Below, one piece after another: positions 1-64,000 of a stretch of DNA of 64,000 nt. A program made the translations under genes and the position numbers. The DNA is from Halarcobacter anaerophilus (lineage in GTDB: Bacteria; Campylobacterota; Campylobacteria; Campylobacterales; Arcobacteraceae), in NCBI RefSeq assembly GCF_006459125.1, contig NZ_CP041070.1, positions 2,046,001 to 2,110,000 of the forward strand. The letters are read 5' to 3'. Numbering within the stretch: the first letter of the stretch is position 1; each line of letters starts with the position of its first letter. Under the pieces are notes generated by a model that had not been told where the DNA came from, made no database searches, and saw only the letters and a list, made by a program, of their open reading frames with translations.

Positions 1-315
1 TTTTTGGGAACCTAAAAAAGACAAAGCGGGAGCAAGTAAAGTATAAGAGGATAAATCTATCTTAGAGATTATTAAATTCGTAAGTTCTTTTGTCCCACCT
101 TCTATTTTACCTATATTTGAAGTAGAAGAATGAATAATAATATCACTATTTAAGGTAAATTTATTTAATAGATTATCCACTTCTTTAAGTGAAATTAAAA
201 CTCTTTTTTTTCGTTCACGATGTTTTCTTAGCTTATTTTTTTCTACTTTATCATCTATTTTTTTCTTTAAAAAATTTGGTAAATACTGTTTTATTTGTTT
301 AACTAATATTCTCAT
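1..315 (-). CDS. AAC(3)-family N-acetyltransferase, 3' part missing (window edge)
   Basis: The frame opens with ATG at 315 and runs 105 codons to the window edge without a stop, so only the N-terminal part is present. After a basic, lysine-rich start (about 40 residues) it reads DIIIHSSTSNIG then EGG and LLAPALSFLG. This matches the first strand and acetyl-CoA-binding start of the aminoglycoside 3-N-acetyltransferase (AAC(3)) fold. Family members inside polysaccharide clusters are usually thought to acetylate sugar amino groups rather than antibiotics; that role is inferred from context. It follows the GT4 gene by 9 bases on the same strand and is the last visible gene of the O-antigen operon. 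The basic N-terminal extension is longer than in typical AAC(3) enzymes. Confidence 0.72.
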   Translation of the reverse strand, partial: MRILVKQIKQYLPNFLKKKIDDKVEKNKLRKHRERKKRVLISLKEVDNLLNKFTLNSDIIIHSSTSNIGKIEGGTKELTNLIISKIDLSSYTLLAPALSFLGSQK

Positions 316-324
316 ATAATTATA

Positions 325-1416
325 CTACTTCATAATTTTTTCAAATTTTTCTTTTAATAATCTAGACACATTATTTGCTTCATATTGATTTGCTTTTTTT
401 ATTGCATTTTGTTTCATAATAACTTTTTTTTCTTCATTAAGATTATAATATTTAAAAATTTTTTCATAAATATCTTTTATATCCCCCACTCTTACTAAAA
501 ATCCTTCTTTCTCATCTTCCAGATAAGAAGGTACTCCTGCTATATTTGAACCAATGACAGGTACACCACATGACATAGCTTCCAGTCCTACAAGACCTAA
601 ACTTTCATCTTCTCTTTTTGTGGGGAAGATATATAAATCAAGTAAATTAAAAACTTCTGAAAGTTCAATTTGAGTAAGCTTTTTATATCTTTTAATATTT
701 TCTTTTACTGTTAGTGTGGACAGTTCTTGCTCAAATTGTTTTTCATGTTGTCCTGTTCCTACAATTATAATTTGTATATCTTTATCAATTTCTTTTTTAA
801 ATTTTTCAGTTGCTTGCAAAAATTCATGCCATCCTTTATTATTATTAATATGAGAGACATAACCTATTGTAAATAGTTCTTTTAAATTATGTTTTTTTCT
901 TAAACTTTTCTTATTTTGAGGGTAGAAAATTTTTGTATTTATGCCCCCTGATGGATATATATAAATTTTATCTTCAGATATATTAGGAAATTTATTTATT
1001 AATTTGTTTTTAAAATACTTTGATGGGATTATAACTAAATCTATTTTATTTAAAACTTTTTTTTGTAATTTGAATGTAAAAGTAGATATGCCTAATAAGT
1101 CAGTACCATGAATATTTACTACTATTTTCTTATTTAATAACCTTAATAAATATATCATAGGAACAGAATAAAATCCAAAAAAATGAATATATGCAACATC
1201 GAATTTTTTAAATATCACGTTGCAAAAAAATGAAAGGTACAATCTGATATAGTTAATGATTTTTTTAAACTTATTTTCTGTTCTTCCATATATACTACTT
1301 TGTGCTACAAATTCTACATTTTGTTTTTCTAAAAGTTCTTTTGTATTTTTAATAAAAACACCATATGATGGATATGTTTTAGATGGATACATATTACTTA
1401 TAAGTAAAATTTTCAT
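325..1416 (-). CDS. GT4-family glycosyltransferase
   Basis: 363 residues, the normal length for a GT-B fold retaining glycosyltransferase of family GT4. The N-terminal Rossmann half begins MKILLISNMYPS and carries an acceptor-side HGTDLL motif near residue 103. The C-terminal half has GYVSHINNNKGW (start of the donor domain) and the EX7E signature in EDESLGLVGLEAMSCG, followed by GVPVIGSNIAGVPS, which binds the sugar nucleotide. It probably adds one sugar of the O-unit on the cytoplasmic face of the inner membrane; donor and acceptor cannot be told from sequence. Its ATG directly abuts the TAA of the C5-epimerase-like gene, so the two are translationally linked. Confidence 0.88.
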   Translation of the reverse strand: MKILLISNMYPSKTYPSYGVFIKNTKELLEKQNVEFVAQSSIYGRTENKFKKIINYIRLYLSFFCNVIFKKFDVAYIHFFGFYSVPMIYLLRLLNKKIVVNIHGTDLLGISTFTFKLQKKVLNKIDLVIIPSKYFKNKLINKFPNISEDKIYIYPSGGINTKIFYPQNKKSLRKKHNLKELFTIGYVSHINNNKGWHEFLQATEKFKKEIDKDIQIIIVGTGQHEKQFEQELSTLTVKENIKRYKKLTQIELSEVFNLLDLYIFPTKREDESLGLVGLEAMSCGVPVIGSNIAGVPSYLEDEKEGFLVRVGDIKDIYEKIFKYYNLNEEKKVIMKQNAIKKANQYEANNVSRLLKEKFEKIMK

Positions 1417-2802
1417 TTATTCACTTTTATAGTTTAAAATATTTGATAAAATATTAATTTCATGATTCATATCATAATAAAAATTAAGCTCTCTTATTGC
1501 TAATACTTTTCCATGTTTGTATGATTTAAAATTTATTATTACACTATTTATATTTTTATTTTTTAAAGCTAATGTCGAAATTCCAAATCGTTGAACATTT
1601 GCAATGTGATGCCTTGTTTTATGTATTTGCTTATCTAATAATTTGAAGTTTAATTTTATTTTTTCATTATCTGCTAAAACTGCATATAAATCCATATTCT
1701 CATAATCTAAATCTGCCCCTGTAGTTACGATGGTAAACCCATTTAATTTTCGTACAAATCTATTAAAGGACACCTTTAATTTAGTTGGGAATTTATATGT
1801 ACTCCAGTATTTTCCATAAGTCCAAATAGAATCATCCAAGTTATCCGTACCGTAATTTTTAGGTTCTATTGTATTTGTTGCTTTAATATTTTTTATTCTT
1901 TTTTGTAAACCATAATTCAAAGTATCTCCAAAATCTTGCTGAAGGAATTTATGCGCGTAAGACTTAAAATATTCATCTCCTGTTACTGTATATACCCATA
2001 ATAACTGTGCAATATGGAGGTGATGATATTTCCATCCTGTTGCTGATGCTATAGTATGAAGTTTGACATTTTCAGACATACTATAATAGGAATTAAATCC
2101 AGCATCGAAAGATGAAATATGTTCTTTTAATGCCGTAATACCATCCTCAAATAAAATCTTTGCTTTTTCATTTTTTGTGTATTTATAGTAGTCATAAAGT
2201 CCAGCCAAAGCAAAAATAAATCCATTTAAAACATGTTTTTGAGGAGTTGTTGGATATTCTTCAAACCAAATATTATTTCCCCAATTACTTGAAATTCCAC
2301 CATCAACAGTACTTATTTCAAATGAATTTAAAACTTTTTTTGCAATATCTAAATATCTTTTATTTTTCGTTAATCCATAAGCTTCTATCATAACAGATAA
2401 GCCAAATCCTTGAGACATCGCACTGATCCATCTAGATGGCAAGTTATAAGAACTCTCTCTAAGATTATCTTCACAATACCATCCCCCCCATTTTCCATTA
2501 TCAGTAAAATTATTTAGATGCCATTGTGCAAGTTTTAAAAAATATTTTTTACTATTTTCATTGTTTGTTTCATAATAATTTTTATAATAATGTAAAGCAA
2601 CTTGTGAAATATTTATTGGATAATATATATTTCTGCCTTTAAATTTCAATAATGGTATACCTTTAGAATCTTCATTTTGTTTTGCATATTTTGCAACATT
2701 GCTATTTACTAAAGCATAAGGTTTAGGATAATTGAATTTTGAGTAATAATATATAACTATTCCTAATACTAGGATAAAAAATAAAATAAATATTTTTTTC
2801 AT
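1417..2802 (-). CDS. D-glucuronyl C5-epimerase-like protein, membrane anchored
   Basis: 461 residues. An N-terminal hydrophobic segment (residues 3-20) with few following charges looks like an uncleaved signal anchor, placing the rest in the periplasm. The body is an alpha/alpha-barrel rich in aromatic residues. WISAMSQGFGLSVM (about 125-138) and WFEEYPTTP with NGFIFALAGLYDYY (about 179-206) match the C-terminal domain of heparan glucuronyl C5-epimerases. In animals that family flips GlcA to IdoA in the finished polymer. A periplasmic bacterial version could do the same on the exported polysaccharide. It sits between the Wzy-like gene and a GT4, adjacent to both without spacer. UDP-GlcA is available from Ugd in the same cluster. 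The exact substrate is inferred; a lyase or hydrolase of the same fold is the main alternative. Confidence 0.75.
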   Translation of the reverse strand: MKKIFILFFILVLGIVIYYYSKFNYPKPYALVNSNVAKYAKQNEDSKGIPLLKFKGRNIYYPINISQVALHYYKNYYETNNENSKKYFLKLAQWHLNNFTDNGKWGGWYCEDNLRESSYNLPSRWISAMSQGFGLSVMIEAYGLTKNKRYLDIAKKVLNSFEISTVDGGISSNWGNNIWFEEYPTTPQKHVLNGFIFALAGLYDYYKYTKNEKAKILFEDGITALKEHISSFDAGFNSYYSMSENVKLHTIASATGWKYHHLHIAQLLWVYTVTGDEYFKSYAHKFLQQDFGDTLNYGLQKRIKNIKATNTIEPKNYGTDNLDDSIWTYGKYWSTYKFPTKLKVSFNRFVRKLNGFTIVTTGADLDYENMDLYAVLADNEKIKLNFKLLDKQIHKTRHHIANVQRFGISTLALKNKNINSVIINFKSYKHGKVLAIRELNFYYDMNHEINILSNILNYKSE

Positions 2803-4035
2803 TTAAACTTTTCCTTCTCTTAAATTTATCATTGAAAATAAAATTGCTATTAGAAATCCAGCTGTACCAGAGGTTAGGATATGTCCAGCTGTAGAACTAA
2901 TGGCAATCAATAAAAGTATCATAAATATGAGATATTTTGCATATTTATTATTTTTATTAAAAATATTTTTATAAAATAACCAAAATAAAAAAGATATTAT
3001 AATTAATACCCCAAAAATACCATATGACATTAGAAAATCAATAATATCTATCTCAACCATTTTATTTTCAGAAATAAATATAAACCATGATTGGCTGCTA
3101 CCAAAAAAATTTTGCATTATATTGTATTTATCAAAAAAAATATTTATTGCTTCTTCTGCCCAAATATTACGATGGCTAAATATTATTGTAATTAAATCCA
3201 ATTTCCCATATGCATATGATAATCTATCAAATAAGTTAGATACAAATAAAGCATAATACATAGTTAATAATGCTATTAAAGGAAGGAATAAAAAAATAAT
3301 AACACTAAAAATAAAATCTTTTTTATTTATTTTTAGATTTTTTATTCTTTCCAAGGCTTTAATAAAAGGGAAAACAAAAGTTATCAAAATAGAGGCTAAT
3401 ATTGATACTTTAGATGTTAATAATGCTCCCATTCCCATCATCAAAACGCCAATAATCAAAAAATAAAGATACTCTTTTTTCTCTATAAAATACATTTGTA
3501 AGATTGCACCACTTATGATGATAGCTGCACCTATCTCATTTCCTGCATATATTAACCCTCTAGTTCCTATTGAAGCATCACCATGTCCATACATAGGGTA
3601 ACCAAAATCTAAAAAACCAAATAAAAAGTTTATTAATAAAAATATAAAAGAATATTTTGCTATTTTGATAACTAAATTAAATTTGTTTTGTTTTATTAGT
3701 ATTGAAAAAAATAAATAAAATATAACGATTGAAAAAAATTTTATTAACCAATCTAAACCTTTGATTCCGAGTATTACATCTTCCAAAATAAAGAAATGAA
3801 TAACAAAATAAAATAAAATTATTCCTAATATAATTAAAACTTTATTTAACATCTCTTTAAAATTCACTAAATAAAAAATAGTCAAAATTAAAATAAAACT
3901 TTTTAATAGTAGAGATATTGATAAATAATTGTTTCTTATTAGATAGCCATTTATCATATCTATTAATATAAAATATGAAAATAGTATAATTAATAATTTT
4001 TCAAGATAATTTAAAATTTGATTTTTTTTTACCAT
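2803..4035 (-). CDS. Wzy-like O-antigen polymerase
   Basis: 410 residues, almost wholly hydrophobic, with roughly ten to twelve membrane segments and one larger periplasmic loop (about residues 265-320) before the last helices. This is the layout of the Wzy/WaaL superfamily. Sequence alone does not separate polymerase from ligase. The polymerase role is chosen because the gene lies among Wzx, Wzz and glycosyltransferases of the same cluster, while a better WaaL candidate lies at 32.6-34.0 kb beside core genes. The ATG follows one base after the stop of a short-chain dehydrogenase fragment, and the stop abuts the next gene's ATG, so it is within a tight operon. Confidence 0.75.
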   Translation of the reverse strand: MVKKNQILNYLEKLLIILFSYFILIDMINGYLIRNNYLSISLLLKSFILILTIFYLVNFKEMLNKVLIILGIILFYFVIHFFILEDVILGIKGLDWLIKFFSIVIFYLFFSILIKQNKFNLVIKIAKYSFIFLLINFLFGFLDFGYPMYGHGDASIGTRGLIYAGNEIGAAIIISGAILQMYFIEKKEYLYFLIIGVLMMGMGALLTSKVSILASILITFVFPFIKALERIKNLKINKKDFIFSVIIFLFLPLIALLTMYYALFVSNLFDRLSYAYGKLDLITIIFSHRNIWAEEAINIFFDKYNIMQNFFGSSQSWFIFISENKMVEIDIIDFLMSYGIFGVLIIISFLFWLFYKNIFNKNNKYAKYLIFMILLLIAISSTAGHILTSGTAGFLIAILFSMINLREGKV

Positions 4036-4036
4036 T

Positions 4037-4162
4037 CTAAAGAGATTTCATCCTTTCAAACTTTCCACCATTTATATTTATAATTTCATTATTTATATAA
4101 CCTTTATCTTGAAACAATAAAAAATAAATTGTTTCTACCACTTTTTTATTTGATAAATGTTT
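4037..4162 (-). pseudogene. 3' remnant of a short-chain dehydrogenase/reductase
   Basis: A 41-codon open frame with no start codon ends at TAG (4037-4039), one base before the Wzy-like ATG. It reads VVETIYFLLFQDKGYINN then EIININGGKF. This is the typical C-terminal end of classical short-chain dehydrogenases (the FL-x(3)-D-x-x-YI(N/T)G-x(3)-V-N-GG pattern). A TGA at 4163-4165 stops the frame upstream, and no SDR Rossmann or YxxxK segment exists between here and the GT25 gene. I read it as the scar of a deleted gene at an O-antigen cassette junction. The match is by eye. Confidence 0.65.
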
Positions 4163-4195
4163 TCACATTAAAAAATATAAACCCCTAAAATTAAT

Positions 4196-5011
4196 TTATC
4201 CAAATTTTTTATTCTTTCTATTTCTATTATAAATATTTTTATAACCTAAAAATTCATAAAAATATTTATTTGACATATTAATCAATTTGACAAATACCTT
4301 TCTTATAAAATTGATTAAATTGATTTTAGTATTCTTTAATTTTCTATCACACTCTATGTTACTATCTCTAAGTTCTATAGGGTGATGTAAAATATTAGCT
4401 GCATAAACCTTCGTATTTAATTGCGGTAAAATTTTATTCCATTCATCTGCTACAGCAATATTTTTTTTATATAATTCTAGTAAACTTATTGCTGTTTGTT
4501 TATCAATTGCATAGCAGCATGCTCTCCATAAATGTTTTATTGAAAAAGAGGTTAATAAATATAAACCTTTATTATTAACTTCATGCCCCAATATATATTG
4601 AATTGACTTTCTTCCATCCATTCCCCCACAATGAAAGAAAAAATTCTTCCCTACATACTTTTTCGTAAAATCTCTTATTTTTTGAATATCAGCATCACTA
4701 CCTAGAATGTCATCTTCGAGAATTAATGCATACTTATAATCAGAATAGATAAAAGTATTCAAAGCCTTCTCGTGACTCATTAAACAACCTAATTCACTAG
4801 GAGTAATCAATTTACCTGTGTTTTCAAAAAATTTAATTAATTTTGAATAATACTCTTGTGTCATTAAATTTTTGCCATATATTGCCTCAACATAGTTCAT
4901 TTTAGTAAATTCTTGAGGAAAAAAATTTAACATTTTTTCTCTTCTTTGTTCATCTTTTTTTAATGATATGTAATATATCCCTAATAAATCATCATCCATT
5001 ATATATTTCAT
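4196..5011 (-). CDS. GT25-family glycosyltransferase (LPS galactosyltransferase type)
   Basis: 271 residues. The N-terminal GIYYISLKKDEQRREKM is the family GT25 signature (an N-L-x-R-x-x-R-R region). It is followed by TPSELGCLMSHEKAL and YALILEDDI, whose EDD is the metal/nucleotide-binding acidic triplet. The family includes LgtB/LpsA-type galactosyl- and glucosyltransferases that build LOS or O-units on the cytoplasmic side of the membrane. Its ATG overlaps the TGA of the pyruvyl transferase by four bases, so the two are translationally coupled. The gene immediately downstream on this strand is the SDR remnant, so this gene may mark one edge of an exchanged cassette. The sugar specificity is unknown. 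Confidence 0.88.
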   Translation of the reverse strand: MKYIMDDDLLGIYYISLKKDEQRREKMLNFFPQEFTKMNYVEAIYGKNLMTQEYYSKLIKFFENTGKLITPSELGCLMSHEKALNTFIYSDYKYALILEDDILGSDADIQKIRDFTKKYVGKNFFFHCGGMDGRKSIQYILGHEVNNKGLYLLTSFSIKHLWRACCYAIDKQTAISLLELYKKNIAVADEWNKILPQLNTKVYAANILHHPIELRDSNIECDRKLKNTKINLINFIRKVFVKLINMSNKYFYEFLGYKNIYNRNRKNKKFG

Positions 5012-6123
5012 CCTAACTTCAAATTATCAATTAAAAAATTTTTTGATATATTTTTATAATTATCAAGTATTTTATTCACTTTCACCCAATTAATATTTTC
5101 TTGAATTATTTTTTCATTTATATCTTCACTCTTTAAAACTAGCCTATCTTCCAATTCAAACATTTTAAGTAAAGAATTAAATCTTGCCATTCCTCTTTTT
5201 TTATTACCATAAACTAAAAATGGTTTATTAAATAAAATTGAAAATACACATCCATGAAAAGAATCTGTTACTACATATTTTGCATCATCAAAGCCTTTTA
5301 TCCATGAAGTCACCGTAGGATAAATTTGCTCTTCAAGTTTCGCATTCGACTTATTTGATTTTACATTTACATTATATGACTTTAAACCAAATTTAGAAGC
5401 TACAATATTTTCAAGATACTGTTTTTCTTCATCGTTATCTAAAAAATAAGATAATAATCCTCCTTTAAAATTAGGCTCATTTTCTTGCTTAACAATTTTT
5501 CTATAATCTTCTATTTCTAAAAGCATAGTTGGATCAAGTACATGTAAGGCTTTCACTTCAAAATTTTCTTTACAAAGAATTACACCACTATCTTCTCTAA
5601 CAGAAATTGATTTAAATTTTGATATATCTTTTTTAAATTTTTTAGTTTGCTCATTTGTATATTCCCATTTTTCTAGACCAAAAGAGGCAGCATACGAAAG
5701 TAAAATAGCTTTTGGATTCTCAACAAAATCTAAAAATGCTTGATTTATATATTTATACATTGTTGGACGCCAAACTTGATCGCTACCTACAATGTAAGCA
5801 TCAAATTGATTTTTATATTTTTTAAAATCACTAACTGAATATATTGGTTCTGTTTTAGGAACTATATAATTTTCTGAAAAATATTTAGTATTTTTTTCAA
5901 TTATTTGTTTATACCTTTCGTTCTTCCATTTAGTTGTAATATAAGAAAGAATAAACTTCTTAAAATATTTTTTTAAAAAAGTTATACAATCATTGTTTTT
6001 GGGTTGGACAAAAAGGAGTTTAGGTTCATGCCCAAGTTTTTTTAATATTTGCATTAAAGCATATGCCTGTAAATATCCTCCATAATTATTATTAAAAGTC
6101 ATTGTCAAAATAGCTATTTTCAT
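5008..6123 (-). CDS. Polysaccharide pyruvyl transferase family protein
   Basis: 371 residues. It starts MKIAILTMTFNNNYGGYLQAYAL, the usual opening of the polysaccharide pyruvyl transferase family. YIVGSDQVWRP (about residue 115) and VTDSFHGCVFSILFNKPFLV (about residue 285) are the two characteristic blocks of this GT-B-like fold. The family moves a pyruvyl group from phosphoenolpyruvate to a sugar hydroxyl pair, giving a charged ketal. It is cytoplasmic. It lies 4 bases after the FrhB-like fusion gene, a pairing also common in other phyla's glycan clusters. Whether it makes a pyruvate ketal or acts as a plain glycosyltransferase cannot be decided from sequence. Confidence 0.88.
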   Translation of the reverse strand: MKIAILTMTFNNNYGGYLQAYALMQILKKLGHEPKLLFVQPKNNDCITFLKKYFKKFILSYITTKWKNERYKQIIEKNTKYFSENYIVPKTEPIYSVSDFKKYKNQFDAYIVGSDQVWRPTMYKYINQAFLDFVENPKAILLSYAASFGLEKWEYTNEQTKKFKKDISKFKSISVREDSGVILCKENFEVKALHVLDPTMLLEIEDYRKIVKQENEPNFKGGLLSYFLDNDEEKQYLENIVASKFGLKSYNVNVKSNKSNAKLEEQIYPTVTSWIKGFDDAKYVVTDSFHGCVFSILFNKPFLVYGNKKRGMARFNSLLKMFELEDRLVLKSEDINEKIIQENINWVKVNKILDNYKNISKNFLIDNLKLG

Positions 6124-6127
6124 ATTT

Positions 6128-7945
6128 CTATACCTTCCATTTCACATCTTTTTTTATAACTTTTGCTGGTATTCCAGCTACAATACTACCAGCGGGAACA
6201 TCCTTTGTTACTATTGAACCAGCTGCAATAATAGCTCCATTTCCAATAGTTACTCCCTTTAATATCATTGCACGATTTCCTATCCATACATGATTGCCTA
6301 TAGTTATCGGTTTAGCTATTTGATAACCAGGTGATTCTATATTATGCCCATCATAATCCCTAATAACTACATCTCTTGATATAGTACAACCTTCCCCAAT
6401 AATAATTTTTGTAGCACATGTTATTTCAACACCTTCATTTATAAATCCGCCATTTAAAACTAAATGCCCATTTTCAATAACTCTTATATAGCTCCCCGCA
6501 TATATATAAAATTTTCCATTTATTTCAAGTTTTCCCCTTTCTTCTATTAGCATTCTTGTTTCTATATTCGAAGATTTTACTTGTTTTTTCCCTATTATTA
6601 GTTTATTTTTTAATAATACTTGTGCTTTATTATTAAGTTGAATTTTCGAATTTCTAAAAACTATAAATTTTAATTGACCTTTTTCCCCCACTTTTGAAGA
6701 TAAGAAGTTATAATAAAAAATTTGCCACCAACTTATAGGTGATACACCAATTTGTTTTATCAAACCAAAAACACTTTTCAACATTTTTAGTTTCTTTTTT
6801 ATTTTATTTTCTAATGTAGGCATTGGAAAATATTTTTTGGCTATTTCATCAAAAGGATATTTATCTAAATCTTCATAAAAAGCCTTTCTTTCTTCCCTAT
6901 TTATAAGTTTTTTTGTATCATAATAAATTGCAGAATTTCCTGGCTCTGCCTCTTTTAAAGTAAACTCTTTTGAGACAATAGCATCACCCAAAGATTCATA
7001 ATACTCTTTCCCTTTATCAGAATTTATCATTATCAAAGAAGTACCTAAATCTTGATCCATAGATTTATCTACATTTTCTATACCCCAAAAATCCGCAAGT
7101 GTAATATCTGCTGGTCTAGGAAAACCTCTAAATTGGCAACTATAACAAGCTTCCATAGTAAAAAGTTCAGTTTGTAAATATCCCACAAAAAAAGGATCAT
7201 GGTATCTATCTGCAACATATGATTTTCCATTTTCAAAATCAACTCTCATAGAAAACTTGTGCCAACCTGTTGTTTTATCTTTTGCTTTTATTTTTTTTGC
7301 TTTGGATTTATATTTATTTTCAAGCCATTCTATATATTTTTGAAATACTTTTATGGAATTTACAGATTTACATATAAAATCACATGTAATTAGATTTTCA
7401 TAATCTTTTTTCAAAAAAGTATATAAACCACTTATTTGGCAAGGTGCGCCACAAACTAGAACTTTTTCACCTGCCTTTAGTTGTTTTTTCACCTCTGGAA
7501 AAAGTTGATCTGTTAGACTAAAAATATATTTTGAACTTCTAATTTCATCTAACTTATTTCTATCATTTGTTAATATATGAGAAACACTATAGTCTTCATT
7601 GTAAACAGCTCCACCAACATAACCATTTTGATCAAACATTTTAAAAGCTAGTTCTGAAAAAATACCTCCTGAAGTACTATCAACTCTTACTTCATGATTT
7701 TTACTATATGAAGCATAAACTAAAGGTTTGTCATATCTTTGAGGTTCTTTTTTCCTCATTTCAAATTCAGGTATATAAGGACACACTTTTTCACATTTAT
7801 CACAATCTACACAAGTATCCATGTTTACTTGAGGAAATAAAAATCCTTCTTGATCTTGATGCATAGTAATGCACTCATCAATAGGACATGCAACAGTACA
7901 TGTATTACAACCATTGCAAAGTGCTTTATCTGTTATGTTTATCAT
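6128..7945 (-). CDS. Ferredoxin-FrhB-like protein fused to hexapeptide O-acetyltransferase
   Basis: 605 residues in two functional halves. Residues 1-60 hold two 4Fe-4S motifs: cysteines at about 10, 13, 16, 20 and 45, 48, 51, 55. Residues about 75-370 match the FrhB (coenzyme F420 hydrogenase beta subunit) family, with [23 protein letters not shown] and [23 protein letters not shown] linker follows, then a left-handed beta-helix acetyltransferase of the WcaF/maltose acetyltransferase type (about 425-603). That part ends in [21 protein letters not shown], with a likely catalytic His in DYDGHN. The organism group is not known to make F420, so the first half probably uses flavin and Fe-S to reduce or modify a sugar nucleotide. 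The second half would acetylate it. Role inferred from the neighbouring pyruvyl transferase. Confidence 0.87.
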
Positions 7946-7949
7946 TTCA

Positions 7950-8786
7950 TCAAACTTTATAATAATCTACAGTATCAGGATTATAACGAACTCTATAATC
8001 TTCATTAAGATTGTTTATTTGCTCAACTTCATCACTTGTTAATTTAAAATCAAATATATCTATATTCTCAATAATTCTATTTTTTGTGCCTGATTTTGGT
8101 ATTGTAACTATTTTATTTTCAATATTCCATCTTAATATTATTTGTGGAACCGTTTTATTATATTTTTTGGAAAGATTAACTAAAAGTGGATTTTCTATTA
8201 ATTTAGGATCCATTCTTGCAACAGGAGAATATGATTCAATTTGGATCCCTTTTGATTTACAATAATCTCTTAATGGCTCTTGTGTTAATAAAGGATGAAG
8301 TTCTATTTGATTAATTGCTGGAACTATTTCTGCTTCTTTAAGAAGCTTTTCTAAATGATGCTTATGAAAATTACAAACACCAATAGCACCTACGAGACCT
8401 TCTTTATAAAGGACTTCCATCTGTTTCCATGAGGCGATATAAGTATCAGGATTTGGCCAATGCATTAAATATAAATCTACATAATTAACACCTAGTCTAT
8501 CCATACTTTCTTTTAATGCTTTTCGAACATTTCCTTTTCTTTGATCAGAATTTCCTAATTTTGTAGTGATAAACAATTTTTGGTTATTGAATAAATTTAT
8601 TAATTTCAATGATCTTCCTATCCATTTCTCATTTCCATAAGAACGACTAGTATCAATACTAATATATCCATTATTTTGGGCTATCCAAATACTTTTTAAT
8701 AATTTTAATCTATTTAATGGATATGTTCCTAGTCCTAGCATTGGCATTTTCAGGCCATTATTTAATGTAATAAATTCCAAATTCAT
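7950..8786 (-). CDS. Aldo/keto reductase
   Basis: 278 residues, an AKR-family (beta/alpha)8 barrel. It starts with the family's [15 protein letters not shown]. The catalytic tetrad is readable: Asp in [10 protein letters not shown], the Tyr five residues on, Lys in FITTKLG and His in [13 protein letters not shown]-binding [13 protein letters not shown] lies near the C-terminus. It reduces a carbonyl with NADPH in the cytoplasm; in this setting a keto-sugar intermediate is a reasonable but unproven substrate. It overlaps the end of the flippase gene by four bases (ATGA) and ends 4 bases before the FrhB fusion gene, so it is in the same transcript. Confidence 0.9.
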
Positions 8787-10315
8787 CTCCTGTATTGTTT
8801 AATTTTTATCTTCAACATATCTAATGTTTTATATTTCATATCTTTTGTAAAATCAAAAACAAAAATTGATAATAATACTATAAAAATAATACTAAAAATA
8901 TTTAATATAAAATTGAGTTTTAGTAAATGTACAAAAAAGACTAATATTACTACACTGAATATTACTTTTATTATTGGTAGTATAATTCGATATAAATATT
9001 CACTATATCTAATATTTGCTATTTTATTCAATAAAATAATTTTTACCACGAAAGACACTATTATTACAGCTGCGATTTGAACATAAAAAACAATTCTAGG
9101 ATCCAAATTATAAAAAGAAAATAAGATATAGGATAATGGTAATACTAGTAAATACACGCCCCCACTTAATATCTGATTTTCTTTCATTTTCCCTATAGCC
9201 TGGAAAAGAATACCAAAAGACATGTCAAAAGTTTGAATTAAAGAAAATATTAAAATTAGTTTACAAAATTCAATTGTCCATAAAGGAATATCAACTAACC
9301 AAATACCTAAGAGTGTGTCTATCTCAAAATATATAGGAAGTACTAATATTAAAGCTAGATAGAATGTATATCTAGCGCTAATAAGAGAAATTTTTTTCAT
9401 TTCATTATTGTTCTCACTACTAAACATTTTTATAATTTGAGGATTTACGGCCGTTCTGAAATTTCCAACTAAAGAGAATATTGCTGTATTTACTTGCATT
9501 GATATTGCTCGTGATGCAACTATAGCAGGACTAAAGAATATACTTAATAAAACATTAATTCCATAATTCATTAAAATCCATGCAATACTACCAAATAAAT
9601 TCCATCCTGAAAATTGCATCATACTTTTCATAATTTTTTTATCAAAAACAAATTCAAAATGTGATTCTTTGTAGTTTTTAATAGTGTATATTCTATAAAA
9701 AGAAGCTATAAGTATAGAAGTTATAAACATAAAAATAGCATAACTTATAAGTTTATCTGTTGAGACAATAAGTAATAAATAAACAACAAGCAACTTTAAA
9801 ATAGCTTCTACAATACTGATATATGCAAAAATATGCATTCTTTCATGGGCTATAATAAGTGCGTTATACGGCACTTGCATAACAGTGATCATAGTTGAAA
9901 ATATAGCAAACTGATAAGCCCAAAAAGCTGCATCAAATCTTTCAATTGGAATATTCATCTTTTCATACAAAAACCAAAGACCAATAGTCTCGCCAAAAAT
10001 TAAAATAATAATAGCAAGAATAAAATGTATAATAACAGCTGTAGAAAAAGTGTGTTTAAGTTTTACAAAATCTTCTTTGCCTAGCTCGAAAGTTAAAAAT
10101 CTTTGGGTACCAGAAGTAAGAGTACTATTTAAAAAAGCTAAAATCATTACAAAACTAGCTACAAGATTATAAATACCATAATCTGTTACCCCCAATACAT
10201 CAAGAACAACTCTTACTGTATAAAAATTTACAGCCATTATGATTAACATACGGAAGTAGAGGAACAGTGTGTTTTTTGCTATTCGCTTATAGTTTTGCTG
10301 CAATTCATATCCCAA
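8783..10315 (-). CDS. Wzx-type O-unit flippase (MOP/polysaccharide transport family)
   Basis: 510 residues with about 12-14 membrane segments. It opens with a polar KRIAKNTLFLYFRMLIIMAV helix and NFYTVRVVLDVLGVTDYGIYNLVAS, the classic first-helix pair of MOP-superfamily polysaccharide exporters. It would flip undecaprenyl-linked repeat units across the inner membrane. The frame opens at a TTG (10315); a second in-frame TTG at 10303 has a GGGA run 7 bases upstream and may be the true start. It is the first gene of the decoration block, with a 170-base gap before it that could hold a promoter. Confidence 0.86.
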   Translation of the reverse strand: MGYELQQNYKRIAKNTLFLYFRMLIIMAVNFYTVRVVLDVLGVTDYGIYNLVASFVMILAFLNSTLTSGTQRFLTFELGKEDFVKLKHTFSTAVIIHFILAIIILIFGETIGLWFLYEKMNIPIERFDAAFWAYQFAIFSTMITVMQVPYNALIIAHERMHIFAYISIVEAILKLLVVYLLLIVSTDKLISYAIFMFITSILIASFYRIYTIKNYKESHFEFVFDKKIMKSMMQFSGWNLFGSIAWILMNYGINVLLSIFFSPAIVASRAISMQVNTAIFSLVGNFRTAVNPQIIKMFSSENNNEMKKISLISARYTFYLALILVLPIYFEIDTLLGIWLVDIPLWTIEFCKLILIFSLIQTFDMSFGILFQAIGKMKENQILSGGVYLLVLPLSYILFSFYNLDPRIVFYVQIAAVIIVSFVVKIILLNKIANIRYSEYLYRIILPIIKVIFSVVILVFFVHLLKLNFILNIFSIIFIVLLSIFVFDFTKDMKYKTLDMLKIKIKQYRR

Positions 10316-10485
10316 TCATATTTTATATATTTCATCAAATTTATTAAACTTTTGTTTATTCAAAATATACTGTTTTCTCTATATATTCTGAAATAAAAAA
10401 TTTGCAATAATAATACATTTATTAATAATCTTGGCAGTTGAATCAAATACAATAAAAAATTTTTCGTAAAAATATATAGGTTCAA
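10316..10485. other. Intergenic gap between wecC and the flippase gene
   Basis: This gap has no convincing gene. On the minus strand there is TTGCAA, 16 bases, then TATATA just upstream of the flippase, which could be a promoter for the second half of the cluster. A 35-codon open stretch follows the wecC stop in another frame but resembles nothing I know. No strong hairpin is visible. Confidence 0.35.
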
Positions 10486-11676
10486 TCAATTTAATATTCC
10501 ACAAAAATCTAAATCAGTATTTATATCTAAATCTTTAAACTCTTTATGCGCAACCAAAAATGCTACTATATCTGCTTGTTCTAAAGCCTTTTTATAATTA
10601 ACTATCTCAAACTCTTTATGAGAATTGATATTTGGCTCTACTGCTAATATATCTAATCCATCTGCTTTAAGTCTTCTAGCTATATATAAAGCTGGTGATT
10701 CTCTTAAGTCGTCAATATCAGGTTTAAAAGATAATCCCATACAAGCTATTTTTGCTTTTCTTTTATTTTTTACTTCAAATTCCAAACTTGCATTTTTTAT
10801 TTTTTCTATTACCCATTCTGTTTTATATGTATTTACTTCTCTTGCCGTTCGTATCATTTTTGCAGTTTCACCGCCTGCGTGTACAATAAACCAAGGATCC
10901 ACGGCTATACAGTGCCCTCCTACCCCTGCTCCAGGTTGAAGGATATTTACTCTGGGATGTCTATTAGCTAAGCTTATTAACTCCCATACATTTATATCAA
11001 ATTTATCACAAAGCATAGATAATTCATTTGCAAAAGCAATATTTGTATCCCTAAATGAATTTTCTGTTAATTTTGCCATTTCTGCTGTTCTAGCATCTGT
11101 ACTAAGGACTTCACCTTGTACAAAAGTCTTATAAAAATCTACAGTTTTTTGTGTAGATTCAGGAGTTATTCCTCCTACTATCCTATCGTTTTCAACAAGT
11201 TCTCGCATAATTTGTCCAGGTAATACTCTTTCTGGACAATGAGAAATATAAAGTGTTGAAGTATTTACTCCATTTCCTTTTAAAGTAGATTCTACAAGTT
11301 CTGTAGTTCCTACAGGAGAAGTTGATTCAAGAATTATAATATTACCTTCTCTCACATATGGGGCAATAGATTTTGTAGCAGATACTACATAATCTATATT
11401 TGGTACAAATCCGTCATGAAAAGGAGTAGGCACAGCTATAATAAATACATCTGCTTGAGTTGGTTTTAGATCAGCTTTTAGCTTTTTACTATTTACAGCA
11501 GATTTTACAAAGGTATCAAGAGCAGGTTCTACTATATGAATTTTCCCTTGATTTATTGTTTCCACTGTTGAAGGTACAACATCTACGCCATGCACTTCAT
11601 AACCTCTATTTGCTAAAAGTGCTGCTGTAGGAAGTCCTATATATCCCAACCCCACAACACAAATTTTTTCAATCAT
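10486..11676 (-). CDS. wecC: UDP-N-acetyl-D-mannosamine dehydrogenase
   Basis: 396 residues. It begins with a Rossmann GLGYIGLPTAALLANRGYEV, followed by VPTPFHDGFVPNIDYV (N-terminal domain) and ESTSPVGTTE. The catalytic-site block GAGVGGHCIAVDPWFIVH contains the active Cys. The C-terminal domain has CMGLSFKPDIDDLRESPAL. It oxidises UDP-ManNAc twice with NAD to UDP-ManNAcA. It directly follows wecB (TAG then ATG without spacing), which makes its substrate, so the pair is a self-contained UDP-ManNAcA module. The phosphate-binding and catalytic motifs fit WecC better than UDP-glucose dehydrogenase. Cytoplasmic enzyme. Confidence 0.93.
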   Translation of the reverse strand: MIEKICVVGLGYIGLPTAALLANRGYEVHGVDVVPSTVETINQGKIHIVEPALDTFVKSAVNSKKLKADLKPTQADVFIIAVPTPFHDGFVPNIDYVVSATKSIAPYVREGNIIILESTSPVGTTELVESTLKGNGVNTSTLYISHCPERVLPGQIMRELVENDRIVGGITPESTQKTVDFYKTFVQGEVLSTDARTAEMAKLTENSFRDTNIAFANELSMLCDKFDINVWELISLANRHPRVNILQPGAGVGGHCIAVDPWFIVHAGGETAKMIRTAREVNTYKTEWVIEKIKNASLEFEVKNKRKAKIACMGLSFKPDIDDLRESPALYIARRLKADGLDILAVEPNINSHKEFEIVNYKKALEQADIVAFLVAHKEFKDLDINTDLDFCGILN

Positions 11677-12819
11677 CTAATTATCTTCCTTTATATTTTT
11701 TATAAAATTTACAATTCTTTCACAAGCTTTTCCATCACCATAAGGATTATGAGCTTTTGACATTTTTTCATATTCATTTTTGTCATCTAAAAGCTTTTGA
11801 GCTTCTTTTATAATAGTTTCCCTTTTTGTCCCCACTAACTTTACAGTTCCAGCTTCTACTGCTTCTGGTCGTTCTGTTGTATCTCTCATCACAAGTACAG
11901 GTTTCCCTAAGCTTGGAGCCTCTTCTTGAACTCCTCCACTGTCTGTTATTATAAAGTATGATTTATCCATCATATATATAAAACTCTCATATTGAAGAGG
12001 TTTTATCAAATAAACATTTTTAGTATTTGACAATATTTCATGTACTGGTTTTTGTACATTTGGATTTAGATGCACAGGATAAACAATATCTACATTTGGA
12101 TTATTATCAGCAAGAGTTTTTAAGGCTTCGCAGATATTTATAAAGCCTTCACCAAAATTTTCTCTTCTATGTCCTGTAACTAACACTAATTTTTTTTCTT
12201 TTTTTATAATATATTGCGTATTTATATTCTCTAATATTTTATTTTTTAACTTTGTATTTTTTTCTATTTTTTCTAAAGCCAAGAATAGAGCATCTATCAC
12301 AGTATTTCCTGTAACTAAAATGTCTTTTTCACTTTTGTTTTCTTTTAAAAGATTATTAGCTGATGTATTAGTAGGAGCAAAATGAAAGTTTGCTAACACT
12401 CCTGTTATCTGTCTATTTGCTTCTTCTGGCCAAGGAGAATATAGATCATGTGTTCTTAATCCTGCTTCTACATGCCCTACTTTTATTTTATTATAAAAAG
12501 CTGCCAAACTAGCAGAACTTGTGGTTGTAGTATCTCCATGCACTAAAACAATATCAGGTTTAAAATCTTTTAAAACATCCTTTAAACCTAAAAGCACATT
12601 TGAAGTTACAGCAAATAAATCTTGACCTGGTTTCATTATATTTAAATCATAATCAGGTTTTATCTCAAACATATTAAGAACTTGATCTAACATCTCCCTA
12701 TGTTGAGCTGTGACACAAACTTTTGACTCTATTGAGTTTTCAGCTTCAAAAGCCTTAACAAGTGGAGCCATTTTAATAGCTTCTGGTCTTGTCCCAAATA
12801 CTAATAATACCCTTATCAT
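11677..12819 (-). CDS. wecB: UDP-N-acetylglucosamine 2-epimerase (non-hydrolysing)
   Basis: 380 residues, the usual length. The motifs are in order: [14 protein letters not shown] at the N-terminus, [39 protein letters not shown], and [23 protein letters not shown] with TERPEA. These are the substrate-binding and allosteric residues of the WecB/MnaA family. It interconverts UDP-GlcNAc and UDP-ManNAc in the cytoplasm and feeds WecC next door. The start overlaps the end of wzz by four bases. It could also supply ManNAc to other glycans. Confidence 0.95.
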
Positions 12820-13931
12820 TTTTTGTTTTCTTCTTTTTTAATACTACTTATAAATTCAATAAAAAACACTAAAAAAATTGATAAAATAAATCCTGTTACA
12901 AAAGCTACTGCTATAATAAGCTTTTTCTTAGGTTTAATAGGGTCTTCGTCTACTATAATATTTCCTACTATTTCACTGTTTCTTATACTATCATTTGTAA
13001 GTTTTAGTTTTTCTAATTGTAATTTATCTTTAAGGTCATTTATTTTATTTGTTATATCTATATTAAGATGAATATTAAGTTTTCTAATATCATCATTTAT
13101 TAAATTTTCTTTTTCTATCTCTAAATTTTTTATTGTAATATCTAAAATTTTTTCTTTTTCTTTTTTCAGATTTTCTATTGTATTTTGGATATTTAATATC
13201 AAATTCTGCGTGTTTAAAATCTGCATTGCCATAAGCATATTTTGAGTGTTGTCTGATGATTTTCTTTTTGAAATTTTCGATAAATTATCTTCATACTCTT
13301 TTAGTTTTTCTTTATTGAATTTAAGTTTATTTTCAATAATCTTTAAATCAACAGTTTTTAGTAAATTTATTTGATTTTCTATTTTAGTGATAGCTTGAGT
13401 TTTTATTTTTTCTATGTCTTTTTCAGTATTTACTTTTTCTACATCATTTACATAAGCAATTTTTTCTTCAATATTTTTTATATTTATATTTGTTCTTAGA
13501 ATATATTCATCAATTTTTGCTTTGTATTCAGTTTGCAAGAAAGTTATTACCTCTTTGTTTTTATTTAGAGCTTCCTTATTTGAATACCCTTGTGTGTATA
13601 TTTCTATAAAATTATCTACTTTATTTACTGAACTTATGTTTGAAACTATTGGTTTATTTTTTTCAACAATATTCTTTTTACTGTCTACATTAAATATAAG
13701 TCTTAGCTTTTTTTCTAAAATTTTGCTGTCTTCTACTAAATTTTCTCCTATATACCCAACTCTTACTACAGATTTAACTTCATATATCGGTGTTTTAATA
13801 AACACATAAATTACAGCTAAAATTGTGACAACTACTGTAAAAAATAAAATAAAAACTTTTTTTCTCCAAATTGTTATTATCAATTCTTTTAAATCTATTT
13901 CATCTTCATAAAATGATTCTTCTTTTCCCAA
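12816..13931 (-). CDS. Wzz-like chain length determinant
   Basis: 371 residues. It has the polysaccharide co-polymerase layout: a short acidic N-terminus with [21 protein letters not shown], one membrane helix (about 28-48), a long charged coiled-coil periplasmic region (about 60-330), the proline-containing [11 protein letters not shown] motif, and a second helix (about 340-360). It would set polymer length with the Wzy protein. Translation starts at TTG (13931), supported by an AAAGG six bases upstream. It lacks the cytoplasmic tyrosine-kinase domain seen in capsule Wzc proteins, which favours an O-antigen or simple capsule role. It is read through into wecB by a 4-base overlap. Confidence 0.85.
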
Positions 13932-13992
13932 ACTAAACCTTTTTGATAATCATTATCCATAAATATATAAAATTATTATTTTATCCTAAATA

Positions 13993-14016
13993 CACTTTTT
14001 TTTTGCTAAAAAGTGC
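13993..14016 (-). terminator. Weak stem-loop after ugd
   Basis: CACTTTTT (13993-14000) pairs with AAAAAGTG (14009-14016) over an 8-base loop, 7 bases beyond the ugd stop. It is AT-rich and lacks a clear U-tail, so it may be a weak terminator or chance. Confidence 0.3.
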
Positions 14017-14022
14017 CCCTTA

Positions 14023-15210
14023 CTATGAATCACTATTAAATATATCTCTAGTGTAAACTTTTTCTTTTACATCAATTATATCTTCAGACAGTCTATTTGC
14101 TACTATTACATCTGATACTTTTTTAAACTCATCTAAATCTTTTATTACTTTTGAATTGAAAAAATCTTCTGCATCTAAATTTGGTTCATATACAACTACA
14201 GGGATACCTTTTGCTTTTACTCTTTTCATAATTCCTTGTATTGCAGAGCTTCTAAAGTTATCACTTCCTGCTTTCATCACAAGTCTGTATATACCTACTG
14301 TTTTAGGATGTTTTGCAATAATTGAATCTGCTATAAAATCTTTTCTTGTAGAGTTTGCATTTACAATTGCTTCAATTAAAGAGGAAGGTACATTTTTATA
14401 ATTTGCCAAAAGTTGTTTTGTATCTTTTGGAAGGCAATAACCGCCATATCCAAATGATGGGTTATTATAATGGGTTCCTATTCTAGGATCCAAGCCTACG
14501 CCTTTTATAATTTGCTCTGTACTTAAGCCATGAATTTGGGCATAAGAGTCTAGTTCATTGAAATATGCAACTCTCATGGCTAAATAGGTATTTGCAAAAA
14601 GTTTTATTGCTTCTGCTTCTGTTGAAGCTGTATATAAAACTGAAATATCTTTTTTAATAGCACCTTGGACTAAAAGATTTGCAAAAGTTTCGGCCCTTTT
14701 TGATTTTTCTCCTACAATTATTCTACTTGGATATAGATTGTCATATAAAGCTTTTCCTTCTCTTAAAAACTCCGGAGAAAAGATTATATTATCGCAATTA
14801 AACTCTTCTCTTATCTTTTTTGTATATCCTACAGGGATTGTAGATTTTATCACCATTGTCGTATTTGGATTTATTTCTAAAACATCTTTGATTACATATT
14901 CTATTGATTTTGTATTAAAATAGTTTGTTTTTTCATCATAGTCTGTCGGTGTTGAGATTATCACAAAATCTGCATCTGTGTAAGCCTCTTTCTTATCCAG
15001 TGTTGCTTTAAAATTTATATCATCTTTTTTTAAATACTCTTCTATTTCTTTGTCTTCTATTGGAGAGATTTTTTTATTTAAAAGTTCTACTTTTTCAGGA
15101 ATTATATCTAAAGCTATTACTTCATTGTGTTGAGCTAATAATAAGCCATTTGACAAGCCTACATATCCTGTTCCTGCTATTGCTATTTTATATTTTTTGT
15201 TATTATTCAA
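14023..15210 (-). CDS. ugd: UDP-glucose 6-dehydrogenase
   Basis: 395 residues from the chosen start. Motifs: [19 protein letters not shown] (NAD site), [37 protein letters not shown], and [17 protein letters not shown] with the catalytic Cys. This is the 388-residue short Ugd type. It makes UDP-glucuronate, the precursor for the 4-epimerase at 29.1 kb and possibly for the C5-epimerised polymer. The frame opens 17 codons earlier at a TTG (15261) with no ribosome site. I prefer the TTG at 15210, which has GGGGAAAC just upstream and gives the family's normal N-terminus. It is followed by wzz after 91 bases. Confidence 0.92.
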
Positions 15211-15273
15211 GTTTGTTTCCCCAAAATCATTATCGTATTTTTTATAATGGAATTTTATCAAAAAGAGGCTTTT

Positions 15274-15300
15274 TTTCTAGTAAAGTTATTTTACTAGAAA
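15274..15300. repeat. Perfect inverted repeat straddling the cysQ stop codon
   Basis: TTTCTAGTAAA (15274-15284) and TTTACTAGAAA (15290-15300) form an 11-bp perfect stem with a 5-base loop. The TAA of cysQ (15286-15288) lies in the loop. On the minus strand the stem is followed by an A-run and a small AAAAAG/CTTTTT hairpin, so it may pause or end transcription between cysQ and ugd. Function inferred. Confidence 0.45.
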
Positions 15301-16044
15301 CCAAGGATTTAAAAGATTTTCTTTATTATATAAAAGAGGAATCTCTTTTTCAAATTGGTAGATCATTTTTCCTGATTCCCTTACTATTGCATCAGCAGCT
15401 GCTGTGTCCCACTCCATAGTATCTCCGATTTTTGGATACAAATCAGCTTCACCTGTTGCCACCAGACAAAGTTTCAAACTGCTTCCTATAGGTTTTTGAA
15501 CTATTTGTTTTGATTGTAGATTATTTATAAACTCTTGCGTTTGTTTGTTCATATGAGATTTTGAGACTACTACATTAAGTTTTTCTTTTGGGTTTTTATT
15601 TATTTGTAAGGGTAATTTTTGTCCGTTTTTATAGGCACCAAAACCTTTTTTTGCCCAATATATATCCTCTAAAACAGGAGCATAAACAACTCCTAAAACA
15701 GGTATATTTTTATGAATTAGTGCAATATTTATCGTAAATTCTCCATTTTTTTTAATAAACTCTTTTGTACCGTCTATTGGGTCTATACAAAAATAATACT
15801 CCCAATTTTTTCTTTGCTTATATTTTACTTCTTTATTTTCTTCACTTATAAGAGGAGTCTCAGGATAAAGCTTTTTTAATCTGTTGCAAATTATCTCATT
15901 TGCTTTTAAATCTGCTTGGGTAAGTGGTGAATTATCTGCTTTATACTCTATATGAAAATTAGTATTATAGATTTTCAAAACTTCTTTTCCGGCTTCCAAA
16001 GCTATGTTTTTTATCTCTTCAATATCTATTTTATCAAACTGCAT
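15286..16044 (-). CDS. cysQ: 3'(2'),5'-bisphosphate nucleotidase
   Basis: 252 residues from ATG at 16044. The inositol-monophosphatase-fold motifs are clear: EEN (ISEENKEV), the metal-binding DPIDGTKEF, and a C-terminal MEWDTAAADAIV. Sequence order and length match CysQ, which hydrolyses PAP to AMP and phosphate in the cytoplasm. The frame stays open 18 codons upstream but that would run into waaF; the start at 16044 lies 2 bases past the waaF stop. CysQ is often beside nucleotide-sugar genes in this phylum. An inositol or histidinol phosphatase of the same fold is less likely. Confidence 0.9.
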   Translation of the reverse strand: MQFDKIDIEEIKNIALEAGKEVLKIYNTNFHIEYKADNSPLTQADLKANEIICNRLKKLYPETPLISEENKEVKYKQRKNWEYYFCIDPIDGTKEFIKKNGEFTINIALIHKNIPVLGVVYAPVLEDIYWAKKGFGAYKNGQKLPLQINKNPKEKLNVVVSKSHMNKQTQEFINNLQSKQIVQKPIGSSLKLCLVATGEADLYPKIGDTMEWDTAAADAIVRESGKMIYQFEKEIPLLYNKENLLNPWFLVK

Positions 16045-16046
16045 AA

Positions 16047-16982
16047 CTACTCTTTTATCTTTTTTAGTACATCTTCTGCTTTTATAAGTTTCATACAATT
16101 ATGATGACCTAGTGGACATTTTCTTTTCATACATGGTGCACACTCCAAATTTTTTGTTATTATTATCTCATTTGGATTATTCCATTGATTTGTTTCAGTG
16201 AATTTTGTAGGTCCAAAAATTGCAACTGTTTTTACTTTATATGCTGCTGCAACGTGCATAGGTCCGCTATCGTTTGTAATAAAAAGTTCAAGTCCTGCTA
16301 TATGCTCTATAAGTTCAGGTATTGAAGTTTTACCTGCAAGATTTTGATAATTTGTAATACCGTTTGATATTAGTTCATTTTCTATATCTTTTGCAATATC
16401 TGTTTCAGCTGGACCTCCAAAAATTACAATATCATACTTTTTAGATAGTGCAATTGCAACTTTTGCAAACTCTTCAGGATACCATCTTTTAGCACTTCCG
16501 TATGTAGCTCCCGGGTTTATCCCAAGTGTTGGTTTAGTATAGGCAAAAGGTTTAAAATATAGTTTCAAATCCCCAGCTTTATTGTCCAAATTTAAAACTT
16601 TGTTTACAAAGTCATTGTATCGTAGAACTTGATGTATCTCTTTTTTCGTAAGTCTTCTATAATTGAACTTCTTTTTTGCATCTATAAAAAACATCATAAA
16701 TTTTGAAGAGAGGCTTCTTCTAAAAGAGATTGCCAAATCTACTTTGCCTACACTTTTTGCTATTTTTATTAAGTTTATATATCTATTACCGCTTTTTTTA
16801 CTATCATCAATTATTACTTTTTCTATATTTTTAAAGTTTTTAAAAGCCTGAGTTGAGACAAAAGAACCTAAAAGTGTTATTTTTGCATCAGGGTAAGTTT
16901 TTATTATATTTTCAATAGCAGGGCTTGTCATAATTGCATCGCCAAGCCAAGTTGGAATCTCTATAAATATTTTTTTAATCAT
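16047..16982 (-). CDS. waaF: ADP-heptose:LPS heptosyltransferase II
   Basis: 311 residues, GT9 family. IPTWLGDAIMTSPAIENII at the N-terminus is the WaaF hallmark. Further on are LGINPGATYGSAKRWYPEEFA, IVIFGGPAET, NLAGKTSIPEL and ITNDSGPMHVAAA, which bind the ADP-heptose. The C-terminus carries a cysteine cluster (CAPCMKRKCPLGHHNC) common in WaaF. It adds the second heptose to the LPS/LOS inner core on the cytoplasmic side. It overlaps the end of the upstream glycosidase-like gene by 8 bases. Confidence 0.94.
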   Translation of the reverse strand: MIKKIFIEIPTWLGDAIMTSPAIENIIKTYPDAKITLLGSFVSTQAFKNFKNIEKVIIDDSKKSGNRYINLIKIAKSVGKVDLAISFRRSLSSKFMMFFIDAKKKFNYRRLTKKEIHQVLRYNDFVNKVLNLDNKAGDLKLYFKPFAYTKPTLGINPGATYGSAKRWYPEEFAKVAIALSKKYDIVIFGGPAETDIAKDIENELISNGITNYQNLAGKTSIPELIEHIAGLELFITNDSGPMHVAAAYKVKTVAIFGPTKFTETNQWNNPNEIIITKNLECAPCMKRKCPLGHHNCMKLIKAEDVLKKIKE

Positions 16983-18066
16983 CTTTTTTAATCATCTCTT
17001 TATATGCATAAAATTGTGGATATTTTACTATTTTACCGTCTCTATTATCAACCAATCCATAACCTGGTGCTATTAGTTGATGCCAATATACTCTTTTTAT
17101 CTTTTTACTCTTTTTTGCAATATTGTGATACTGCAACATGTATTTTGTATACTCTTCATTTGAGATACACTCTTTTTGACTTGTGGGAGCATAAGGAGCC
17201 GTATCTTTTATGGGCCAGTTTACCTCTGTAATATAGATTTCATTGTTACATTTAGGTGATAATTTAACCAAACCGTAAAGCAGGTCAATTTTATTTTTTG
17301 TATCAAAGATTCCATATTGGGTATTTGAAGGTTCTCCTCTTCTATCCACATATAAAAGAGAACTTACTTTGTCATATCTTATTTTTGCAAAATTAAACAT
17401 CGCTCGGACATTGTAATAGTATTCAAAATCTATTACGCTTGGACCTAGAAGTTTTATATTTGAAAACTTTTCATCCCTTAAATCCTGTGCCGTTTTATAA
17501 AAAGAGAGATACTCTTTTACGGAAAAGAAGCCCCATTTTGCTCTGTTTATTGTTGTTGCTATTTGATACTCGGTTGATATATCTTTAAACTTTTCAAAGA
17601 TTATTTCTAGATTCTGTTTTAAAAGTTTATGATCTTCAATATTTTCTCTATCTTGCATAATATTTATCAAAATATTTTTCTTTGATAGTTTATTAAAACT
17701 ATTTGCAAAAACTACATAAGAGTCTATATTTTCAATATCCCATAAAGGAACTCTTATAATTAGATTTTTTACTCCTAACTCTTCTACCAGTTCTTGTTGT
17801 GTATCGCCTTTGTCTAAATTTACGCCGATACCGTAAAACTCTTCATTTGAAATATTTTCTTTTCCTTTAAAAAGTTTCATAAATAAAATAGCAAGGGGCA
17901 AAATAAAAAGCGAACTAAAAATAAGTTTTATAAAATCCAAAAGATTTTTCTTTCTCATAGCTCTTTTGTATGCTTTATCTTTTATAACTTGTGGTTGGTC
18001 TGAATATTTATCCCAAAAAAACGGTGCTTTATTCAAATTAAAGCCTTGTAAAAGGTCTTTGACCAA
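16975..18066 (-). CDS. Membrane-anchored TIM-barrel glycosidase-like protein
   Basis: 363 residues. One hydrophobic helix (about 43-65) precedes a barrel that looks like clan GH-A glycosidases: YGIGVN at strand 1, LIIRVPLWD, NILINIMQD, TTINRAKWG at strand 4 and IYITEVNWPI at strand 7. The Glu near residue 281 sits where the nucleophile should be. The strand-4 position that normally reads Asn-Glu here reads Asn-Arg (about 174-175), so the usual acid/base is missing. It may bind or trim core sugar, or be catalytically altered. It begins at TTG, overlaps the upstream kinase-YrbL gene by 29 bases, and runs into waaF. No specific function is assignable. Confidence 0.6.
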   Translation of the reverse strand: MVKDLLQGFNLNKAPFFWDKYSDQPQVIKDKAYKRAMRKKNLLDFIKLIFSSLFILPLAILFMKLFKGKENISNEEFYGIGVNLDKGDTQQELVEELGVKNLIIRVPLWDIENIDSYVVFANSFNKLSKKNILINIMQDRENIEDHKLLKQNLEIIFEKFKDISTEYQIATTINRAKWGFFSVKEYLSFYKTAQDLRDEKFSNIKLLGPSVIDFEYYYNVRAMFNFAKIRYDKVSSLLYVDRRGEPSNTQYGIFDTKNKIDLLYGLVKLSPKCNNEIYITEVNWPIKDTAPYAPTSQKECISNEEYTKYMLQYHNIAKKSKKIKRVYWHQLIAPGYGLVDNRDGKIVKYPQFYAYKEMIKKDD

Positions 18067-19588
18067 GGGCAGCTCTTTTTACGTCTTTTTTATACATTTG
18101 CATAAATTTTGCCCATTGTCTTTTGATTTTATATTTCGTATAAATTTTTGATTTTTGATAAAACCAAAACTTCATACCCATTCGTTTTGCACCTATTCCA
18201 TCAACAATTATTAGTTTATATTTCCCTTTTTCAATCTCAGGACAAAAAATATTGGTCAAACTTGTATCTACAAAAAGAATTTGATTTTTTTCTAAATACT
18301 CTTTTAACTCATCAATCAAAACCTTTTGCTCATCAAGAGACAAAATCTTATTTGCAACCATATAACGAAAAGATTTAGCAGGTGTTTTATCATAATTTAA
18401 AACTCTGTCAAAAACTAATCCTTCACCTTTATCAGTTTTTATAAACCCGTAGCAATTTGTTAAATGGGATAAATCTTTCTCCTTTTTTTTCAAATAATTC
18501 ATATAGATATATTCTAATTTATTTTGGTCGTTATGACTCCCTTTTGTAAATACACTTTTTATAATTTTTGTATCATCATCAGGGTGGATATAGCAAGCCC
18601 GTTCCCCACCTTTTGCTATTAATAAATCATCATTTATTTTGCAAAGAAATTTATCGCCTAAAGTTATCCCTATTTTTCTGGCATTTTTTAACAATACTTC
18701 TTGGCAATACTCTAAATCTAATCCTGTATTTATATAAGAATAGGTGATTGAAGGTTTTTCTAAATATATTTTAAAATTTAATTTTCTATATTTTTTTATA
18801 TCCCTTTTTTTAAGTTCCTCTTTTCTTTGTAAAATTATTTTGGGTTTTGCATCAAGATGAATAGTCCAGTAAACTGTCGGAATATATTTTAAAAGATTTT
18901 TCCAACGTTTTCTAAGTCTTGTTTTTTTATTTAAAAAAGAGATGTTTTCAAGCAAATAATCGTTAAAAAATCTATCTACAAAAACTGTTTTATCTCTTAT
19001 AATTGAATTAAAAAGAAGGTATGGATAATAAAACAGCCCTGCTAATATTACTAAAAAATAATGAATATCATCATGTTGATCTTTTTCAGGTTTTTTCCCT
19101 AGTTTTTTCTTTAGAATAAATTTATTAATTGGATAAATAATATTATAAATAACTGATCGTCTTACGATTTTTTTAAACCTTTTATACATAAGGTTTTTCT
19201 CATTTTTATCAAAAGTATTAGTAAAAAGTGTAGTTTTCCCTACTCCATCAGGACCTATAATTGGGAAAATCTTATATTTTTTGTATTTTAAAACTTTTTT
19301 TCTATATTCTAAAATCGTTTTTTCTTCAATATTTTCTAAAAATATGTCTATTTTTCTATCTTCACTTTTTGAGTATAAAACAACTTCTATTTTATCGTAC
19401 TCTTCTCTAAATATTGAAAAGCAAAAAGAGTTTTTTGAACATAATCTAAAAATTATTTTTAAAAATAATTTTAATTTTTCTTCTTTTATTTTATAAGAGA
19501 TTACTTTATCTTCATATTTACAAAGAGAAAAACCTTTTTTCCCAAGAGAAGATAAAATTTTTTGAATCAAAGAGTTAATATCAGACAT
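18038..19588 (-). CDS. P-loop kinase-like domain fused to YrbL-family domain
   Basis: 516 residues in two parts. Residues about 100-315 form a thymidylate-kinase-like P-loop domain: IIGPDGVGKTT (Walker A, about 111-120), an FVDRFFNDYLL block (about 203-213) resembling the DR-x(3)-DY substrate loop, and a basic lid-like segment. Residues about 320-515 match the YrbL family: IAKGGERACYIHPDDD, then FVDTSLTNIFC and LIIVDGIGAKRMG. In kinase folds these correspond to the catalytic loop (D-x4-N) and the metal Asp. The first 100 residues are lysine-rich and unrecognised. I infer a kinase that phosphorylates a core or lipid A sugar. It overlaps GT9 upstream by 8 bases and the glycosidase-like gene downstream by 29. 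Confidence 0.65.
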   Translation of the reverse strand: MSDINSLIQKILSSLGKKGFSLCKYEDKVISYKIKEEKLKLFLKIIFRLCSKNSFCFSIFREEYDKIEVVLYSKSEDRKIDIFLENIEEKTILEYRKKVLKYKKYKIFPIIGPDGVGKTTLFTNTFDKNEKNLMYKRFKKIVRRSVIYNIIYPINKFILKKKLGKKPEKDQHDDIHYFLVILAGLFYYPYLLFNSIIRDKTVFVDRFFNDYLLENISFLNKKTRLRKRWKNLLKYIPTVYWTIHLDAKPKIILQRKEELKKRDIKKYRKLNFKIYLEKPSITYSYINTGLDLEYCQEVLLKNARKIGITLGDKFLCKINDDLLIAKGGERACYIHPDDDTKIIKSVFTKGSHNDQNKLEYIYMNYLKKKEKDLSHLTNCYGFIKTDKGEGLVFDRVLNYDKTPAKSFRYMVANKILSLDEQKVLIDELKEYLEKNQILFVDTSLTNIFCPEIEKGKYKLIIVDGIGAKRMGMKFWFYQKSKIYTKYKIKRQWAKFMQMYKKDVKRAALGQRPFTRL

Positions 19589-20501
19589 TGATAATCTCTT
19601 TTAATCTTTTCTCTATTTTTAGATATTCTTCTCTTGAATAGTTTGAAGAGAGCATAAAGTTGTTCTGATTCTCTTTGTCGCTTATAGTTGCCCATCTTTT
19701 TGCACTGGCAAAAGTGGTGTTTCCAAAAAACGACAGAGTCTTCGTATTTGTTGCCCCTGCTAAATGCATAGGACCTGTTGACGTACTTACAAAAAGATAA
19801 GATGAAGCTAAATATTTTGTAAATTCATACAAAGAGATTTTTGAGTCAAAAAGTTTGGCATCAAAGTCAAGATGATTTTCTATATACTCTTTTGATTTTC
19901 CGTCATCAGGTCCAAAAGAAAAAACTATTTCATAAGAGCTTTTGCTTATACTTCTAGCTAAATTTATATAATCGTCAAGGCTTAAATTCCCGTCACTGCT
20001 TCCGCCGAATCCAGGATGAAAAACTACTCTTTTTTCTTTTTGCGTTTTTATATCAAGCAAAGGTCTTGAAAACTCTAGTTTTATATCAGGAAAAAGCTCT
20101 TTTGCTAAATCCAAGTTATACTGCCACTCTGTTTTTAAAACTTGGCTTCGTCTTTGAGTCACTCTTTTATTAAAAAAAAGTTGTGCTATTTTTGTTGCAG
20201 GGGCTACTCTTTTTTTGATTCTGCTTTTAAAAAGCAGTTTTCCCAAAGTTGTATCTATATAGCAAGAGATGCTGGCATCAAACTTCTTCTCTTTTATCTT
20301 TTCCAAAGTTGTTTTTAAATCATTTTTATCAAATAAAATAACATCATCTATAAAATCAACAGTCTTGGCAAAATCAAAATTCACGCGGCTTACAAGTGCC
20401 GTGAGTTTTGTATTTGGATATTGCTCTTTTATAGCTTTAAAAAGAGGCAGAGTAACGACAAAATCACCTATTTTATCATGTCTTGTAATAAGAAGATTCA
20501 C
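19581..20501 (-). CDS. GT9-family glycosyltransferase (heptosyltransferase type)
   Basis: 306 residues. ITRHDKIGDFVVTLPLFKAIKEQYP at the N-terminus is the GT9 signature (D-x-x-GD-x(2)-x-TP). VFHPGFGGSSDGN and VSTSTGPMHLAGA in the C-terminal half are the ADP-heptose/donor site. It lacks the WaaF and WaaC diagnostic segments, so it is a third core heptosyltransferase or one with altered donor use. It starts with GTG at 20501, sharing one base with the stop of the upstream LPS-kinase gene; an AGAGG precedes it. Cytoplasmic, membrane associated by family. Confidence 0.88.
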   Translation of the reverse strand: MNLLITRHDKIGDFVVTLPLFKAIKEQYPNTKLTALVSRVNFDFAKTVDFIDDVILFDKNDLKTTLEKIKEKKFDASISCYIDTTLGKLLFKSRIKKRVAPATKIAQLFFNKRVTQRRSQVLKTEWQYNLDLAKELFPDIKLEFSRPLLDIKTQKEKRVVFHPGFGGSSDGNLSLDDYINLARSISKSSYEIVFSFGPDDGKSKEYIENHLDFDAKLFDSKISLYEFTKYLASSYLFVSTSTGPMHLAGATNTKTLSFFGNTTFASAKRWATISDKENQNNFMLSSNYSREEYLKIEKRLKEIINV

Positions 20502-21247
20502 TATTTTTTACCTCTTATTTTTCTTTTAAACTCTACAAAATCTTTTAATTTTTTATCACAACTTTTTAAAATATCAATTGCTTCTTGCTCTTGAACTCCT
20601 GCTAATTTTGCATACTCTTTTGCAATAATCAATAAACTATCTTCATCTAACCAAAGCTTTGCAAAATTATCAAGTCCCAGATGTAAATCTATTGGTTTAA
20701 ACTCCATTCTATTTATATCAACAACACTGAAATCATATTCATTGTCTGTTTTTATAACTAAAATATTTCCTGCTGAATAATCTTTGTGATAAACACTGTT
20801 TTTATGAAGATTATAAGTAAATGCAACAAATTTTTTTATAATAATTTCTCTATCTTGAAAATCCAAATTTCTAAGAGGTTCTCTAATCGTAAAAGCGTAA
20901 TCTTGCTTTTTTGCAATAAAAAAGCTCTCTTTAAATAAAAAGTTTTTATAAAACTCGATGTAGCCTATAGGTGCCGGAGTATTTATTCCAAGAGTTGATA
21001 GTTTCATTGCATTTTTATATGATTTTTTAGCTTTTGAATCCCTAAAGTATGCATATACAATTTGGTTTATAAAATTGGGTACTTTAAAAGCTTTTACTAC
21101 TGTTTGAATCCCTTTGTATTCTATAACTTTTAATTCATTTCTTGCTTTATGAATTGTATTTGAGTTCTCTTTGAAATACTCTTTTATATTTAATAAAAAC
21201 TCTTTTGTATTTTCATATTTTTTATTTAATTCAAACTTGATATTCAA
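20501..21247 (-). CDS. LPS core kinase, InaA/WaaP-like
   Basis: 248 residues. A protein-kinase-like fold with GINTPAPIG in the N-lobe, the catalytic loop VYHKDYSAGNILV (H-x-D-x4-N, about residues 165-177) and VVDINRM as the metal-binding strand. This matches the lipopolysaccharide kinase InaA/WaaP/Kdo-kinase group, which phosphorylates inner-core heptose or Kdo using ATP. The start is TTG at 21247, with AAGGA six bases upstream. It sits between the SGNH protein gene and the GT9 gene. The acceptor sugar is unknown. Confidence 0.82.
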   Translation of the reverse strand: MNIKFELNKKYENTKEFLLNIKEYFKENSNTIHKARNELKVIEYKGIQTVVKAFKVPNFINQIVYAYFRDSKAKKSYKNAMKLSTLGINTPAPIGYIEFYKNFLFKESFFIAKKQDYAFTIREPLRNLDFQDREIIIKKFVAFTYNLHKNSVYHKDYSAGNILVIKTDNEYDFSVVDINRMEFKPIDLHLGLDNFAKLWLDEDSLLIIAKEYAKLAGVQEQEAIDILKSCDKKLKDFVEFKRKIRGKK

Positions 21248-21301
21248 TTTTTTCCTTGCATTAATAAATATAGATATTTTATCTAAAGTTTATTTTTCTT
21301 T

Positions 21302-22198
21302 CTATAAATACTTTTTTAATATAGAAAAATAAAACTCTGTAACTTCTTTTTTATATTCTTCAGCTATATGATTTTCACTATTTCCCATCTTTTTATTCTC
21401 AGGATAGATAAATTTTTCTATAAAAGTGATATTTTTTAATGTTTTTAAAATTGCATGTTGTTTAGAAATTGTATCTTTATATTTTTTATAGACATCATAA
21501 TGTAGAGTACCTTGAACATAGTAAACTTTAACATTTTTATCTTGTAAATATTTATCAATCAAATTTATTTCTTTGATTTTTGAGTTTGCAATTTTATCAA
21601 ATTTATAGAATTTATTTTTTGCCAATTGTTCTTTTATATCAAGTTTTCCATTCTTATACGTTTTTGTACTTTTTTTATTTTTACGTTCTAGTTGTTTTTT
21701 TAACTCTCTTATAGCGTTTATATTAAGATATTTATATTTAAAACATCCAAAAGATTCTAATAAGCCCTCTTTCTTTACTAATTTATTATCTAAATTACCA
21801 AGAGTTGAACAATACCCCCCTTGTGAAAATTCAGTATGCCAAATAGATGGATTTTGCATCATCACTATATACTTTACATTTTTATTTTCAGTCAAAATAT
21901 GTCTTATCATATTATAAGTTGCAGGCAAATTATGGGCATCTGCAGTCAATGCTAAATTGGAAACTTTAAATTTATTGTTTAAAAGTGTCGAAAAATACTT
22001 TTCATCAAGTCCATGTTCTAAAGAACTATCCCCTACAAAAACTATTTGACTATTATCTTTCTTTACTTGTTCTAATCTAATTTGGCTTTTTATTGCTAAA
22101 GGATTTTTACTATAACTTAAAAAAGCCATTTGGGACAAAATAAGAATAGATAATAAAGATAAAAAAATAAAAAGTTTTATAAAACGTTTATTTGCCAC
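21302..22198 (-). CDS. SGNH-hydrolase-like membrane-anchored partner of the MBOAT acyltransferase
   Basis: 298 residues. A signal-anchor helix (about 7-27) is followed by IVFVGDSSLEHGLDEKYF. This GDS block is the SGNH nucleophile motif, placed at the expected first strand. The rest fits an alpha/beta periplasmic domain without other strong motifs. MBOAT proteins of the AlgI/DltB kind commonly work with such a partner (AlgJ/AlgX, DltD, PatB) to pass an acyl group to an exported glycan. The gene begins 14 bases after the MBOAT stop, so they form a likely acylation pair. It could alternatively act alone as an esterase. Confidence 0.7.
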   Translation of the reverse strand: MANKRFIKLFIFLSLLSILILSQMAFLSYSKNPLAIKSQIRLEQVKKDNSQIVFVGDSSLEHGLDEKYFSTLLNNKFKVSNLALTADAHNLPATYNMIRHILTENKNVKYIVMMQNPSIWHTEFSQGGYCSTLGNLDNKLVKKEGLLESFGCFKYKYLNINAIRELKKQLERKNKKSTKTYKNGKLDIKEQLAKNKFYKFDKIANSKIKEINLIDKYLQDKNVKVYYVQGTLHYDVYKKYKDTISKQHAILKTLKNITFIEKFIYPENKKMGNSENHIAEEYKKEVTEFYFSILKKYL

Positions 22199-22212
22199 GA
22201 CAACTTCTCTCT

Positions 22213-23676
22213 TTAAAAATTAAAATATAAAAATTCACTAAAAGTATTTATTTTAAAAATACTATATACAAAAAGAAATACTACAAAAACTAAATACTTA
22301 ATATCAGTTTTAAAGATTGATTTTCTTTCATTTGAGTTTTTAAAACATAAAATTAATAAAAACCCTATTATTATCCAATTTAAGACTTCACTTCCACCTG
22401 TTATATCATAAGTTACTCTACCAAATACGATTCCATACTCTTCTAAAAAAGCTAAGTTTTTTTCAAATTTACTATCAATCACTATTGTACTAAATCCAAA
22501 CATCCCTTTCAATACTTTAATAGCATCATCCCACTCTTTAGCTCGGAAAAATACCCATGCTATATTTACAAAGTTAAATGTCACAATCCATGCTATTACT
22601 TTGGGCAAAGTAAATCCTAAATATTTCCATACTCTATGTGTACACAATGCTATCCCATGCAGAAACCCCCAGAACACAAATGTCCATCCTGCTCCATGCC
22701 ACAATCCACCTAGTAAAAATGTTATCATTAGGTTTGAATATGTCCTAAAACTTCCTTTTCTATTTCCTCCTAGTGGAATATAAATATAATCTCTTAGAAA
22801 TCTTGAAAGTGTTATATGCCATCTTCTCCAGAAGTCTTGTATATCCAATGCTTTATATGGGCTATTAAAATTTATTGGTAGTTTTATATTAAACAATAGT
22901 GCTGCTCCTATTGCCATATCCGTATAACCTGAAAAGTCAAAGTAAAGTTGAAAAGTATAAGACAAAGACGTTGCCCATGCTTCAAAGAAGTTCAAAGTTA
23001 GGGCTGTATCAAATCCATTTGTTGCCCAAACAGCAAAAGTATCTGCTATTACTACTTTTTTAAACAATCCTATTGAAAAAATAAACAATCCTAGAGCTAT
23101 ATTTTTATAATTTTTTACAAGGTTCCATTTACTTGCAAACTGTGGCATCATCTCTTTATGATGTACTATTGGTCCTGCTATAAGTTGTGGGAAGAATGTT
23201 ACAAACAGAGCATAGTTTAAAAAATCATATTCTTTTGTCTCTTTTCTATAACTATCTACTAGATATGCTATTTGTTGGAAGCTAAAGAAGCTTATAGCCA
23301 AAGGCAGAGCTAAATGAAGCAGGGATATACTTGAATCTAAAGCTAAGTTTACATTTTCTATAAAAAAGTCTGCGTATTTAAAGTATCCAAGCAGTGATAA
23401 GTTTGCTACTATTCCAAAGATTAGAATACTTTTTCTTGGAAAAGATTTTATTTTTTCTTCACTATTATTTAGGCTATTGCCTATTACGTAATTAAACAGC
23501 ATTGAGCTTAATATCAAAGGTAAATATACTATATTCCACCAACTATAAAAAAACAAACTTGAAAATACTAGAAACCCTTTCGCTCCTACTATTAATCTTT
23601 TATTTAACAAATAAAAATATACGAAAAATACTATCGGTAGAAATGCAAAGATAAACTCATAACTATTGAATAACAA
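22213..23676 (-). CDS. MBOAT O-acyltransferase, AlgI-like
   Basis: 487 residues with about ten membrane helices. Diagnostic stretches: SFFSFQQIAYLVDSYR, FFPQLIAGPIVHHKEMMPQ, FSIGLFKKVVIADTFA, YFDFSGYTDMAIG and QDFWRRWHITLSRFLRDY. The catalytic His lies in LLGGLWHGAGWTFVFWG. This is the AlgI/PatA class that carries acetyl groups across the inner membrane for polysaccharide or peptidoglycan acetylation. Its neighbour downstream is the SGNH protein; the upstream neighbour is a YrbL gene. Among core genes the probable target is the LOS core or attached glycan. Confidence 0.92.
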   Translation of the reverse strand: MLFNSYEFIFAFLPIVFFVYFYLLNKRLIVGAKGFLVFSSLFFYSWWNIVYLPLILSSMLFNYVIGNSLNNSEEKIKSFPRKSILIFGIVANLSLLGYFKYADFFIENVNLALDSSISLLHLALPLAISFFSFQQIAYLVDSYRKETKEYDFLNYALFVTFFPQLIAGPIVHHKEMMPQFASKWNLVKNYKNIALGLFIFSIGLFKKVVIADTFAVWATNGFDTALTLNFFEAWATSLSYTFQLYFDFSGYTDMAIGAALLFNIKLPINFNSPYKALDIQDFWRRWHITLSRFLRDYIYIPLGGNRKGSFRTYSNLMITFLLGGLWHGAGWTFVFWGFLHGIALCTHRVWKYLGFTLPKVIAWIVTFNFVNIAWVFFRAKEWDDAIKVLKGMFGFSTIVIDSKFEKNLAFLEEYGIVFGRVTYDITGGSEVLNWIIIGFLLILCFKNSNERKSIFKTDIKYLVFVVFLFVYSIFKINTFSEFLYFNF

Positions 23677-23703
23677 TTATTTCCTTTTTTAGATTTTGCT
23701 TTA

Positions 23704-24303
23704 TTATAAATATTTTAAAAATTGAGGATTTTGCTTTATAATACTCTTTTTTTTTATTGACTTTATAAACTTTTCCCAACATATTTCAATTTTTTTTAAA
23801 ACAAAATAATCACAACTGTAAAAAATTGGATTATAATTACTATGTGCCAAACCATCGATAATTACTAATCTATTTTCTTTACTATTTTCATTTTTCTGAT
23901 ACATAACATTTACTGTATTTAAATCTTTTACATATATTTTATTTTCAAATATATATTTTTTAAAAAAAGGTATACATTTTAATAAATTCTCAATATCTTC
24001 AAAAGAACTATTTGAATCATTTAAATATTTATCTACTTCTTTAGAAACTTTTCCATTACTGTCTCTTATAAGTTCAAAAACTTCTGCTTTTCCGTAATTT
24101 GTTTCTTCACTGCCGTAGTATCTTGAAAGCATTGTAAAAGGAATATTCTTTTTTTCTAATCTTTTATAATATTTTAATTCTCTTTTCGTCTCTTTATTTT
24201 GTTTTAAATCAATTTTTAGACATTTTGAGGATTCTTTTGGATGTTTATAACAAACTCTGTTTGTTCCTTTATTTACAAGTAAATCCTCAGTTAGAAATAG
24301 CAT
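23704..24303 (-). CDS. YrbL-family protein
   Basis: 199 residues, near the length of E. coli YrbL. It has LLVNKGTNRVCYKHPKESS at the N-terminus, VFELIRDSNGKVSKEV mid-protein, and YVKDLNTVNVMY followed by LVIIDGLAHS. The D-x4-N plus IDG pattern is what a kinase fold would use for catalysis and metal binding. The YrbL family is known as PhoP-regulated in enterobacteria and has no firm biochemical role. Placement beside MBOAT and a divergent GT9 suggests LOS core work, possibly sugar phosphorylation. ATG at 24303 follows an AGGAG. It is the first gene of a minus-strand run reaching to ugd or further. Confidence 0.8.
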   Translation of the reverse strand: MLFLTEDLLVNKGTNRVCYKHPKESSKCLKIDLKQNKETKRELKYYKRLEKKNIPFTMLSRYYGSEETNYGKAEVFELIRDSNGKVSKEVDKYLNDSNSSFEDIENLLKCIPFFKKYIFENKIYVKDLNTVNVMYQKNENSKENRLVIIDGLAHSNYNPIFYSCDYFVLKKIEICWEKFIKSIKKKSIIKQNPQFLKYL

Positions 24304-24417
24304 TAAAGCTCCTATTTTAATAAAAGTTGATATTTTACCATAATTAAATTTAAGGATATAAACAGAACTTTTTCAATAAAATTGCCTATATTTTAGAGGA
24401 AAGACTGTTTAATTAGA
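24304..24417. promoter_or_regulatory. Divergent intergenic region between a YrbL gene and a GT9 gene
   Basis: 114 bases. On the plus strand TATATT near 24385 could be a -10 box. On the minus strand TAAAAT lies close to the AGGAG before 24303. Both are weak by eye; no operator pattern was found. Confidence 0.35.
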
Positions 24418-25491
24418 ATGAATCTCAAACAAAAATTTAAAAATTTTTTATTTAAAAAAATTGCTCAAAAAAAATATGATAAAAGTCTCTCTGATATCAA
24501 AATTAAAAAAATTTTAATAATTAGAGATGGTGGTATCGGTGATGCTATATTAAGCTATCCATTAATAAGAGAATTAAAAAAATTCTATCCTGAAGCAAAA
24601 ATTGATGTATATGCTAGTTTAAACAACTATTTTATGTATAAATATGTTCCTTGGGTTAATACTGTTTATTTAAAACATAAAAAAAGACATTGGTTTAAAA
24701 CTTGGGTTGAAGTATTTAAAATGAGACAAAACCACTATGATTTGGCTATTGATGATACAGTAATAAGATTTCATAGAACTCTTTATACTAAGATTATAAA
24801 TCCAAAATTTGTTTTAGCTTCAAGCGGTAAAAAAGAGAGATACGGTTTTGATAGAAGTGAACTTAGCTTTTATTATAAAGTATATGGAATCCCTGATAAA
24901 ATCATCCATATAGTTGATGAACGATTAAAAGTTCTCAAATTTTTAGGGATTAGAAATCCTAATAATAAAATGGTATTCCCTCTACCAAAAGAAGAAAATA
25001 AAGATATTATAAACTATCTTGATAGATTTAAAAGCTATAAATTAATTGGATTGAATACCGATGCTTCTCATGAAAACAGAACATTAAATACAGAACAAAT
25101 TATCAACTTATGCAAATTTCTAAAGAATGAAAATGTAAAAATAATACCTTTTTGTGTTCCTAACAAATTTAATTACTTTAAAGAGCTTATAGAAAAGAAT
25201 AATTTAACAAATGTTGAATTACCATTTAAAACAAAAAATATATATGAAGCAGCCCAAATAGTAAAAGAATTAGATTTATTAATTACGCCTGATACAAGTT
25301 TTGTACATATTGCATCAGGATTAAATATTCCTACTATCGGTCTATTTTGGAATGATCCAACAAAATATATTTTATGCGCGCCTAGAAGTGATATTTCAAT
25401 AGCAATAACACCTCAAGGTAAAGAATCAAATCTGAAAAATATAGATTTAAAAGAGATCCAAGAAAAAGCTTTTGAAGTTTTAAATATCTAA
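24418..25491 (+). CDS. GT9-family glycosyltransferase (heptosyltransferase type)
   Basis: 357 residues. After a lysine-rich N-terminus it has IKKILIIRDGGIGDAILSYPLIRELKKFYP, the GT9 donor-domain opening, then LIGLNTDASHENR and LLITPDTSFVHIASGLNIPTIGLF. The last block is the DTS/GP-type ADP-sugar site. It resembles a core heptosyltransferase but has no WaaC, WaaF or WaaQ diagnostic sequence that I can recognise. It is alone on the plus strand here, converging with a YrbL gene after 13 bases. Strand switching inside the locus suggests insertion of this gene with its own promoter. Confidence 0.86.
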   Translation: MNLKQKFKNFLFKKIAQKKYDKSLSDIKIKKILIIRDGGIGDAILSYPLIRELKKFYPEAKIDVYASLNNYFMYKYVPWVNTVYLKHKKRHWFKTWVEVFKMRQNHYDLAIDDTVIRFHRTLYTKIINPKFVLASSGKKERYGFDRSELSFYYKVYGIPDKIIHIVDERLKVLKFLGIRNPNNKMVFPLPKEENKDIINYLDRFKSYKLIGLNTDASHENRTLNTEQIINLCKFLKNENVKIIPFCVPNKFNYFKELIEKNNLTNVELPFKTKNIYEAAQIVKELDLLITPDTSFVHIASGLNIPTIGLFWNDPTKYILCAPRSDISIAITPQGKESNLKNIDLKEIQEKAFEVLNI

Positions 25492-25519
25492 AAAATAATT
25501 TTTTTTATTTTTTTAGATA
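25485..25519. terminator. Bidirectional AT-rich terminator
   Basis: TATCTAAAAAATA (25485-25497) pairs with TATTTTTTTAGATA (25506-25519), one bulged T. The arms cover the stop codons of both convergent genes. The T- and A-runs serve as U-tails in each direction. Confidence 0.6.
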
Positions 25520-26071
25520 CTTATTTACAAATTTATCCCATCTTCTGTTTATTCTTCTTCTAGCAAAATATGGGATTTTGTTTGGTAAAGTAAAATGGGA
25601 TACATCGCCTAAACCATCTATTAAAACCAAATCAAAATCTGTTTCGCTGTTTTTTCTAAGAAGTATATTTTTAGGCATCATTCCATAATTAAAAATAATA
25701 CAATTATCTATAAAGTATTGTTTATACTTTTCTAACTCTCTTTTATATTTTTCTACATCGTTTTCTTTAAGATAGTATGCAAAACTTTTAGAAACTTGAC
25801 CGTCATAATCTTTTATTAGCTCAATTATAAAACCATGACCTTTATTGGTTTTAACTTCGCCGAAATATTGAGGTAGATGTTTCCAATTTTTTAAGCCTTT
25901 TTTTTGTAACTGCTTATAATAACTAATCTCTTTTTGAGACTGTTTATTTTTCTCTCTTTTATTATTTTCATATGTAACTTTTACTGTTTTATTATTATCT
26001 TTTGGATGTAAATAACAAGCTCTTTCGCTACCTTTTGCTATAAAATCTTTATCTTCTAAAATCAGCACCAA
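25505..26071 (-). CDS. YrbL-family protein
   Basis: 188 residues. FIAKGSERACYLHPKDNNKTVKV at the N-terminus, GHGFIIELIKDYDGQVSKSF in the middle, NYGMMPKNILLRK and DLVLIDGLGD near the C-terminus give a full-length YrbL match. Unlike the other two copies in this window, the catalytic-loop Asp is absent: the position five before the conserved Asn is Gly. The E. coli protein, as I recall it, also lacks the Asp here. The frame opens at TTG (26071) immediately followed by GTG; AGGAG precedes both, and GTG is better spaced. It ends 13 bases from a convergent GT9 and follows the GT4 gene by 5 bases. Confidence 0.82.
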   Translation of the reverse strand: MVLILEDKDFIAKGSERACYLHPKDNNKTVKVTYENNKREKNKQSQKEISYYKQLQKKGLKNWKHLPQYFGEVKTNKGHGFIIELIKDYDGQVSKSFAYYLKENDVEKYKRELEKYKQYFIDNCIIFNYGMMPKNILLRKNSETDFDLVLIDGLGDVSHFTLPNKIPYFARRRINRRWDKFVNKYLKK

Positions 26072-26076
26072 CTCTC

Positions 26077-27177
26077 CTATATCGTCTCAAACAGTTTACA
26101 AAGTTTAACAAACTGTTTTTTTTCGTCAAATAGTTCATCTGCCCTATTTTTACCGTTTTTTGCCAAATAGTTCTTAAAATCCGGATTATCATAAAGTTTT
26201 TCAATTTTTAAAGCTAAATCATGGGAATCTTCACTTTTAAAAAGCAAACCTGTTTTTTCATTTTCAACTATTTCCAAACTTCCTCCGCTGTTAGAGGCTA
26301 TTACTGCTGTTTGATTTTTCATCGCTTCAATTGTAACTAAACCGAAGGTCTCGTTTTTTGAGGTCATTAGAACTACATCGCAAGCTTGCATAAATTTGTT
26401 TACTTCTTTGCTAAAACCTACAAAAGTAATCAATTCATTTAATTTATCATTTGTAACTTTTTGTTTTAGTTTATCTAAATATTCTTGACTCATTGCATGA
26501 CCTATTATATATGCTTTAATATTTAGGTTTTTCCTTTTTAACTCTTTTATTGCATCTATTAAAAGATGTTGACCTTTAAACTCATTTATTCTTCCAATAA
26601 GAGATATCATAAATGAATCTTTAATTTTGAATTTATCTTTAAAGCTTTGAATTTCCTCTTTACTAAAAAATTCTGCATTTTCTGCCCCAAGATATAAAGT
26701 TTTAGTTTCAGGTCTTATTTTTTTAGGAATAAACATCTCTATTTGTTGTTCTAATGTTTTTGTTACACAAATAATAGTATCGATATTTTTATATAAAAAT
26801 TTATGATAAAAATCATCTTTAAATCTTGTCATTGTCATATGACGAGTTTGAACAATTTTCGGTTTTCTTTTTGAAAATATTTTTGCAAAAACAACTATTG
26901 GAATATCTTTTGTCCAGTGAAGATGAACAATATCAATACCTTTTTCATCTATTATTTTGGCAAGTTTTAAAGAAGACAGAAGAGAAAAACTACTTTTTCT
27001 TTTTAGTTCAAAAACTTCTAAAGCGTTATCAAGATAATCTTTTAATTTAGAACTTTTTGAAACTACGCAAAAAAGTTCAAACTCTTTTGAAAGTTCATTA
27101 GAACATCTACTCATATAAAGTTCAAGTCCGCCTAAATCAGGAGATAAACAAACTTCTAAAATCTTCTTACTTTTCAT
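26077..27177 (-). CDS. GT4-family glycosyltransferase
   Basis: 366 residues. The opening KILEVCLSPDLGGLELYMSRCSNELS has the Gly-Gly-x-E acceptor loop of GT4. IVHLHWTKD, VQTRHMTMTRFK and LIGRINEFKGQHLLIDAI follow in order. The EX7E motif is KNETFGLVTIEAMKNQ, with IASNSGGSLEIVE after it. It adds a core or O-unit sugar on the cytoplasmic side. Its first 11 bases overlap the end of the GT2 gene; the YrbL gene follows 5 bases on. Donor unknown. Confidence 0.9.
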   Translation of the reverse strand: MKSKKILEVCLSPDLGGLELYMSRCSNELSKEFELFCVVSKSSKLKDYLDNALEVFELKRKSSFSLLSSLKLAKIIDEKGIDIVHLHWTKDIPIVVFAKIFSKRKPKIVQTRHMTMTRFKDDFYHKFLYKNIDTIICVTKTLEQQIEMFIPKKIRPETKTLYLGAENAEFFSKEEIQSFKDKFKIKDSFMISLIGRINEFKGQHLLIDAIKELKRKNLNIKAYIIGHAMSQEYLDKLKQKVTNDKLNELITFVGFSKEVNKFMQACDVVLMTSKNETFGLVTIEAMKNQTAVIASNSGGSLEIVENEKTGLLFKSEDSHDLALKIEKLYDNPDFKNYLAKNGKNRADELFDEKKQFVKLCKLFETI

Positions 27178-27910
27178 TTTTTTGCATCTCTAACATCAGG
27201 GCATATTTCATATAAGAGCTAAAAGAAGAGATAATAGCAACATTCCATCCGTTTATTCCGTGAAAAGCTCCACCTTTTAAAATCAAAGTTTTAAACAAAG
27301 CTCCGATTCCGTGAATAATAGGATCAAAACTATGAGCTTTTTTACCCTCTTCCAAAGCTAAAACGGCACCTCTTTTTATAAATTTTTCAGTTGTTCTTAT
27401 CATATGAGCATAATCTTCATAAGAATAATGTAACATATCTGCATCTAAATCATGTACATTTTCAGTTTCAACTTTTGCATGACCTTTTGCTCTTGAATAT
27501 CCGCATTTTGTACGATTATACAGTCGTGTAACTCTATCTGGGTACCAAAGTTTTATAAAGTTTTTTCCCACATAAGTTTTTCTTGCAAAAGAATAAGCAT
27601 CATAAGGTGTGTTTTCCAAATCCAGCATTTTTATTGCTTCTATTGCATTTACATCTAATCTTTCATCTGCATCAATACTTAAAATCCAATCATTTCTGGC
27701 AAAAGGAGCGCCAAAAGCTTTTTGTGGACCGTCCCCTAAATACTCTTGTTTTATCACCGTTGCACCCAACTCTTCTGCTATTTGGCAAGTTTTATCCGTA
27801 CTTAGGGAATCAACTACTACTATATCGTCACAAACACTCTGAACTGATTTTATAACTTCTGCAATATTTTTTTCTTCATTTAGTGTTATTATATTTGCTG
27901 TAATTTTCAA
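27167..27910 (-). CDS. GT2-family glycosyltransferase, WaaE/KdtX-like
   Basis: 247 residues from the TTG at 27910. ITANIITLNEEKNIAEVIKSV is the GT2 opening. DIVVVDSLSTDKTCQIAEELG, SIDADERLD (the DxD) and YPDRVTRLYNR match the WaaE/KdtX beta-1,4-glucosyltransferase group, which adds glucose to heptose I in many LOS. The frame extends to a TTG at 27955, but a -10 box (TATAAT, minus) at 27944-27949 lies inside that extension. The mRNA would start after it. TTG 27910 has AAGG nine bases upstream, so I choose it. It heads the minus-strand core run. Confidence 0.86.
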   Translation of the reverse strand: MKITANIITLNEEKNIAEVIKSVQSVCDDIVVVDSLSTDKTCQIAEELGATVIKQEYLGDGPQKAFGAPFARNDWILSIDADERLDVNAIEAIKMLDLENTPYDAYSFARKTYVGKNFIKLWYPDRVTRLYNRTKCGYSRAKGHAKVETENVHDLDADMLHYSYEDYAHMIRTTEKFIKRGAVLALEEGKKAHSFDPIIHGIGALFKTLILKGGAFHGINGWNVAIISSFSSYMKYALMLEMQKNEK

Positions 27911-27943
27911 AATAAAAAACCTTATTTTTGTATGTAGTCGGGC

Positions 27944-27949
27944 ATTATA
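27944..27949 (-). promoter_or_regulatory. -10 box for the GT2 gene
   Basis: TATAAT on the minus strand, with an expected transcription start near 27937 and a 25-30 base leader to the TTG at 27910. It rules out the longer start codon. Confidence 0.55.
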
Positions 27950-27972
27950 TAACAAGTTTAATTTAAATAGGA

Positions 27973-27978
27973 TATAAT
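27973..27978 (+). promoter_or_regulatory. -10 box for the plus-strand GT4 operon
   Basis: TATAAT in GATATAATT, with an AAGGG ribosome site at 27989-27993 and ATG at 27999. Divergent with the minus-strand box about 24 bases away. Confidence 0.55.
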
Positions 27979-27998
27979 TAGCCTTTCTAAGGGATTAT

Positions 27999-29069
27999 AT
28001 GAAACAAAAAACAGCCGTAATTTGTCTATCAAGGGTAAATGGAGGTATGGAATTAGCCTCTGTTAAATTAGCAAGAATATTAAGCACAAAAGTTGAGATT
28101 GAATTTATAGCAAGAGACAAAAGCTATATTTTAGAAAAAAAAGAGCATTTTGAAGGGTATAAGATAAAAGTTCATAAGGTTTGTTTTTCCAGTAATTTAT
28201 CTTTAAGCCTTATAAAAAGTGTAAGAGATATATTAATTAAAAACTCTATTAAAAATGTGATTTTTTTAGGAGCTTCAGAGATGAAATCTCTGTATTTTGC
28301 CACTCTTGGCTTAAATATCAATTTTATAATCAGACAAGGTTCTAAAAAAACTACTTCAAAAAAAGATTTTTTTCATAAACTTTTTTATTCAAACGTAAAC
28401 TATTTTGTCGGTAATTGCGAGTATATGAAACAAAATATTATTGATATTTTACCCATTCCTAAAAAAGCAAAAGTCACACGAATATACTCCTCATTAAAAC
28501 TTGATAAAGAAGTTTCTTTTAAAGAATATGACGGAAAAATTGATTTAGTTCATGTAGGAAGAGTACATCCCGGGAAAGGACAATTAGAGGCTATTAAAGC
28601 CTGTGCAATTTTGTATAAAAACAGTATTAATTTTAATATAAAATTTTTAGGCGATATTCAAGATGAAAACTATTATAAAAATATTCAAAAATATTTAGAA
28701 ACGATAAAGTATAAAGAAAAAATTGAGTTTGTGGGATACACAAATGAAGTAAAAAAATATCTTCAAAAAAGTGATATTTTTATTTTTCCAAGTTTGGGAG
28801 AAGGTATGAGTAATGCAATTATAGAATCTCTTGGATTTGGGCTCATTCCTATTATTTATAATGACACTTCATCACCTGAATTCAAAGATTTAGGTTTTCA
28901 TATACATTTAACAAAAGAGAATAGTTTAAAAGAGTTGGAAAAAATTGTTTTAAATGTAGCACAAAATATAAAAGAAGAGAAAGAAAAAGCAAAAGAAAAT
29001 CATAAAAAAGCTTTAGAGATTTTTGCACCCAGCAGAGAACAGAAAGAATATTTAGAGCTTTTAAGATAA
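27999..29069 (+). CDS. GT4-family glycosyltransferase
   Basis: 356 residues. [24 protein letters not shown] gives the GG-x-E acceptor loop. [38 protein letters not shown] and the EX7E stretch [17 protein letters not shown] follow. Full length for a GT4 transferase. It heads a three-gene plus-strand operon with a UDP-GlcA epimerase and a UDP-HexNAc dehydrogenase. It may use a uronic acid donor made there; that is inference from position. Confidence 0.87.
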
Positions 29070-29085
29070 TAAGGACAAATTTATA

Positions 29086-30159
29086 ATGAAAATATTAGTA
29101 ACAGGAACAGCAGGATTTATAGGAAGTCATTTGAGTTTAAAACTTCTTGAAAGAGGAGATGAAGTAGTAGGCTTAGATAATATAAATGACTATTATGATC
29201 AGAATGTAAAATATGGAAGACTTCAAAGAGGTGGCATAATACAAGAAATAGAAGAAGGGAAAGAAATACCTTATGGAAAATTATTAACTTCTAGTACAAA
29301 CCCAAAATATAAATTTATTAAATTAAATCTTGAAGATAAAAAAGCAATGATGCAACTTTTTGAAAAAGAGAAATTTGATGCCGTTTGTAATCTTGCAGCC
29401 CAAGCGGGAGTAAGATATTCGTTAACAAATCCAGATGCATATATTGATAGTAATATTATAGGATTTATGAATATTCTTGAAAGCTGCCGACATAATAATG
29501 TCAAAAATCTTTGTTATGCTTCATCTTCTTCCGTATACGGACTAAATGAAGAACTTCCTTTTTCGACAAACCATAATGTAGATCATCCTATCTCACTCTA
29601 TGCTGCATCTAAAAAGTCAAATGAACTTATGGCACATACTTATAGTCATCTTTTCGGTATAAGTACCACTGGACTTAGATTTTTTACTGTTTATGGTCCA
29701 TGGGGAAGACCGGATATGGCACTTTTCTTATTTACTAAAGCAGCTATTGAAGACAAAAAAATAGATGTATTTAATAATGGTGAGATGTTAAGAGATTTTA
29801 CTTATATAGATGATATAGTTGAAGGTGTCATCAGAGTAATAGATAACCCGGCAAAACCAAATAAAAATTGGGATAAAAAAGAACCTTCAACATCAAGTGC
29901 TCCATATAAAGTGTATAATATAGGGAATAACAATCCTGTAAAACTAATGGATTTTATAACAGCTATAGAAAATAAATTGGGTAAAAAAATTGAAAAAAAT
30001 ATGATGCCTTTGCAAGCAGGTGATGTACCGGCAACATATGCAGATGTTACAGACTTAGTAGAAGATTTAGGTTATAAACCTGCAACACCGATACAAGAAG
30101 GTATAAATAAGTTCGTAGATTGGTATTTAGAGTTTTTTGGATATAACAAAAATTTATAA
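29086..30159 (+). CDS. UDP-glucuronate 4-epimerase
   Basis: 357 residues, an extended SDR. The NAD site is GTAGFIGSH (G7, G10, G13). The catalytic block is ASSSSVYG with YAASK (Tyr about 172, Lys about 176). [24 protein letters not shown] is the substrate loop typical of UDP-GlcA epimerases of the LspL/Cap1J type. It converts UDP-GlcA to UDP-GalA in the cytoplasm. It carries the insert [16 protein letters not shown] (about 45-60) seen in related bacteria. Ugd at 14 kb supplies its substrate. RBS AAGGA precedes the ATG. Confidence 0.92.
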
Positions 30160-30184
30160 TTATTTAGAAGGAAAGAGTTTTTTA

Positions 30185-31438
30185 ATGAATAAAATATGTG
30201 TAATTGGACTAGGATATGTAGGGCTTCCTCTAGCTCATGCATTTTCTTCAAAATATGAAGTAGTAGGTTTTGATATTTCAAAATGGAGAATTGATGAGTT
30301 ATCAAAAGGATATGACAGGACTTTAGAATTATCAGAAAACCAAGTAAATGAAGCTATAAAAAATGGCATGAAATTTACTTTAAATATTGATGATATAAAA
30401 GATTGTAATATTTATATAGTAACAGTTCCTACGCCGATAGATAAAAATAAAAGACCTGATTTAACACCTCTTATAAAAGCCAGTGAAACTGTGGGAAAAG
30501 TTTTAAAAAAAGATGATATAGTAATATACGAATCTACAGTATACCCGGGAGCTACAGAAGAAGAGTGTGTACCTGTACTTGAAAAATTCTCTAATCTTAA
30601 GTTCAATCAAGATTTTTATTGCGGTTATTCTCCTGAAAGGATTAATCCGGGGGATAAAACACATACCGTAACAAAAATATTAAAAGTAACAAGCGGAAGT
30701 ACTCCTGAAATAGGTGAAAAGGTAAATAAACTTTATTCTTCTATTATTACGGCAGGAACTCACTTAGCTCCTACAATAAAAGTTGCAGAAGCTGCAAAAG
30801 TAATAGAAAATTCTCAAAGAGATATAAATATAGCTTTTGTAAATGAACTTGCTATTATTTTTAACAAACTAGGTATTGATACAAATGCCGTTTTAGAAGC
30901 AGCGGGAACAAAATGGAACTTTTTACCGTTTAGACCAGGACTTGTAGGAGGTCATTGCATAGGAGTAGATCCATATTATCTTACATTTAAAGCACAAAGT
31001 ATAGGATATAATCCGGAAATAATACTTTCAGGACGTAGATTAAATGATAATATGGGTATCTATGTAGCTAATCAAGTAATAAAACTAATGATAAAAAAAG
31101 GTCATAGAATAGAAGGTTCAAAAGTATTAGTATTAGGTATTACTTTTAAAGAAAACTGTCCAGATATTAGAAATAGTAGAGTAATAGATGTAATAAAGGA
31201 ATTACAAGAATTCGGTTGTAATTGTGAAGTTTATGACCCATGGGCAGACAGTGACGAAGTACAACATGAATATGCTTTAAACTTAATTCAAAGTTCAGCA
31301 TTGAACATTCAAGATTACGATGGAATTGTACTTGCAGTTGCCCACAAGGAGTTCAAAACTTTGGATTTTACAAACAGGGGAAAAGCAGTTCTTTTTGATA
31401 TCAAATCTATCTCTAATAATAGTGATGGGAAATTATAA
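30185..31438 (+). CDS. UDP-N-acetylhexosamine (GalNAc/GlcNAc) 6-dehydrogenase, TviB/WbpO-like
   Basis: 417 residues from ATG 30185. [28 protein letters not shown] opens it. [47 protein letters not shown] and [18 protein letters not shown] (catalytic Cys) follow. This is the TviB/WbpO group that oxidises UDP-GalNAc or UDP-GlcNAc to the uronic acid. The frame stays open 16 codons upstream into the epimerase gene, but AGAAGGAAAGAG before 30185 fixes the start. It is the third nucleotide-sugar dehydrogenase in the window. Confidence 0.9.
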
Positions 31439-31474
31439 TTCTGCATTAAGACCTTTAAACTTATTTTCTTAATC

Positions 31475-31525
31475 TTTTTATCTTTTTTAAGTAAATCAAG
31501 ATATATACTTTAAAAAAGATAAAAA
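31475..31525. terminator. Bidirectional terminator between convergent genes
   Basis: TTTTTATCTTTTTT (31475-31488) and AAAAAAGATAAAAA (31512-31525) are perfect inverted repeats, extendable by 2-3 pairs, with a loop of about 20 bases. It serves the plus-strand dehydrogenase and the minus-strand GT4. Confidence 0.6.
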
Positions 31526-31526
31526 A

Positions 31527-32639
31527 TTATTTTACAAGTTCTAATATTTTTTTACTTCTCGCTTCATAAGTAAAATTTTTCAAGCAATAGTCGTATGCAT
31601 TTTCTGAAAGTTTTTTCATATTATTTTGATTATCAATTAAGCTACTTAAAGCTTTTATCCACTCATTTACATCATCATTTTTTACAAAAATAGCATGATT
31701 TTCATTTATTGATTCTCTTATTGCCGGTAAATCTGAGCAAATTATAGACTTCTTTGAAGCCATATATTCAAAAATTTTTATAGGTGACATATAATCACTA
31801 TTTCTATTACCTGCTTTTTCTCCTTGATATGGAGCTAATAAAATATCACACATATTTCTATACTTATAAGTCTCTTTAGGATTGATAAAACCATAAAAAA
31901 ATAAATTATCTAACTTTTTAGATTTTTCTTTCCAATATATTATATCTTCTTTTTTCCCTCCAATTATATGAAAATCAATATTTGCAAAATGTTTTGCTAA
32001 CTCAATTATTGTTTCTATTCCTCTACCTTTAAAAAGACTTCCTATATATCCAATATTTATTTTGTCTTTAGAAAATTCAATATCAGGTAAATCTTGATTA
32101 TTAAAAAGTCCTGTAGCACTTTGGGCAACTGATATTTCATCTTCTTTAAGATTGTAGCTTTTACTGTAAATTTCTCTAAGCTTTTTTGAAATAGTTACAA
32201 ATTTTATTTTATTTTTTTTAATACCTAAAAATTTTTTAAACATTTTGTGTTCAAAATCATTTTTACGGAAAGGTTCATGTCTTTCAAAAAGAGTAAAATA
32301 ACCGTTTTTTTGAGTTAAGTAAAAAGCAAACATATCATCTCTACCGTAAACAAAATCAGGATTAATCTTTTGAACTTTTTTTAAACAAAGATAAGAATAT
32401 ATTTTTTTCTTAAGATATTTTATATTTGGTGAATATATCTTCTTTAGAATAAAATTCTCTTCAACACCATAATATTCAAAGATATCATCTATCTCTTTTT
32501 CTTCTAATTTTTTAGTCCAAGGTGCCAAAAGTATTACTTCATGTCCTAGAGAAGCAAAGGAACTACACATTTTCATCACATTTATACTATTTGCTGTTCG
32601 TGAAGGTATTATTGATCTTGATATATATACTATTTTCAT
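31527..32639 (-). CDS. GT4-family glycosyltransferase
   Basis: 370 residues. IVYISRSIIPSRTANSINVMKMCSSFASLGHEV is a typical GT4 opening. VTISKKLREIY, NIGYIGSLFKGRGIETIIELA and a weaker C-terminal donor site (DYMSPIKIFEYMASKKSIICSDLPAIRE) follow, where the first Glu of EX7E is replaced by a Ser-Pro-Ile-Lys arrangement. This variant is common in GT4 members that use amino or deoxy sugars. It is the last gene of the waaL/lpxL/waaC-side operon, starting 8 bases after waaL. Sugar unknown. Confidence 0.85.
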   Translation of the reverse strand: MKIVYISRSIIPSRTANSINVMKMCSSFASLGHEVILLAPWTKKLEEKEIDDIFEYYGVEENFILKKIYSPNIKYLKKKIYSYLCLKKVQKINPDFVYGRDDMFAFYLTQKNGYFTLFERHEPFRKNDFEHKMFKKFLGIKKNKIKFVTISKKLREIYSKSYNLKEDEISVAQSATGLFNNQDLPDIEFSKDKINIGYIGSLFKGRGIETIIELAKHFANIDFHIIGGKKEDIIYWKEKSKKLDNLFFYGFINPKETYKYRNMCDILLAPYQGEKAGNRNSDYMSPIKIFEYMASKKSIICSDLPAIRESINENHAIFVKNDDVNEWIKALSSLIDNQNNMKKLSENAYDYCLKNFTYEARSKKILELVK

Positions 32640-32647
32640 TTTTCTTC

Positions 32648-33982
32648 CTATCTTGTGATACCGATTATTAAAAATAAAATTACAAATATAAAATATTTTA
32701 TTAGTAAGTTTCTATTCATATCGCAATATTCTATATTTTGTTCCTTATTAGTAATCATTGCACTTATTAATACGACAAAAAGTGGCAAGGTAAATGTTCC
32801 AAAAAACAATCCTGGAAGCATAAATACCAAAGTAGCCAAAGTCATTATAATCATAATATCTTTTTTATGTTTTGTTGTATTTTTATAAAACAAAATTGTA
32901 TATATCAAATACAAAAAAGAAATTGCACCTAAAAGTCCAGTTTGTAATAATATTTGAATATAGACATTATGCGGTTTTGTTAAAGATAATACTATATATT
33001 TATATTTTTCAGGTAAAATGGAATATACTTCATCCATATGATCTCCTGTACCTACACCCCATATAAGATTATTTTTTATTACATCAATAGCATATTTTGA
33101 AAATCCTAATCTTAAACCTATAGAAGAATTATAATCTTCATTTTCCAATACTTTATTTATACTATTAATAGTTAAGTTGACTCTAGCATTAACTGTATCC
33201 GCATAATTATAAGCTAAAGTACTTATTATTGTTAAAAAAAGTATTGTTACAGCTAAAACTTTAACAATTTTCTTTTTAAAAGTTAGAAAAACTACAACTA
33301 AAATAATAAATATATATAGAATATACCCTGTTCTACTTGCGATAAAAGACATATTAAGAGAAGCTGTAGTCATAAAAACAAGACTAAAAACTTTAACTCC
33401 TATTGGAATATGCCTCTTATTTAATAATTGATAAAGTAGAATAGCAACAACCAAAGCTAAACCAACATTATGATCAAGATGAGAAAAAAATGGGGCAGGA
33501 CTAGTTCTACGATAAACCTCATAAATTTCATATTTTCCAATAGAAAATTCTAAAGGAAAAATTCCAAAATGAATTAAATATGAAAATATTTCGGCAACTA
33601 GCATCCCTAAAATAAAGGCTGTTACTATTCTCCAAACAAATCTTTTATCCAAAAAAGATAAAAACATTAAAGGGAAAAGCAAATATTTTGCTTTATCCAT
33701 ATGAGATTTTCCATAAGCTATATTATCAGTATATAGCATTCCAAAAGCATTTATAAAATAAAAGAGCAAAAAAGCTTGTACTATTTTATTTGAAAAAGCC
33801 TCTTTTAAATAAAACCAATAATCTCGTCTATATAAGAAAAGAACCAGCATAACAAAAAACATAGAGCTTTTTGCCCCATTATGTATCGGTATTAAAAAAG
33901 TATATAAAACTAGAAGATGGTTTAACCAAAGGGTTATTTTATCTTTTAATTCTTGAGAGGGTGCACTTAAAATACTTTTCAT
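32648..33982 (-). CDS. waaL: O-antigen ligase WaaL-like protein
   Basis: 444 residues with about twelve membrane helices and one large periplasmic loop (about 260-340). Its loop holds LTKPHNVYIQILLQTGLLGAISFLYLIY, the conserved H-N-x-x-x-Q region of WaaL ligases. An upstream FFSHLDHNVG stretch adds a His. It would join undecaprenyl-linked polymer to the finished core in the periplasm. Adjacent lipid A and core genes favour ligase over polymerase. The ATG shares a base with the stop of the LTA-synthase-like gene, so translation is coupled. Confidence 0.82.
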   Translation of the reverse strand: MKSILSAPSQELKDKITLWLNHLLVLYTFLIPIHNGAKSSMFFVMLVLFLYRRDYWFYLKEAFSNKIVQAFLLFYFINAFGMLYTDNIAYGKSHMDKAKYLLFPLMFLSFLDKRFVWRIVTAFILGMLVAEIFSYLIHFGIFPLEFSIGKYEIYEVYRRTSPAPFFSHLDHNVGLALVVAILLYQLLNKRHIPIGVKVFSLVFMTTASLNMSFIASRTGYILYIFIILVVVFLTFKKKIVKVLAVTILFLTIISTLAYNYADTVNARVNLTINSINKVLENEDYNSSIGLRLGFSKYAIDVIKNNLIWGVGTGDHMDEVYSILPEKYKYIVLSLTKPHNVYIQILLQTGLLGAISFLYLIYTILFYKNTTKHKKDIMIIMTLATLVFMLPGLFFGTFTLPLFVVLISAMITNKEQNIEYCDMNRNLLIKYFIFVILFLIIGITR

Positions 33983-35985
33983 TATTTTCCTTTTTTATTA
34001 TATTGCTTTATTAAATATTCAGTAATGGCTAAGTTTGCTTTGTAATACTCTAACATAGGCTCATTTTTAATATTTAAATTATCAAATCTTTTTGCTATAT
34101 TTTTGTTATTTATTACTAAAGAGCCGTTAAAGCCATAATGTTTTTTACTATTGTCAAAAAGATTTGTTCCTATTGAGATATAATTTTTATCTTTCAGCGT
34201 TAAATTATAAAGCGTAGGAAATATATCTTTATGAGAACCTGCTACTTTCATATCAATATTTAATTTTTCTTTTAACTCTTTTGGAATATAAAAATAAAGA
34301 GGAATATTTTTTGAATTTAAAATCTGATTATTGTCATATTTCATAATTCCATCTATTGTATTATTATCTGCTGTTATTGCAATTATCGTATTATCTTTAT
34401 ATTTTGTTTTTTTAAACTCATCTAAAAATTTACCTATTTGATCAACGGCATAGGCATATGAAGCAAATCTCTGTTTTGCTAAATCTATATCTCCGGTTAT
34501 ATGTTTTTTTATTTTTTCGTTAAAAATGAGACTATTTCTTTTATAATCTTTTGGAACATTGTAAGGTGGATGATTATTTGTTGTAAGAGCAACTATAAAC
34601 TGTTTTTTATTGTCACTGTTTTCAAGTTTTTTTAGAATATGTTTCATCAAATATTGGTCGTAAATTCCCCAAGGATGAAAATAATCCTCTTTTGGTTTTG
34701 ATTTATCATTTAAATGCTCATAAATATTTATTTTACCCTCTACATTTTTATAACCTTGGTATTTAACGAAATTACCTAAATTTCTCCAAGTTAAATCACC
34801 TCCATACACAAAAGTGGTCTCATATCCTGCACTATCATATAAAAATGCCGGAGTATAAGTAAAAGGCGTTTGTTTATAAATAGATTGAGAAAAAGCAAAA
34901 GATTTAGGTCTATGAGGGATATTCAAAAGTAAAGATTCCAGACTAGAAATTGTTCCGTCACCTTCTGAAATAAAGTTTGTAAATAGAGTATCTTCATCAA
35001 AATGCTTTTTCAAACTTCCTAAAATATTAAAATCATCGCTTTGGTATTTTAAAATAGGCATACCGAAACTTTCAACCATAATTACGACTACATTATATTG
35101 TTTATCATCTTTTTTTTCTGTTCTATTTGTTATATTTTTTAATAAATCATCTCTATTTATATCTTTACTGCTTTTATAAACTTCAAAAGCTTTAGCTATA
35201 TTTTTATCGTACCCTACAACTTTTAACAAATCATATTTTCTAGCTAAATACTTTTCTCTGGCACTTAAAGCATTTGTATAAGCTCTAAAACCATTGTGTG
35301 ATACTTTATTTATAAAAGAATTAGTTGAAACATTCGGTATCATTTTTCCTAAAGGATACATCCCTAAAGTTCCACGAACCGCTAAAAAGTTTAATATAAA
35401 GATAATAAAAAAAATCAAAGCCGAAATTTTTAGCCCGAAGAACGAATTATAACTTTTATCTTTTATATTAAATATTTTTTTAACGGAAAAAAACAGACCA
35501 GACAGATACATAAAAAAGAGTGCCAAAATTAAAACTATGTGATAGTTTTGCCAAAAAGTTACAAGCAAAGCTTCTGTATCGTCATCAAAAAATCCAAAAA
35601 GTAAAATATTTATATGCTCTTTAAAATATGAATAAAAACCAAAATCCGTACATAAAAACAGAGAAACTATAAAATAGCAAATAAAGATATAATAGAGTAA
35701 AAACTTGTTAAAAATATTTAATAAAGACTCTTTTTTTATATAATACAAAATTATTAAAAAAAGCGTCGGAAGAACTTGTATATAACCGATTACCGTTAAA
35801 TCAATTCTAAATCCCAAAAAAAAGGCTTTAGCTATGTCTTTATAAAATCCGTTTAAACTATTTAAAGGAGAATAGTAAATAAAAAAAACTAATCTAAATA
35901 TAGACATCAGCACTAAAAATATTATATGTGCAAATATTAACTTTTTAAATATATTTAAAACTTTTGACATAATTATAGTATTCAT
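33982..35985 (-). CDS. LTA-synthase/MdoB-like phosphoglycerol (or phosphoethanolamine) transferase
   Basis: 667 residues. Five membrane helices (about 15-205) precede a periplasmic sulfatase-fold domain. VVVIMVESFGMP (about 300-310, metal Glu near 305), SEGDGTISSLESLL (catalytic Thr near 345), FVYGGDLTWRNLGNF and LTTNNHPPYN (about 480) are the LtaS/OpgB order. Such enzymes move phosphoglycerol from phosphatidylglycerol, leaving diacylglycerol. The dgkA gene two positions upstream would recycle it. Target could be LOS core or periplasmic glucan. A phosphoethanolamine transferase role is possible but the EptA-type sequence is not matched. Confidence 0.82.
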   Translation of the reverse strand: MNTIIMSKVLNIFKKLIFAHIIFLVLMSIFRLVFFIYYSPLNSLNGFYKDIAKAFFLGFRIDLTVIGYIQVLPTLFLIILYYIKKESLLNIFNKFLLYYIFICYFIVSLFLCTDFGFYSYFKEHINILLFGFFDDDTEALLVTFWQNYHIVLILALFFMYLSGLFFSVKKIFNIKDKSYNSFFGLKISALIFFIIFILNFLAVRGTLGMYPLGKMIPNVSTNSFINKVSHNGFRAYTNALSAREKYLARKYDLLKVVGYDKNIAKAFEVYKSSKDINRDDLLKNITNRTEKKDDKQYNVVVIMVESFGMPILKYQSDDFNILGSLKKHFDEDTLFTNFISEGDGTISSLESLLLNIPHRPKSFAFSQSIYKQTPFTYTPAFLYDSAGYETTFVYGGDLTWRNLGNFVKYQGYKNVEGKINIYEHLNDKSKPKEDYFHPWGIYDQYLMKHILKKLENSDNKKQFIVALTTNNHPPYNVPKDYKRNSLIFNEKIKKHITGDIDLAKQRFASYAYAVDQIGKFLDEFKKTKYKDNTIIAITADNNTIDGIMKYDNNQILNSKNIPLYFYIPKELKEKLNIDMKVAGSHKDIFPTLYNLTLKDKNYISIGTNLFDNSKKHYGFNGSLVINNKNIAKRFDNLNIKNEPMLEYYKANLAITEYLIKQYNKKGK

Positions 35986-35986
35986 A

Positions 35987-36763
35987 TTAACTCTCTAAAT
36001 TTTTTAATATCTTAAGAAGTTTAAAAAAACTTTTTCCATCTCTTCCTAAAATTTTATTTATAAATTTTATATCACTTAAGAAGATAAAAAAAGATAATTT
36101 ATTTGCAAGATTTTTTAATCTTTTTTTAAATTCATAGTTTTTCGTCAAAGTGATATATTTATCTATTATATAGTTGAAATCTAATTCAAAATTTGCTCTT
36201 GTTTTTGTAAAAGAGAGAAGTAAAAGAAGAAAATCTCTAAATTGCAACAATTTTAAATCTACATCATCTTTAAAACTATCTTCCAAATCAATGGCATATA
36301 TTTTATCCTCTTTAAATGTAAAGTTTCTAGCTTGTGCACCACCGTGAAACTGCTTGGAATTATGAATTTTAGAGAGTTCTAAAATAACTTTATCTATGAA
36401 AAAATACATTTTTTCTTTTGTAATATCTCTTTTTCTAATATATGAGTTTACGTTTTTACCGCAATCTTCCAAAACGAAAAAATCACTGTTTTGAAAAACT
36501 ACTAAAGGAGTATTCAATCCCAAAGTTTTAAATTTTTTTATTTTTGATGTTTCATACTCCATAGCCTCTTTTGCTGTTTTGTTTTCAACAGGAAATAGTA
36601 TCTCGAATTTTGTTAAAAAATAAAAAAATCTATGTGAAAATAGAGATTTAGTAGATCTTGCTTTTTTAAGCCAATATTTTTTATTATCAAAAACAACGGG
36701 AACAATCTCTTCCCCGCTTTGTTTACTCTTCTTTATTAAGAAAGTTTCAAACTCTTTATTCAT
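35987..36763 (-). CDS. LPS-kinase-like (InaA/RfaP superfamily) protein
   Basis: 258 residues from ATG at 36763, which overlaps the dgkA stop by four bases; the frame is open 7 codons further but that start has no ribosome site. KKYWLKKARSTKS and FFVLEDCGKNVNSYI form the N-lobe and hinge. FHGGAQARNFTF then IYAIDLEDS make the catalytic loop and metal strand. The loop's usual Asp (H-x-D) is Gly here, although His, Asn and the later Asp remain. It probably phosphorylates Kdo or heptose, or acts as a kinase-fold partner. It lies between dgkA and the phosphotransferase. Confidence 0.68.
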   Translation of the reverse strand: MNKEFETFLIKKSKQSGEEIVPVVFDNKKYWLKKARSTKSLFSHRFFYFLTKFEILFPVENKTAKEAMEYETSKIKKFKTLGLNTPLVVFQNSDFFVLEDCGKNVNSYIRKRDITKEKMYFFIDKVILELSKIHNSKQFHGGAQARNFTFKEDKIYAIDLEDSFKDDVDLKLLQFRDFLLLLLSFTKTRANFELDFNYIIDKYITLTKNYEFKKRLKNLANKLSFFIFLSDIKFINKILGRDGKSFFKLLKILKNLES

Positions 36764-37110
36764 ATAAGAATCATTATCCAACAAACTACATGAAGTATAA
36801 TAGCAAACATAACGGCAGAGGAACCTATATCTTTTGCAGTTTTAGCCAAAGGGGCATACTCTTTTGTAACTAAGTCGACTACATTTTCAATGGCTGAATT
36901 TACAAGCTCAATAATCAATACCAAAATTCCGCTAACCAGTAAAATAAGTTTATTTGATATGGAAGTATCTATCAAAATTATACCTGCAATAATAAATATT
37001 GCACAAAAAAGTTCTACTTTAAATGAACTCTCTGTTTTTAGTACATGTTTTAATCCACTTAAAGCATATGTTGTATTTTTAAACAGGTGATATTTGGGCT
37101 TATTATTCAT
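36760..37110 (-). CDS. dgkA: Diacylglycerol kinase
   Basis: 116 residues with three membrane helices. The DgkA signature is readable: ELVNSAIENVVDL and AKDIGSSAVMFAI. An amphipathic N-terminus (KNTTYALSGLKHVLKTESSF) precedes helix 1. It phosphorylates diacylglycerol to phosphatidate in the inner membrane. Diacylglycerol is the by-product expected from the LTA-synthase-like enzyme two genes downstream, which explains the operon position. ATG at 37110 shares its base with the lpxL stop. Confidence 0.95.
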   Translation of the reverse strand: MNNKPKYHLFKNTTYALSGLKHVLKTESSFKVELFCAIFIIAGIILIDTSISNKLILLVSGILVLIIELVNSAIENVVDLVTKEYAPLAKTAKDIGSSAVMFAIILHVVCWIMILI

Positions 37111-38021
37111 TATTTATTTCTCTTATATAACTCTTTATAGAATTTTTTCCAACGTTTATGTTGCCAAAACCAAAGTTCAGGTTTATCTTTTATCTGTTTT
37201 TCTATTAAATCAGCTTGCATTTGAGTAAGCTCCTTGATTTTATCTTCTGTTTTAAATTCAGTTTTAGAAGGGTCTATCATTTTACCCACTTTTAAAGTAT
37301 AATCTCTAAAATCATTCATAACACAAAAGATAGGAATAATAACAGCATCTAACTTTAAAGCCAATCTTGAAGTAGAATCAGTAGCCATTGCTTTTTTACC
37401 GAAAAACTTAATTTCAACTCCGTTTTTTATATTTTGATCTATTACCAAAGCCACTGCTTTTTTCTCTTTAAAAGCTTTTAACATCCCCTTAGCGGCAACT
37501 TTTTTTTCAAGCATTGTAATATTATTTCTATCTCTAGCTTCTATATACATGTTGTTCATATAAGGATTATCCATCTTTCTGTTTACTACTGCTAATTTCC
37601 CGTATTTTAAAGCAACATAAGGAAGAGCTAATTCCCAACCGCCGTAGTGAGCAGTTATATATATAATTTTTCTTTTACTCTTAATTGCTTCTAAAATAAC
37701 CTCTTCATTTTCAACTTTCCCTTTTTTTAGAAGCTGCTCTTTTGAAATAGACTGATTTTCTACAAATTCATACAAATTAAAAACTAAAGATTTATATGAA
37801 TTAAAAATAATCTTCTCTTTCTCTTCATTTGAAAGAGAATCTCCAAAAGCTAAGTCTAAATTTACTTTTGCTATATGTTTATGTTCTTTATTATATTTAT
37901 ATGCTAATTTTGCAACTAAAATAAGAATTTTTTTTGAAATATTTTTGGGAGTATAAGAAATTATATATTTAAAAATATTGTATAGAGTGTAATTAAGATA
38001 GTCCCTTATCTTTCTTATCAT
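37110..38021 (-). CDS. lpxL: Lipid A lauroyl acyltransferase
   Basis: 303 residues. An N-terminal membrane-binding helix is followed by IIYITAHYGGWELALPYVALKY (H-x4-E/D motif of the HtrB family) and AVALVIDQNIKNGVEIKFFGKKA. The C-terminus, ELWFWQHKRWKKFYKEL, is the typical ELWFW-H-R-W end. It adds a secondary acyl chain to Kdo2-lipid A on the cytoplasmic leaflet. It overlaps the end of waaC by 29 bases; AAGGA lies 7 bases before the ATG inside waaC. The order waaC-lpxL is the standard Campylobacterota core-locus border. Confidence 0.94.
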   Translation of the reverse strand: MIRKIRDYLNYTLYNIFKYIISYTPKNISKKILILVAKLAYKYNKEHKHIAKVNLDLAFGDSLSNEEKEKIIFNSYKSLVFNLYEFVENQSISKEQLLKKGKVENEEVILEAIKSKRKIIYITAHYGGWELALPYVALKYGKLAVVNRKMDNPYMNNMYIEARDRNNITMLEKKVAAKGMLKAFKEKKAVALVIDQNIKNGVEIKFFGKKAMATDSTSRLALKLDAVIIPIFCVMNDFRDYTLKVGKMIDPSKTEFKTEDKIKELTQMQADLIEKQIKDKPELWFWQHKRWKKFYKELYKRNK

Positions 38022-39012
38022 TAAGAAGTTCCTTCGCTATTTTTACTATATCTTCTTCATTGATATCATTTATTGAAAAATCTTCTTTTTTTAGTTTAAG
38101 AGGATTTACTTTTGATTTTGATTCAATGATTTTGTTTATATTAGTTATATAAGTGTTTCTTTTTCCTGGCGTACATCCAAAAATTGTAATTGAAGGGACA
38201 TTTAAGGCCCATGCCATATGTGTGGGTCCCGTATCGTTTCCTATTACTAAATCCATTTTTGAGACTAAAAATTTTAAATCATTTAAATTTAGTTTAGGCA
38301 GAACTTTTGAGTTAGAATTTGAGCTTATAAATTCTGCACTCTCTTTTTCTTCATTACTTCCCCAAGCAATTAAAACATTTTCATCTAATATATTTGATAT
38401 TTTAGCGAATTTCTCTTTAGAGTAAATTTTCGAGTCCCAACTAGCTCCGATTATTAATAATATATTCTTTTTATCTTTTGATAGAAATTTTTCAATATCT
38501 TCACTGTTTTGGTTAAAAAACAAAAAAGGTTTTTTTTCTAAAATCTCTTTTTTCGTATATGAAATATTTAAAGGTGTTAAAATAACATCCAAATTTCTTT
38601 CAATAACGTTTTTACAGTAATCAGAACTTATTCTTCTTTTATATAAATAAGAAGAGACTCCTTCTCTTGTAGAGGTTCTATCGAAACCTGCTATATCTTT
38701 TCCAAGAAGTCTTGATACTATTGCAGATTTTGCCAATCCTTGTGCATCGATTACCAAATCATAACTGTTTTTAGAGTAAGTTCTTACTTTAGTAACTTCT
38801 GTTGGTAACTTTTTTTTATCATTTTTTAATGCTTTTAAATTTAAAGTATAAATATTATCTATATCAGGATTATTTTGTAAAACAGGTGCAAAGACCTCTT
38901 CTACAAACCAATCAATTTTTATATCAGGATTACTCTTTTTTATAAATTGCAAGGCTAGCATGGCATGGATAATATCACCCATGGCAGAGAGTTTTACGAT
39001 AGCTATTTTCAT
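37993..39012 (-). CDS. waaC: ADP-heptose:LPS heptosyltransferase I
   Basis: 339 residues, GT9. KIAIVKLSAMGDIIHAMLALQFIKK is the WaaC opening. IDAQGLAKSAIVSRLLGKDIAGFDR in the N-domain and VIGNDTGPTHMAWALNVPSITIFGCTPGKRN in the C-domain are diagnostic of the first heptosyltransferase. It adds heptose to Kdo on the cytoplasmic face. It overlaps ppx/gppA by four bases and lpxL by 29. Complete and unremarkable. Confidence 0.95.
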   Translation of the reverse strand: MKIAIVKLSAMGDIIHAMLALQFIKKSNPDIKIDWFVEEVFAPVLQNNPDIDNIYTLNLKALKNDKKKLPTEVTKVRTYSKNSYDLVIDAQGLAKSAIVSRLLGKDIAGFDRTSTREGVSSYLYKRRISSDYCKNVIERNLDVILTPLNISYTKKEILEKKPFLFFNQNSEDIEKFLSKDKKNILLIIGASWDSKIYSKEKFAKISNILDENVLIAWGSNEEKESAEFISSNSNSKVLPKLNLNDLKFLVSKMDLVIGNDTGPTHMAWALNVPSITIFGCTPGKRNTYITNINKIIESKSKVNPLKLKKEDFSINDINEEDIVKIAKELLNDKKDKGLS

Positions 39013-40481
39013 GAATAAATTTTAACCTTTAAACCCTTTGGTATCTCTAACTTGTCAATATCATTTTCAATCATAAATATAGGTCTGTCCAAACAGACTC
39101 TTAATTTATTGTTTTTTAAATTATATTTTACATTCGGCATGGACATATCTTGATTAATCATCAAATTCAATGATATCATAAAAGATAACCACTGCATAAC
39201 TTCAAAATCAGGCAAAAGCTGTTCATACTCTTTTAAATCTTTTCTTTTAGGCAAAGATTTTTTAGAGAATTTGATAATATGTGCAACAGTTACTCTTGAA
39301 GAGTGAAGAAAATCATAATTCAAGCCGTTTAAGATAAAATCAAAAGTATTATCATTTGACTTGTAAAAATTTAGCACTGTTCCTATTGAATGAAGTTTTG
39401 AAGCTATAACCAACAGCTGCCTATATTTTTCATTTAAATTATGCAAAGGTGCTAACACATCAAAAATAGCTTTTGCATTACGTCCGAAATATGAACTCTG
39501 TTTTGGATCTATTTCAAATCTGTCAAGCATACTTCTAACACTTACATTAAAGTTTGCAGGAAAAATTCCATTTGAATTTCTTAAAAGATCATCTAAATAA
39601 ATCCCCTCTCTAACCCCTGCACCTGAGGTAATCACTCTTTTTATTTGCAACTCTTCTAAAATTGTTTTAAAAATAAATGTTCCCTCTTTTATCGTATCGA
39701 CTCTCTCTTTTTTTACACCCAATGATTTTAAGCTTAAACAATCTTTTGCTTCTAAAATCGCATCGTAAATATACATATTCAAATCAGTGCTGTAATTAAA
39801 GCCGTGTAAAATATCAAGAGGATAAGAGTTCTTAGCCATAATAATTCTACTTAAAGCTCTTATTGTTCCACCTATACCTACAATAGTATTGGGAATTTCA
39901 TAACCGCAATGTAGAACCTCTTCAAGTTTTTCCAAAATATATCTTTTAGCTGCTTCAAAATCGTTTTTTTTGAAAAAAAGCTCATTTATTCTGACTGTTC
40001 CTATATTTAATGAAATACACTTTTCTATTTTTCTATTTTTTACAAAAGCAAATTCCGTAGAACCTCCACCTATATCAACTGTTACAAATTCATTGTCATG
40101 AAGTAGATTTAAGGCTGCTACTCCACCGTAATATGCCTCTTTTACTCCATCAATAACTTTTATGCTTAATCCCAATTCATTTTTTACTTTTTGTAAAAAA
40201 ACTTTTGCATTGGGAGCATCCCTTAATGCAGAGGTTGCTACACATATTATTTTTCTGGATTTGAGTGCTTTGGAGATATTTAAAAAAGATTGCAAAGAGT
40301 TAAATGCTCTTTGCATAGGAGCTTCTTGAAGGTTACCATTATTTTCATAGCAACCTTCTGAGATTTTAACACGACTTCGCGTCTCGTTAATCAAGTTAAA
40401 AGCAAACCTACTGCTTTTTTCCAAAACAACCATTCGCATTGAGTTTGACCCAATGTCTATAATAGTTGTTATCTTGGCCAT
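39009..40481 (-). CDS. Ppx/GppA-family exopolyphosphatase / pppGpp phosphatase
   Basis: 490 residues. IDIGSNSMRMVVLEKS (phosphate-1 loop) and VTVDIGGGSTEFAFVK (phosphate-2 loop) of the ASKHA fold are intact; IVGIGGTIRALSR and the C-terminal HD-like helical region follow. The family hydrolyses polyphosphate or pppGpp in the cytoplasm. In related genomes the gene often sits at the waaC border. It starts one base past the ferredoxin stop on the same strand, so the ferredoxin is first in this operon. Confidence 0.9.
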   Translation of the reverse strand: MAKITTIIDIGSNSMRMVVLEKSSRFAFNLINETRSRVKISEGCYENNGNLQEAPMQRAFNSLQSFLNISKALKSRKIICVATSALRDAPNAKVFLQKVKNELGLSIKVIDGVKEAYYGGVAALNLLHDNEFVTVDIGGGSTEFAFVKNRKIEKCISLNIGTVRINELFFKKNDFEAAKRYILEKLEEVLHCGYEIPNTIVGIGGTIRALSRIIMAKNSYPLDILHGFNYSTDLNMYIYDAILEAKDCLSLKSLGVKKERVDTIKEGTFIFKTILEELQIKRVITSGAGVREGIYLDDLLRNSNGIFPANFNVSVRSMLDRFEIDPKQSSYFGRNAKAIFDVLAPLHNLNEKYRQLLVIASKLHSIGTVLNFYKSNDNTFDFILNGLNYDFLHSSRVTVAHIIKFSKKSLPKRKDLKEYEQLLPDFEVMQWLSFMISLNLMINQDMSMPNVKYNLKNNKLRVCLDRPIFMIENDIDKLEIPKGLKVKIYS

Positions 40482-40482
40482 A

Positions 40483-40737
<255 letters not shown>

Positions 40738-40956
40738 CTACCTTTTCCCTAACTAAAATATTCTGTTGGAGTTATAACCTAAATATCTTTAACTTTTTCT
40801 TTAAGTAGTATAAAAAAACAATCTTTTTTAGTCACAATTAAGAATTTATGAATTTAAAATACAAAAGGTTACTAAAATATACAAATTTGAAAAGTAAATA
40901 AGGAGAAAAAAAGGAGCATAAAATGGATTTTAAAATCCATTTTATACTTAAAAAAA
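40738..40956. other. Intergenic gap between gltD and the ferredoxin gene
   Basis: 219 bases with no gene. It holds the gltD terminator palindrome at 40918-40945 and presumably the ferredoxin promoter on the minus strand close to 40738. I see no clear -35/-10 pair. Confidence 0.5.
40918..40945 (-). terminator. 28-bp perfect palindrome, terminator of gltBD
   Basis: Positions 40918-40945 read identically on both strands (half-site ATAAAATGGATTTT). On the minus strand, 11 bases after the gltD stop, it is followed within a few bases by TTTTTTT, as expected for a rho-independent terminator. Confidence 0.72.
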
Positions 40957-42330
40957 TTATGAGATAACTTTGATTATCTCTTTTGCCGCTTCTCTTCCGT
41001 CAACAGCAGCAGTAACAGCTAAATGGGCACCTCTTTGGCAATCTCCACCTGCATATACTTTTTTATTTGAAGTTTGATAGTTGTTTGTTACTATTCCACC
41101 CCAAGAGTTAAGTTCAACATTTAGTTGACTTAAGAATTTTGGAGCTTCAGGAGAGAATCCAAGAGCAAAAATAATAACATCTGCTTCTTCTACAAACTCA
41201 CTTCCTTCAATTATTTTAACTCTTTGTCTTCCACTTTCATCGGCTTGGCTTAAAGTTGTTTCTAAAAGCTCAATTCCGACTGCTTTATCACCCTCTTTGA
41301 TGATTTTATTAGGACTTACATTGAAAATAAACTCTACACCCTCTTCTTTTGAGTTTACAACCTCTTTTTTTGATCCGGGCATATTTGCTTCATCTCTTCT
41401 GTAAAGACATTTTACCGTTGAAGCACCTTCTCTAACTGATGATCTTACGCAGTCCATTGCAGTATCACCACCACCTATTACAACAACTCTTTTATTTTTT
41501 ACATCAATAAAATCACTGTTTTTCTTACCTAGGTTTCTTTTTTGAATTCCTGTTAAAAACTGCATTGCAAGGTAAGCATTTGAAGCATCTTCACCTTGAA
41601 TTTTAGGAAGTCTACCCTCTTTTGCTCCAATTCCAAGATAAATAGCATCAAACTCTTTTTCAAGAGATTCAACACTTTTATCTTTTCCTATTTCACAATT
41701 TAAATGCAGTTTCATTCCTGCTTCAAGCAACCAGTTGATTCTTCTGTCAACAGTTGTTTTATCAAGTTTAAATCCAGGAATACCGTACATTAAAAGTCCA
41801 CCGGCTCTATCTTCTCTTTCAAACATTTCAACTTCGATACCACGTCTAAGAAGAAAAGTTGCAGCAGAAATTCCAGATGGTCCAGAACCTACAACTGCTA
41901 CTTTTTTACCTGAAGTTAAAGGTGCAAACTTCGGTTTTAAACCGTTTTCAAAAGCTCTTTCATTTAGGTGTGTTTCAATCGCACCGATTGATATGGCACC
42001 GTGTCCTGTATTAAGTGAACATGCACCTTCGCAAAGTTTATCTTGTGGACAAATTCTTCCTAAAATTTCAGGGAAAGGAGATGTCTCATTTGATAAAGCA
42101 AAAGCTAAATCCATATTTTTTTCTGCCGTTTGTTTCAACCAAGCAGGAATAAAGTTATGAAGAGGACAACCTGTATGACAATATGGATCACCACATTGCA
42201 TACATCTGTCTGCTTGTTCTCTTGCTCTGTGTTTTCCAAATATTTGATACACTTCACCGTAATCTTTTAATCTTTGTAAAACATCTCTTTTTTCAGGGTT
42301 TATTCTCTCAAATTTTGTAAAATTTAACAT
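40957..42330 (-). CDS. gltD: Glutamate synthase small subunit
   Basis: 457 residues. An N-terminal Fe-S region has CMQCGDPYCHTGCPLHNFIP and GRICPQDKLCEGACSL. The FAD site is VAVVGSGPSGISAATFLLRRG, and the NADPH site is VVVIGGGDTAMDCVRSSVREG with CLYRRDEANMPGS. C-terminal ALGFSPEAP and YAGGDCQRGAHLAVTA complete the flavin domain. It moves electrons from NADPH to the GltB subunit for glutamate synthesis from glutamine and 2-oxoglutarate. It follows gltB by 4 bases. Confidence 0.96.
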   Translation of the reverse strand: MLNFTKFERINPEKRDVLQRLKDYGEVYQIFGKHRAREQADRCMQCGDPYCHTGCPLHNFIPAWLKQTAEKNMDLAFALSNETSPFPEILGRICPQDKLCEGACSLNTGHGAISIGAIETHLNERAFENGLKPKFAPLTSGKKVAVVGSGPSGISAATFLLRRGIEVEMFEREDRAGGLLMYGIPGFKLDKTTVDRRINWLLEAGMKLHLNCEIGKDKSVESLEKEFDAIYLGIGAKEGRLPKIQGEDASNAYLAMQFLTGIQKRNLGKKNSDFIDVKNKRVVVIGGGDTAMDCVRSSVREGASTVKCLYRRDEANMPGSKKEVVNSKEEGVEFIFNVSPNKIIKEGDKAVGIELLETTLSQADESGRQRVKIIEGSEFVEEADVIIFALGFSPEAPKFLSQLNVELNSWGGIVTNNYQTSNKKVYAGGDCQRGAHLAVTAAVDGREAAKEIIKVIS

Positions 42331-42334
42331 CTTC

Positions 42335-45300
42335 TTAATCTCCCTCCTCTGGATTAAGCGGTAAAACTGTCATATTTTTAGGTTTTACCAACCAGAAGTC
42401 TCTTATCTCTGCTCTAAAGTTTTCTAAAATTGATTCTGCTCTTGATGATTCTGTTTCATTTAGATAATCCATTAATAATCTTTTTAAATAGAGTCTCTCT
42501 CTTTCCGTGTCATCCGTATCAATTCTAACTGCCTCAATCAACTCTTGGTTCATTTTATCAACAAAATGTTTTTCAGGATCGTAAACAAATGATAATCCGC
42601 CTGTCATACCTGCACCGAAGTTAACCCCTGTATTTCCTAAAATAACAACAATTCCACCTGTCATATATTCACAAGCATTATCACCTGTTCCTTCAACAAC
42701 AGCCGTACATCCCGAGTTTCTAACTGCAAATCTTTCACCTACAGCTGCTCTTACATAAAGTTTTCCGCCTGTTGCTCCATAAAGACAAGTATTACCTGCT
42801 CCTGCAAATTCAGGACCTTGATGAAGCGTATTTACGATAATTTTTCCACCGTTCATACCTTTACCCACATAGTCATTTGCCGCACCTTCTAAATAAAGGT
42901 TCATCCCTTTAGATAAAAATGCGCCGAAAGATTGACCTGCAATACCTTTTAAGAAGATATTTATTGAACCGTCAGGAAGTCCGCCATCTCCATAATATTT
43001 TGCAATTTCACCTGAAATTAACGTACCGAAAGATCTGTTTAAGTTACAGATATTTTCTTTAACTTTTATAGGTGCAGTCGGTTTTTCTATAGTTCTATGA
43101 ACTTTTTTAAGAAGTTCTTTTTCAAATTTGTTTTTATCGAAAGGTTCATTTTTCTCTTTTTGACATGTATCAAAACCTTCGATTCTTCTTAAGATATTTT
43201 GAAAATCAAATTTTTTGGCAAAATCATCATCAATTACTTTTAATAAATCACTTCTTCCAATAATTTCTCCCAAAGATTTATATCCTAGTTTTGCAAGAAT
43301 ATTTCTAACATCTTCAGCTAAAAATGTAAAATAAGAGATAAGTCTTTCAACTGTACCGTTAAAGAATTCTCTTAAATCTTCATCTTGTGTTGCAACACCT
43401 ACAGAACATTTATTTGTATGACAAATTCTTAAAATTTTACATCCTAAAAGTGTTAAAGAAGCTGTACCGAAAGCATATGATTCTGCTCCAAGCATCGCAG
43501 CTTTTACAACATCAAGACCTGTTTTTAACCCACCGTCTGTTTGAACATGAACAGACTCTCTTAAATGGTTTGCTTTTAAAGCATTATGAGCTTCAGAAAG
43601 TCCCATTTCCCATGGATTACCCGTATGTTTAATAGAAGTAAGAGGAGCAGCACCGGTACCACCGTCAGCCCCTGAAATTACGATTCTATCTGCATAAGCT
43701 TTTGCAACACCTGCTGCAATTGTTCCTACACCTATTGTAGATACAAGTTTAACTGTGATTTTAGCTTCAGGATTAATCTGTTTTAAGTCAAAGATCAATT
43801 GTGCCAAATCTTCAATTGAATAAATATCATGGTGTGGAGGAGGTGAAATAAGAGTTACACCTTCAACCGTATGTCTAAGTGAAGCAATAAGGGCAGTAAC
43901 TTTATGTCCCGGAAGTTGACCTCCCTCACCTGGTTTTGCACCTTGTGCCACTTTGATTTGAATCTCTTGCGCACTTCTTAAATATCCAGGAGTTACACCG
44001 AATCTTCCTGAAGCAACTTGTTTGATTTTTGAGTTTTTAAGAGTCCCGAATCTTTTTGGATCTTCTCCACCTTCACCTGAGTTACTCATTCCGCCTATTG
44101 TATTCATAGCCATTGCCAAAGCTTCATGAGCTTCAGGAGAGATTGAACCGCAAGACATTGCTGCTGTCGCAAATCTTTTAAAGATATCCTCTTTTGATTC
44201 GACTTGGCTTACATCAATTGCTTCTTTATCTGAATTAAATTCAAAGAAGTCTCTGATAAATTTTTTATCTCTGTTTTCTACAAGCTCTTTTAATTTGTTG
44301 AAATCAGAAATATCTTCTTTGTTTTTTGCAAGTTTATTATGCATTGCATTTGTTGTAGCAGGACCGTAATCATGGTATTCACCACCCTCTAAATATTTAT
44401 AATATCCACCTAGATTTAATGGGAACATATGTTTATTGTCAAAATATGCGTTGAAGTGTTGTTTTTCTATTCTATCTTCAATATCTTTATATGTAAGCCC
44501 TGCTAAATCAGAATGTGATCCAGTAAAACACTCGTTTATGATTTCATCACTTAATCCGATAATATCAAATAATCTTGAGTTTCTATATGATGCAACCGTA
44601 GAAATACCCATTTTAGACATAATTTTAAGAAGACCTGCATTTAATGCTTTTTGAGTATTTTTAAGAACTCTTTGCATTTTATATCTAGATACATCTTTTC
44701 TTTCATATAAAGCAACTACTGAAGAGTAAAGCATATATGGATAAATAGCAGTAGCTCCGTATCCGATTAATACTGCTGCCATATGAGGATCATAAACTTC
44801 TCCTGATACTGCAACAACAGATGCACTGTGTCTAATACCCTCTTCTAAAAGTTTTTCATTTATAAATCCTACTGCCATTGCCATAGGAATTATTTTTACA
44901 CCTTTATTTACATCTCTGTCATCTAAAATTACAACAGAAACTTTATCCTCTTTTACTGCTTTAATTACATAAGAAGCCAATTGTTCTAAAGCTGCTTTTA
45001 AATCATTTTTAAATGTTGTAGAGAATACTCTGTTTTTGTAATATTCATCATATCTTGGAGAGTCTATATCCCCAAAAGATGTTAATACGTCAAACTTCTC
45101 TTTCATCATAATCGGACTTGCAACTTTTAATCTTTTTGCAAATTCCGGTCTTTCTGCTAAGACATTATGGATATGACCGAAGCCTGTCTCCAAAGACATT
45201 ACTATTTTTTCTCTGTATGGATCAATTGGAGGATTTGTAACTTGTGCAAATTTTTGTCTAAAAAAGTCTGTAAAGTTTCTATCTACTTGAGAGAAACAGG

Positions 45301-46774
45301 CTAAAGGAGTATCATCACCCATAGAACCTACGGGCTCTTTCCCGTCTTTTGCCATTGGTCCTATCATTTGATCTAATACTTCATACGTAATATTGAAATA
45401 TTTTTGTCTTTTTTCCAAATCATCGAATTTGTAATCTTCAATATCAATAAAAGATTCATCAATATACTCTTGAAGATATTCCATATCTCCGTTCAACCAT
45501 TTACTGTAATTTTGTGAAGATTTTAGGTAATCATTGATATCGTCTTCTTTTAAAACTTTTCCGTGTTTTAAGTCGATACCCATCATTTGTCCGGATTGTA
45601 ATCTTCCTCTTTCAACAATGATTTCTTCATCTAAACTTACCGTACCGTATTCAGAAGTAATATAGATTTTATGATCTTTTGTAATAATATATTTTGCAGG
45701 TCTTAAACCGTTTCTGTCAGTCAAACATCCAAGATGTCTACCGTCAGTTAAAGATACAGCCGCAGGACCGTCCCAAGCTTCCATTGCAGTTGATGTATAT
45801 TCATAAAATGCTCTTAATTCAGGATCCATATGAGGTGCATTTTGCCAAGGTGCAGGAACCATACTTCTTGCAGCTTTAAAGAAATCAACCCCGTTTACAA
45901 TCAAAAATTCAAACATATTATCCAATGATGCCGAGTCAGACCCGCCGTCTTGCAAAATAGGAAGAATTCTTTCTATCTCTTCTTTTGTAAAAACTTCTGA
46001 TTCTACTTGTTCTGATTTAATTTGAACATTTACTCTGTTTGCTTCAACCGAGTTAATTTCACCGTTATGGGCAATTGATCTAAACGGTTGAGCCAATCTC
46101 CATTGCGGCAATGTATTTGTAGAAAATCTTTGATGAAACACAGCAAAAGAGATTTTGAAATCTTCGTCTCTTAAATCAATATAAAAATGTTTAATATGCG
46201 TCGGCATAATTAGCCCTTTATAGGCTATTACCTTAGATGAAAACGTTGGAATATAAAAATCATCTTTGTTAGCTAATTTGTGTTCACACTCTTTTCTTGT
46301 TAAATAAAGCATTGCATCAAATCTTTTTAGACTCATTAAAGCATTTGCACTTACAAATACTTGAATAATATGAGGTAAAGTCTCTAATGCTTGTTGCCCT
46401 AAAGCATCTGTTTCAACAGGCACTTCCCTTGTTAACAATACTTTTAAATCATTCTCTTCACACTGTAATTTGAATGTCTCAATATCTTCTAAATCTCTGG
46501 CAAAAATCATAGCTACAGCATATTTTTCAGGTAAATCAATACCTTTTTCCGAAGCTATTTTTCTCATAAATTTATCCGGCATAGATAGCAATAACCCTGA
46601 ACCGTCTCCTGTTTTACCATCTGCTGCAACCGCACCCCTGTGCATCATTCGCTCTAGCGATGTTACGGCATCTTCTAAATTCTCATGACTTGGTCTGTTT
46701 TTTAAGTCAGCAATAAGACCAAACCCACAATTATCTTTAAAAGAAGTAAGTAAATCTAAATTACATCCCATCAT
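42335..46774 (-). CDS. gltB: Glutamate synthase large subunit
   Basis: 1479 residues, normal length. NCGFGLIADLKNRPSH places the class-II amidotransferase Cys at residue 16, exposed after removal of a 15-residue propeptide. HQRFSTNT and AHNGEINS continue that domain. SGEGGEDPKRFG, KPGEGGQLPGHKV, SGADGGTGAAPL and a GCKILRICHTNKC cluster are the FMN and 3Fe-4S parts. The C-terminal beta-helix repeats (GANDYVGKGMNGGKI, GCTAVVEGTGDNACEYM) are present. Cytoplasmic. Divergent from dctP across 200 bases. Confidence 0.97.
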   Translation of the reverse strand: MMGCNLDLLTSFKDNCGFGLIADLKNRPSHENLEDAVTSLERMMHRGAVAADGKTGDGSGLLLSMPDKFMRKIASEKGIDLPEKYAVAMIFARDLEDIETFKLQCEENDLKVLLTREVPVETDALGQQALETLPHIIQVFVSANALMSLKRFDAMLYLTRKECEHKLANKDDFYIPTFSSKVIAYKGLIMPTHIKHFYIDLRDEDFKISFAVFHQRFSTNTLPQWRLAQPFRSIAHNGEINSVEANRVNVQIKSEQVESEVFTKEEIERILPILQDGGSDSASLDNMFEFLIVNGVDFFKAARSMVPAPWQNAPHMDPELRAFYEYTSTAMEAWDGPAAVSLTDGRHLGCLTDRNGLRPAKYIITKDHKIYITSEYGTVSLDEEIIVERGRLQSGQMMGIDLKHGKVLKEDDINDYLKSSQNYSKWLNGDMEYLQEYIDESFIDIEDYKFDDLEKRQKYFNITYEVLDQMIGPMAKDGKEPVGSMGDDTPLACFSQVDRNFTDFFRQKFAQVTNPPIDPYREKIVMSLETGFGHIHNVLAERPEFAKRLKVASPIMMKEKFDVLTSFGDIDSPRYDEYYKNRVFSTTFKNDLKAALEQLASYVIKAVKEDKVSVVILDDRDVNKGVKIIPMAMAVGFINEKLLEEGIRHSASVVAVSGEVYDPHMAAVLIGYGATAIYPYMLYSSVVALYERKDVSRYKMQRVLKNTQKALNAGLLKIMSKMGISTVASYRNSRLFDIIGLSDEIINECFTGSHSDLAGLTYKDIEDRIEKQHFNAYFDNKHMFPLNLGGYYKYLEGGEYHDYGPATTNAMHNKLAKNKEDISDFNKLKELVENRDKKFIRDFFEFNSDKEAIDVSQVESKEDIFKRFATAAMSCGSISPEAHEALAMAMNTIGGMSNSGEGGEDPKRFGTLKNSKIKQVASGRFGVTPGYLRSAQEIQIKVAQGAKPGEGGQLPGHKVTALIASLRHTVEGVTLISPPPHHDIYSIEDLAQLIFDLKQINPEAKITVKLVSTIGVGTIAAGVAKAYADRIVISGADGGTGAAPLTSIKHTGNPWEMGLSEAHNALKANHLRESVHVQTDGGLKTGLDVVKAAMLGAESYAFGTASLTLLGCKILRICHTNKCSVGVATQDEDLREFFNGTVERLISYFTFLAEDVRNILAKLGYKSLGEIIGRSDLLKVIDDDFAKKFDFQNILRRIEGFDTCQKEKNEPFDKNKFEKELLKKVHRTIEKPTAPIKVKENICNLNRSFGTLISGEIAKYYGDGGLPDGSINIFLKGIAGQSFGAFLSKGMNLYLEGAANDYVGKGMNGGKIIVNTLHQGPEFAGAGNTCLYGATGGKLYVRAAVGERFAVRNSGCTAVVEGTGDNACEYMTGGIVVILGNTGVNFGAGMTGGLSFVYDPEKHFVDKMNQELIEAVRIDTDDTERERLYLKRLLMDYLNETESSRAESILENFRAEIRDFWLVKPKNMTVLPLNPEEGD

Positions 46775-46813
46775 TATCCTTTATAGTATCTTTATATTCC
46801 AAAAAAGTGGACG

Positions 46814-46819
46814 ATTATA
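46814..46819 (-). promoter_or_regulatory. -10 box of gltBD
   Basis: TATAAT on the minus strand in GAGTATAATCG, about 40 bases before the gltB ATG. AAAGGAT is the ribosome site. No good -35 is visible, as is usual for this phylum. Confidence 0.55.
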
Positions 46820-46923
46820 CTCTTATTTTGTTTAAACGCTGGTTAAGATTTTTTTAAAGGATTTTCGCAAAATTCTATTTTTTATACAAAAAAAGACTTG
46901 ATTTTTCTATTTTTTTTACTTTG

Positions 46924-46955
46924 TACATAACTTTTACACAATTTTTGATTATACT
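46924..46955 (+). promoter_or_regulatory. dctP promoter with 11-bp-period direct repeat
   Basis: TACATAA (46924-46930) and TACACAA (46935-46941) are direct repeats with an 11-base period. Eight bases on lies the -10 box TATACT (46950-46955). The same layout occurs before the second dctP gene. OmpR-family regulators bind such tandem half-sites over the -35 region; the regulator is not identified. Confidence 0.6.
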
Positions 46956-46986
46956 CTTTTTCTAACTGATATAAGGAGTGAAAATA

Positions 46987-48009
46987 ATGGAAACAAAAGG
47001 AATCCTGTCTACAGGTAAAAAACTAGTAATAGGAACAGTTGCAGCAGCAATGATGGCAACTTCTGCAGTAGCAGCAGAATATACGTTAAAGTTCTCACAC
47101 GTTGTAAGTGCTAATACGCCAAAGGGAAAAGCGGCGGATTTTTTTGAGAAAAGATTGGAAGAGTTATCTGGAGGAAGAATAGATGTACAAGTTTATCCGT
47201 CATCTCAACTTTACAACGACAATGCAGTTGTAAAAGCGTTAAGACTTAATTCTGTTCAAATGGCAGCACCTGCATTTTCAAAATTCGGGAAAATCGTACC
47301 TCAATTAGCTCTATTTGATTTACCGTTCATCTTTAAAGATATTGATCATTTGCATAGAGTACAAGACGGTGAAGTAGGAACAAAACTAAAAGATATGGTA
47401 ACTGCTAAAGGTATTATTGCTTTAGATTTCTGGGATAACGGATTTAAACAATTTACATCTTCACAAAAACCTATTCTTATGCCAAAAGATGCGGAAGGTC
47501 AAAAATTTAGAATTATGTCTTCTAAAGTATTAGAAGCACAAATGAAAGCTGTAGGAGGTAATCCTCAAATGATGCCTTTTTCAGAAGTTTATTCTGGATT
47601 GCAACAAGGTGTAATTGATGCAGCTGAAAATCCTATTTCAAATATCTACACTAAAAAATTTCACGAAGTACAAAAATATCTTACAATTTCAAATCACGGA
47701 TATTTAGGATATTTAGTAGTTATGTCTAAAAAATTCTGGAACTCTTTACCTGATGATTTAAAAGCTGACGTAAAACAAGCTATGAAAGAAGCAACTGCTA
47801 AAGAGAGAGAATTGGCACAAGCTTTAGACAAAGAGCAGTTTGAAGAAATCAAAAAATATGCTAAAGATACAGGAAAACTTGAAATATTCACATTAAATGA
47901 CCAACAAAGAGAGGCTTGGAGAGAAGCTGAAAGTAAAATCTATCCTGAATTCTACAATAAAAGAAAAATCGGAAAAGATTTAATTGAAGGTGCATTAAAC
48001 ACTAAATAA
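46987..48009 (+). CDS. dctP: TRAP transporter solute-binding protein DctP, Sec-exported
   Basis: 340 residues from ATG 46987, which sits 8 bases after AAGGAG. A GTG at 46978 is in frame but overlaps that ribosome site and is rejected. A Sec signal peptide ends near TSAVAAEYTLKFSHV. The body matches DctP: SHVVSANTPKGKAADFFEK, QVYPSSQLYNDNAVVKALR, FRIMSSKVLEAQMKAVGG and the key Arg region before GLQQGVIDAAENPISNI. It binds a carboxylate, typically a C4-dicarboxylate, in the periplasm for DctQM. Confidence 0.93.
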   Translation: METKGILSTGKKLVIGTVAAAMMATSAVAAEYTLKFSHVVSANTPKGKAADFFEKRLEELSGGRIDVQVYPSSQLYNDNAVVKALRLNSVQMAAPAFSKFGKIVPQLALFDLPFIFKDIDHLHRVQDGEVGTKLKDMVTAKGIIALDFWDNGFKQFTSSQKPILMPKDAEGQKFRIMSSKVLEAQMKAVGGNPQMMPFSEVYSGLQQGVIDAAENPISNIYTKKFHEVQKYLTISNHGYLGYLVVMSKKFWNSLPDDLKADVKQAMKEATAKERELAQALDKEQFEEIKKYAKDTGKLEIFTLNDQQREAWREAESKIYPEFYNKRKIGKDLIEGALNTK

Positions 48010-48016
48010 TTTAACT

Positions 48017-48047
48017 TTTAAACTATCGGCTCTTCCGATAGTTTAAA
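48017..48047 (+). terminator. Stem-loop after the first dctP
   Basis: TTTAAACTATCGG (48017-48029) pairs with CCGATAGTTTAAA (48035-48047), a perfect 13-bp stem with a 5-base loop, 8 bases past the stop. The U-tail is weak (TTCTTATA), so it may be partial, or protect the dctP message from decay. Confidence 0.65.
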
Positions 48048-48125
48048 TTCTTATATAAATTCCCGTAAACTGCTATTTTATAGATGATTTTATACAAGAT
48101 TTAAATTTAAAAATTTCTTCTTATG

Positions 48126-48157
48126 TACATAATAGCTACATAACTTTTAATTATAAT
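48126..48157 (+). promoter_or_regulatory. Second dctP promoter with identical direct-repeat layout
   Basis: TACATAA occurs at 48126-48132 and 48137-48143 (period 11), followed after 8 bases by the -10 box TATAAT (48152-48157). Spacing matches the first dctP promoter base for base. It lets dctP2-dctQM be transcribed independently of the first gene. Confidence 0.6.
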
Positions 48158-48184
48158 TTATATACAATAGAGGAAGGAGAGAAA

Positions 48185-49246
48185 ATGACAAAATATGCAC
48201 TAAAATGTGTAATATCAAGTATCATAATCTTACCCATACTGTTTTTTAGTGGTTGTAAAGGGAAAGAAAAAGAGCATAAAGTTGAAGAGAAAAAAGATGC
48301 TCCGATTTTGGGTGAATACATTCTTAAGTTTTCTCATGTAGTTAGCCCAAATACACCAAAAGGAAAAGCGGCAAGCTTTTTTGAAAAAAGATTAGAAGAG
48401 TTGAGTGAAGGAAGAATTGATGTACAAGTCTATCCTTCATCTCAACTTTATAAAGATAATGCTGTTTTAAAAGCATTAAAACTCGATACTGTTCAAATGG
48501 CGGCACCGAGTTTTTCAAAGTTTGGGAAAATTGTTCCTCAACTAGCACTGTTTGATCTGCCGTTTCTTTTTAAAGATATGGCTCATATACATAGAGTGCA
48601 AGACGGGAAAGAGGGACAAAAGTTAAAAGATATGGTTAATGCAAAAGGTTATATTGCTTTAGCTTTTTGGGATAACAATTTTAAACAGTTGTCTTCATCT
48701 AAAAAACCTTTGATTTTGCCTGAAGATGCAAAAGGACAAAAATTTAGAATTATGTCCTCAAAGGTTTTAGAAGAGCAATTTAATGTAATAGGTGCTAATC
48801 CGCAAATGATGCCGTTTTCGGAAGTTTATTCGGGATTACAACAAGGAGTTATAGATGGTCAAGAGAATACTATTTCTAACATCTATACAAAAAAATTCCA
48901 TGAAGTTCAAAAATACCTGACTATGACAAATCATGGTTATTTGGGATATTTAGTTGTAATGTCTGAAGAGTTTTGGAACTCTTTACCGCAAGATTTGCAA
49001 AAAGCTGTTGTACAGGCTATGAAAGAGGCAACGGCAAAACAAAGAGAATATGCTCAAGAGTTAAATGCCAAGCAGTTTAACTTGATAAAAGAGTATGCAA
49101 AACAAAGCGGTAAATTAGAGATTATTAATTTAACAAAAGAGCAAAAAGATGCTTGGAGAAGAGCCGTTAGTAAAATCTACCCCGATTTTTATGATTCAAA
49201 TAAAATCGGTGAAGATTTGATTAAAGGCGTTTTAGCGACGGAGTAA
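48185..49246 (+). CDS. dctP: TRAP transporter solute-binding lipoprotein DctP
   Basis: 353 residues. The N-terminus has a lipoprotein signal ending ILPILFFSGC, so the mature protein starts at Cys and is lipid anchored. A charged linker (KGKEKEHKVEEKKD) follows. The rest aligns almost residue for residue with the first DctP, including QVYPSSQLYKDNAVLKALK and QQGVIDGQENTISNIYTKKFHEVQKY. It is a tandem duplicate. Asp/Ala changes near the ligand loop (INNFKQLSSSKKPL vs the first copy) may alter specificity. AGGAAGGAG precedes the ATG; dctQ follows 3 bases on. Confidence 0.92.
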   Translation: MTKYALKCVISSIIILPILFFSGCKGKEKEHKVEEKKDAPILGEYILKFSHVVSPNTPKGKAASFFEKRLEELSEGRIDVQVYPSSQLYKDNAVLKALKLDTVQMAAPSFSKFGKIVPQLALFDLPFLFKDMAHIHRVQDGKEGQKLKDMVNAKGYIALAFWDNNFKQLSSSKKPLILPEDAKGQKFRIMSSKVLEEQFNVIGANPQMMPFSEVYSGLQQGVIDGQENTISNIYTKKFHEVQKYLTMTNHGYLGYLVVMSEEFWNSLPQDLQKAVVQAMKEATAKQREYAQELNAKQFNLIKEYAKQSGKLEIINLTKEQKDAWRRAVSKIYPDFYDSNKIGEDLIKGVLATE

Positions 49247-49249
49247 AAA

Positions 49250-49873
49250 ATGATTATTTTTAGAATTTTAGGTAAAATCATCGGTTTTATAAACCAATCA
49301 ATTGCAGCAATCGGTATTACAGGCGGTGTTGCAATCGCATTTACTAATGTTGTAGCAAGATATGTTTTTGATGCATCATTAGTTTGGGCCACAGAACTAA
49401 CTATTTTAATGTTTTTGTGGAGTGTATTTTTTGCAGCGGCATACTGTTTTAAACAAGATGCACATATTGCAGTAACAATTATTCTTGATATTGTACCGAC
49501 AAAAGTTGCAAAAGTAATGTTACTTATATCTCATGTAGTAACACTTGTATTCTTAATTGCAGTTGCATATTACGGTTATGAATATCTTCTTTTGGTAATT
49601 GATTTGGATGAAAGATCAATTGATTTATGGGGTATGCCTATGTGGATTCCTTATTTAGTAATTCCTATTGCTTTTTCACTTGCAGCATATAGAGTTTTGG
49701 AAAAAATATATATTATTTTAAAAACACCTCACGAAGAGGTCTTAAAAGACAGTGAAGCAGAACAAGTTTTAGCAGGAATGGGAGTTGGAGCAGAAGATAA
49801 AAACAATGAAAATGTTAAGGAGCTAAATAAAATGGTTAAAGACGTTGAGAAGAAAACAGGAGGATTACTATGA
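49250..49873 (+). CDS. dctQ: TRAP transporter small permease DctQ
   Basis: 207 residues with four membrane helices (about 5-30, 45-66, 85-108, 120-150). VVARYVFDASLVWATELTILMFLWSVFFAAAYCFKQDAHIAV is the DctQ core motif (E-x(5)-W...A-HI). An unusually long charged C-terminal tail of about 45 residues, with a run of KDVEKKTGG, follows the last helix. It forms the transport complex with DctM. Its stop overlaps the dctM ATG by four bases. Confidence 0.93.
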   Translation: MIIFRILGKIIGFINQSIAAIGITGGVAIAFTNVVARYVFDASLVWATELTILMFLWSVFFAAAYCFKQDAHIAVTIILDIVPTKVAKVMLLISHVVTLVFLIAVAYYGYEYLLLVIDLDERSIDLWGMPMWIPYLVIPIAFSLAAYRVLEKIYIILKTPHEEVLKDSEAEQVLAGMGVGAEDKNNENVKELNKMVKDVEKKTGGLL

Positions 49874-51153
49874 GTATAGCTTTATTATTTGCAATATTTT
49901 TCCTTCTGGTTATTCTTGGAACTCCTATTGCTATCTGTTTGGGAGCATCTACATTTATTACGCTTTTAATCTTTACTGATATTTCTCCTATTGAAGTTTC
50001 GGCAATGATTTTTGAAAAAGTTGAACACTACTCATTGATGGCAATTCCAATGTTCATTCTTGCAGGTAATCTTTTAAGTAAAGGTAGTGCGGCACAAAGA
50101 ATTATAGAATTTGCAAAATCATGCGTAGGTCACTTACCCGGAGGATTACCGATTTCAGCTATTTTTGCATCAATTATTTTTGCAGCTGTTTCAGGTTCGT
50201 CTCCGGCAACAGTTGTTGCTATCGGATCTATTATGTTTGGTGCTATTATGCAAGCTGGATATCCAAAAAAATATGCAGTGGGAACTATTGCAACAGCAGG
50301 TTCTTTAGGTATTTTAATTCCACCTTCAATTGTATTAATTGTTTACGGAGTTACGGCAGAAGTATCTATCGGTAAACTTTTTATGGCAGGTGTAATTCCG
50401 GGTCTTATGCTTGGGATTATGATGATGACTATTACTTATATTGGAGCTAGAAGATTAGGTTTTGAAAAAGAAGAACCGCAACCTCTTAAAATAAGACTTA
50501 AAAAGATGAAAGATGCTTCGTGGGGACTTTTTACTATCGTTTTAGTAATCGGTGGTATTTACGGGGGAATTTTTACTCCTACTGAAGCAGCGGCAGTTGC
50601 AGCGGTTTGGGCATTTATAGTTTCTGTTTTTATTTATAAAGATATAAAACTTTCAGAACTTTATGCAACAGCTTTAGAGTCTGCTAAAACTACTTCAATG
50701 ATTATGTTTATTATCGCAAATGCGATGCTTTTTGCACACTTTTTAACAATTGAAAATATACCTCAACAAATCACTGAAGCACTTGTTGCTGCAAATGTAA
50801 ATAAATATATGTTCCTTTTGATGGTTAACTTACTTCTAATTTTAGCCGGTTCATTTATGGAACCAAGTGCTATTATTATGATTATGGTTCCTTTACTGCT
50901 TCCTGTGGCAGTAGCTCTTGGAATTGATCCGATTCATTTTGGTATTTTAATTACGGTGAATATGGAGTTAGGAATGGTGTCCCCGCCTGTTGGACTAAAT
51001 CTGTTTGTTACATCCGGGCTTACTGGTATGAGTATAAAAGATGTAATAGTTGCAGCGTTCCCTTGGACCATGACTATTTTAGTAGGTCTTATTTTAATTA
51101 CATATATACCTGAGATTTCTCTGTTTTTGCCTAATTTAATGTATGGGCATTAA
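49870..51153 (+). CDS. dctM: TRAP transporter large permease DctM
   Basis: 427 residues with about twelve membrane helices. LGTPIAICLGASTF, MAIPMFILAGNLL, GSSPATVVAIGSIM, TAGSLGILIPPSIVLIVYG, FTPTEAAAVAAVWA and MVSPPVGLNLFVTSGL are the DctM family blocks. It carries the substrate with sodium symport across the inner membrane, fed by the two DctP proteins. Nothing unusual in sequence. It ends shortly before a terminator hairpin at 51170-51195. Confidence 0.95.
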   Translation: MSIALLFAIFFLLVILGTPIAICLGASTFITLLIFTDISPIEVSAMIFEKVEHYSLMAIPMFILAGNLLSKGSAAQRIIEFAKSCVGHLPGGLPISAIFASIIFAAVSGSSPATVVAIGSIMFGAIMQAGYPKKYAVGTIATAGSLGILIPPSIVLIVYGVTAEVSIGKLFMAGVIPGLMLGIMMMTITYIGARRLGFEKEEPQPLKIRLKKMKDASWGLFTIVLVIGGIYGGIFTPTEAAAVAAVWAFIVSVFIYKDIKLSELYATALESAKTTSMIMFIIANAMLFAHFLTIENIPQQITEALVAANVNKYMFLLMVNLLLILAGSFMEPSAIIMIMVPLLLPVAVALGIDPIHFGILITVNMELGMVSPPVGLNLFVTSGLTGMSIKDVIVAAFPWTMTILVGLILITYIPEISLFLPNLMYGH

Positions 51154-51169
51154 TTAAAAATTTATAAAG

Positions 51170-51195
51170 TAGAGAGGGATTTTAACTCCTCTCTA
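51170..51195. terminator. Bidirectional terminator after dctM
   Basis: TAGAGAGG (51170-51177) pairs with CCTCTCTA (51188-51195) over a 10-base loop, followed by TTTTA on the plus strand. It lies between convergent dctM and mntP. Confidence 0.7.
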
Positions 51196-51197
51196 TT

Positions 51198-51749
51198 TTA
51201 TAATAAAGTTTGTTCTATTAGAATTTTCAATCCGATAAGAATTAAAACAACTCCACCTATTTTTTCAGCTTTATCTTCTAAAAAACCTCCGCCTTTTATA
51301 CCTATATAATTACCTACTATAGAAAAAACAAATGTTACAAGAGCAATTATAATCATTGATAAATAAGGATTTAGTTTCAAAAGAGAGAGTGTAAATCCAG
51401 CAGCCATTGCATCAATACTTGTTGCTATTGCCAAGATTAACAAAACCTTGTTTGTTACAATTTTTATTTCCTCTTCCGTACTCTCTTCAAAACTTTCATA
51501 AAGCATTTTACCTCCTATTAAAGTTAAAAGAAAAAAGGCAATCCAATGATCTATTGTTTCAATAAAACTTCCCACTCCAACACTTGCTAGATAACCTATT
51601 AGAGGCATAAAACCTTGAAAAAAACCGAAAAACAGTCCGATTTTCAAAGCTAAAAATTTATCAAATTTTTTGGTTTTTACACCTAAACCTATTGAAACTG
51701 CAAAGGCATCCATAGATAAGGCAAATGCCAAAAGAAATACTTCTATCAT
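51198..51749 (-). CDS. mntP: Manganese efflux pump
   Basis: 183 residues with six membrane helices in two repeats. ALSMDAFAVSIGLG and ATSIDAMAAGFTLS are the duplicated MntP motifs with the metal Asp. FFFQGFMPLIGY-like FGFFQGFMPLIGYLA and GGKMLYESF also match. It exports Mn from the cytoplasm. It is divergent from zupT over about 110 bases; a -10 box TATAAT (minus, 51785-51790) lies upstream. Single-gene unit. Confidence 0.94.
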   Translation of the reverse strand: MIEVFLLAFALSMDAFAVSIGLGVKTKKFDKFLALKIGLFFGFFQGFMPLIGYLASVGVGSFIETIDHWIAFFLLTLIGGKMLYESFEESTEEEIKIVTNKVLLILAIATSIDAMAAGFTLSLLKLNPYLSMIIIALVTFVFSIVGNYIGIKGGGFLEDKAEKIGGVVLILIGLKILIEQTLL

Positions 51750-51857
51750 CTCTTATATAATCCTTTATTTTATTTAAAAGTGGGATTATAGCTAAATAAT
51801 AAAATATACCTCTTTAAAAGAATTTTGCTAAAATATAAAAAAAGGTGGAAAATTATT
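51750..51857. promoter_or_regulatory. Divergent mntP-zupT promoter region
   Basis: On the minus strand TATAAT at 51785-51790 serves mntP. On the plus strand TGCTAAAAT has an extended -10 (TAAAAT, 51829-51834) for zupT. No clear Fur/Mur or Mn riboswitch pattern was recognised. Confidence 0.45.
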
Positions 51858-52697
51858 ATGCTTGAATCATATGAATTAAACAATTATCTGTACGCTTTTT
51901 TATTAACTTTATTTGCAGGCTTATCAACTTCATTAGGTGCAATAATCGCTTTTTTTTCAAAAAAAAGGAGTGAAACTCTGCTCTCCCTGGGACTTGGATT
52001 TTCTGCCGGGGTTATGATTTATGTTTCATTTATGGAGATTTTGAAAAAATCTCAGGACTCTTTTTTTAATCTATATTCAAATGATGTTTTTTCTGAATTT
52101 CTAACTATATGCTGCTTTTTTTTAGGCATTGCTTTAAGTGCATTTATCGACAAACTTATTCCCGAAGATGTAAATCCCCATGAACCTAAATCATATAATC
52201 AATTAGAAGAGTTAAAAGATTCAAAACAAACACATATTACAAAACTAAAAAGAACAGGTATTTTTACTGCACTTGCCATAGGAATTCATAACTTTCCCGA
52301 AGGTTTTGCCACATTTATCTCCTCTTTGGATGATTTGACTATCGGAGTAACTATTGCTTTGGCAATTGCTATACACAATATACCTGAGGGTATGGCAATT
52401 TCACTTCCTATCTATCATGCAACCCAAAATAAGAAAAAGGCTTTTTGGTACTCTACTTTATCCGGACTTGCGGAACCTATCGGAGCTGTTATAGGATTTT
52501 TCCTACTTTTGCCTTTGATGGGCAGTGCAACGTTGGGAATCACTTTTGCAATTGTTGCGGGAATTATGATTTATATCTCTTTTGATGAGCTTTTACCTGC
52601 TGCAAGGGTTTACGGAAATGCCCATACTTCAATCTTAGGTCTTGTTTTAGGAATGTTGATTATGGCAATAAGTCTTTTAACTTTTAAAATATTTTAA
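51858..52697 (+). CDS. zupT: ZIP-family zinc (metal) transporter ZupT
   Basis: 279 residues from ATG 51858, supported by AAAGGTGG upstream; the frame is open 11 codons earlier without a ribosome site. About eight membrane helices. Helix 4 and 5 motifs are AIGIHNFPEGFATFISSL and AIAIHNIPEGMAISLPIY, the H-N-x-PEG metal sites of ZIP proteins. LSGLAEPIGAVIG is also typical. It imports zinc and perhaps other divalent metals. Pairing back-to-back with mntP suggests joint metal homeostasis. Confidence 0.93.
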   Translation: MLESYELNNYLYAFLLTLFAGLSTSLGAIIAFFSKKRSETLLSLGLGFSAGVMIYVSFMEILKKSQDSFFNLYSNDVFSEFLTICCFFLGIALSAFIDKLIPEDVNPHEPKSYNQLEELKDSKQTHITKLKRTGIFTALAIGIHNFPEGFATFISSLDDLTIGVTIALAIAIHNIPEGMAISLPIYHATQNKKKAFWYSTLSGLAEPIGAVIGFFLLLPLMGSATLGITFAIVAGIMIYISFDELLPAARVYGNAHTSILGLVLGMLIMAISLLTFKIF

Positions 52698-52718
52698 AAA
52701 TACTGTTTTGATACACTT

Positions 52719-52747
52719 TTGACACACTTTTTATATATAGTTATATA
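52719..52747 (+). promoter_or_regulatory. Promoter of the small orphan gene
   Basis: TTGACA (52719-52724), 17 bases, TATATA (52742-52747): a textbook sigma70 spacing, rare in this AT-rich window. A near-direct repeat ATACACTTTTG / ACACACTTTTT with an 11-base period overlaps the -35. Confidence 0.5.
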
Positions 52748-52768
52748 TATGGATATAAAGGATTAGTC

Positions 52769-52963
52769 ATGAGCCAAAGTATAAAAAACGGGAAAAATAA
52801 AGTTTTAAACATCTCCAATATATTAACACAAAAAGAGAAAAAAATGTTGCAAAACGTGGGGTATGTGCTTTTGTCGGGAAATCTTGTGAAAAAAGTAGCT
52901 AACTCACAAAACTTTAAAATAAAAAAAAGTGACAGTGTTTTGTTTTTACAGCTGAGTAACTAA
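52769..52963 (+). CDS. Small protein of unknown function
   Basis: 64 residues, lysine/asparagine-rich, no signal peptide or membrane helix. It has AAAGGA six bases upstream of the ATG and a good promoter in front, so it is likely expressed. The C-terminal half, LLSGNLVKKVANSQNF and SVLFLQLSN, could form a small beta fold, but I recognise no family. It ends 24 bases from a convergent hybrid kinase gene. It may be related to the neighbouring signalling cluster; that is a guess from position. Confidence 0.55.
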   Translation: MSQSIKNGKNKVLNISNILTQKEKKMLQNVGYVLLSGNLVKKVANSQNFKIKKSDSVLFLQLSN

Positions 52964-52986
52964 GCTATAAATTAATATAACTTAAG

Positions 52987-54105
52987 TTACTCTTGAATTT
53001 TATCAAACTCCATAATAAATTTAACTCCTACGTTAGAATTTTCCAAAGTTAAATTTCCTTCAAAAGAGTTTTTAACTACGAGTTTAACCATATAAAGTCC
53101 TATTCCTGTACCTTCGGCTTTTGTAGTATAATAAGGATCAAACACTTTTTCTAAATTTTCTTCATCTATTCCTCCTGCATTATCGGCAAGAGTTAAATAG
53201 TTCTTATCATCTTTTGAATAGACTTCGATTATAATCTTTCTATCTTCTATATTTCTATCTTGAAATGCTTGTATAGAGTTTGTTACAAGATTCATTAAAA
53301 CTTGTGTCAATTCCATTTCGACACCTTTTAAAGAGAAATCATTTTCAAAATTTATTTCAAGGTCTATATTGTTTTTCTTTATTACCGAATCAACTAATTC
53401 AAAACTTCCGTCCAATGTTTTTTTGATAGAAAATGTTTTTTTATCTTTGTTTGATTTAAAAAATTCCAAAAAACCGTCTATGGTATCCCTCATATGATGG
53501 ATTTGTAATTTCGTATTTTCCGAGAATTCATCTATTGCTTCTTTATCCAACTCACCGTAATCATATGAATACTTTATATCATCACAATATAAAGACAAAA
53601 TATTAAGAGGTTGTTTCAACTGATGTGAAATCACACCTATCATCTCTCCTATTGATGCCATTTTAGTATTGTGAACAACTAATTTATTCGCCTCTTTTAA
53701 AGACTCTTTAGTCTCTTTGTTTTTATGAAAAAGATCAATATATACTTTTAGTTTTGAACTTAAAAGGTTTACATCAATCGGTTTTGAGATATATTCGATT
53801 ACACCTAAATCATACCCTTTTTGCTGATAAGCATCTTTATCGTATATTCCTGTAATAAAAATAATAGGAATATCTTTTAACTTGTCAATTCCTTTTATAT
53901 ATTCTACAAACTGGAAACCGTCGATATCAGGCATTTGAATATCACTTAAAATCAAATCTACATCATTATCCATTAGAATTTGTATTGCATCTTTTGCATT
54001 TAAAGCAGTATAGATATCAACATCAAACTCTTCTATTAAAAGTTGTAAAGAGTAAATATTCTCTTCAACATCATCTAAAATTAAAATTGAAAATCTGTTT
54101 TTCAT
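52987..54105 (-). CDS. Receiver-histidine kinase hybrid (REC-HK)
   Basis: 372 residues. An N-terminal receiver (residues 1-125) has Asp11/Asp12 in LILDDVEEN, phosphoacceptor Asp55 in LILSDIQMPD and Lys108 in ISKPID. A coiled linker leads to ASIGEMIGVISHQLKQPLN with His161. The ATP domain has LMNLVTNSIQAF, LADNAGGID and GTGIGLYM. No membrane segment, so cytoplasmic. Such proteins relay phosphate from another kinase. The ATG overlaps the TGA-side of the next kinase by four bases; the two plus the HD-GYP gene form one operon. Confidence 0.92.
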   Translation of the reverse strand: MKNRFSILILDDVEENIYSLQLLIEEFDVDIYTALNAKDAIQILMDNDVDLILSDIQMPDIDGFQFVEYIKGIDKLKDIPIIFITGIYDKDAYQQKGYDLGVIEYISKPIDVNLLSSKLKVYIDLFHKNKETKESLKEANKLVVHNTKMASIGEMIGVISHQLKQPLNILSLYCDDIKYSYDYGELDKEAIDEFSENTKLQIHHMRDTIDGFLEFFKSNKDKKTFSIKKTLDGSFELVDSVIKKNNIDLEINFENDFSLKGVEMELTQVLMNLVTNSIQAFQDRNIEDRKIIIEVYSKDDKNYLTLADNAGGIDEENLEKVFDPYYTTKAEGTGIGLYMVKLVVKNSFEGNLTLENSNVGVKFIMEFDKIQE

Positions 54106-55607
54106 CTTCTTCTCCCTATAAACTCTTCTATATCGGTTATATCTACAATATTACCTTTTATTACATAAATATCGTTTTTAAATATCTCTTTTAAAAGGTT
54201 TAACTCATGCTTTGATATGCCTGCACTGTCTAAGATTATTACATCAAAAGAACTGTTTGCATTTTGAAAAAGTTCTTCCAAGTTTGTTACTTGTTTTAAA
54301 GTATGAACTTTTTGTAATAATATTACTATATTAATAAACTTTACCGCATCTGTGTTGTAAAGCAGAATATTTCTATGTACTTGTATTTTCGTCTCATTTC
54401 TAACTCCTTCTTTTTTATTCACTTTGCTGCTTTGCTCCTCTAAATCAAGAATATCCAAGCATTTGATTGCTTCACTGTTTTTAGGAACTGTTGCATAAAA
54501 AGTCGTTCCCTTTCCTACTTCGCTTTTTACAAAAATCGAACCTTTTAAAAGCTCCAACAACTCTTTTGTAATAGCAAGCCCCAAACCTGTACCTCCAAAC
54601 TTCCTTGTTGTACTGCTGTCTGCTTGTTTAAATCTGTCAAAGATATCGCTTAATCTATTTTGAGGAATTCCTATTCCCTGATCTTCCACGGAGATAGTTA
54701 CCTGGTCATCTTCATCTTTTGCTTTTAAATAGATTGCTTTGCCTCCTTCTACAAATTTAACCGCATTGCTTAAAAGGTTTTTTACAATCTGTTTAATCTT
54801 TTTTTCATCGCTGTAAACTTCTGTTATTTTTTTATCATATTCAAAATGTAATTTGATTTTTTTCTCTTGTGTTTGAGGAAGAAACATTGAATATATCTCT
54901 TTTAGAAGTTTATATAAATTTATTTGAGAATAATCAACAACCACCCTTTTAGACTCAAGTTTTGATAAATCCAAAACATCATTTATCAAATCCAAAAGAT
55001 ATTTTCCCGAACTATTTATTATTTGCAAATTTTTAATATCCCTTTGCGTTAAGTTCTCGCTTCTATTCTCTTTCATTACAGAAGAGATTACATTTATAGA
55101 ATTTAGAGGAGTTTTAAGTTCATGACTCATATTTGCCAAAAAAATATCTTTTGCTTTGTTTGCTAGCTGCAACTGCTCTTTTTGCTCTTTTAAAAGCTTA
55201 TTTGTATCTTTTAGTTTTTTTATATTTAAACAAGATTTTATACTCAAATTTAATTTGGGAATAAAACTTTTAAACATTTCTAGGAAAAAATCCTTATCTA
55301 TACTCTCTTTTTCCACTAAAAATATTGAACCGTACTCCAATCTTAAAATTATTACACTCATTTCTTCATCAACTCTGTTAATACTTTGCGTATAATTTTT
55401 ATAAAGTTTTGGTTCAAACTCAGTTATAGTGCCGAAAGAAGCAATTTCTTCAACTTTTTTTTCATATTCGACGCAATAAAGAGCATAAAAAGCATTTGTC
55501 TGTTCAACAAATGTTTTTACTACCTCACTCATCATTTCAGATAAATCCAGGCAATTACCTATTGAACTATAACATTTATAAGTAGTTTCCAAATTACTAA
55601 CTTGCAT
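54102..55607 (-). CDS. Cytoplasmic histidine kinase with N-terminal sensor and pseudo-receiver tail
   Basis: 501 residues. Residues 1-125 look like a GAF-type sensor (weak). A coiled helix (125-150) leads to AKDIFLANMSHELKTPLNSI with His162. The catalytic domain has IVKNLLSNAVKF, VEDQGIGIP, FGGTGLGLAITKELL. The tail (about 405-501) has ILLYNTDAVKF and DVIILDSAGISK. It follows receiver topology and keeps a central Asp, but it lacks the N-terminal acidic pair and the TA/K pattern, so it is probably a non-phosphorylated receiver. No membrane helix. Starts 11 bases past the HD-GYP gene on the same strand. Confidence 0.85.
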   Translation of the reverse strand: MQVSNLETTYKCYSSIGNCLDLSEMMSEVVKTFVEQTNAFYALYCVEYEKKVEEIASFGTITEFEPKLYKNYTQSINRVDEEMSVIILRLEYGSIFLVEKESIDKDFFLEMFKSFIPKLNLSIKSCLNIKKLKDTNKLLKEQKEQLQLANKAKDIFLANMSHELKTPLNSINVISSVMKENRSENLTQRDIKNLQIINSSGKYLLDLINDVLDLSKLESKRVVVDYSQINLYKLLKEIYSMFLPQTQEKKIKLHFEYDKKITEVYSDEKKIKQIVKNLLSNAVKFVEGGKAIYLKAKDEDDQVTISVEDQGIGIPQNRLSDIFDRFKQADSSTTRKFGGTGLGLAITKELLELLKGSIFVKSEVGKGTTFYATVPKNSEAIKCLDILDLEEQSSKVNKKEGVRNETKIQVHRNILLYNTDAVKFINIVILLQKVHTLKQVTNLEELFQNANSSFDVIILDSAGISKHELNLLKEIFKNDIYVIKGNIVDITDIEEFIGRRR

Positions 55608-55618
55608 AACAGCCTCTT

Positions 55619-57388
55619 TTAATCTTTATATTTATTTCTTATTTCTACTATTTTATTCATATTTTTAAATAGTAGATCTACAAGTTTAGGTTCAAACTCT
55701 TTACCTGCTTTTTCACGCATATACTCTTTTATCTCTTCTAAATCCCAACTTTTTTTATAACATCGTTTACTGCTTAAAGCATCAAAAACATCGGCAACAG
55801 CCGTTATTCTTCCGAAAACATGAATCTCTTTGCCTTTTAAGTTGTTTGGATATCCTGTTCCGTCCCATTTTTCATGATGTTCATGGGCTACTATTGAAGA
55901 GCTTTTTAATATTCTTCTTTCTGAATTTTTGAACATATTAAAGCCTATTGTGGTATGGCTTTTCATAATTTCAAACTCTTCTTGCGTTAATTTATCGGGT
56001 TTATTTAAAATATAATCGGGAATTCCCACTTTTCCTATATCATGCATTGGTGAAGCCATTTTTAACAAAGTTGCCTCATCTTCACTTAAACCGTACTCTT
56101 TTGCCAGCAAATATGAATATAAAGCCACCCTTCTTACATGATTTGCAGTCTCTTTACTTCTTGATTCACCGATAGAACCTAAAGTTAAAATCAAATCTTT
56201 TTGTGTTTTTTCTATCTCCAACTGTAACTCTATAATTTTACTTACATCGTTTCCTACAGCCAAATACTCAAAAACTTCACTCTCTTCATTAAAAACAGGA
56301 GAAAAGGTAAAATCAATATATTTCTCTTTGCCTTTAAACAAAAACTTGATAACTTTTTGTTTAATATTTTTATTTACTAAAGAGTCAAAAATTTCCCCGT
56401 AGATTTCTTCATCATTTAATACTTCATCAAAACTTTTGCCTAAATATGCATTTATACTTAAATTCGATAATTTTAAAAATCTACTGTTTACGTTTGATAT
56501 TCTAAAATTTCTATCCAAATTTATCAAAATCGATGAATTATCCAAACATCTTTTATACTCGTTTAAAAGATGACTTTTACTAACTAAAGTATCTTTAAAC
56601 TCTTCTAATTCAACTTTTAAAAGTTTAGTCAAACCTTCATCATCCGTAACATCATTGGAAATACATATAAACTCTATTATTTTTTCATTACTATCTCTTA
56701 TTGGTATAACAGTAGAGTTTAATACATATTTTTTATGATTTTTCCCTTTACAAGAGTGTTTACCTTTCCAAAATTTTTTACTCTCCAATAATTTTAATAT
56801 ATCAGAAGATAAGATAGAAGATTTTTCTATGCTGTTAAAATTAAAAATTTTATCTTTCACATCTTCTAAACTAAACCCTGTTACTTTTTCATATTGAGAG
56901 TTTACAAAGGTTATTTTCCCTTCTATATTAAATTTAACGACGATTGTACTCTCATCTATCGCTTCTTTATACTGTTTTAAAATCTTTTTTGATTCTAAAG
57001 CTTCAATTTTTTCACATATCGCATAGATTTTTTCAATTAAGATATCCAACTCTATTGGTTTTAAAAGATAACTGTCTATATTAAGTTCTATTGCTTTTAT
57101 TAAACACTGCGTTTCCGTTCTTGCCGTAGTTAAGATAATAGGAGTATTGCTGTTTATCTCTTTTATCTTTTCAGACATTCTTAAACCGTCTACAATAGGC
57201 ATATTAATATCACTGATTACCAAATCTATACTCTTTTTTGAAAAAGTGTCAAGAGCCTCTTGCCCATTTAAACAAAGATATACATTATTAAAGACTCTAT
57301 TTAAAAATTTTACAAGTTTTGTTGCAGCTTCAAACTCATCTTCAACATATAAAATGTTTAATCTTTTTAAAAACTCTTTATTTACCAT
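55619..57388 (-). CDS. Response regulator with two PAS domains and HD-GYP output
   Basis: 589 residues. Receiver: NILYVEDEFEA, Asp60 in LVISDINMP, Lys110 in LLKPIE. PAS1 (about 143-255) and PAS2 (about 280-395) follow. The output is HD-GYP: NHVRRVALYSYLLA, MHDIGKVGIPDYILNKP, VAHEHHEKWDGTGYP, GRITAVADVFDALSSKR. HD-GYP proteins hydrolyse cyclic di-GMP, controlling motility and surface attachment. Minus-strand -10 box TATAAT (57406-57411) and AAAGGA lie just before the ATG. It leads the three-gene kinase operon. Confidence 0.93.
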   Translation of the reverse strand: MVNKEFLKRLNILYVEDEFEAATKLVKFLNRVFNNVYLCLNGQEALDTFSKKSIDLVISDINMPIVDGLRMSEKIKEINSNTPIILTTARTETQCLIKAIELNIDSYLLKPIELDILIEKIYAICEKIEALESKKILKQYKEAIDESTIVVKFNIEGKITFVNSQYEKVTGFSLEDVKDKIFNFNSIEKSSILSSDILKLLESKKFWKGKHSCKGKNHKKYVLNSTVIPIRDSNEKIIEFICISNDVTDDEGLTKLLKVELEEFKDTLVSKSHLLNEYKRCLDNSSILINLDRNFRISNVNSRFLKLSNLSINAYLGKSFDEVLNDEEIYGEIFDSLVNKNIKQKVIKFLFKGKEKYIDFTFSPVFNEESEVFEYLAVGNDVSKIIELQLEIEKTQKDLILTLGSIGESRSKETANHVRRVALYSYLLAKEYGLSEDEATLLKMASPMHDIGKVGIPDYILNKPDKLTQEEFEIMKSHTTIGFNMFKNSERRILKSSSIVAHEHHEKWDGTGYPNNLKGKEIHVFGRITAVADVFDALSSKRCYKKSWDLEEIKEYMREKAGKEFEPKLVDLLFKNMNKIVEIRNKYKD

Positions 57389-57405
57389 TTCAAATCCTTT
57401 GCCGA

Positions 57406-57411
57406 ATTATA
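57406..57411 (-). promoter_or_regulatory. -10 box of the HD-GYP operon
   Basis: TATAAT (minus) with the ATG at 57388; the leader is only about 10-12 bases, enough for the AAAGGA. Confidence 0.5.
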
Positions 57412-57481
57412 ACTACAAAAGGTATTTAAAAAGTATTTTTTTTAAATGAAAGAATAGTACTTTTGAAATATTGTTTGTTGT

Positions 57482-57487
57482 TATAAT
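57482..57487 (+). promoter_or_regulatory. -10 box of the plus-strand regulator genes
   Basis: TATAAT on the plus strand with AAGGAGG at 57498-57504 and the ATG at 57510. Supports the short start of the following gene. Confidence 0.55.
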
Positions 57488-57509
57488 TCTCAAAAATAAG
57501 GAGGTTATC

Positions 57510-58190
57510 ATGACAATGAAAATGGATGCTTGTGAATTTTTAAAAGAAAAATCTATTTTAATATTGAGTTTCGATAAAGCCATAAGTAATAGAATAGAGA
57601 ACTCTTTGAGACCATATTCAACAAAAGTGGAAGTTTTAAGAATAATTCCTAATTATCTTAATATTTCAAAATATGATCTAATCATTATTGATTTAGAGTA
57701 TTATGAAAAAAGAGAGTTGATTAAAACATTTTCAAACGATTATTATAATACGCCTATAATTTTCCTGATATCAAAACTTGAAAATATTGATTTGAACAAC
57801 TTTAGTAATATTTGTATCAAAAATATTCTATTAAAAGATGATAATTTAAAGAATATCTCTATTTATATTCAAATTATTTTACAAAAAAAAGACAAAATAA
57901 TTTTTAAAAACGGATATTCTTATTTGTTAAAAGAGAATCGTTTTTATTTCAAAAACAGTGAAGTTCCTTTAACAAAACTTGAGATTAAACTTTTTGAATA
58001 TTTGATAAAGAATATTAATAGAACCATAGATTATCAGGAGTTGGTATCTAATGTCTGGGATGATAAAAGTTGTACTATCTACAGTATTAGAAACGTAGTA
58101 AATAAAATAAGAGAAAAATCATATTATGAGATTATTAGTAACATTTCAAAAAAGGGATATACTATTAATAATGACTATATTTATATTTAA
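57510..58190 (+). CDS. OmpR-type winged-helix regulator with degenerate receiver
   Basis: 226 residues from ATG 57510 (AAGGAGG ribosome site); the earlier in-frame start at 57471 is before the -10 box. The C-terminal winged helix is intact: VPLTKLEIKLFEYLIKNINRTIDYQELVSNVWD, SIRNVVNKIREKS and SNISKKGYTI. The N-terminal 115 residues keep receiver topology and an Asp in LIIIDLEYYE. The acidic pair at strand 1 is replaced by ILSFDKA, and the Thr/Lys switch residues are unclear. It may respond without phosphorylation or through protein contact. Confidence 0.8.
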   Translation: MTMKMDACEFLKEKSILILSFDKAISNRIENSLRPYSTKVEVLRIIPNYLNISKYDLIIIDLEYYEKRELIKTFSNDYYNTPIIFLISKLENIDLNNFSNICIKNILLKDDNLKNISIYIQIILQKKDKIIFKNGYSYLLKENRFYFKNSEVPLTKLEIKLFEYLIKNINRTIDYQELVSNVWDDKSCTIYSIRNVVNKIREKSYYEIISNISKKGYTINNDYIYI

Positions 58191-58239
58191 AAAATTATGG
58201 TATTATTATTGTAATACCTTTTTTAGTAGAATATATATT

Positions 58240-58974
58240 ATGGAAAAAATTGAAGATTATGAAAAAAACATTAGAATACTGTTAGTTGAAGATGATTATC
58301 TGACTCAAGTAAAATTAGTAAAGATTTTAAACAGGGTTTATGATGATATTGTAGTTGCAAAAAACGGTGAAGAGGCTTTAACTATTTTTAAAGCCTATCA
58401 CTCACAAAATAAATCTTTTGATTTAGTAGTAAGTGATATTAATATGCCTATTATGAATGGAATTAATCTCCTTGAAAACATAAGGCAGATAGATGAACTT
58501 CTACCTTTTATTTTCGTAACCGCAAGATTGGATTTAGAGACTCTTCTACAAGTTGTAAAACTTGATATTGACGATTATATTCTAAAACCTATTGAAATAG
58601 AACCTCTTTTAAAAAGTATAGAAAAGACTATGAGAAAAAGTCTAAAAAGAAAAGAGAATCTAAATATATCTCAGAAACTCTGTTTAAGTGATGATTTGTA
58701 TTGGGACAGTATAGAAAAATATATTTATAAAGATGAAAAACAAGTTAAATTAACAAAAAAAGAGATTATGTTTTTAGATATTTTATGTAGAAGAATCAAT
58801 CAAGTTGTAAACACTGAAGATATCGTATATACTCTTTGGGAAGATGATATTGAAGTAGATTCGAATATAGCAAATCTTAAAAATCTAATCTCAAGAATCA
58901 GAGTTAAAATACCTAATCTGAATATAGAAAACGTATATGGTTTAGGATATAAATTAAGGATGAAGCATGAATGA
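58240..58974 (+). CDS. OmpR-family response regulator
   Basis: 244 residues from ATG 58240. The open frame runs 38 codons upstream through the end of the previous gene, but those residues are not receiver-like. Receiver: IRILLVEDDYLTQ, phosphoacceptor Asp66 in LVVSDINMPIMNG, Lys in ILKPIEIE. Winged helix: VKLTKKEIMFLDILCRRINQVVNTEDIVYTLW, NLKNLISRIRVKIP and NVYGLGYKL. A candidate for binding the direct repeats at the dctP promoters, but that link is only inferred. It overlaps the next gene by eight bases. Confidence 0.9.
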   Translation: MEKIEDYEKNIRILLVEDDYLTQVKLVKILNRVYDDIVVAKNGEEALTIFKAYHSQNKSFDLVVSDINMPIMNGINLLENIRQIDELLPFIFVTARLDLETLLQVVKLDIDDYILKPIEIEPLLKSIEKTMRKSLKRKENLNISQKLCLSDDLYWDSIEKYIYKDEKQVKLTKKEIMFLDILCRRINQVVNTEDIVYTLWEDDIEVDSNIANLKNLISRIRVKIPNLNIENVYGLGYKLRMKHE

Positions 58975-60241
58975 AATTGATACATCAACTTTTAAAGTTC
59001 TTTATATTGAAGACGAAGATTTAGCAAGAGAAAAATTCGGTAAATTTTTAAAAAGAAGATTCGGAGAAGTAGTTCTTTGTGAAAACGGTGTCGAAGGTTT
59101 TATGAAATTTCAGGAAAGTTTCACGAAAAATGAAAAATTCGATTTGATTTTAAGTGATATAAATATGCCTAAAATGGATGGCTTAGAGGTTTTAGAAAAT
59201 ATTAGAAAATATGACAAAGAGATTCCCGTAATATTTTTAACGGCAAGATCAGAATCTGAACAAATGTTAAAAGCTATAAATCTTCATGTGGAGAGTTATA
59301 TATTAAAACCCCTTGATTTTGATATGGTAAATGAAAAACTTGATAAAGTTTGCAAAGATATCTATTATAAAAAAATGTTTATAAAACAAGAACAAGAGAT
59401 GAAAAATTATATAGATGTTTTAGATCAAGAAGCACTTGTTTCAAAAACAGACGCAAAAGGAGTTATAACTTTTGTTAATAACGGATTTTGTGAAGTTTCA
59501 GGTTACTCAAGAGAGGAGTTAATAGGAAAACCTCATAATATAGTAAGACATCCCGATGTTCCCAAAGATTTTTTTAAAGAGATGTGGGAAACTATAAAAG
59601 CGGGTAAAATCTGGACAGGAATTCACAAAAATCTGGCAAAAGACGGATCCACATACTTTATTAACTCAAAAATCTTTCCTATTTTTGAATTAGGAGGAAA
59701 CAACGTAAAAGAGTATATGTCCGTAAGATTTTTGGTTACCGATTTGGAACAACAAAAAAGAGAAAGCCATAAAAACTATTTAAGCCAGCTTACAAATTAT
59801 AAAAAAAATCTGAATGTTATAAATAAAGAAAAAGAGACTTTAGAAAAAACGATTCAAGAACTTGAGTTCTCAATTTCCGCTTTAAATGAGAAGTATAAAG
59901 TAAGTGAAATGAAAAGAAAAGAGTTACACTCTCAATTAGAAGCTTATGAAAAAAACAATTTAGAGTATAATAAAATCGATTTAATGACAAAAAGAGACAA
60001 AACCAAACAGTTTGAAGAGATATATAAATCTTATAACCTTATAAAAGGGAAATTAAACAGAGTAGAAAAAGAGTTAAAAGAGAAAGAAAAACAGTATCAA
60101 AGCAAAGTTGAACAAATCGATGACTTCGTATCAAGAGAGATAAAACTAAATAAAAGAATCTCAGATTTAAAAGATTTAGTAACAAATCTTCAAAAAGAGA
60201 ATACTCAAGTTTTGAAAAACAAATCAATACTTCCTTTTTAA
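58967..60241 (+). CDS. Receiver-PAS-coiled-coil signalling protein
   Basis: 424 residues. Receiver: VLYIEDEDLAREK, Asp64 in LILSDINMPKMDG, Lys in ILKPLD. The PAS (about 150-265) has NNGFCEVSGYSREEL and GKPHNIVRHPDVPKDFFKEMWETI, the Aer-type flavin-binding PAS motif that reports redox or oxygen state. From 268 to 415 it is a continuous charged coiled coil. No kinase, cyclase or DNA-binding output is present, so it may act as an adaptor or scaffold. It follows the response regulator with overlapping ends and ends 1 base from the convergent Cache kinase. Confidence 0.88.
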   Translation: MNEIDTSTFKVLYIEDEDLAREKFGKFLKRRFGEVVLCENGVEGFMKFQESFTKNEKFDLILSDINMPKMDGLEVLENIRKYDKEIPVIFLTARSESEQMLKAINLHVESYILKPLDFDMVNEKLDKVCKDIYYKKMFIKQEQEMKNYIDVLDQEALVSKTDAKGVITFVNNGFCEVSGYSREELIGKPHNIVRHPDVPKDFFKEMWETIKAGKIWTGIHKNLAKDGSTYFINSKIFPIFELGGNNVKEYMSVRFLVTDLEQQKRESHKNYLSQLTNYKKNLNVINKEKETLEKTIQELEFSISALNEKYKVSEMKRKELHSQLEAYEKNNLEYNKIDLMTKRDKTKQFEEIYKSYNLIKGKLNRVEKELKEKEKQYQSKVEQIDDFVSREIKLNKRISDLKDLVTNLQKENTQVLKNKSILPF

Positions 60242-60242
60242 T

Positions 60243-61829
60243 CTATTTAGGCAAGATTATTTCAAATCTTGCTCCAGCTTTCCCCTCTTTTACTTTTAAT
60301 TCCCCTTTCATATTTTTTTCAACAATAATTTTTGACATATAAAGCCCTATTCCTGTACCGTCACTGCCATTTTTTGTCGTAAAATAGGGTTCGAAAATTT
60401 TGCTTTTGGGCTCTACTTTTATACCTCCGCCGTTATCTTCTACGATTATAATTATATTTTCGTCTACCTCTTTACTATCTATTTTTATCCAGGGTTTTTT
60501 TATTTTGTTTTTTATTAGAATATCTTTTGCATTTGTAATAATATTTAAAATAACCTGTTCAAACTCATTTAAATAGGTATTCAACTTTAGATTATTATCT
60601 ATACAAATTGTAATACTAATTCTATTGTTTGATAAAGAACTTGAAACTATAGTCATAATAGAATCCATTGCTGTTTTTAAACTAAATTGCTCTTTTGCTT
60701 TTTTAGGCATAAAAAAGTTTCTAAAATCATCTATAGTATGAGACATATATTCTAAAACCCTGTCTGCCTCTTTTGATTTTTTTTTCATTAACTCTTCATC
60801 AAGCTGCCCCATATTGTATTTGAATTTTATAAACATAAGTATTGTAGAAAGCTCCGACAAAGGTTGTCTCCATTGATGGGCAATATTTGAGATCATCTCT
60901 CCTAAAGCAATAAATCTTGATTTTTGTACCAGCAACTGTTCATGTTCTCTGTTTTTTTCTATCTCCTGCTCTACTCTTTTTTCCAAAGTCTCATTTAACT
61001 CTTTTAATTCCTGAGATTTTGAGTGAACACTCTCTTGATAACTTTTTAAAACCTCATCGATTTTTTGTGAGATTAAAATAGAGATTACTATTGCCATAGA
61101 AAGGAAAAGTAAAAAAAGAAGAATATTTTGGAAAACTTGGTTTTGAACTCTTTTTTTCAGATGCTCTTTGTTTATCGCAATCTCTTTTTCTATATCATCA
61201 ACATAAACTCCCACGGCAATAACCCAATTCCATCTTTTAAAATATCTAAAATAAGAAAGCTTCATTTTAGCTTCATTGGTATAAACTTTATTATAAGTAT
61301 ATTTAGTAAAAGATTCACCCTTTTGTCTTATATCTTTTAAAAAAGCTTCTCTAAATTTTTTGCCGTTGCTGTCTTTATAGTTTGTTGAGATAGGTTTTCC
61401 CAAAAGATCGGGTCTGTTTGGATTTACCAAAAGTTTTGCAAAATTATCTCCTCCTTGCATATTCATAATTTGATATACGAAAATATAGTTGCTTTTATCT
61501 CTGTTAAATTTTATATTATTTAGAAGTCTTACGGTATCTGCTTTTAACTCCCTTTCATCTTCGTCACTTTTAGTTGCATTATAATTTATAATATCAATAA
61601 TAGTGTTAATCTCTTTTTTCAAAGCACTTTTTTGATCATCATATTGATCTTGGACAAATTTTTCCATCTGAATTTCAAAATCTTCATAAGTATTTTTTAC
61701 ATAAAAATAAGAGATTAGAAAAATCATTGTAGTCATAATGATTATAAAAATGTAGATTATCATTTTTGAGATATTTTTTTCGCTAATAAACTTCACTTCA
61801 ACTTCCGTAAAATGGATTTTTGTTATCAT
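60243..61829 (-). CDS. Membrane histidine kinase with Cache sensor domain
   Basis: 528 residues. TM1 (about 23-43) and TM2 (about 236-255) flank a periplasmic single-Cache domain with YIFVYQIMNMQGGDNFAKLLVNP, PNRPDLLGKPIS and RWNWVIAVGVYVDDIEKEI, typical ligand-sensing residues. A coiled linker precedes ALGEMISNIAHQWRQPLSEL with His318. The ATPase has LNIITNAKDIL, VEDNGGGIK and GTGIGLYMSKIIV. The ATG at 61829 is only 27 bases from the divergent regulator start; GTG at 61796 has a better ribosome site (GGAAG). Small organic acids are likely ligands for the family. Confidence 0.9.
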   Translation of the reverse strand: MITKIHFTEVEVKFISEKNISKMIIYIFIIIMTTMIFLISYFYVKNTYEDFEIQMEKFVQDQYDDQKSALKKEINTIIDIINYNATKSDEDERELKADTVRLLNNIKFNRDKSNYIFVYQIMNMQGGDNFAKLLVNPNRPDLLGKPISTNYKDSNGKKFREAFLKDIRQKGESFTKYTYNKVYTNEAKMKLSYFRYFKRWNWVIAVGVYVDDIEKEIAINKEHLKKRVQNQVFQNILLFLLFLSMAIVISILISQKIDEVLKSYQESVHSKSQELKELNETLEKRVEQEIEKNREHEQLLVQKSRFIALGEMISNIAHQWRQPLSELSTILMFIKFKYNMGQLDEELMKKKSKEADRVLEYMSHTIDDFRNFFMPKKAKEQFSLKTAMDSIMTIVSSSLSNNRISITICIDNNLKLNTYLNEFEQVILNIITNAKDILIKNKIKKPWIKIDSKEVDENIIIIVEDNGGGIKVEPKSKIFEPYFTTKNGSDGTGIGLYMSKIIVEKNMKGELKVKEGKAGARFEIILPK

Positions 61830-61856
61830 ACCATATCTTTAATAATAAGGCTTTAT

Positions 61857-62540
61857 ATGGATAAATCACTAATTTCTAAACTTAGTAACTTTTCCCTTTT
61901 ATATGTGGAAGATGAAGAGGGAATAAGAAATAACATATATGAAATTCTTAGACATCTATTTAAAAAGACTTTTGTCGCAAAAAATGCAAAGGAAGCATAT
62001 AATATGTATCAGTCAAATCGTCCCGATTTGATAATTACCGATATTAAAATGCCGAATGAAACAGGAATCGATTTAATAAAAAAAATCAGAAAAAGAGACA
62101 GCAAAGTAAGAGTTATAATAACTTCTGCGTACACTGATTTAGATTATATGTTAGATGCAACGGAACTGCATTTAGTAAAATATATTATAAAACCTATTAC
62201 CGAAAATAAATTAAAAGAGGCCTTTGAAGCTTTTATAAAAAGTTATGATGACTCAAAAGTTTTCAATTTAAAAGAGGGATGGCTGTTTGATGCTAGTAAA
62301 TCTATAATTCAGAATGAAGAGATTGAGTATAAATTAACAAAAAAAGAGAATCTGTTTTTAAAACTTCTTCTTAAGAAAAACAGAATAATCACTTACCAAG
62401 AGATGGAAAACGTAATTTGGAACGAAGATAATATTATGACACCAAATGCAATGAGACTCTTTATAAAAAACTTTAGAAAAAAACTTCCTTCTAATGTACT
62501 AAGAAATGTTCAAGGAACAGGATATAGATTAGTTTTATAA
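61857..62540 (+). CDS. OmpR-family response regulator
   Basis: 227 residues from ATG 61857, with AATAAGG just before it; 15 upstream codons in frame overlap the kinase gene and are dropped. Receiver: LLYVEDEEGIRN, Asp62 in LIITDIKMPNETG, switch Thr in VIITSAYTD, Lys in IIKPITE. Winged helix: YKLTKKENLFLKLLLKKNRIITYQEMENVIWN and NVQGTGYRLVL. It is divergent from the Cache kinase and is its probable partner. Together they resemble an acid-sensing two-component pair near transporter genes. It overlaps the EI24 gene end by 6 bases on the opposite strand. Confidence 0.9.
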   Translation: MDKSLISKLSNFSLLYVEDEEGIRNNIYEILRHLFKKTFVAKNAKEAYNMYQSNRPDLIITDIKMPNETGIDLIKKIRKRDSKVRVIITSAYTDLDYMLDATELHLVKYIIKPITENKLKEAFEAFIKSYDDSKVFNLKEGWLFDASKSIIQNEEIEYKLTKKENLFLKLLLKKNRIITYQEMENVIWNEDNIMTPNAMRLFIKNFRKKLPSNVLRNVQGTGYRLVL

Positions 62541-63362
62541 ATCCTGTTCGATTAACTTATTTTTATCTTCCACTTTTTTTAACTTTTCCAATTCTATAAA
62601 ATATCCATGACCTAAATATATTATAAAAAATACGGCAGAAAAAAGCATTAAAGAAGGAATCATTGATAAAAAGTAGAGTAACAAAGTTCTAAATCTAAAA
62701 GTATTTGCCTTTTTTGAGTGTATATATCTATACTCTTGTTCCGTTAAAAGTGTTGAAGCAACATCATAATTTAACATTTTATGAAAAAAGTAGTAAAAAG
62801 GCAGATTTATTGCCAAAAGATTTATAAAAGGTATAAAATACAGAGGAATAAAAAGAATAAAAAGTAAAACCATTACTATAAAACTCTTTATTGCAATAAG
62901 AACAGGACTTAAAAAAGAGCCGAATCCATTTGTTTGAATATGAGAATAGTGTCTTTTATGCAGTACATTTAAAATTGTAGGAGTTAAAAAACCTATAATA
63001 ATCACAGTCAAAAAGACAGAAAACATCATAATAAAAATTGTTCCCACAGTATATATTAAAAAGCCTACTAACCATGAGGTAATAGAGTATTTAAATAAAA
63101 ATGCCATTAAAGAGGTAATCCAGATAAAGTAAAAAGGTGCTTCTTCATCTATCATAACATTTTGCCCGTTTTGAGTCTGTTCGATATATATTTGCAAGGA
63201 ATCAAACCCGTAACCTGCTGCCGTATAAAACATTACTAACATAATAATCAAAGTAAAAACAAGAGGTAAAAGTGCAATCTTAAGCATAGGTTTCGTAAAA
63301 AAATCTTTTATACTTAAAATAATTACTTCTCCTTCTAACATTTCAGAATTCTTCTTAGTCAA
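62535..63362 (-). CDS. EI24-domain (CysZ-like) membrane protein
   Basis: 275 residues. Four to five membrane helices (about 28-48, 68-88, 95-120, 155-180, 230-255) match the EI24/CysZ layout. SIKDFFTKPMLKIALLPLV at the N-terminus and NLPFYYFFHKMLNYDVAS further on are the family's conserved stretches. The CysZ branch moves sulfate or small anions; other members have unknown roles. Placed by homology only; the name does not prove transport. It overlaps the radical SAM gene by eight bases and ends tail to tail with the response regulator. Confidence 0.8.
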   Translation of the reverse strand: MTKKNSEMLEGEVIILSIKDFFTKPMLKIALLPLVFTLIIMLVMFYTAAGYGFDSLQIYIEQTQNGQNVMIDEEAPFYFIWITSLMAFLFKYSITSWLVGFLIYTVGTIFIMMFSVFLTVIIIGFLTPTILNVLHKRHYSHIQTNGFGSFLSPVLIAIKSFIVMVLLFILFIPLYFIPFINLLAINLPFYYFFHKMLNYDVASTLLTEQEYRYIHSKKANTFRFRTLLLYFLSMIPSLMLFSAVFFIIYLGHGYFIELEKLKKVEDKNKLIEQDL

Positions 63363-64000
63363 ATCTTCTCCTATAACTGCATTTTTGGCAAAGTTCTTCT
63401 ACTACTTCACCTTTTTTAAACCCTTTTTGTATATCTAAAACTCTTTTTGAATTTAGAATATCAAGCAGACTCTCTTTTTGTAAATTTCCTAAATCTATAA
63501 TACCATCTTTATCCAAACAACAAGGTATCACTTTTCCGCTACTTAAAATCCCAAAATGAGAGTCCAAACCGTAACAAAAACCCTTTTTTGATACAAACTC
63601 GTTTTTTAAACTAGGCCATTGAAAATAATCGTCAAAATTTAGAAATACCATTCTTGCAACTCTTATATTTTTCGGTCTGTTTTGATAAACTTCATCAATA
63701 TCAATACTGCTTTGAAATCTTTTGTTTATTCTTAAAAAAACCTCTTTATTAAACTCTTTTGCACTTTTAGAATCATCTAAATTCCAGATTCTAAGATTTA
63801 TAAAAAAGTGTTGCTTCTTTTTTACTGCATACTCTATAAAATCCAAAATTGGATTTAAATATTCATCCAAACTTTTTTTATGGGAGTTTGCATTATATGA
63901 GTTTATTGAAAAATTTATCTGCTTTATTGCCCTATTCATCAAAATATCAAAATGTTTATTTTCCAAATTATTTGCAGTTGTCGTAATATTTACTTTTAAA
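63355..64000 (-). CDS. Radical SAM/SPASM protein, 5' end missing (window edge)
   Basis: The frame runs without a stop from 63355 to the right window edge; the start lies outside. Visible residues begin VNITTTANNLENKHFDILM and NRAIKQINFSINSYNANS, the strand-5/6 part of radical SAM barrels. The C-terminal part has GFCYGLDSHFGILSSGKVIPCC and LCQKCSYRRRF, an SPASM-type Fe-S domain with paired cysteines. The first radical SAM CxxxCxxC is beyond the window. It would modify a peptide or metabolite; no substrate hint is visible. The EI24 gene follows with an 8-base overlap. Confidence 0.82.
   Translation of the reverse strand, partial: LKVNITTTANNLENKHFDILMNRAIKQINFSINSYNANSHKKSLDEYLNPILDFIEYAVKKKQHFFINLRIWNLDDSKSAKEFNKEVFLRINKRFQSSIDIDEVYQNRPKNIRVARMVFLNFDDYFQWPSLKNEFVSKKGFCYGLDSHFGILSSGKVIPCCLDKDGIIDLGNLQKESLLDILNSKRVLDIQKGFKKGEVVEELCQKCSYRRRFD

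Follow-up and report, generated by a model that had tools for sequence, protein, structure and literature searches.

Each of the two dctP promoters in a 64-kb window of Halarcobacter anaerophilus (the whole stretch of DNA analysed here) carries a direct repeat of two 7-base half-sites, placed exactly 8 bp before its -10 box. Judging from these sites, their spacing and conservation, their co-occurrence with one response regulator gene and the physical linkage between the two, we consider it quite likely that each repeat is the predicted binding site for one dimer of the OmpR/PhoB-type response regulator encoded at 61857, partnered by an sCache histidine kinase, and that this system would co-activate both dctP promoters and probably a wider regulon. 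The features concerned are the following.

46924..46941, plus strand: direct repeat TACATAA-CTTT-TACACAA, putative regulator-binding site at promoter P1 (sequence, conservation)
46950..46955, plus strand: -10 box TATACT of P1, exactly 8 bp past the repeat
46987..48009, plus strand: dctP copy 1, solute-binding protein of the TRAP system, leader of the cleavable type (Pfam DctP)
48017..48047, plus strand: terminator-like hairpin between dctP copy 1 and P2 (consensus scan only)
48126..48143, plus strand: direct repeat TACATAA-TAGC-TACATAA, putative regulator-binding site at promoter P2 (sequence, conservation)
48152..48157, plus strand: -10 box TATAAT of P2, exactly 8 bp past the repeat
48185..49246, plus strand: dctP copy 2, lipoprotein-type leader with FSGC (Pfam DctP; leader type read from the sequence)
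49250..49873, plus strand: dctQ, TRAP small membrane subunit (gene order shared with relatives)
49870..51153, plus strand: dctM, TRAP large membrane subunit (gene order shared with relatives)
60243..61829, minus strand: sensor histidine kinase with a periplasmic sCache_2 domain (Pfam; orthologues beside dctPQM in relatives)
61857..62540, plus strand: OmpR/PhoB-type response regulator, best candidate for both repeats (Pfam, neighbourhood, co-occurrence)

The half-sites recur with a period of 11 bases (TACATAA at 46924-46930 and TACACAA at 46935-46941 in P1; TACATAA at 48126-48132 and at 48137-48143 in P2), and the repeats, this period and the 8-base gap to the -10 box were all found where the preliminary description had placed them. 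OmpR/PhoB-class regulators bind tandem half-sites one helical turn apart near the -35 position, usually when phosphorylated, and both dctP repeats are predicted sites of this type, consisting of tandem half-sites one helical turn apart over the -35 of a putative sigma-70 promoter. A sigma-70 scan of the window listed neither dctP promoter, because neither has a TTGACA-like -35 element. The exact pattern TACAYAA-N4-TACAYAA (0 mismatches) occurs in the window at the P1 and P2 sites only; with up to 2 mismatches allowed the window count is not above chance (approximately 5 matches expected), and the evidence therefore has to come from position and conservation. The host genome, a single contig of 3.02 Mb, contains 5 exact repeats versus 0 matches to the reversed-pattern control, and the control rate in 101 related genomes was approximately 9e-6 per 150-bp upstream strand.

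The hairpin between the two dctP copies makes two separate promoters plausible, and by the predicted leader types the tandem pair would supply one DctQM with two binding proteins, the first soluble and the second anchored to lipid. The closest relatives of DctP are found in Arcobacter/Halarcobacter MAGs (83-84% identity). In tandem dctP pairs the first leader is mostly cleavable and the second carries a lipobox (FSGC here; LTGC or FTGC in relatives), and a few relatives have a lipoprotein leader on both DctP copies.

The dctP upstream regions of a first sample of 50 relatives were compared, and 69 further loci were then added. Among the 50 relatives, almost every Arcobacter-type locus had the repeat 5' of dctP, variants (TACATAC; GACATAA/TACATAT) were found at dctP in several other Campylobacterales MAGs, and no repeat was seen at dctP in Nautiliaceae and in one group of Campylobacteraceae/Nitratifractor MAGs. 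Overall, the site is present at 95 dctP promoters from many genera, and genomes with two dctP genes carry it at both promoters. Across the 95 sites ACA is invariant in both half-sites, which is partly a result of the scoring rule; TANNNT follows the repeat at exactly 8 bp in 92/95, and in most of them the -10 box is a sigma-70 like TATAMT. This comparison had been proposed in the preliminary description as a check, and with the repeat conserved in approximately 100 relatives, the predicted OmpR/PhoB-type site at the -35 common to both dctP copies is well supported. The inner spacers mostly differ between the two promoters across the genus (CTTT/CTCT types at P1 and TAGC/TAGA types at P2), indicating that the sites are old and were kept separately rather than recently copied.

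As to the regulator, the protein encoded at 61857 has a receiver domain (Pfam Response_reg, 2.5e-25) followed by a C-terminal winged helix (Trans_reg_C, 1e-8), each match exceeding the gathering score, and its best full-length solved relative is 1kgs. Its gene is divergent from that of the kinase at 60243-61829, and in the window the pair lies 9 kb from dctPQM; in many relatives and lineages, orthologues of both directly adjoin dctPQM, either upstream or downstream. An orthologue of the regulator was present within the fetched stretch at 37/114 dctP loci, many of the stretches being too short to tell. In the first set of loci, the orthologue was found in 29/29 genomes with a dctP repeat (weakest match 5e-57) and in none of those without, and family-wide in 76/101 genomes (E <= 1e-56). 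Using a fixed rule (repeat score of at least 11 of 14 and a -10 box exactly 8 bp on), the site was detected at 94/94 dctP genes of regulator-positive genomes versus 0/25 of regulator-negative genomes, with one further dctP gene, from an incomplete genome, left unscored. Two genomes were exceptions at the preset regulator threshold and their handling was settled after the motif had been seen: G059 was counted as positive since a diverged regulator (186 bits) lies beside dctP, and G065 (74% complete, with a kinase fragment beside dctP) was left out. On the DctP tree the repeat and the regulator change 5 times, always together; with just 2 of these changes on branches that are well supported, significance in a sign test is out of reach, and the physical linkage between the regulator and dctP is a stronger argument than the trait correlation on the tree. 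Close orthologues of 61857 show hardly any variation in the recognition helix MTPNAMRLFIKNFRKKLP, in which the other response regulators of the window differ. No repeat was seen between the start codons of the kinase and the regulator, where autoregulation would place it.

The preliminary description had suggested one response regulator for both dctP copies, with the genes at 58240 and 61857 as candidates; gene neighbourhood and co-occurrence speak for 61857, whereas 58240 was rejected, since its orthologues were detected in only 3 of 42 genomes and the majority of these 42 carry the repeat. The regulator-like protein at 57471 was likewise rejected, since Pfam finds a DNA-binding domain only and the recognition helix differs. 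CemR (Abu0127) was weighed as a rival global regulator, and the text of the paper on it holds no binding motif for comparison. Several response regulators and kinases form a dense two-component cluster in a 10-kb part of the window (52987-62540). Most likely, the repeats are the putative operators through which the 61857 regulator would act on P1 and P2.

A rival reading is that another OmpR-type response regulator (e.g., of the MKILLLED type) reads this code at dctP and that the 61857 pair is only a linked passenger or acts elsewhere. In 120 genomes drawn from the order, the composite of repeat, 8 bp and TANANT is rare outside the family, with 5 sites in 4 genomes (L393:5195, L394:5370 on the minus strand, L395:4969, L396:5063 on the minus strand and L397:97). 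The genes that follow these sites encode DoxX, superoxide dismutase, MsrAB and DsbD, and two of the sites have a different OmpR-type regulator of the MKILLLED type (25-27% identical to 61857) encoded nearby; the out-of-family sites are probably a redox regulon of a sibling OmpR-type regulator. Within Arcobacteraceae, sites at a second TRAP system, an SSS symporter and a formate dehydrogenase adjoin their own kinase-regulator pairs, and the host genome as a whole has 78 response regulator-like matches. The code is thus probably read by two or more regulators, and a target cannot be assigned from the motif by itself. However, the dctP site follows the 61857 orthologue exactly, both where it occurs and where it is missing, it is the genes of the 61857 pair and not those of other regulators that recur beside dctPQM, and the regulators beside the other sites differ from 61857 in the recognition helix, making it unlikely that a different regulator acts at dctP. 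One second TRAP binding protein is encoded downstream of its own kinase-regulator pair (L156:4133-8129), with an exact TACATAA-N4-TACATAA between the regulator and the dctP-like gene.

The kinase at 60243-61829 is an sCache_2 histidine kinase by its Pfam matches (sCache_2 2e-23, HATPase_c 1.4e-18). An AlphaFold2 model of the sensor domain, built from 45 orthologues (pLDDT 89.4), was closest to PscD (5g4y; Z 17.1, rmsd 2.2 over 144 residues), followed by Adeh_3718 (4k08; Z 16.7) and the urea-binding TlpB (3ub6; Z 16.1), the first two being sCache domains of the carboxylate type. The NCBIfam CtpM profile matched residues 28-307 with 67.7 bits, far below the profile cut-off, and PA2652/CtpM, a chemoreceptor with this class of sensor domain, has C4-dicarboxylates as ligands (PMC5795001). 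The invariant polar residues of the sensor (Y115, Y119, N136, N138, R139, D141, R160, K181 and others) are compatible with carboxylate binding but prove nothing; by analogy with these sCache proteins a carboxylate is a likely signal, although a shared fold alone is no proof.

Beyond dctP, exact repeats were counted in the family. Regulator-positive genomes (n=76) contain 2.88 exact repeats per genome versus 0.37 for the reversed control, approximately 8-fold, and regulator-negative genomes (n=25) 0.40 versus 0.12; a Mann-Whitney test on these counts gave p 4e-10, the genomes not being independent. Among the sites inspected, 113/117 in regulator-positive genomes lie outside open reading frames and 4/117 inside, compared to 3/8 outside and 5/8 inside in regulator-negative genomes. 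Recurrent targets, the identities of which were checked by Pfam, include malic enzyme (repeat 113-139 bp upstream, in both orientations), aceE of pyruvate dehydrogenase (62-74 bp upstream), a DUF485+SSF acetate-type symporter (actP), pta (an inverted repeat approximately 121 bp upstream) and fumarate reductase cytochrome b, as well as NiFe hydrogenase, and in G050 a repeat lies upstream of pyruvate:ferredoxin oxidoreductase. The malic enzyme promoter scored at least 12 in 15/25 scored regulator-positive genomes versus 0/18 regulator-negative ones; shuffled malic enzyme upstream regions reached 12-13 at most once per few hundred draws, so single weak malic enzyme sites are uncertain. In the host genome three consecutive half-sites (TACATCA-N4-TACATAA-N4-TACATAA) are found upstream of malic enzyme (L158:3377-3405).

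The target genes form one route, in which a C4 acid is taken up, malate is converted to pyruvate and pyruvate to acetyl-CoA, and acetate is handled, and the recurrent sites suggest that in Arcobacteraceae a single two-component system serves both the uptake and the catabolism of carboxylates. Tentatively, the pair at 60243 and 61857 may even be an undescribed master switch of this family, in which a single 18-bp code would couple the uptake of C4-dicarboxylates by dctPQM to malic enzyme, to the oxidation of pyruvate, to the uptake and activation of acetate and to fumarate/succinate oxidoreduction, an extension to which we give somewhat less than even weight. A palindrome, TGAACATATGTTCA, directly follows the repeat at aceE across the genus (L157:3319-3332; also in L144, L152, L311, L316, L318, L329 and L334), and near-copies of it lie upstream of por, encoding pyruvate:ferredoxin oxidoreductase (variants at L061 and L159). 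It probably points to a second regulator of pyruvate oxidation.

In the mechanism that we propose, the kinase would probably sense a small periplasmic carboxylate, and the phosphorylated 61857 regulator would bind head-to-tail at approximately -38 to -21, replacing the -35 element, and recruit sigma-70 RNA polymerase at P1 as well as P2; activation at dctP is predicted because of this position of the site. Soluble DctP, lipid-anchored DctP and the DctQM permease would then rise together. The regulator would probably also act at the promoters of malic enzyme, pyruvate dehydrogenase, the acetate symporter, pta and fumarate reductase, and such a regulon would connect the import of C4 acids with the steps that turn them into pyruvate and acetyl-CoA.

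Alternatively, the repeat could be part of a promoter for an alternative (ECF) sigma factor instead of an activator site, since dctPQM expression of A. butzleri is altered in mutants of the ECF sigma factors 2 and 7 (PMC3445524). We regard this as very improbable, as the authors of that study themselves expect indirect effects, the -10 box has the sigma-70 like form at most of the 95 sites, and the repeats at malic enzyme and pta occur in both orientations and at varied distances, which is impossible for a -35 element. That the repeats are a product of chance or AT-rich drift, or of one promoter copied recently with a gene duplication, can practically be dismissed, for although half-sites are common in such an AT-rich genome and the window should hold several inexact matches, it is refuted by closely matching repeats in an identical position at so many dctP promoters and by the mostly distinct inner spacers of P1 and P2.

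Our literature search returned nothing relevant on a regulator of dctP in Arcobacter or on the TACATAA site, and no description of the site was found in the literature searched. For most two-component genes of A. butzleri no functional prediction was possible (PMC2147049), and the density of such systems in Arcobacteraceae is very high, most being without an assigned function or binding site. In this case, sequence alone yields a candidate regulator with its sensor, the code that it would read in the DNA, and putative targets that make up a coherent pathway. Several OmpR-type regulators of Campylobacterales may use one code, and target lists drawn from the motif only need care.

PhoB boxes consist of head-to-tail 7-base half-sites 11 bp apart that replace the -35 element, with a short spacer to a sigma-70 -10 box. 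The architecture of the dctP sites and the receiver plus Trans_reg_C composition of 61857 resemble those of OmpR/PhoB activators, whereas the half-site TACAYAA, the 8-bp spacer to the -10 box and targets in carboxylate uptake and catabolism set the dctP sites apart from the PhoB box. The combination of a sensor kinase and a response regulator for C4-dicarboxylate uptake recalls DctBD and DctSR of Proteobacteria, which control dctA or dctPQM (dctSR is named for DctPQM in Pseudomonas; PMC5293742). However, in 61857 Pfam found Response_reg and Trans_reg_C only, and neither the AAA+ sigma-54 domain of NtrC-type DctD nor the GerE domain of LuxR-type DctR, and the sensor is of the sCache_2 type. In the same phylum, RacRS of Campylobacter jejuni is a two-component system controlling C4-dicarboxylate transporters, with RacR targeting dcuA/dcuB, aspA and ggt and responding to low oxygen and nitrate (PMC5293742); its transporters are Dcu and not TRAP. 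The modelled sensor domain shares the sCache fold with PscD, Adeh_3718 and CtpM (PA2652), which in contrast are chemoreceptors, at an identity of approximately 21%, and not histidine kinases. Most likely, the 61857 system represents two-component regulation of the OmpR/PhoB type, with the attractive, putative extension to carboxylate catabolism.
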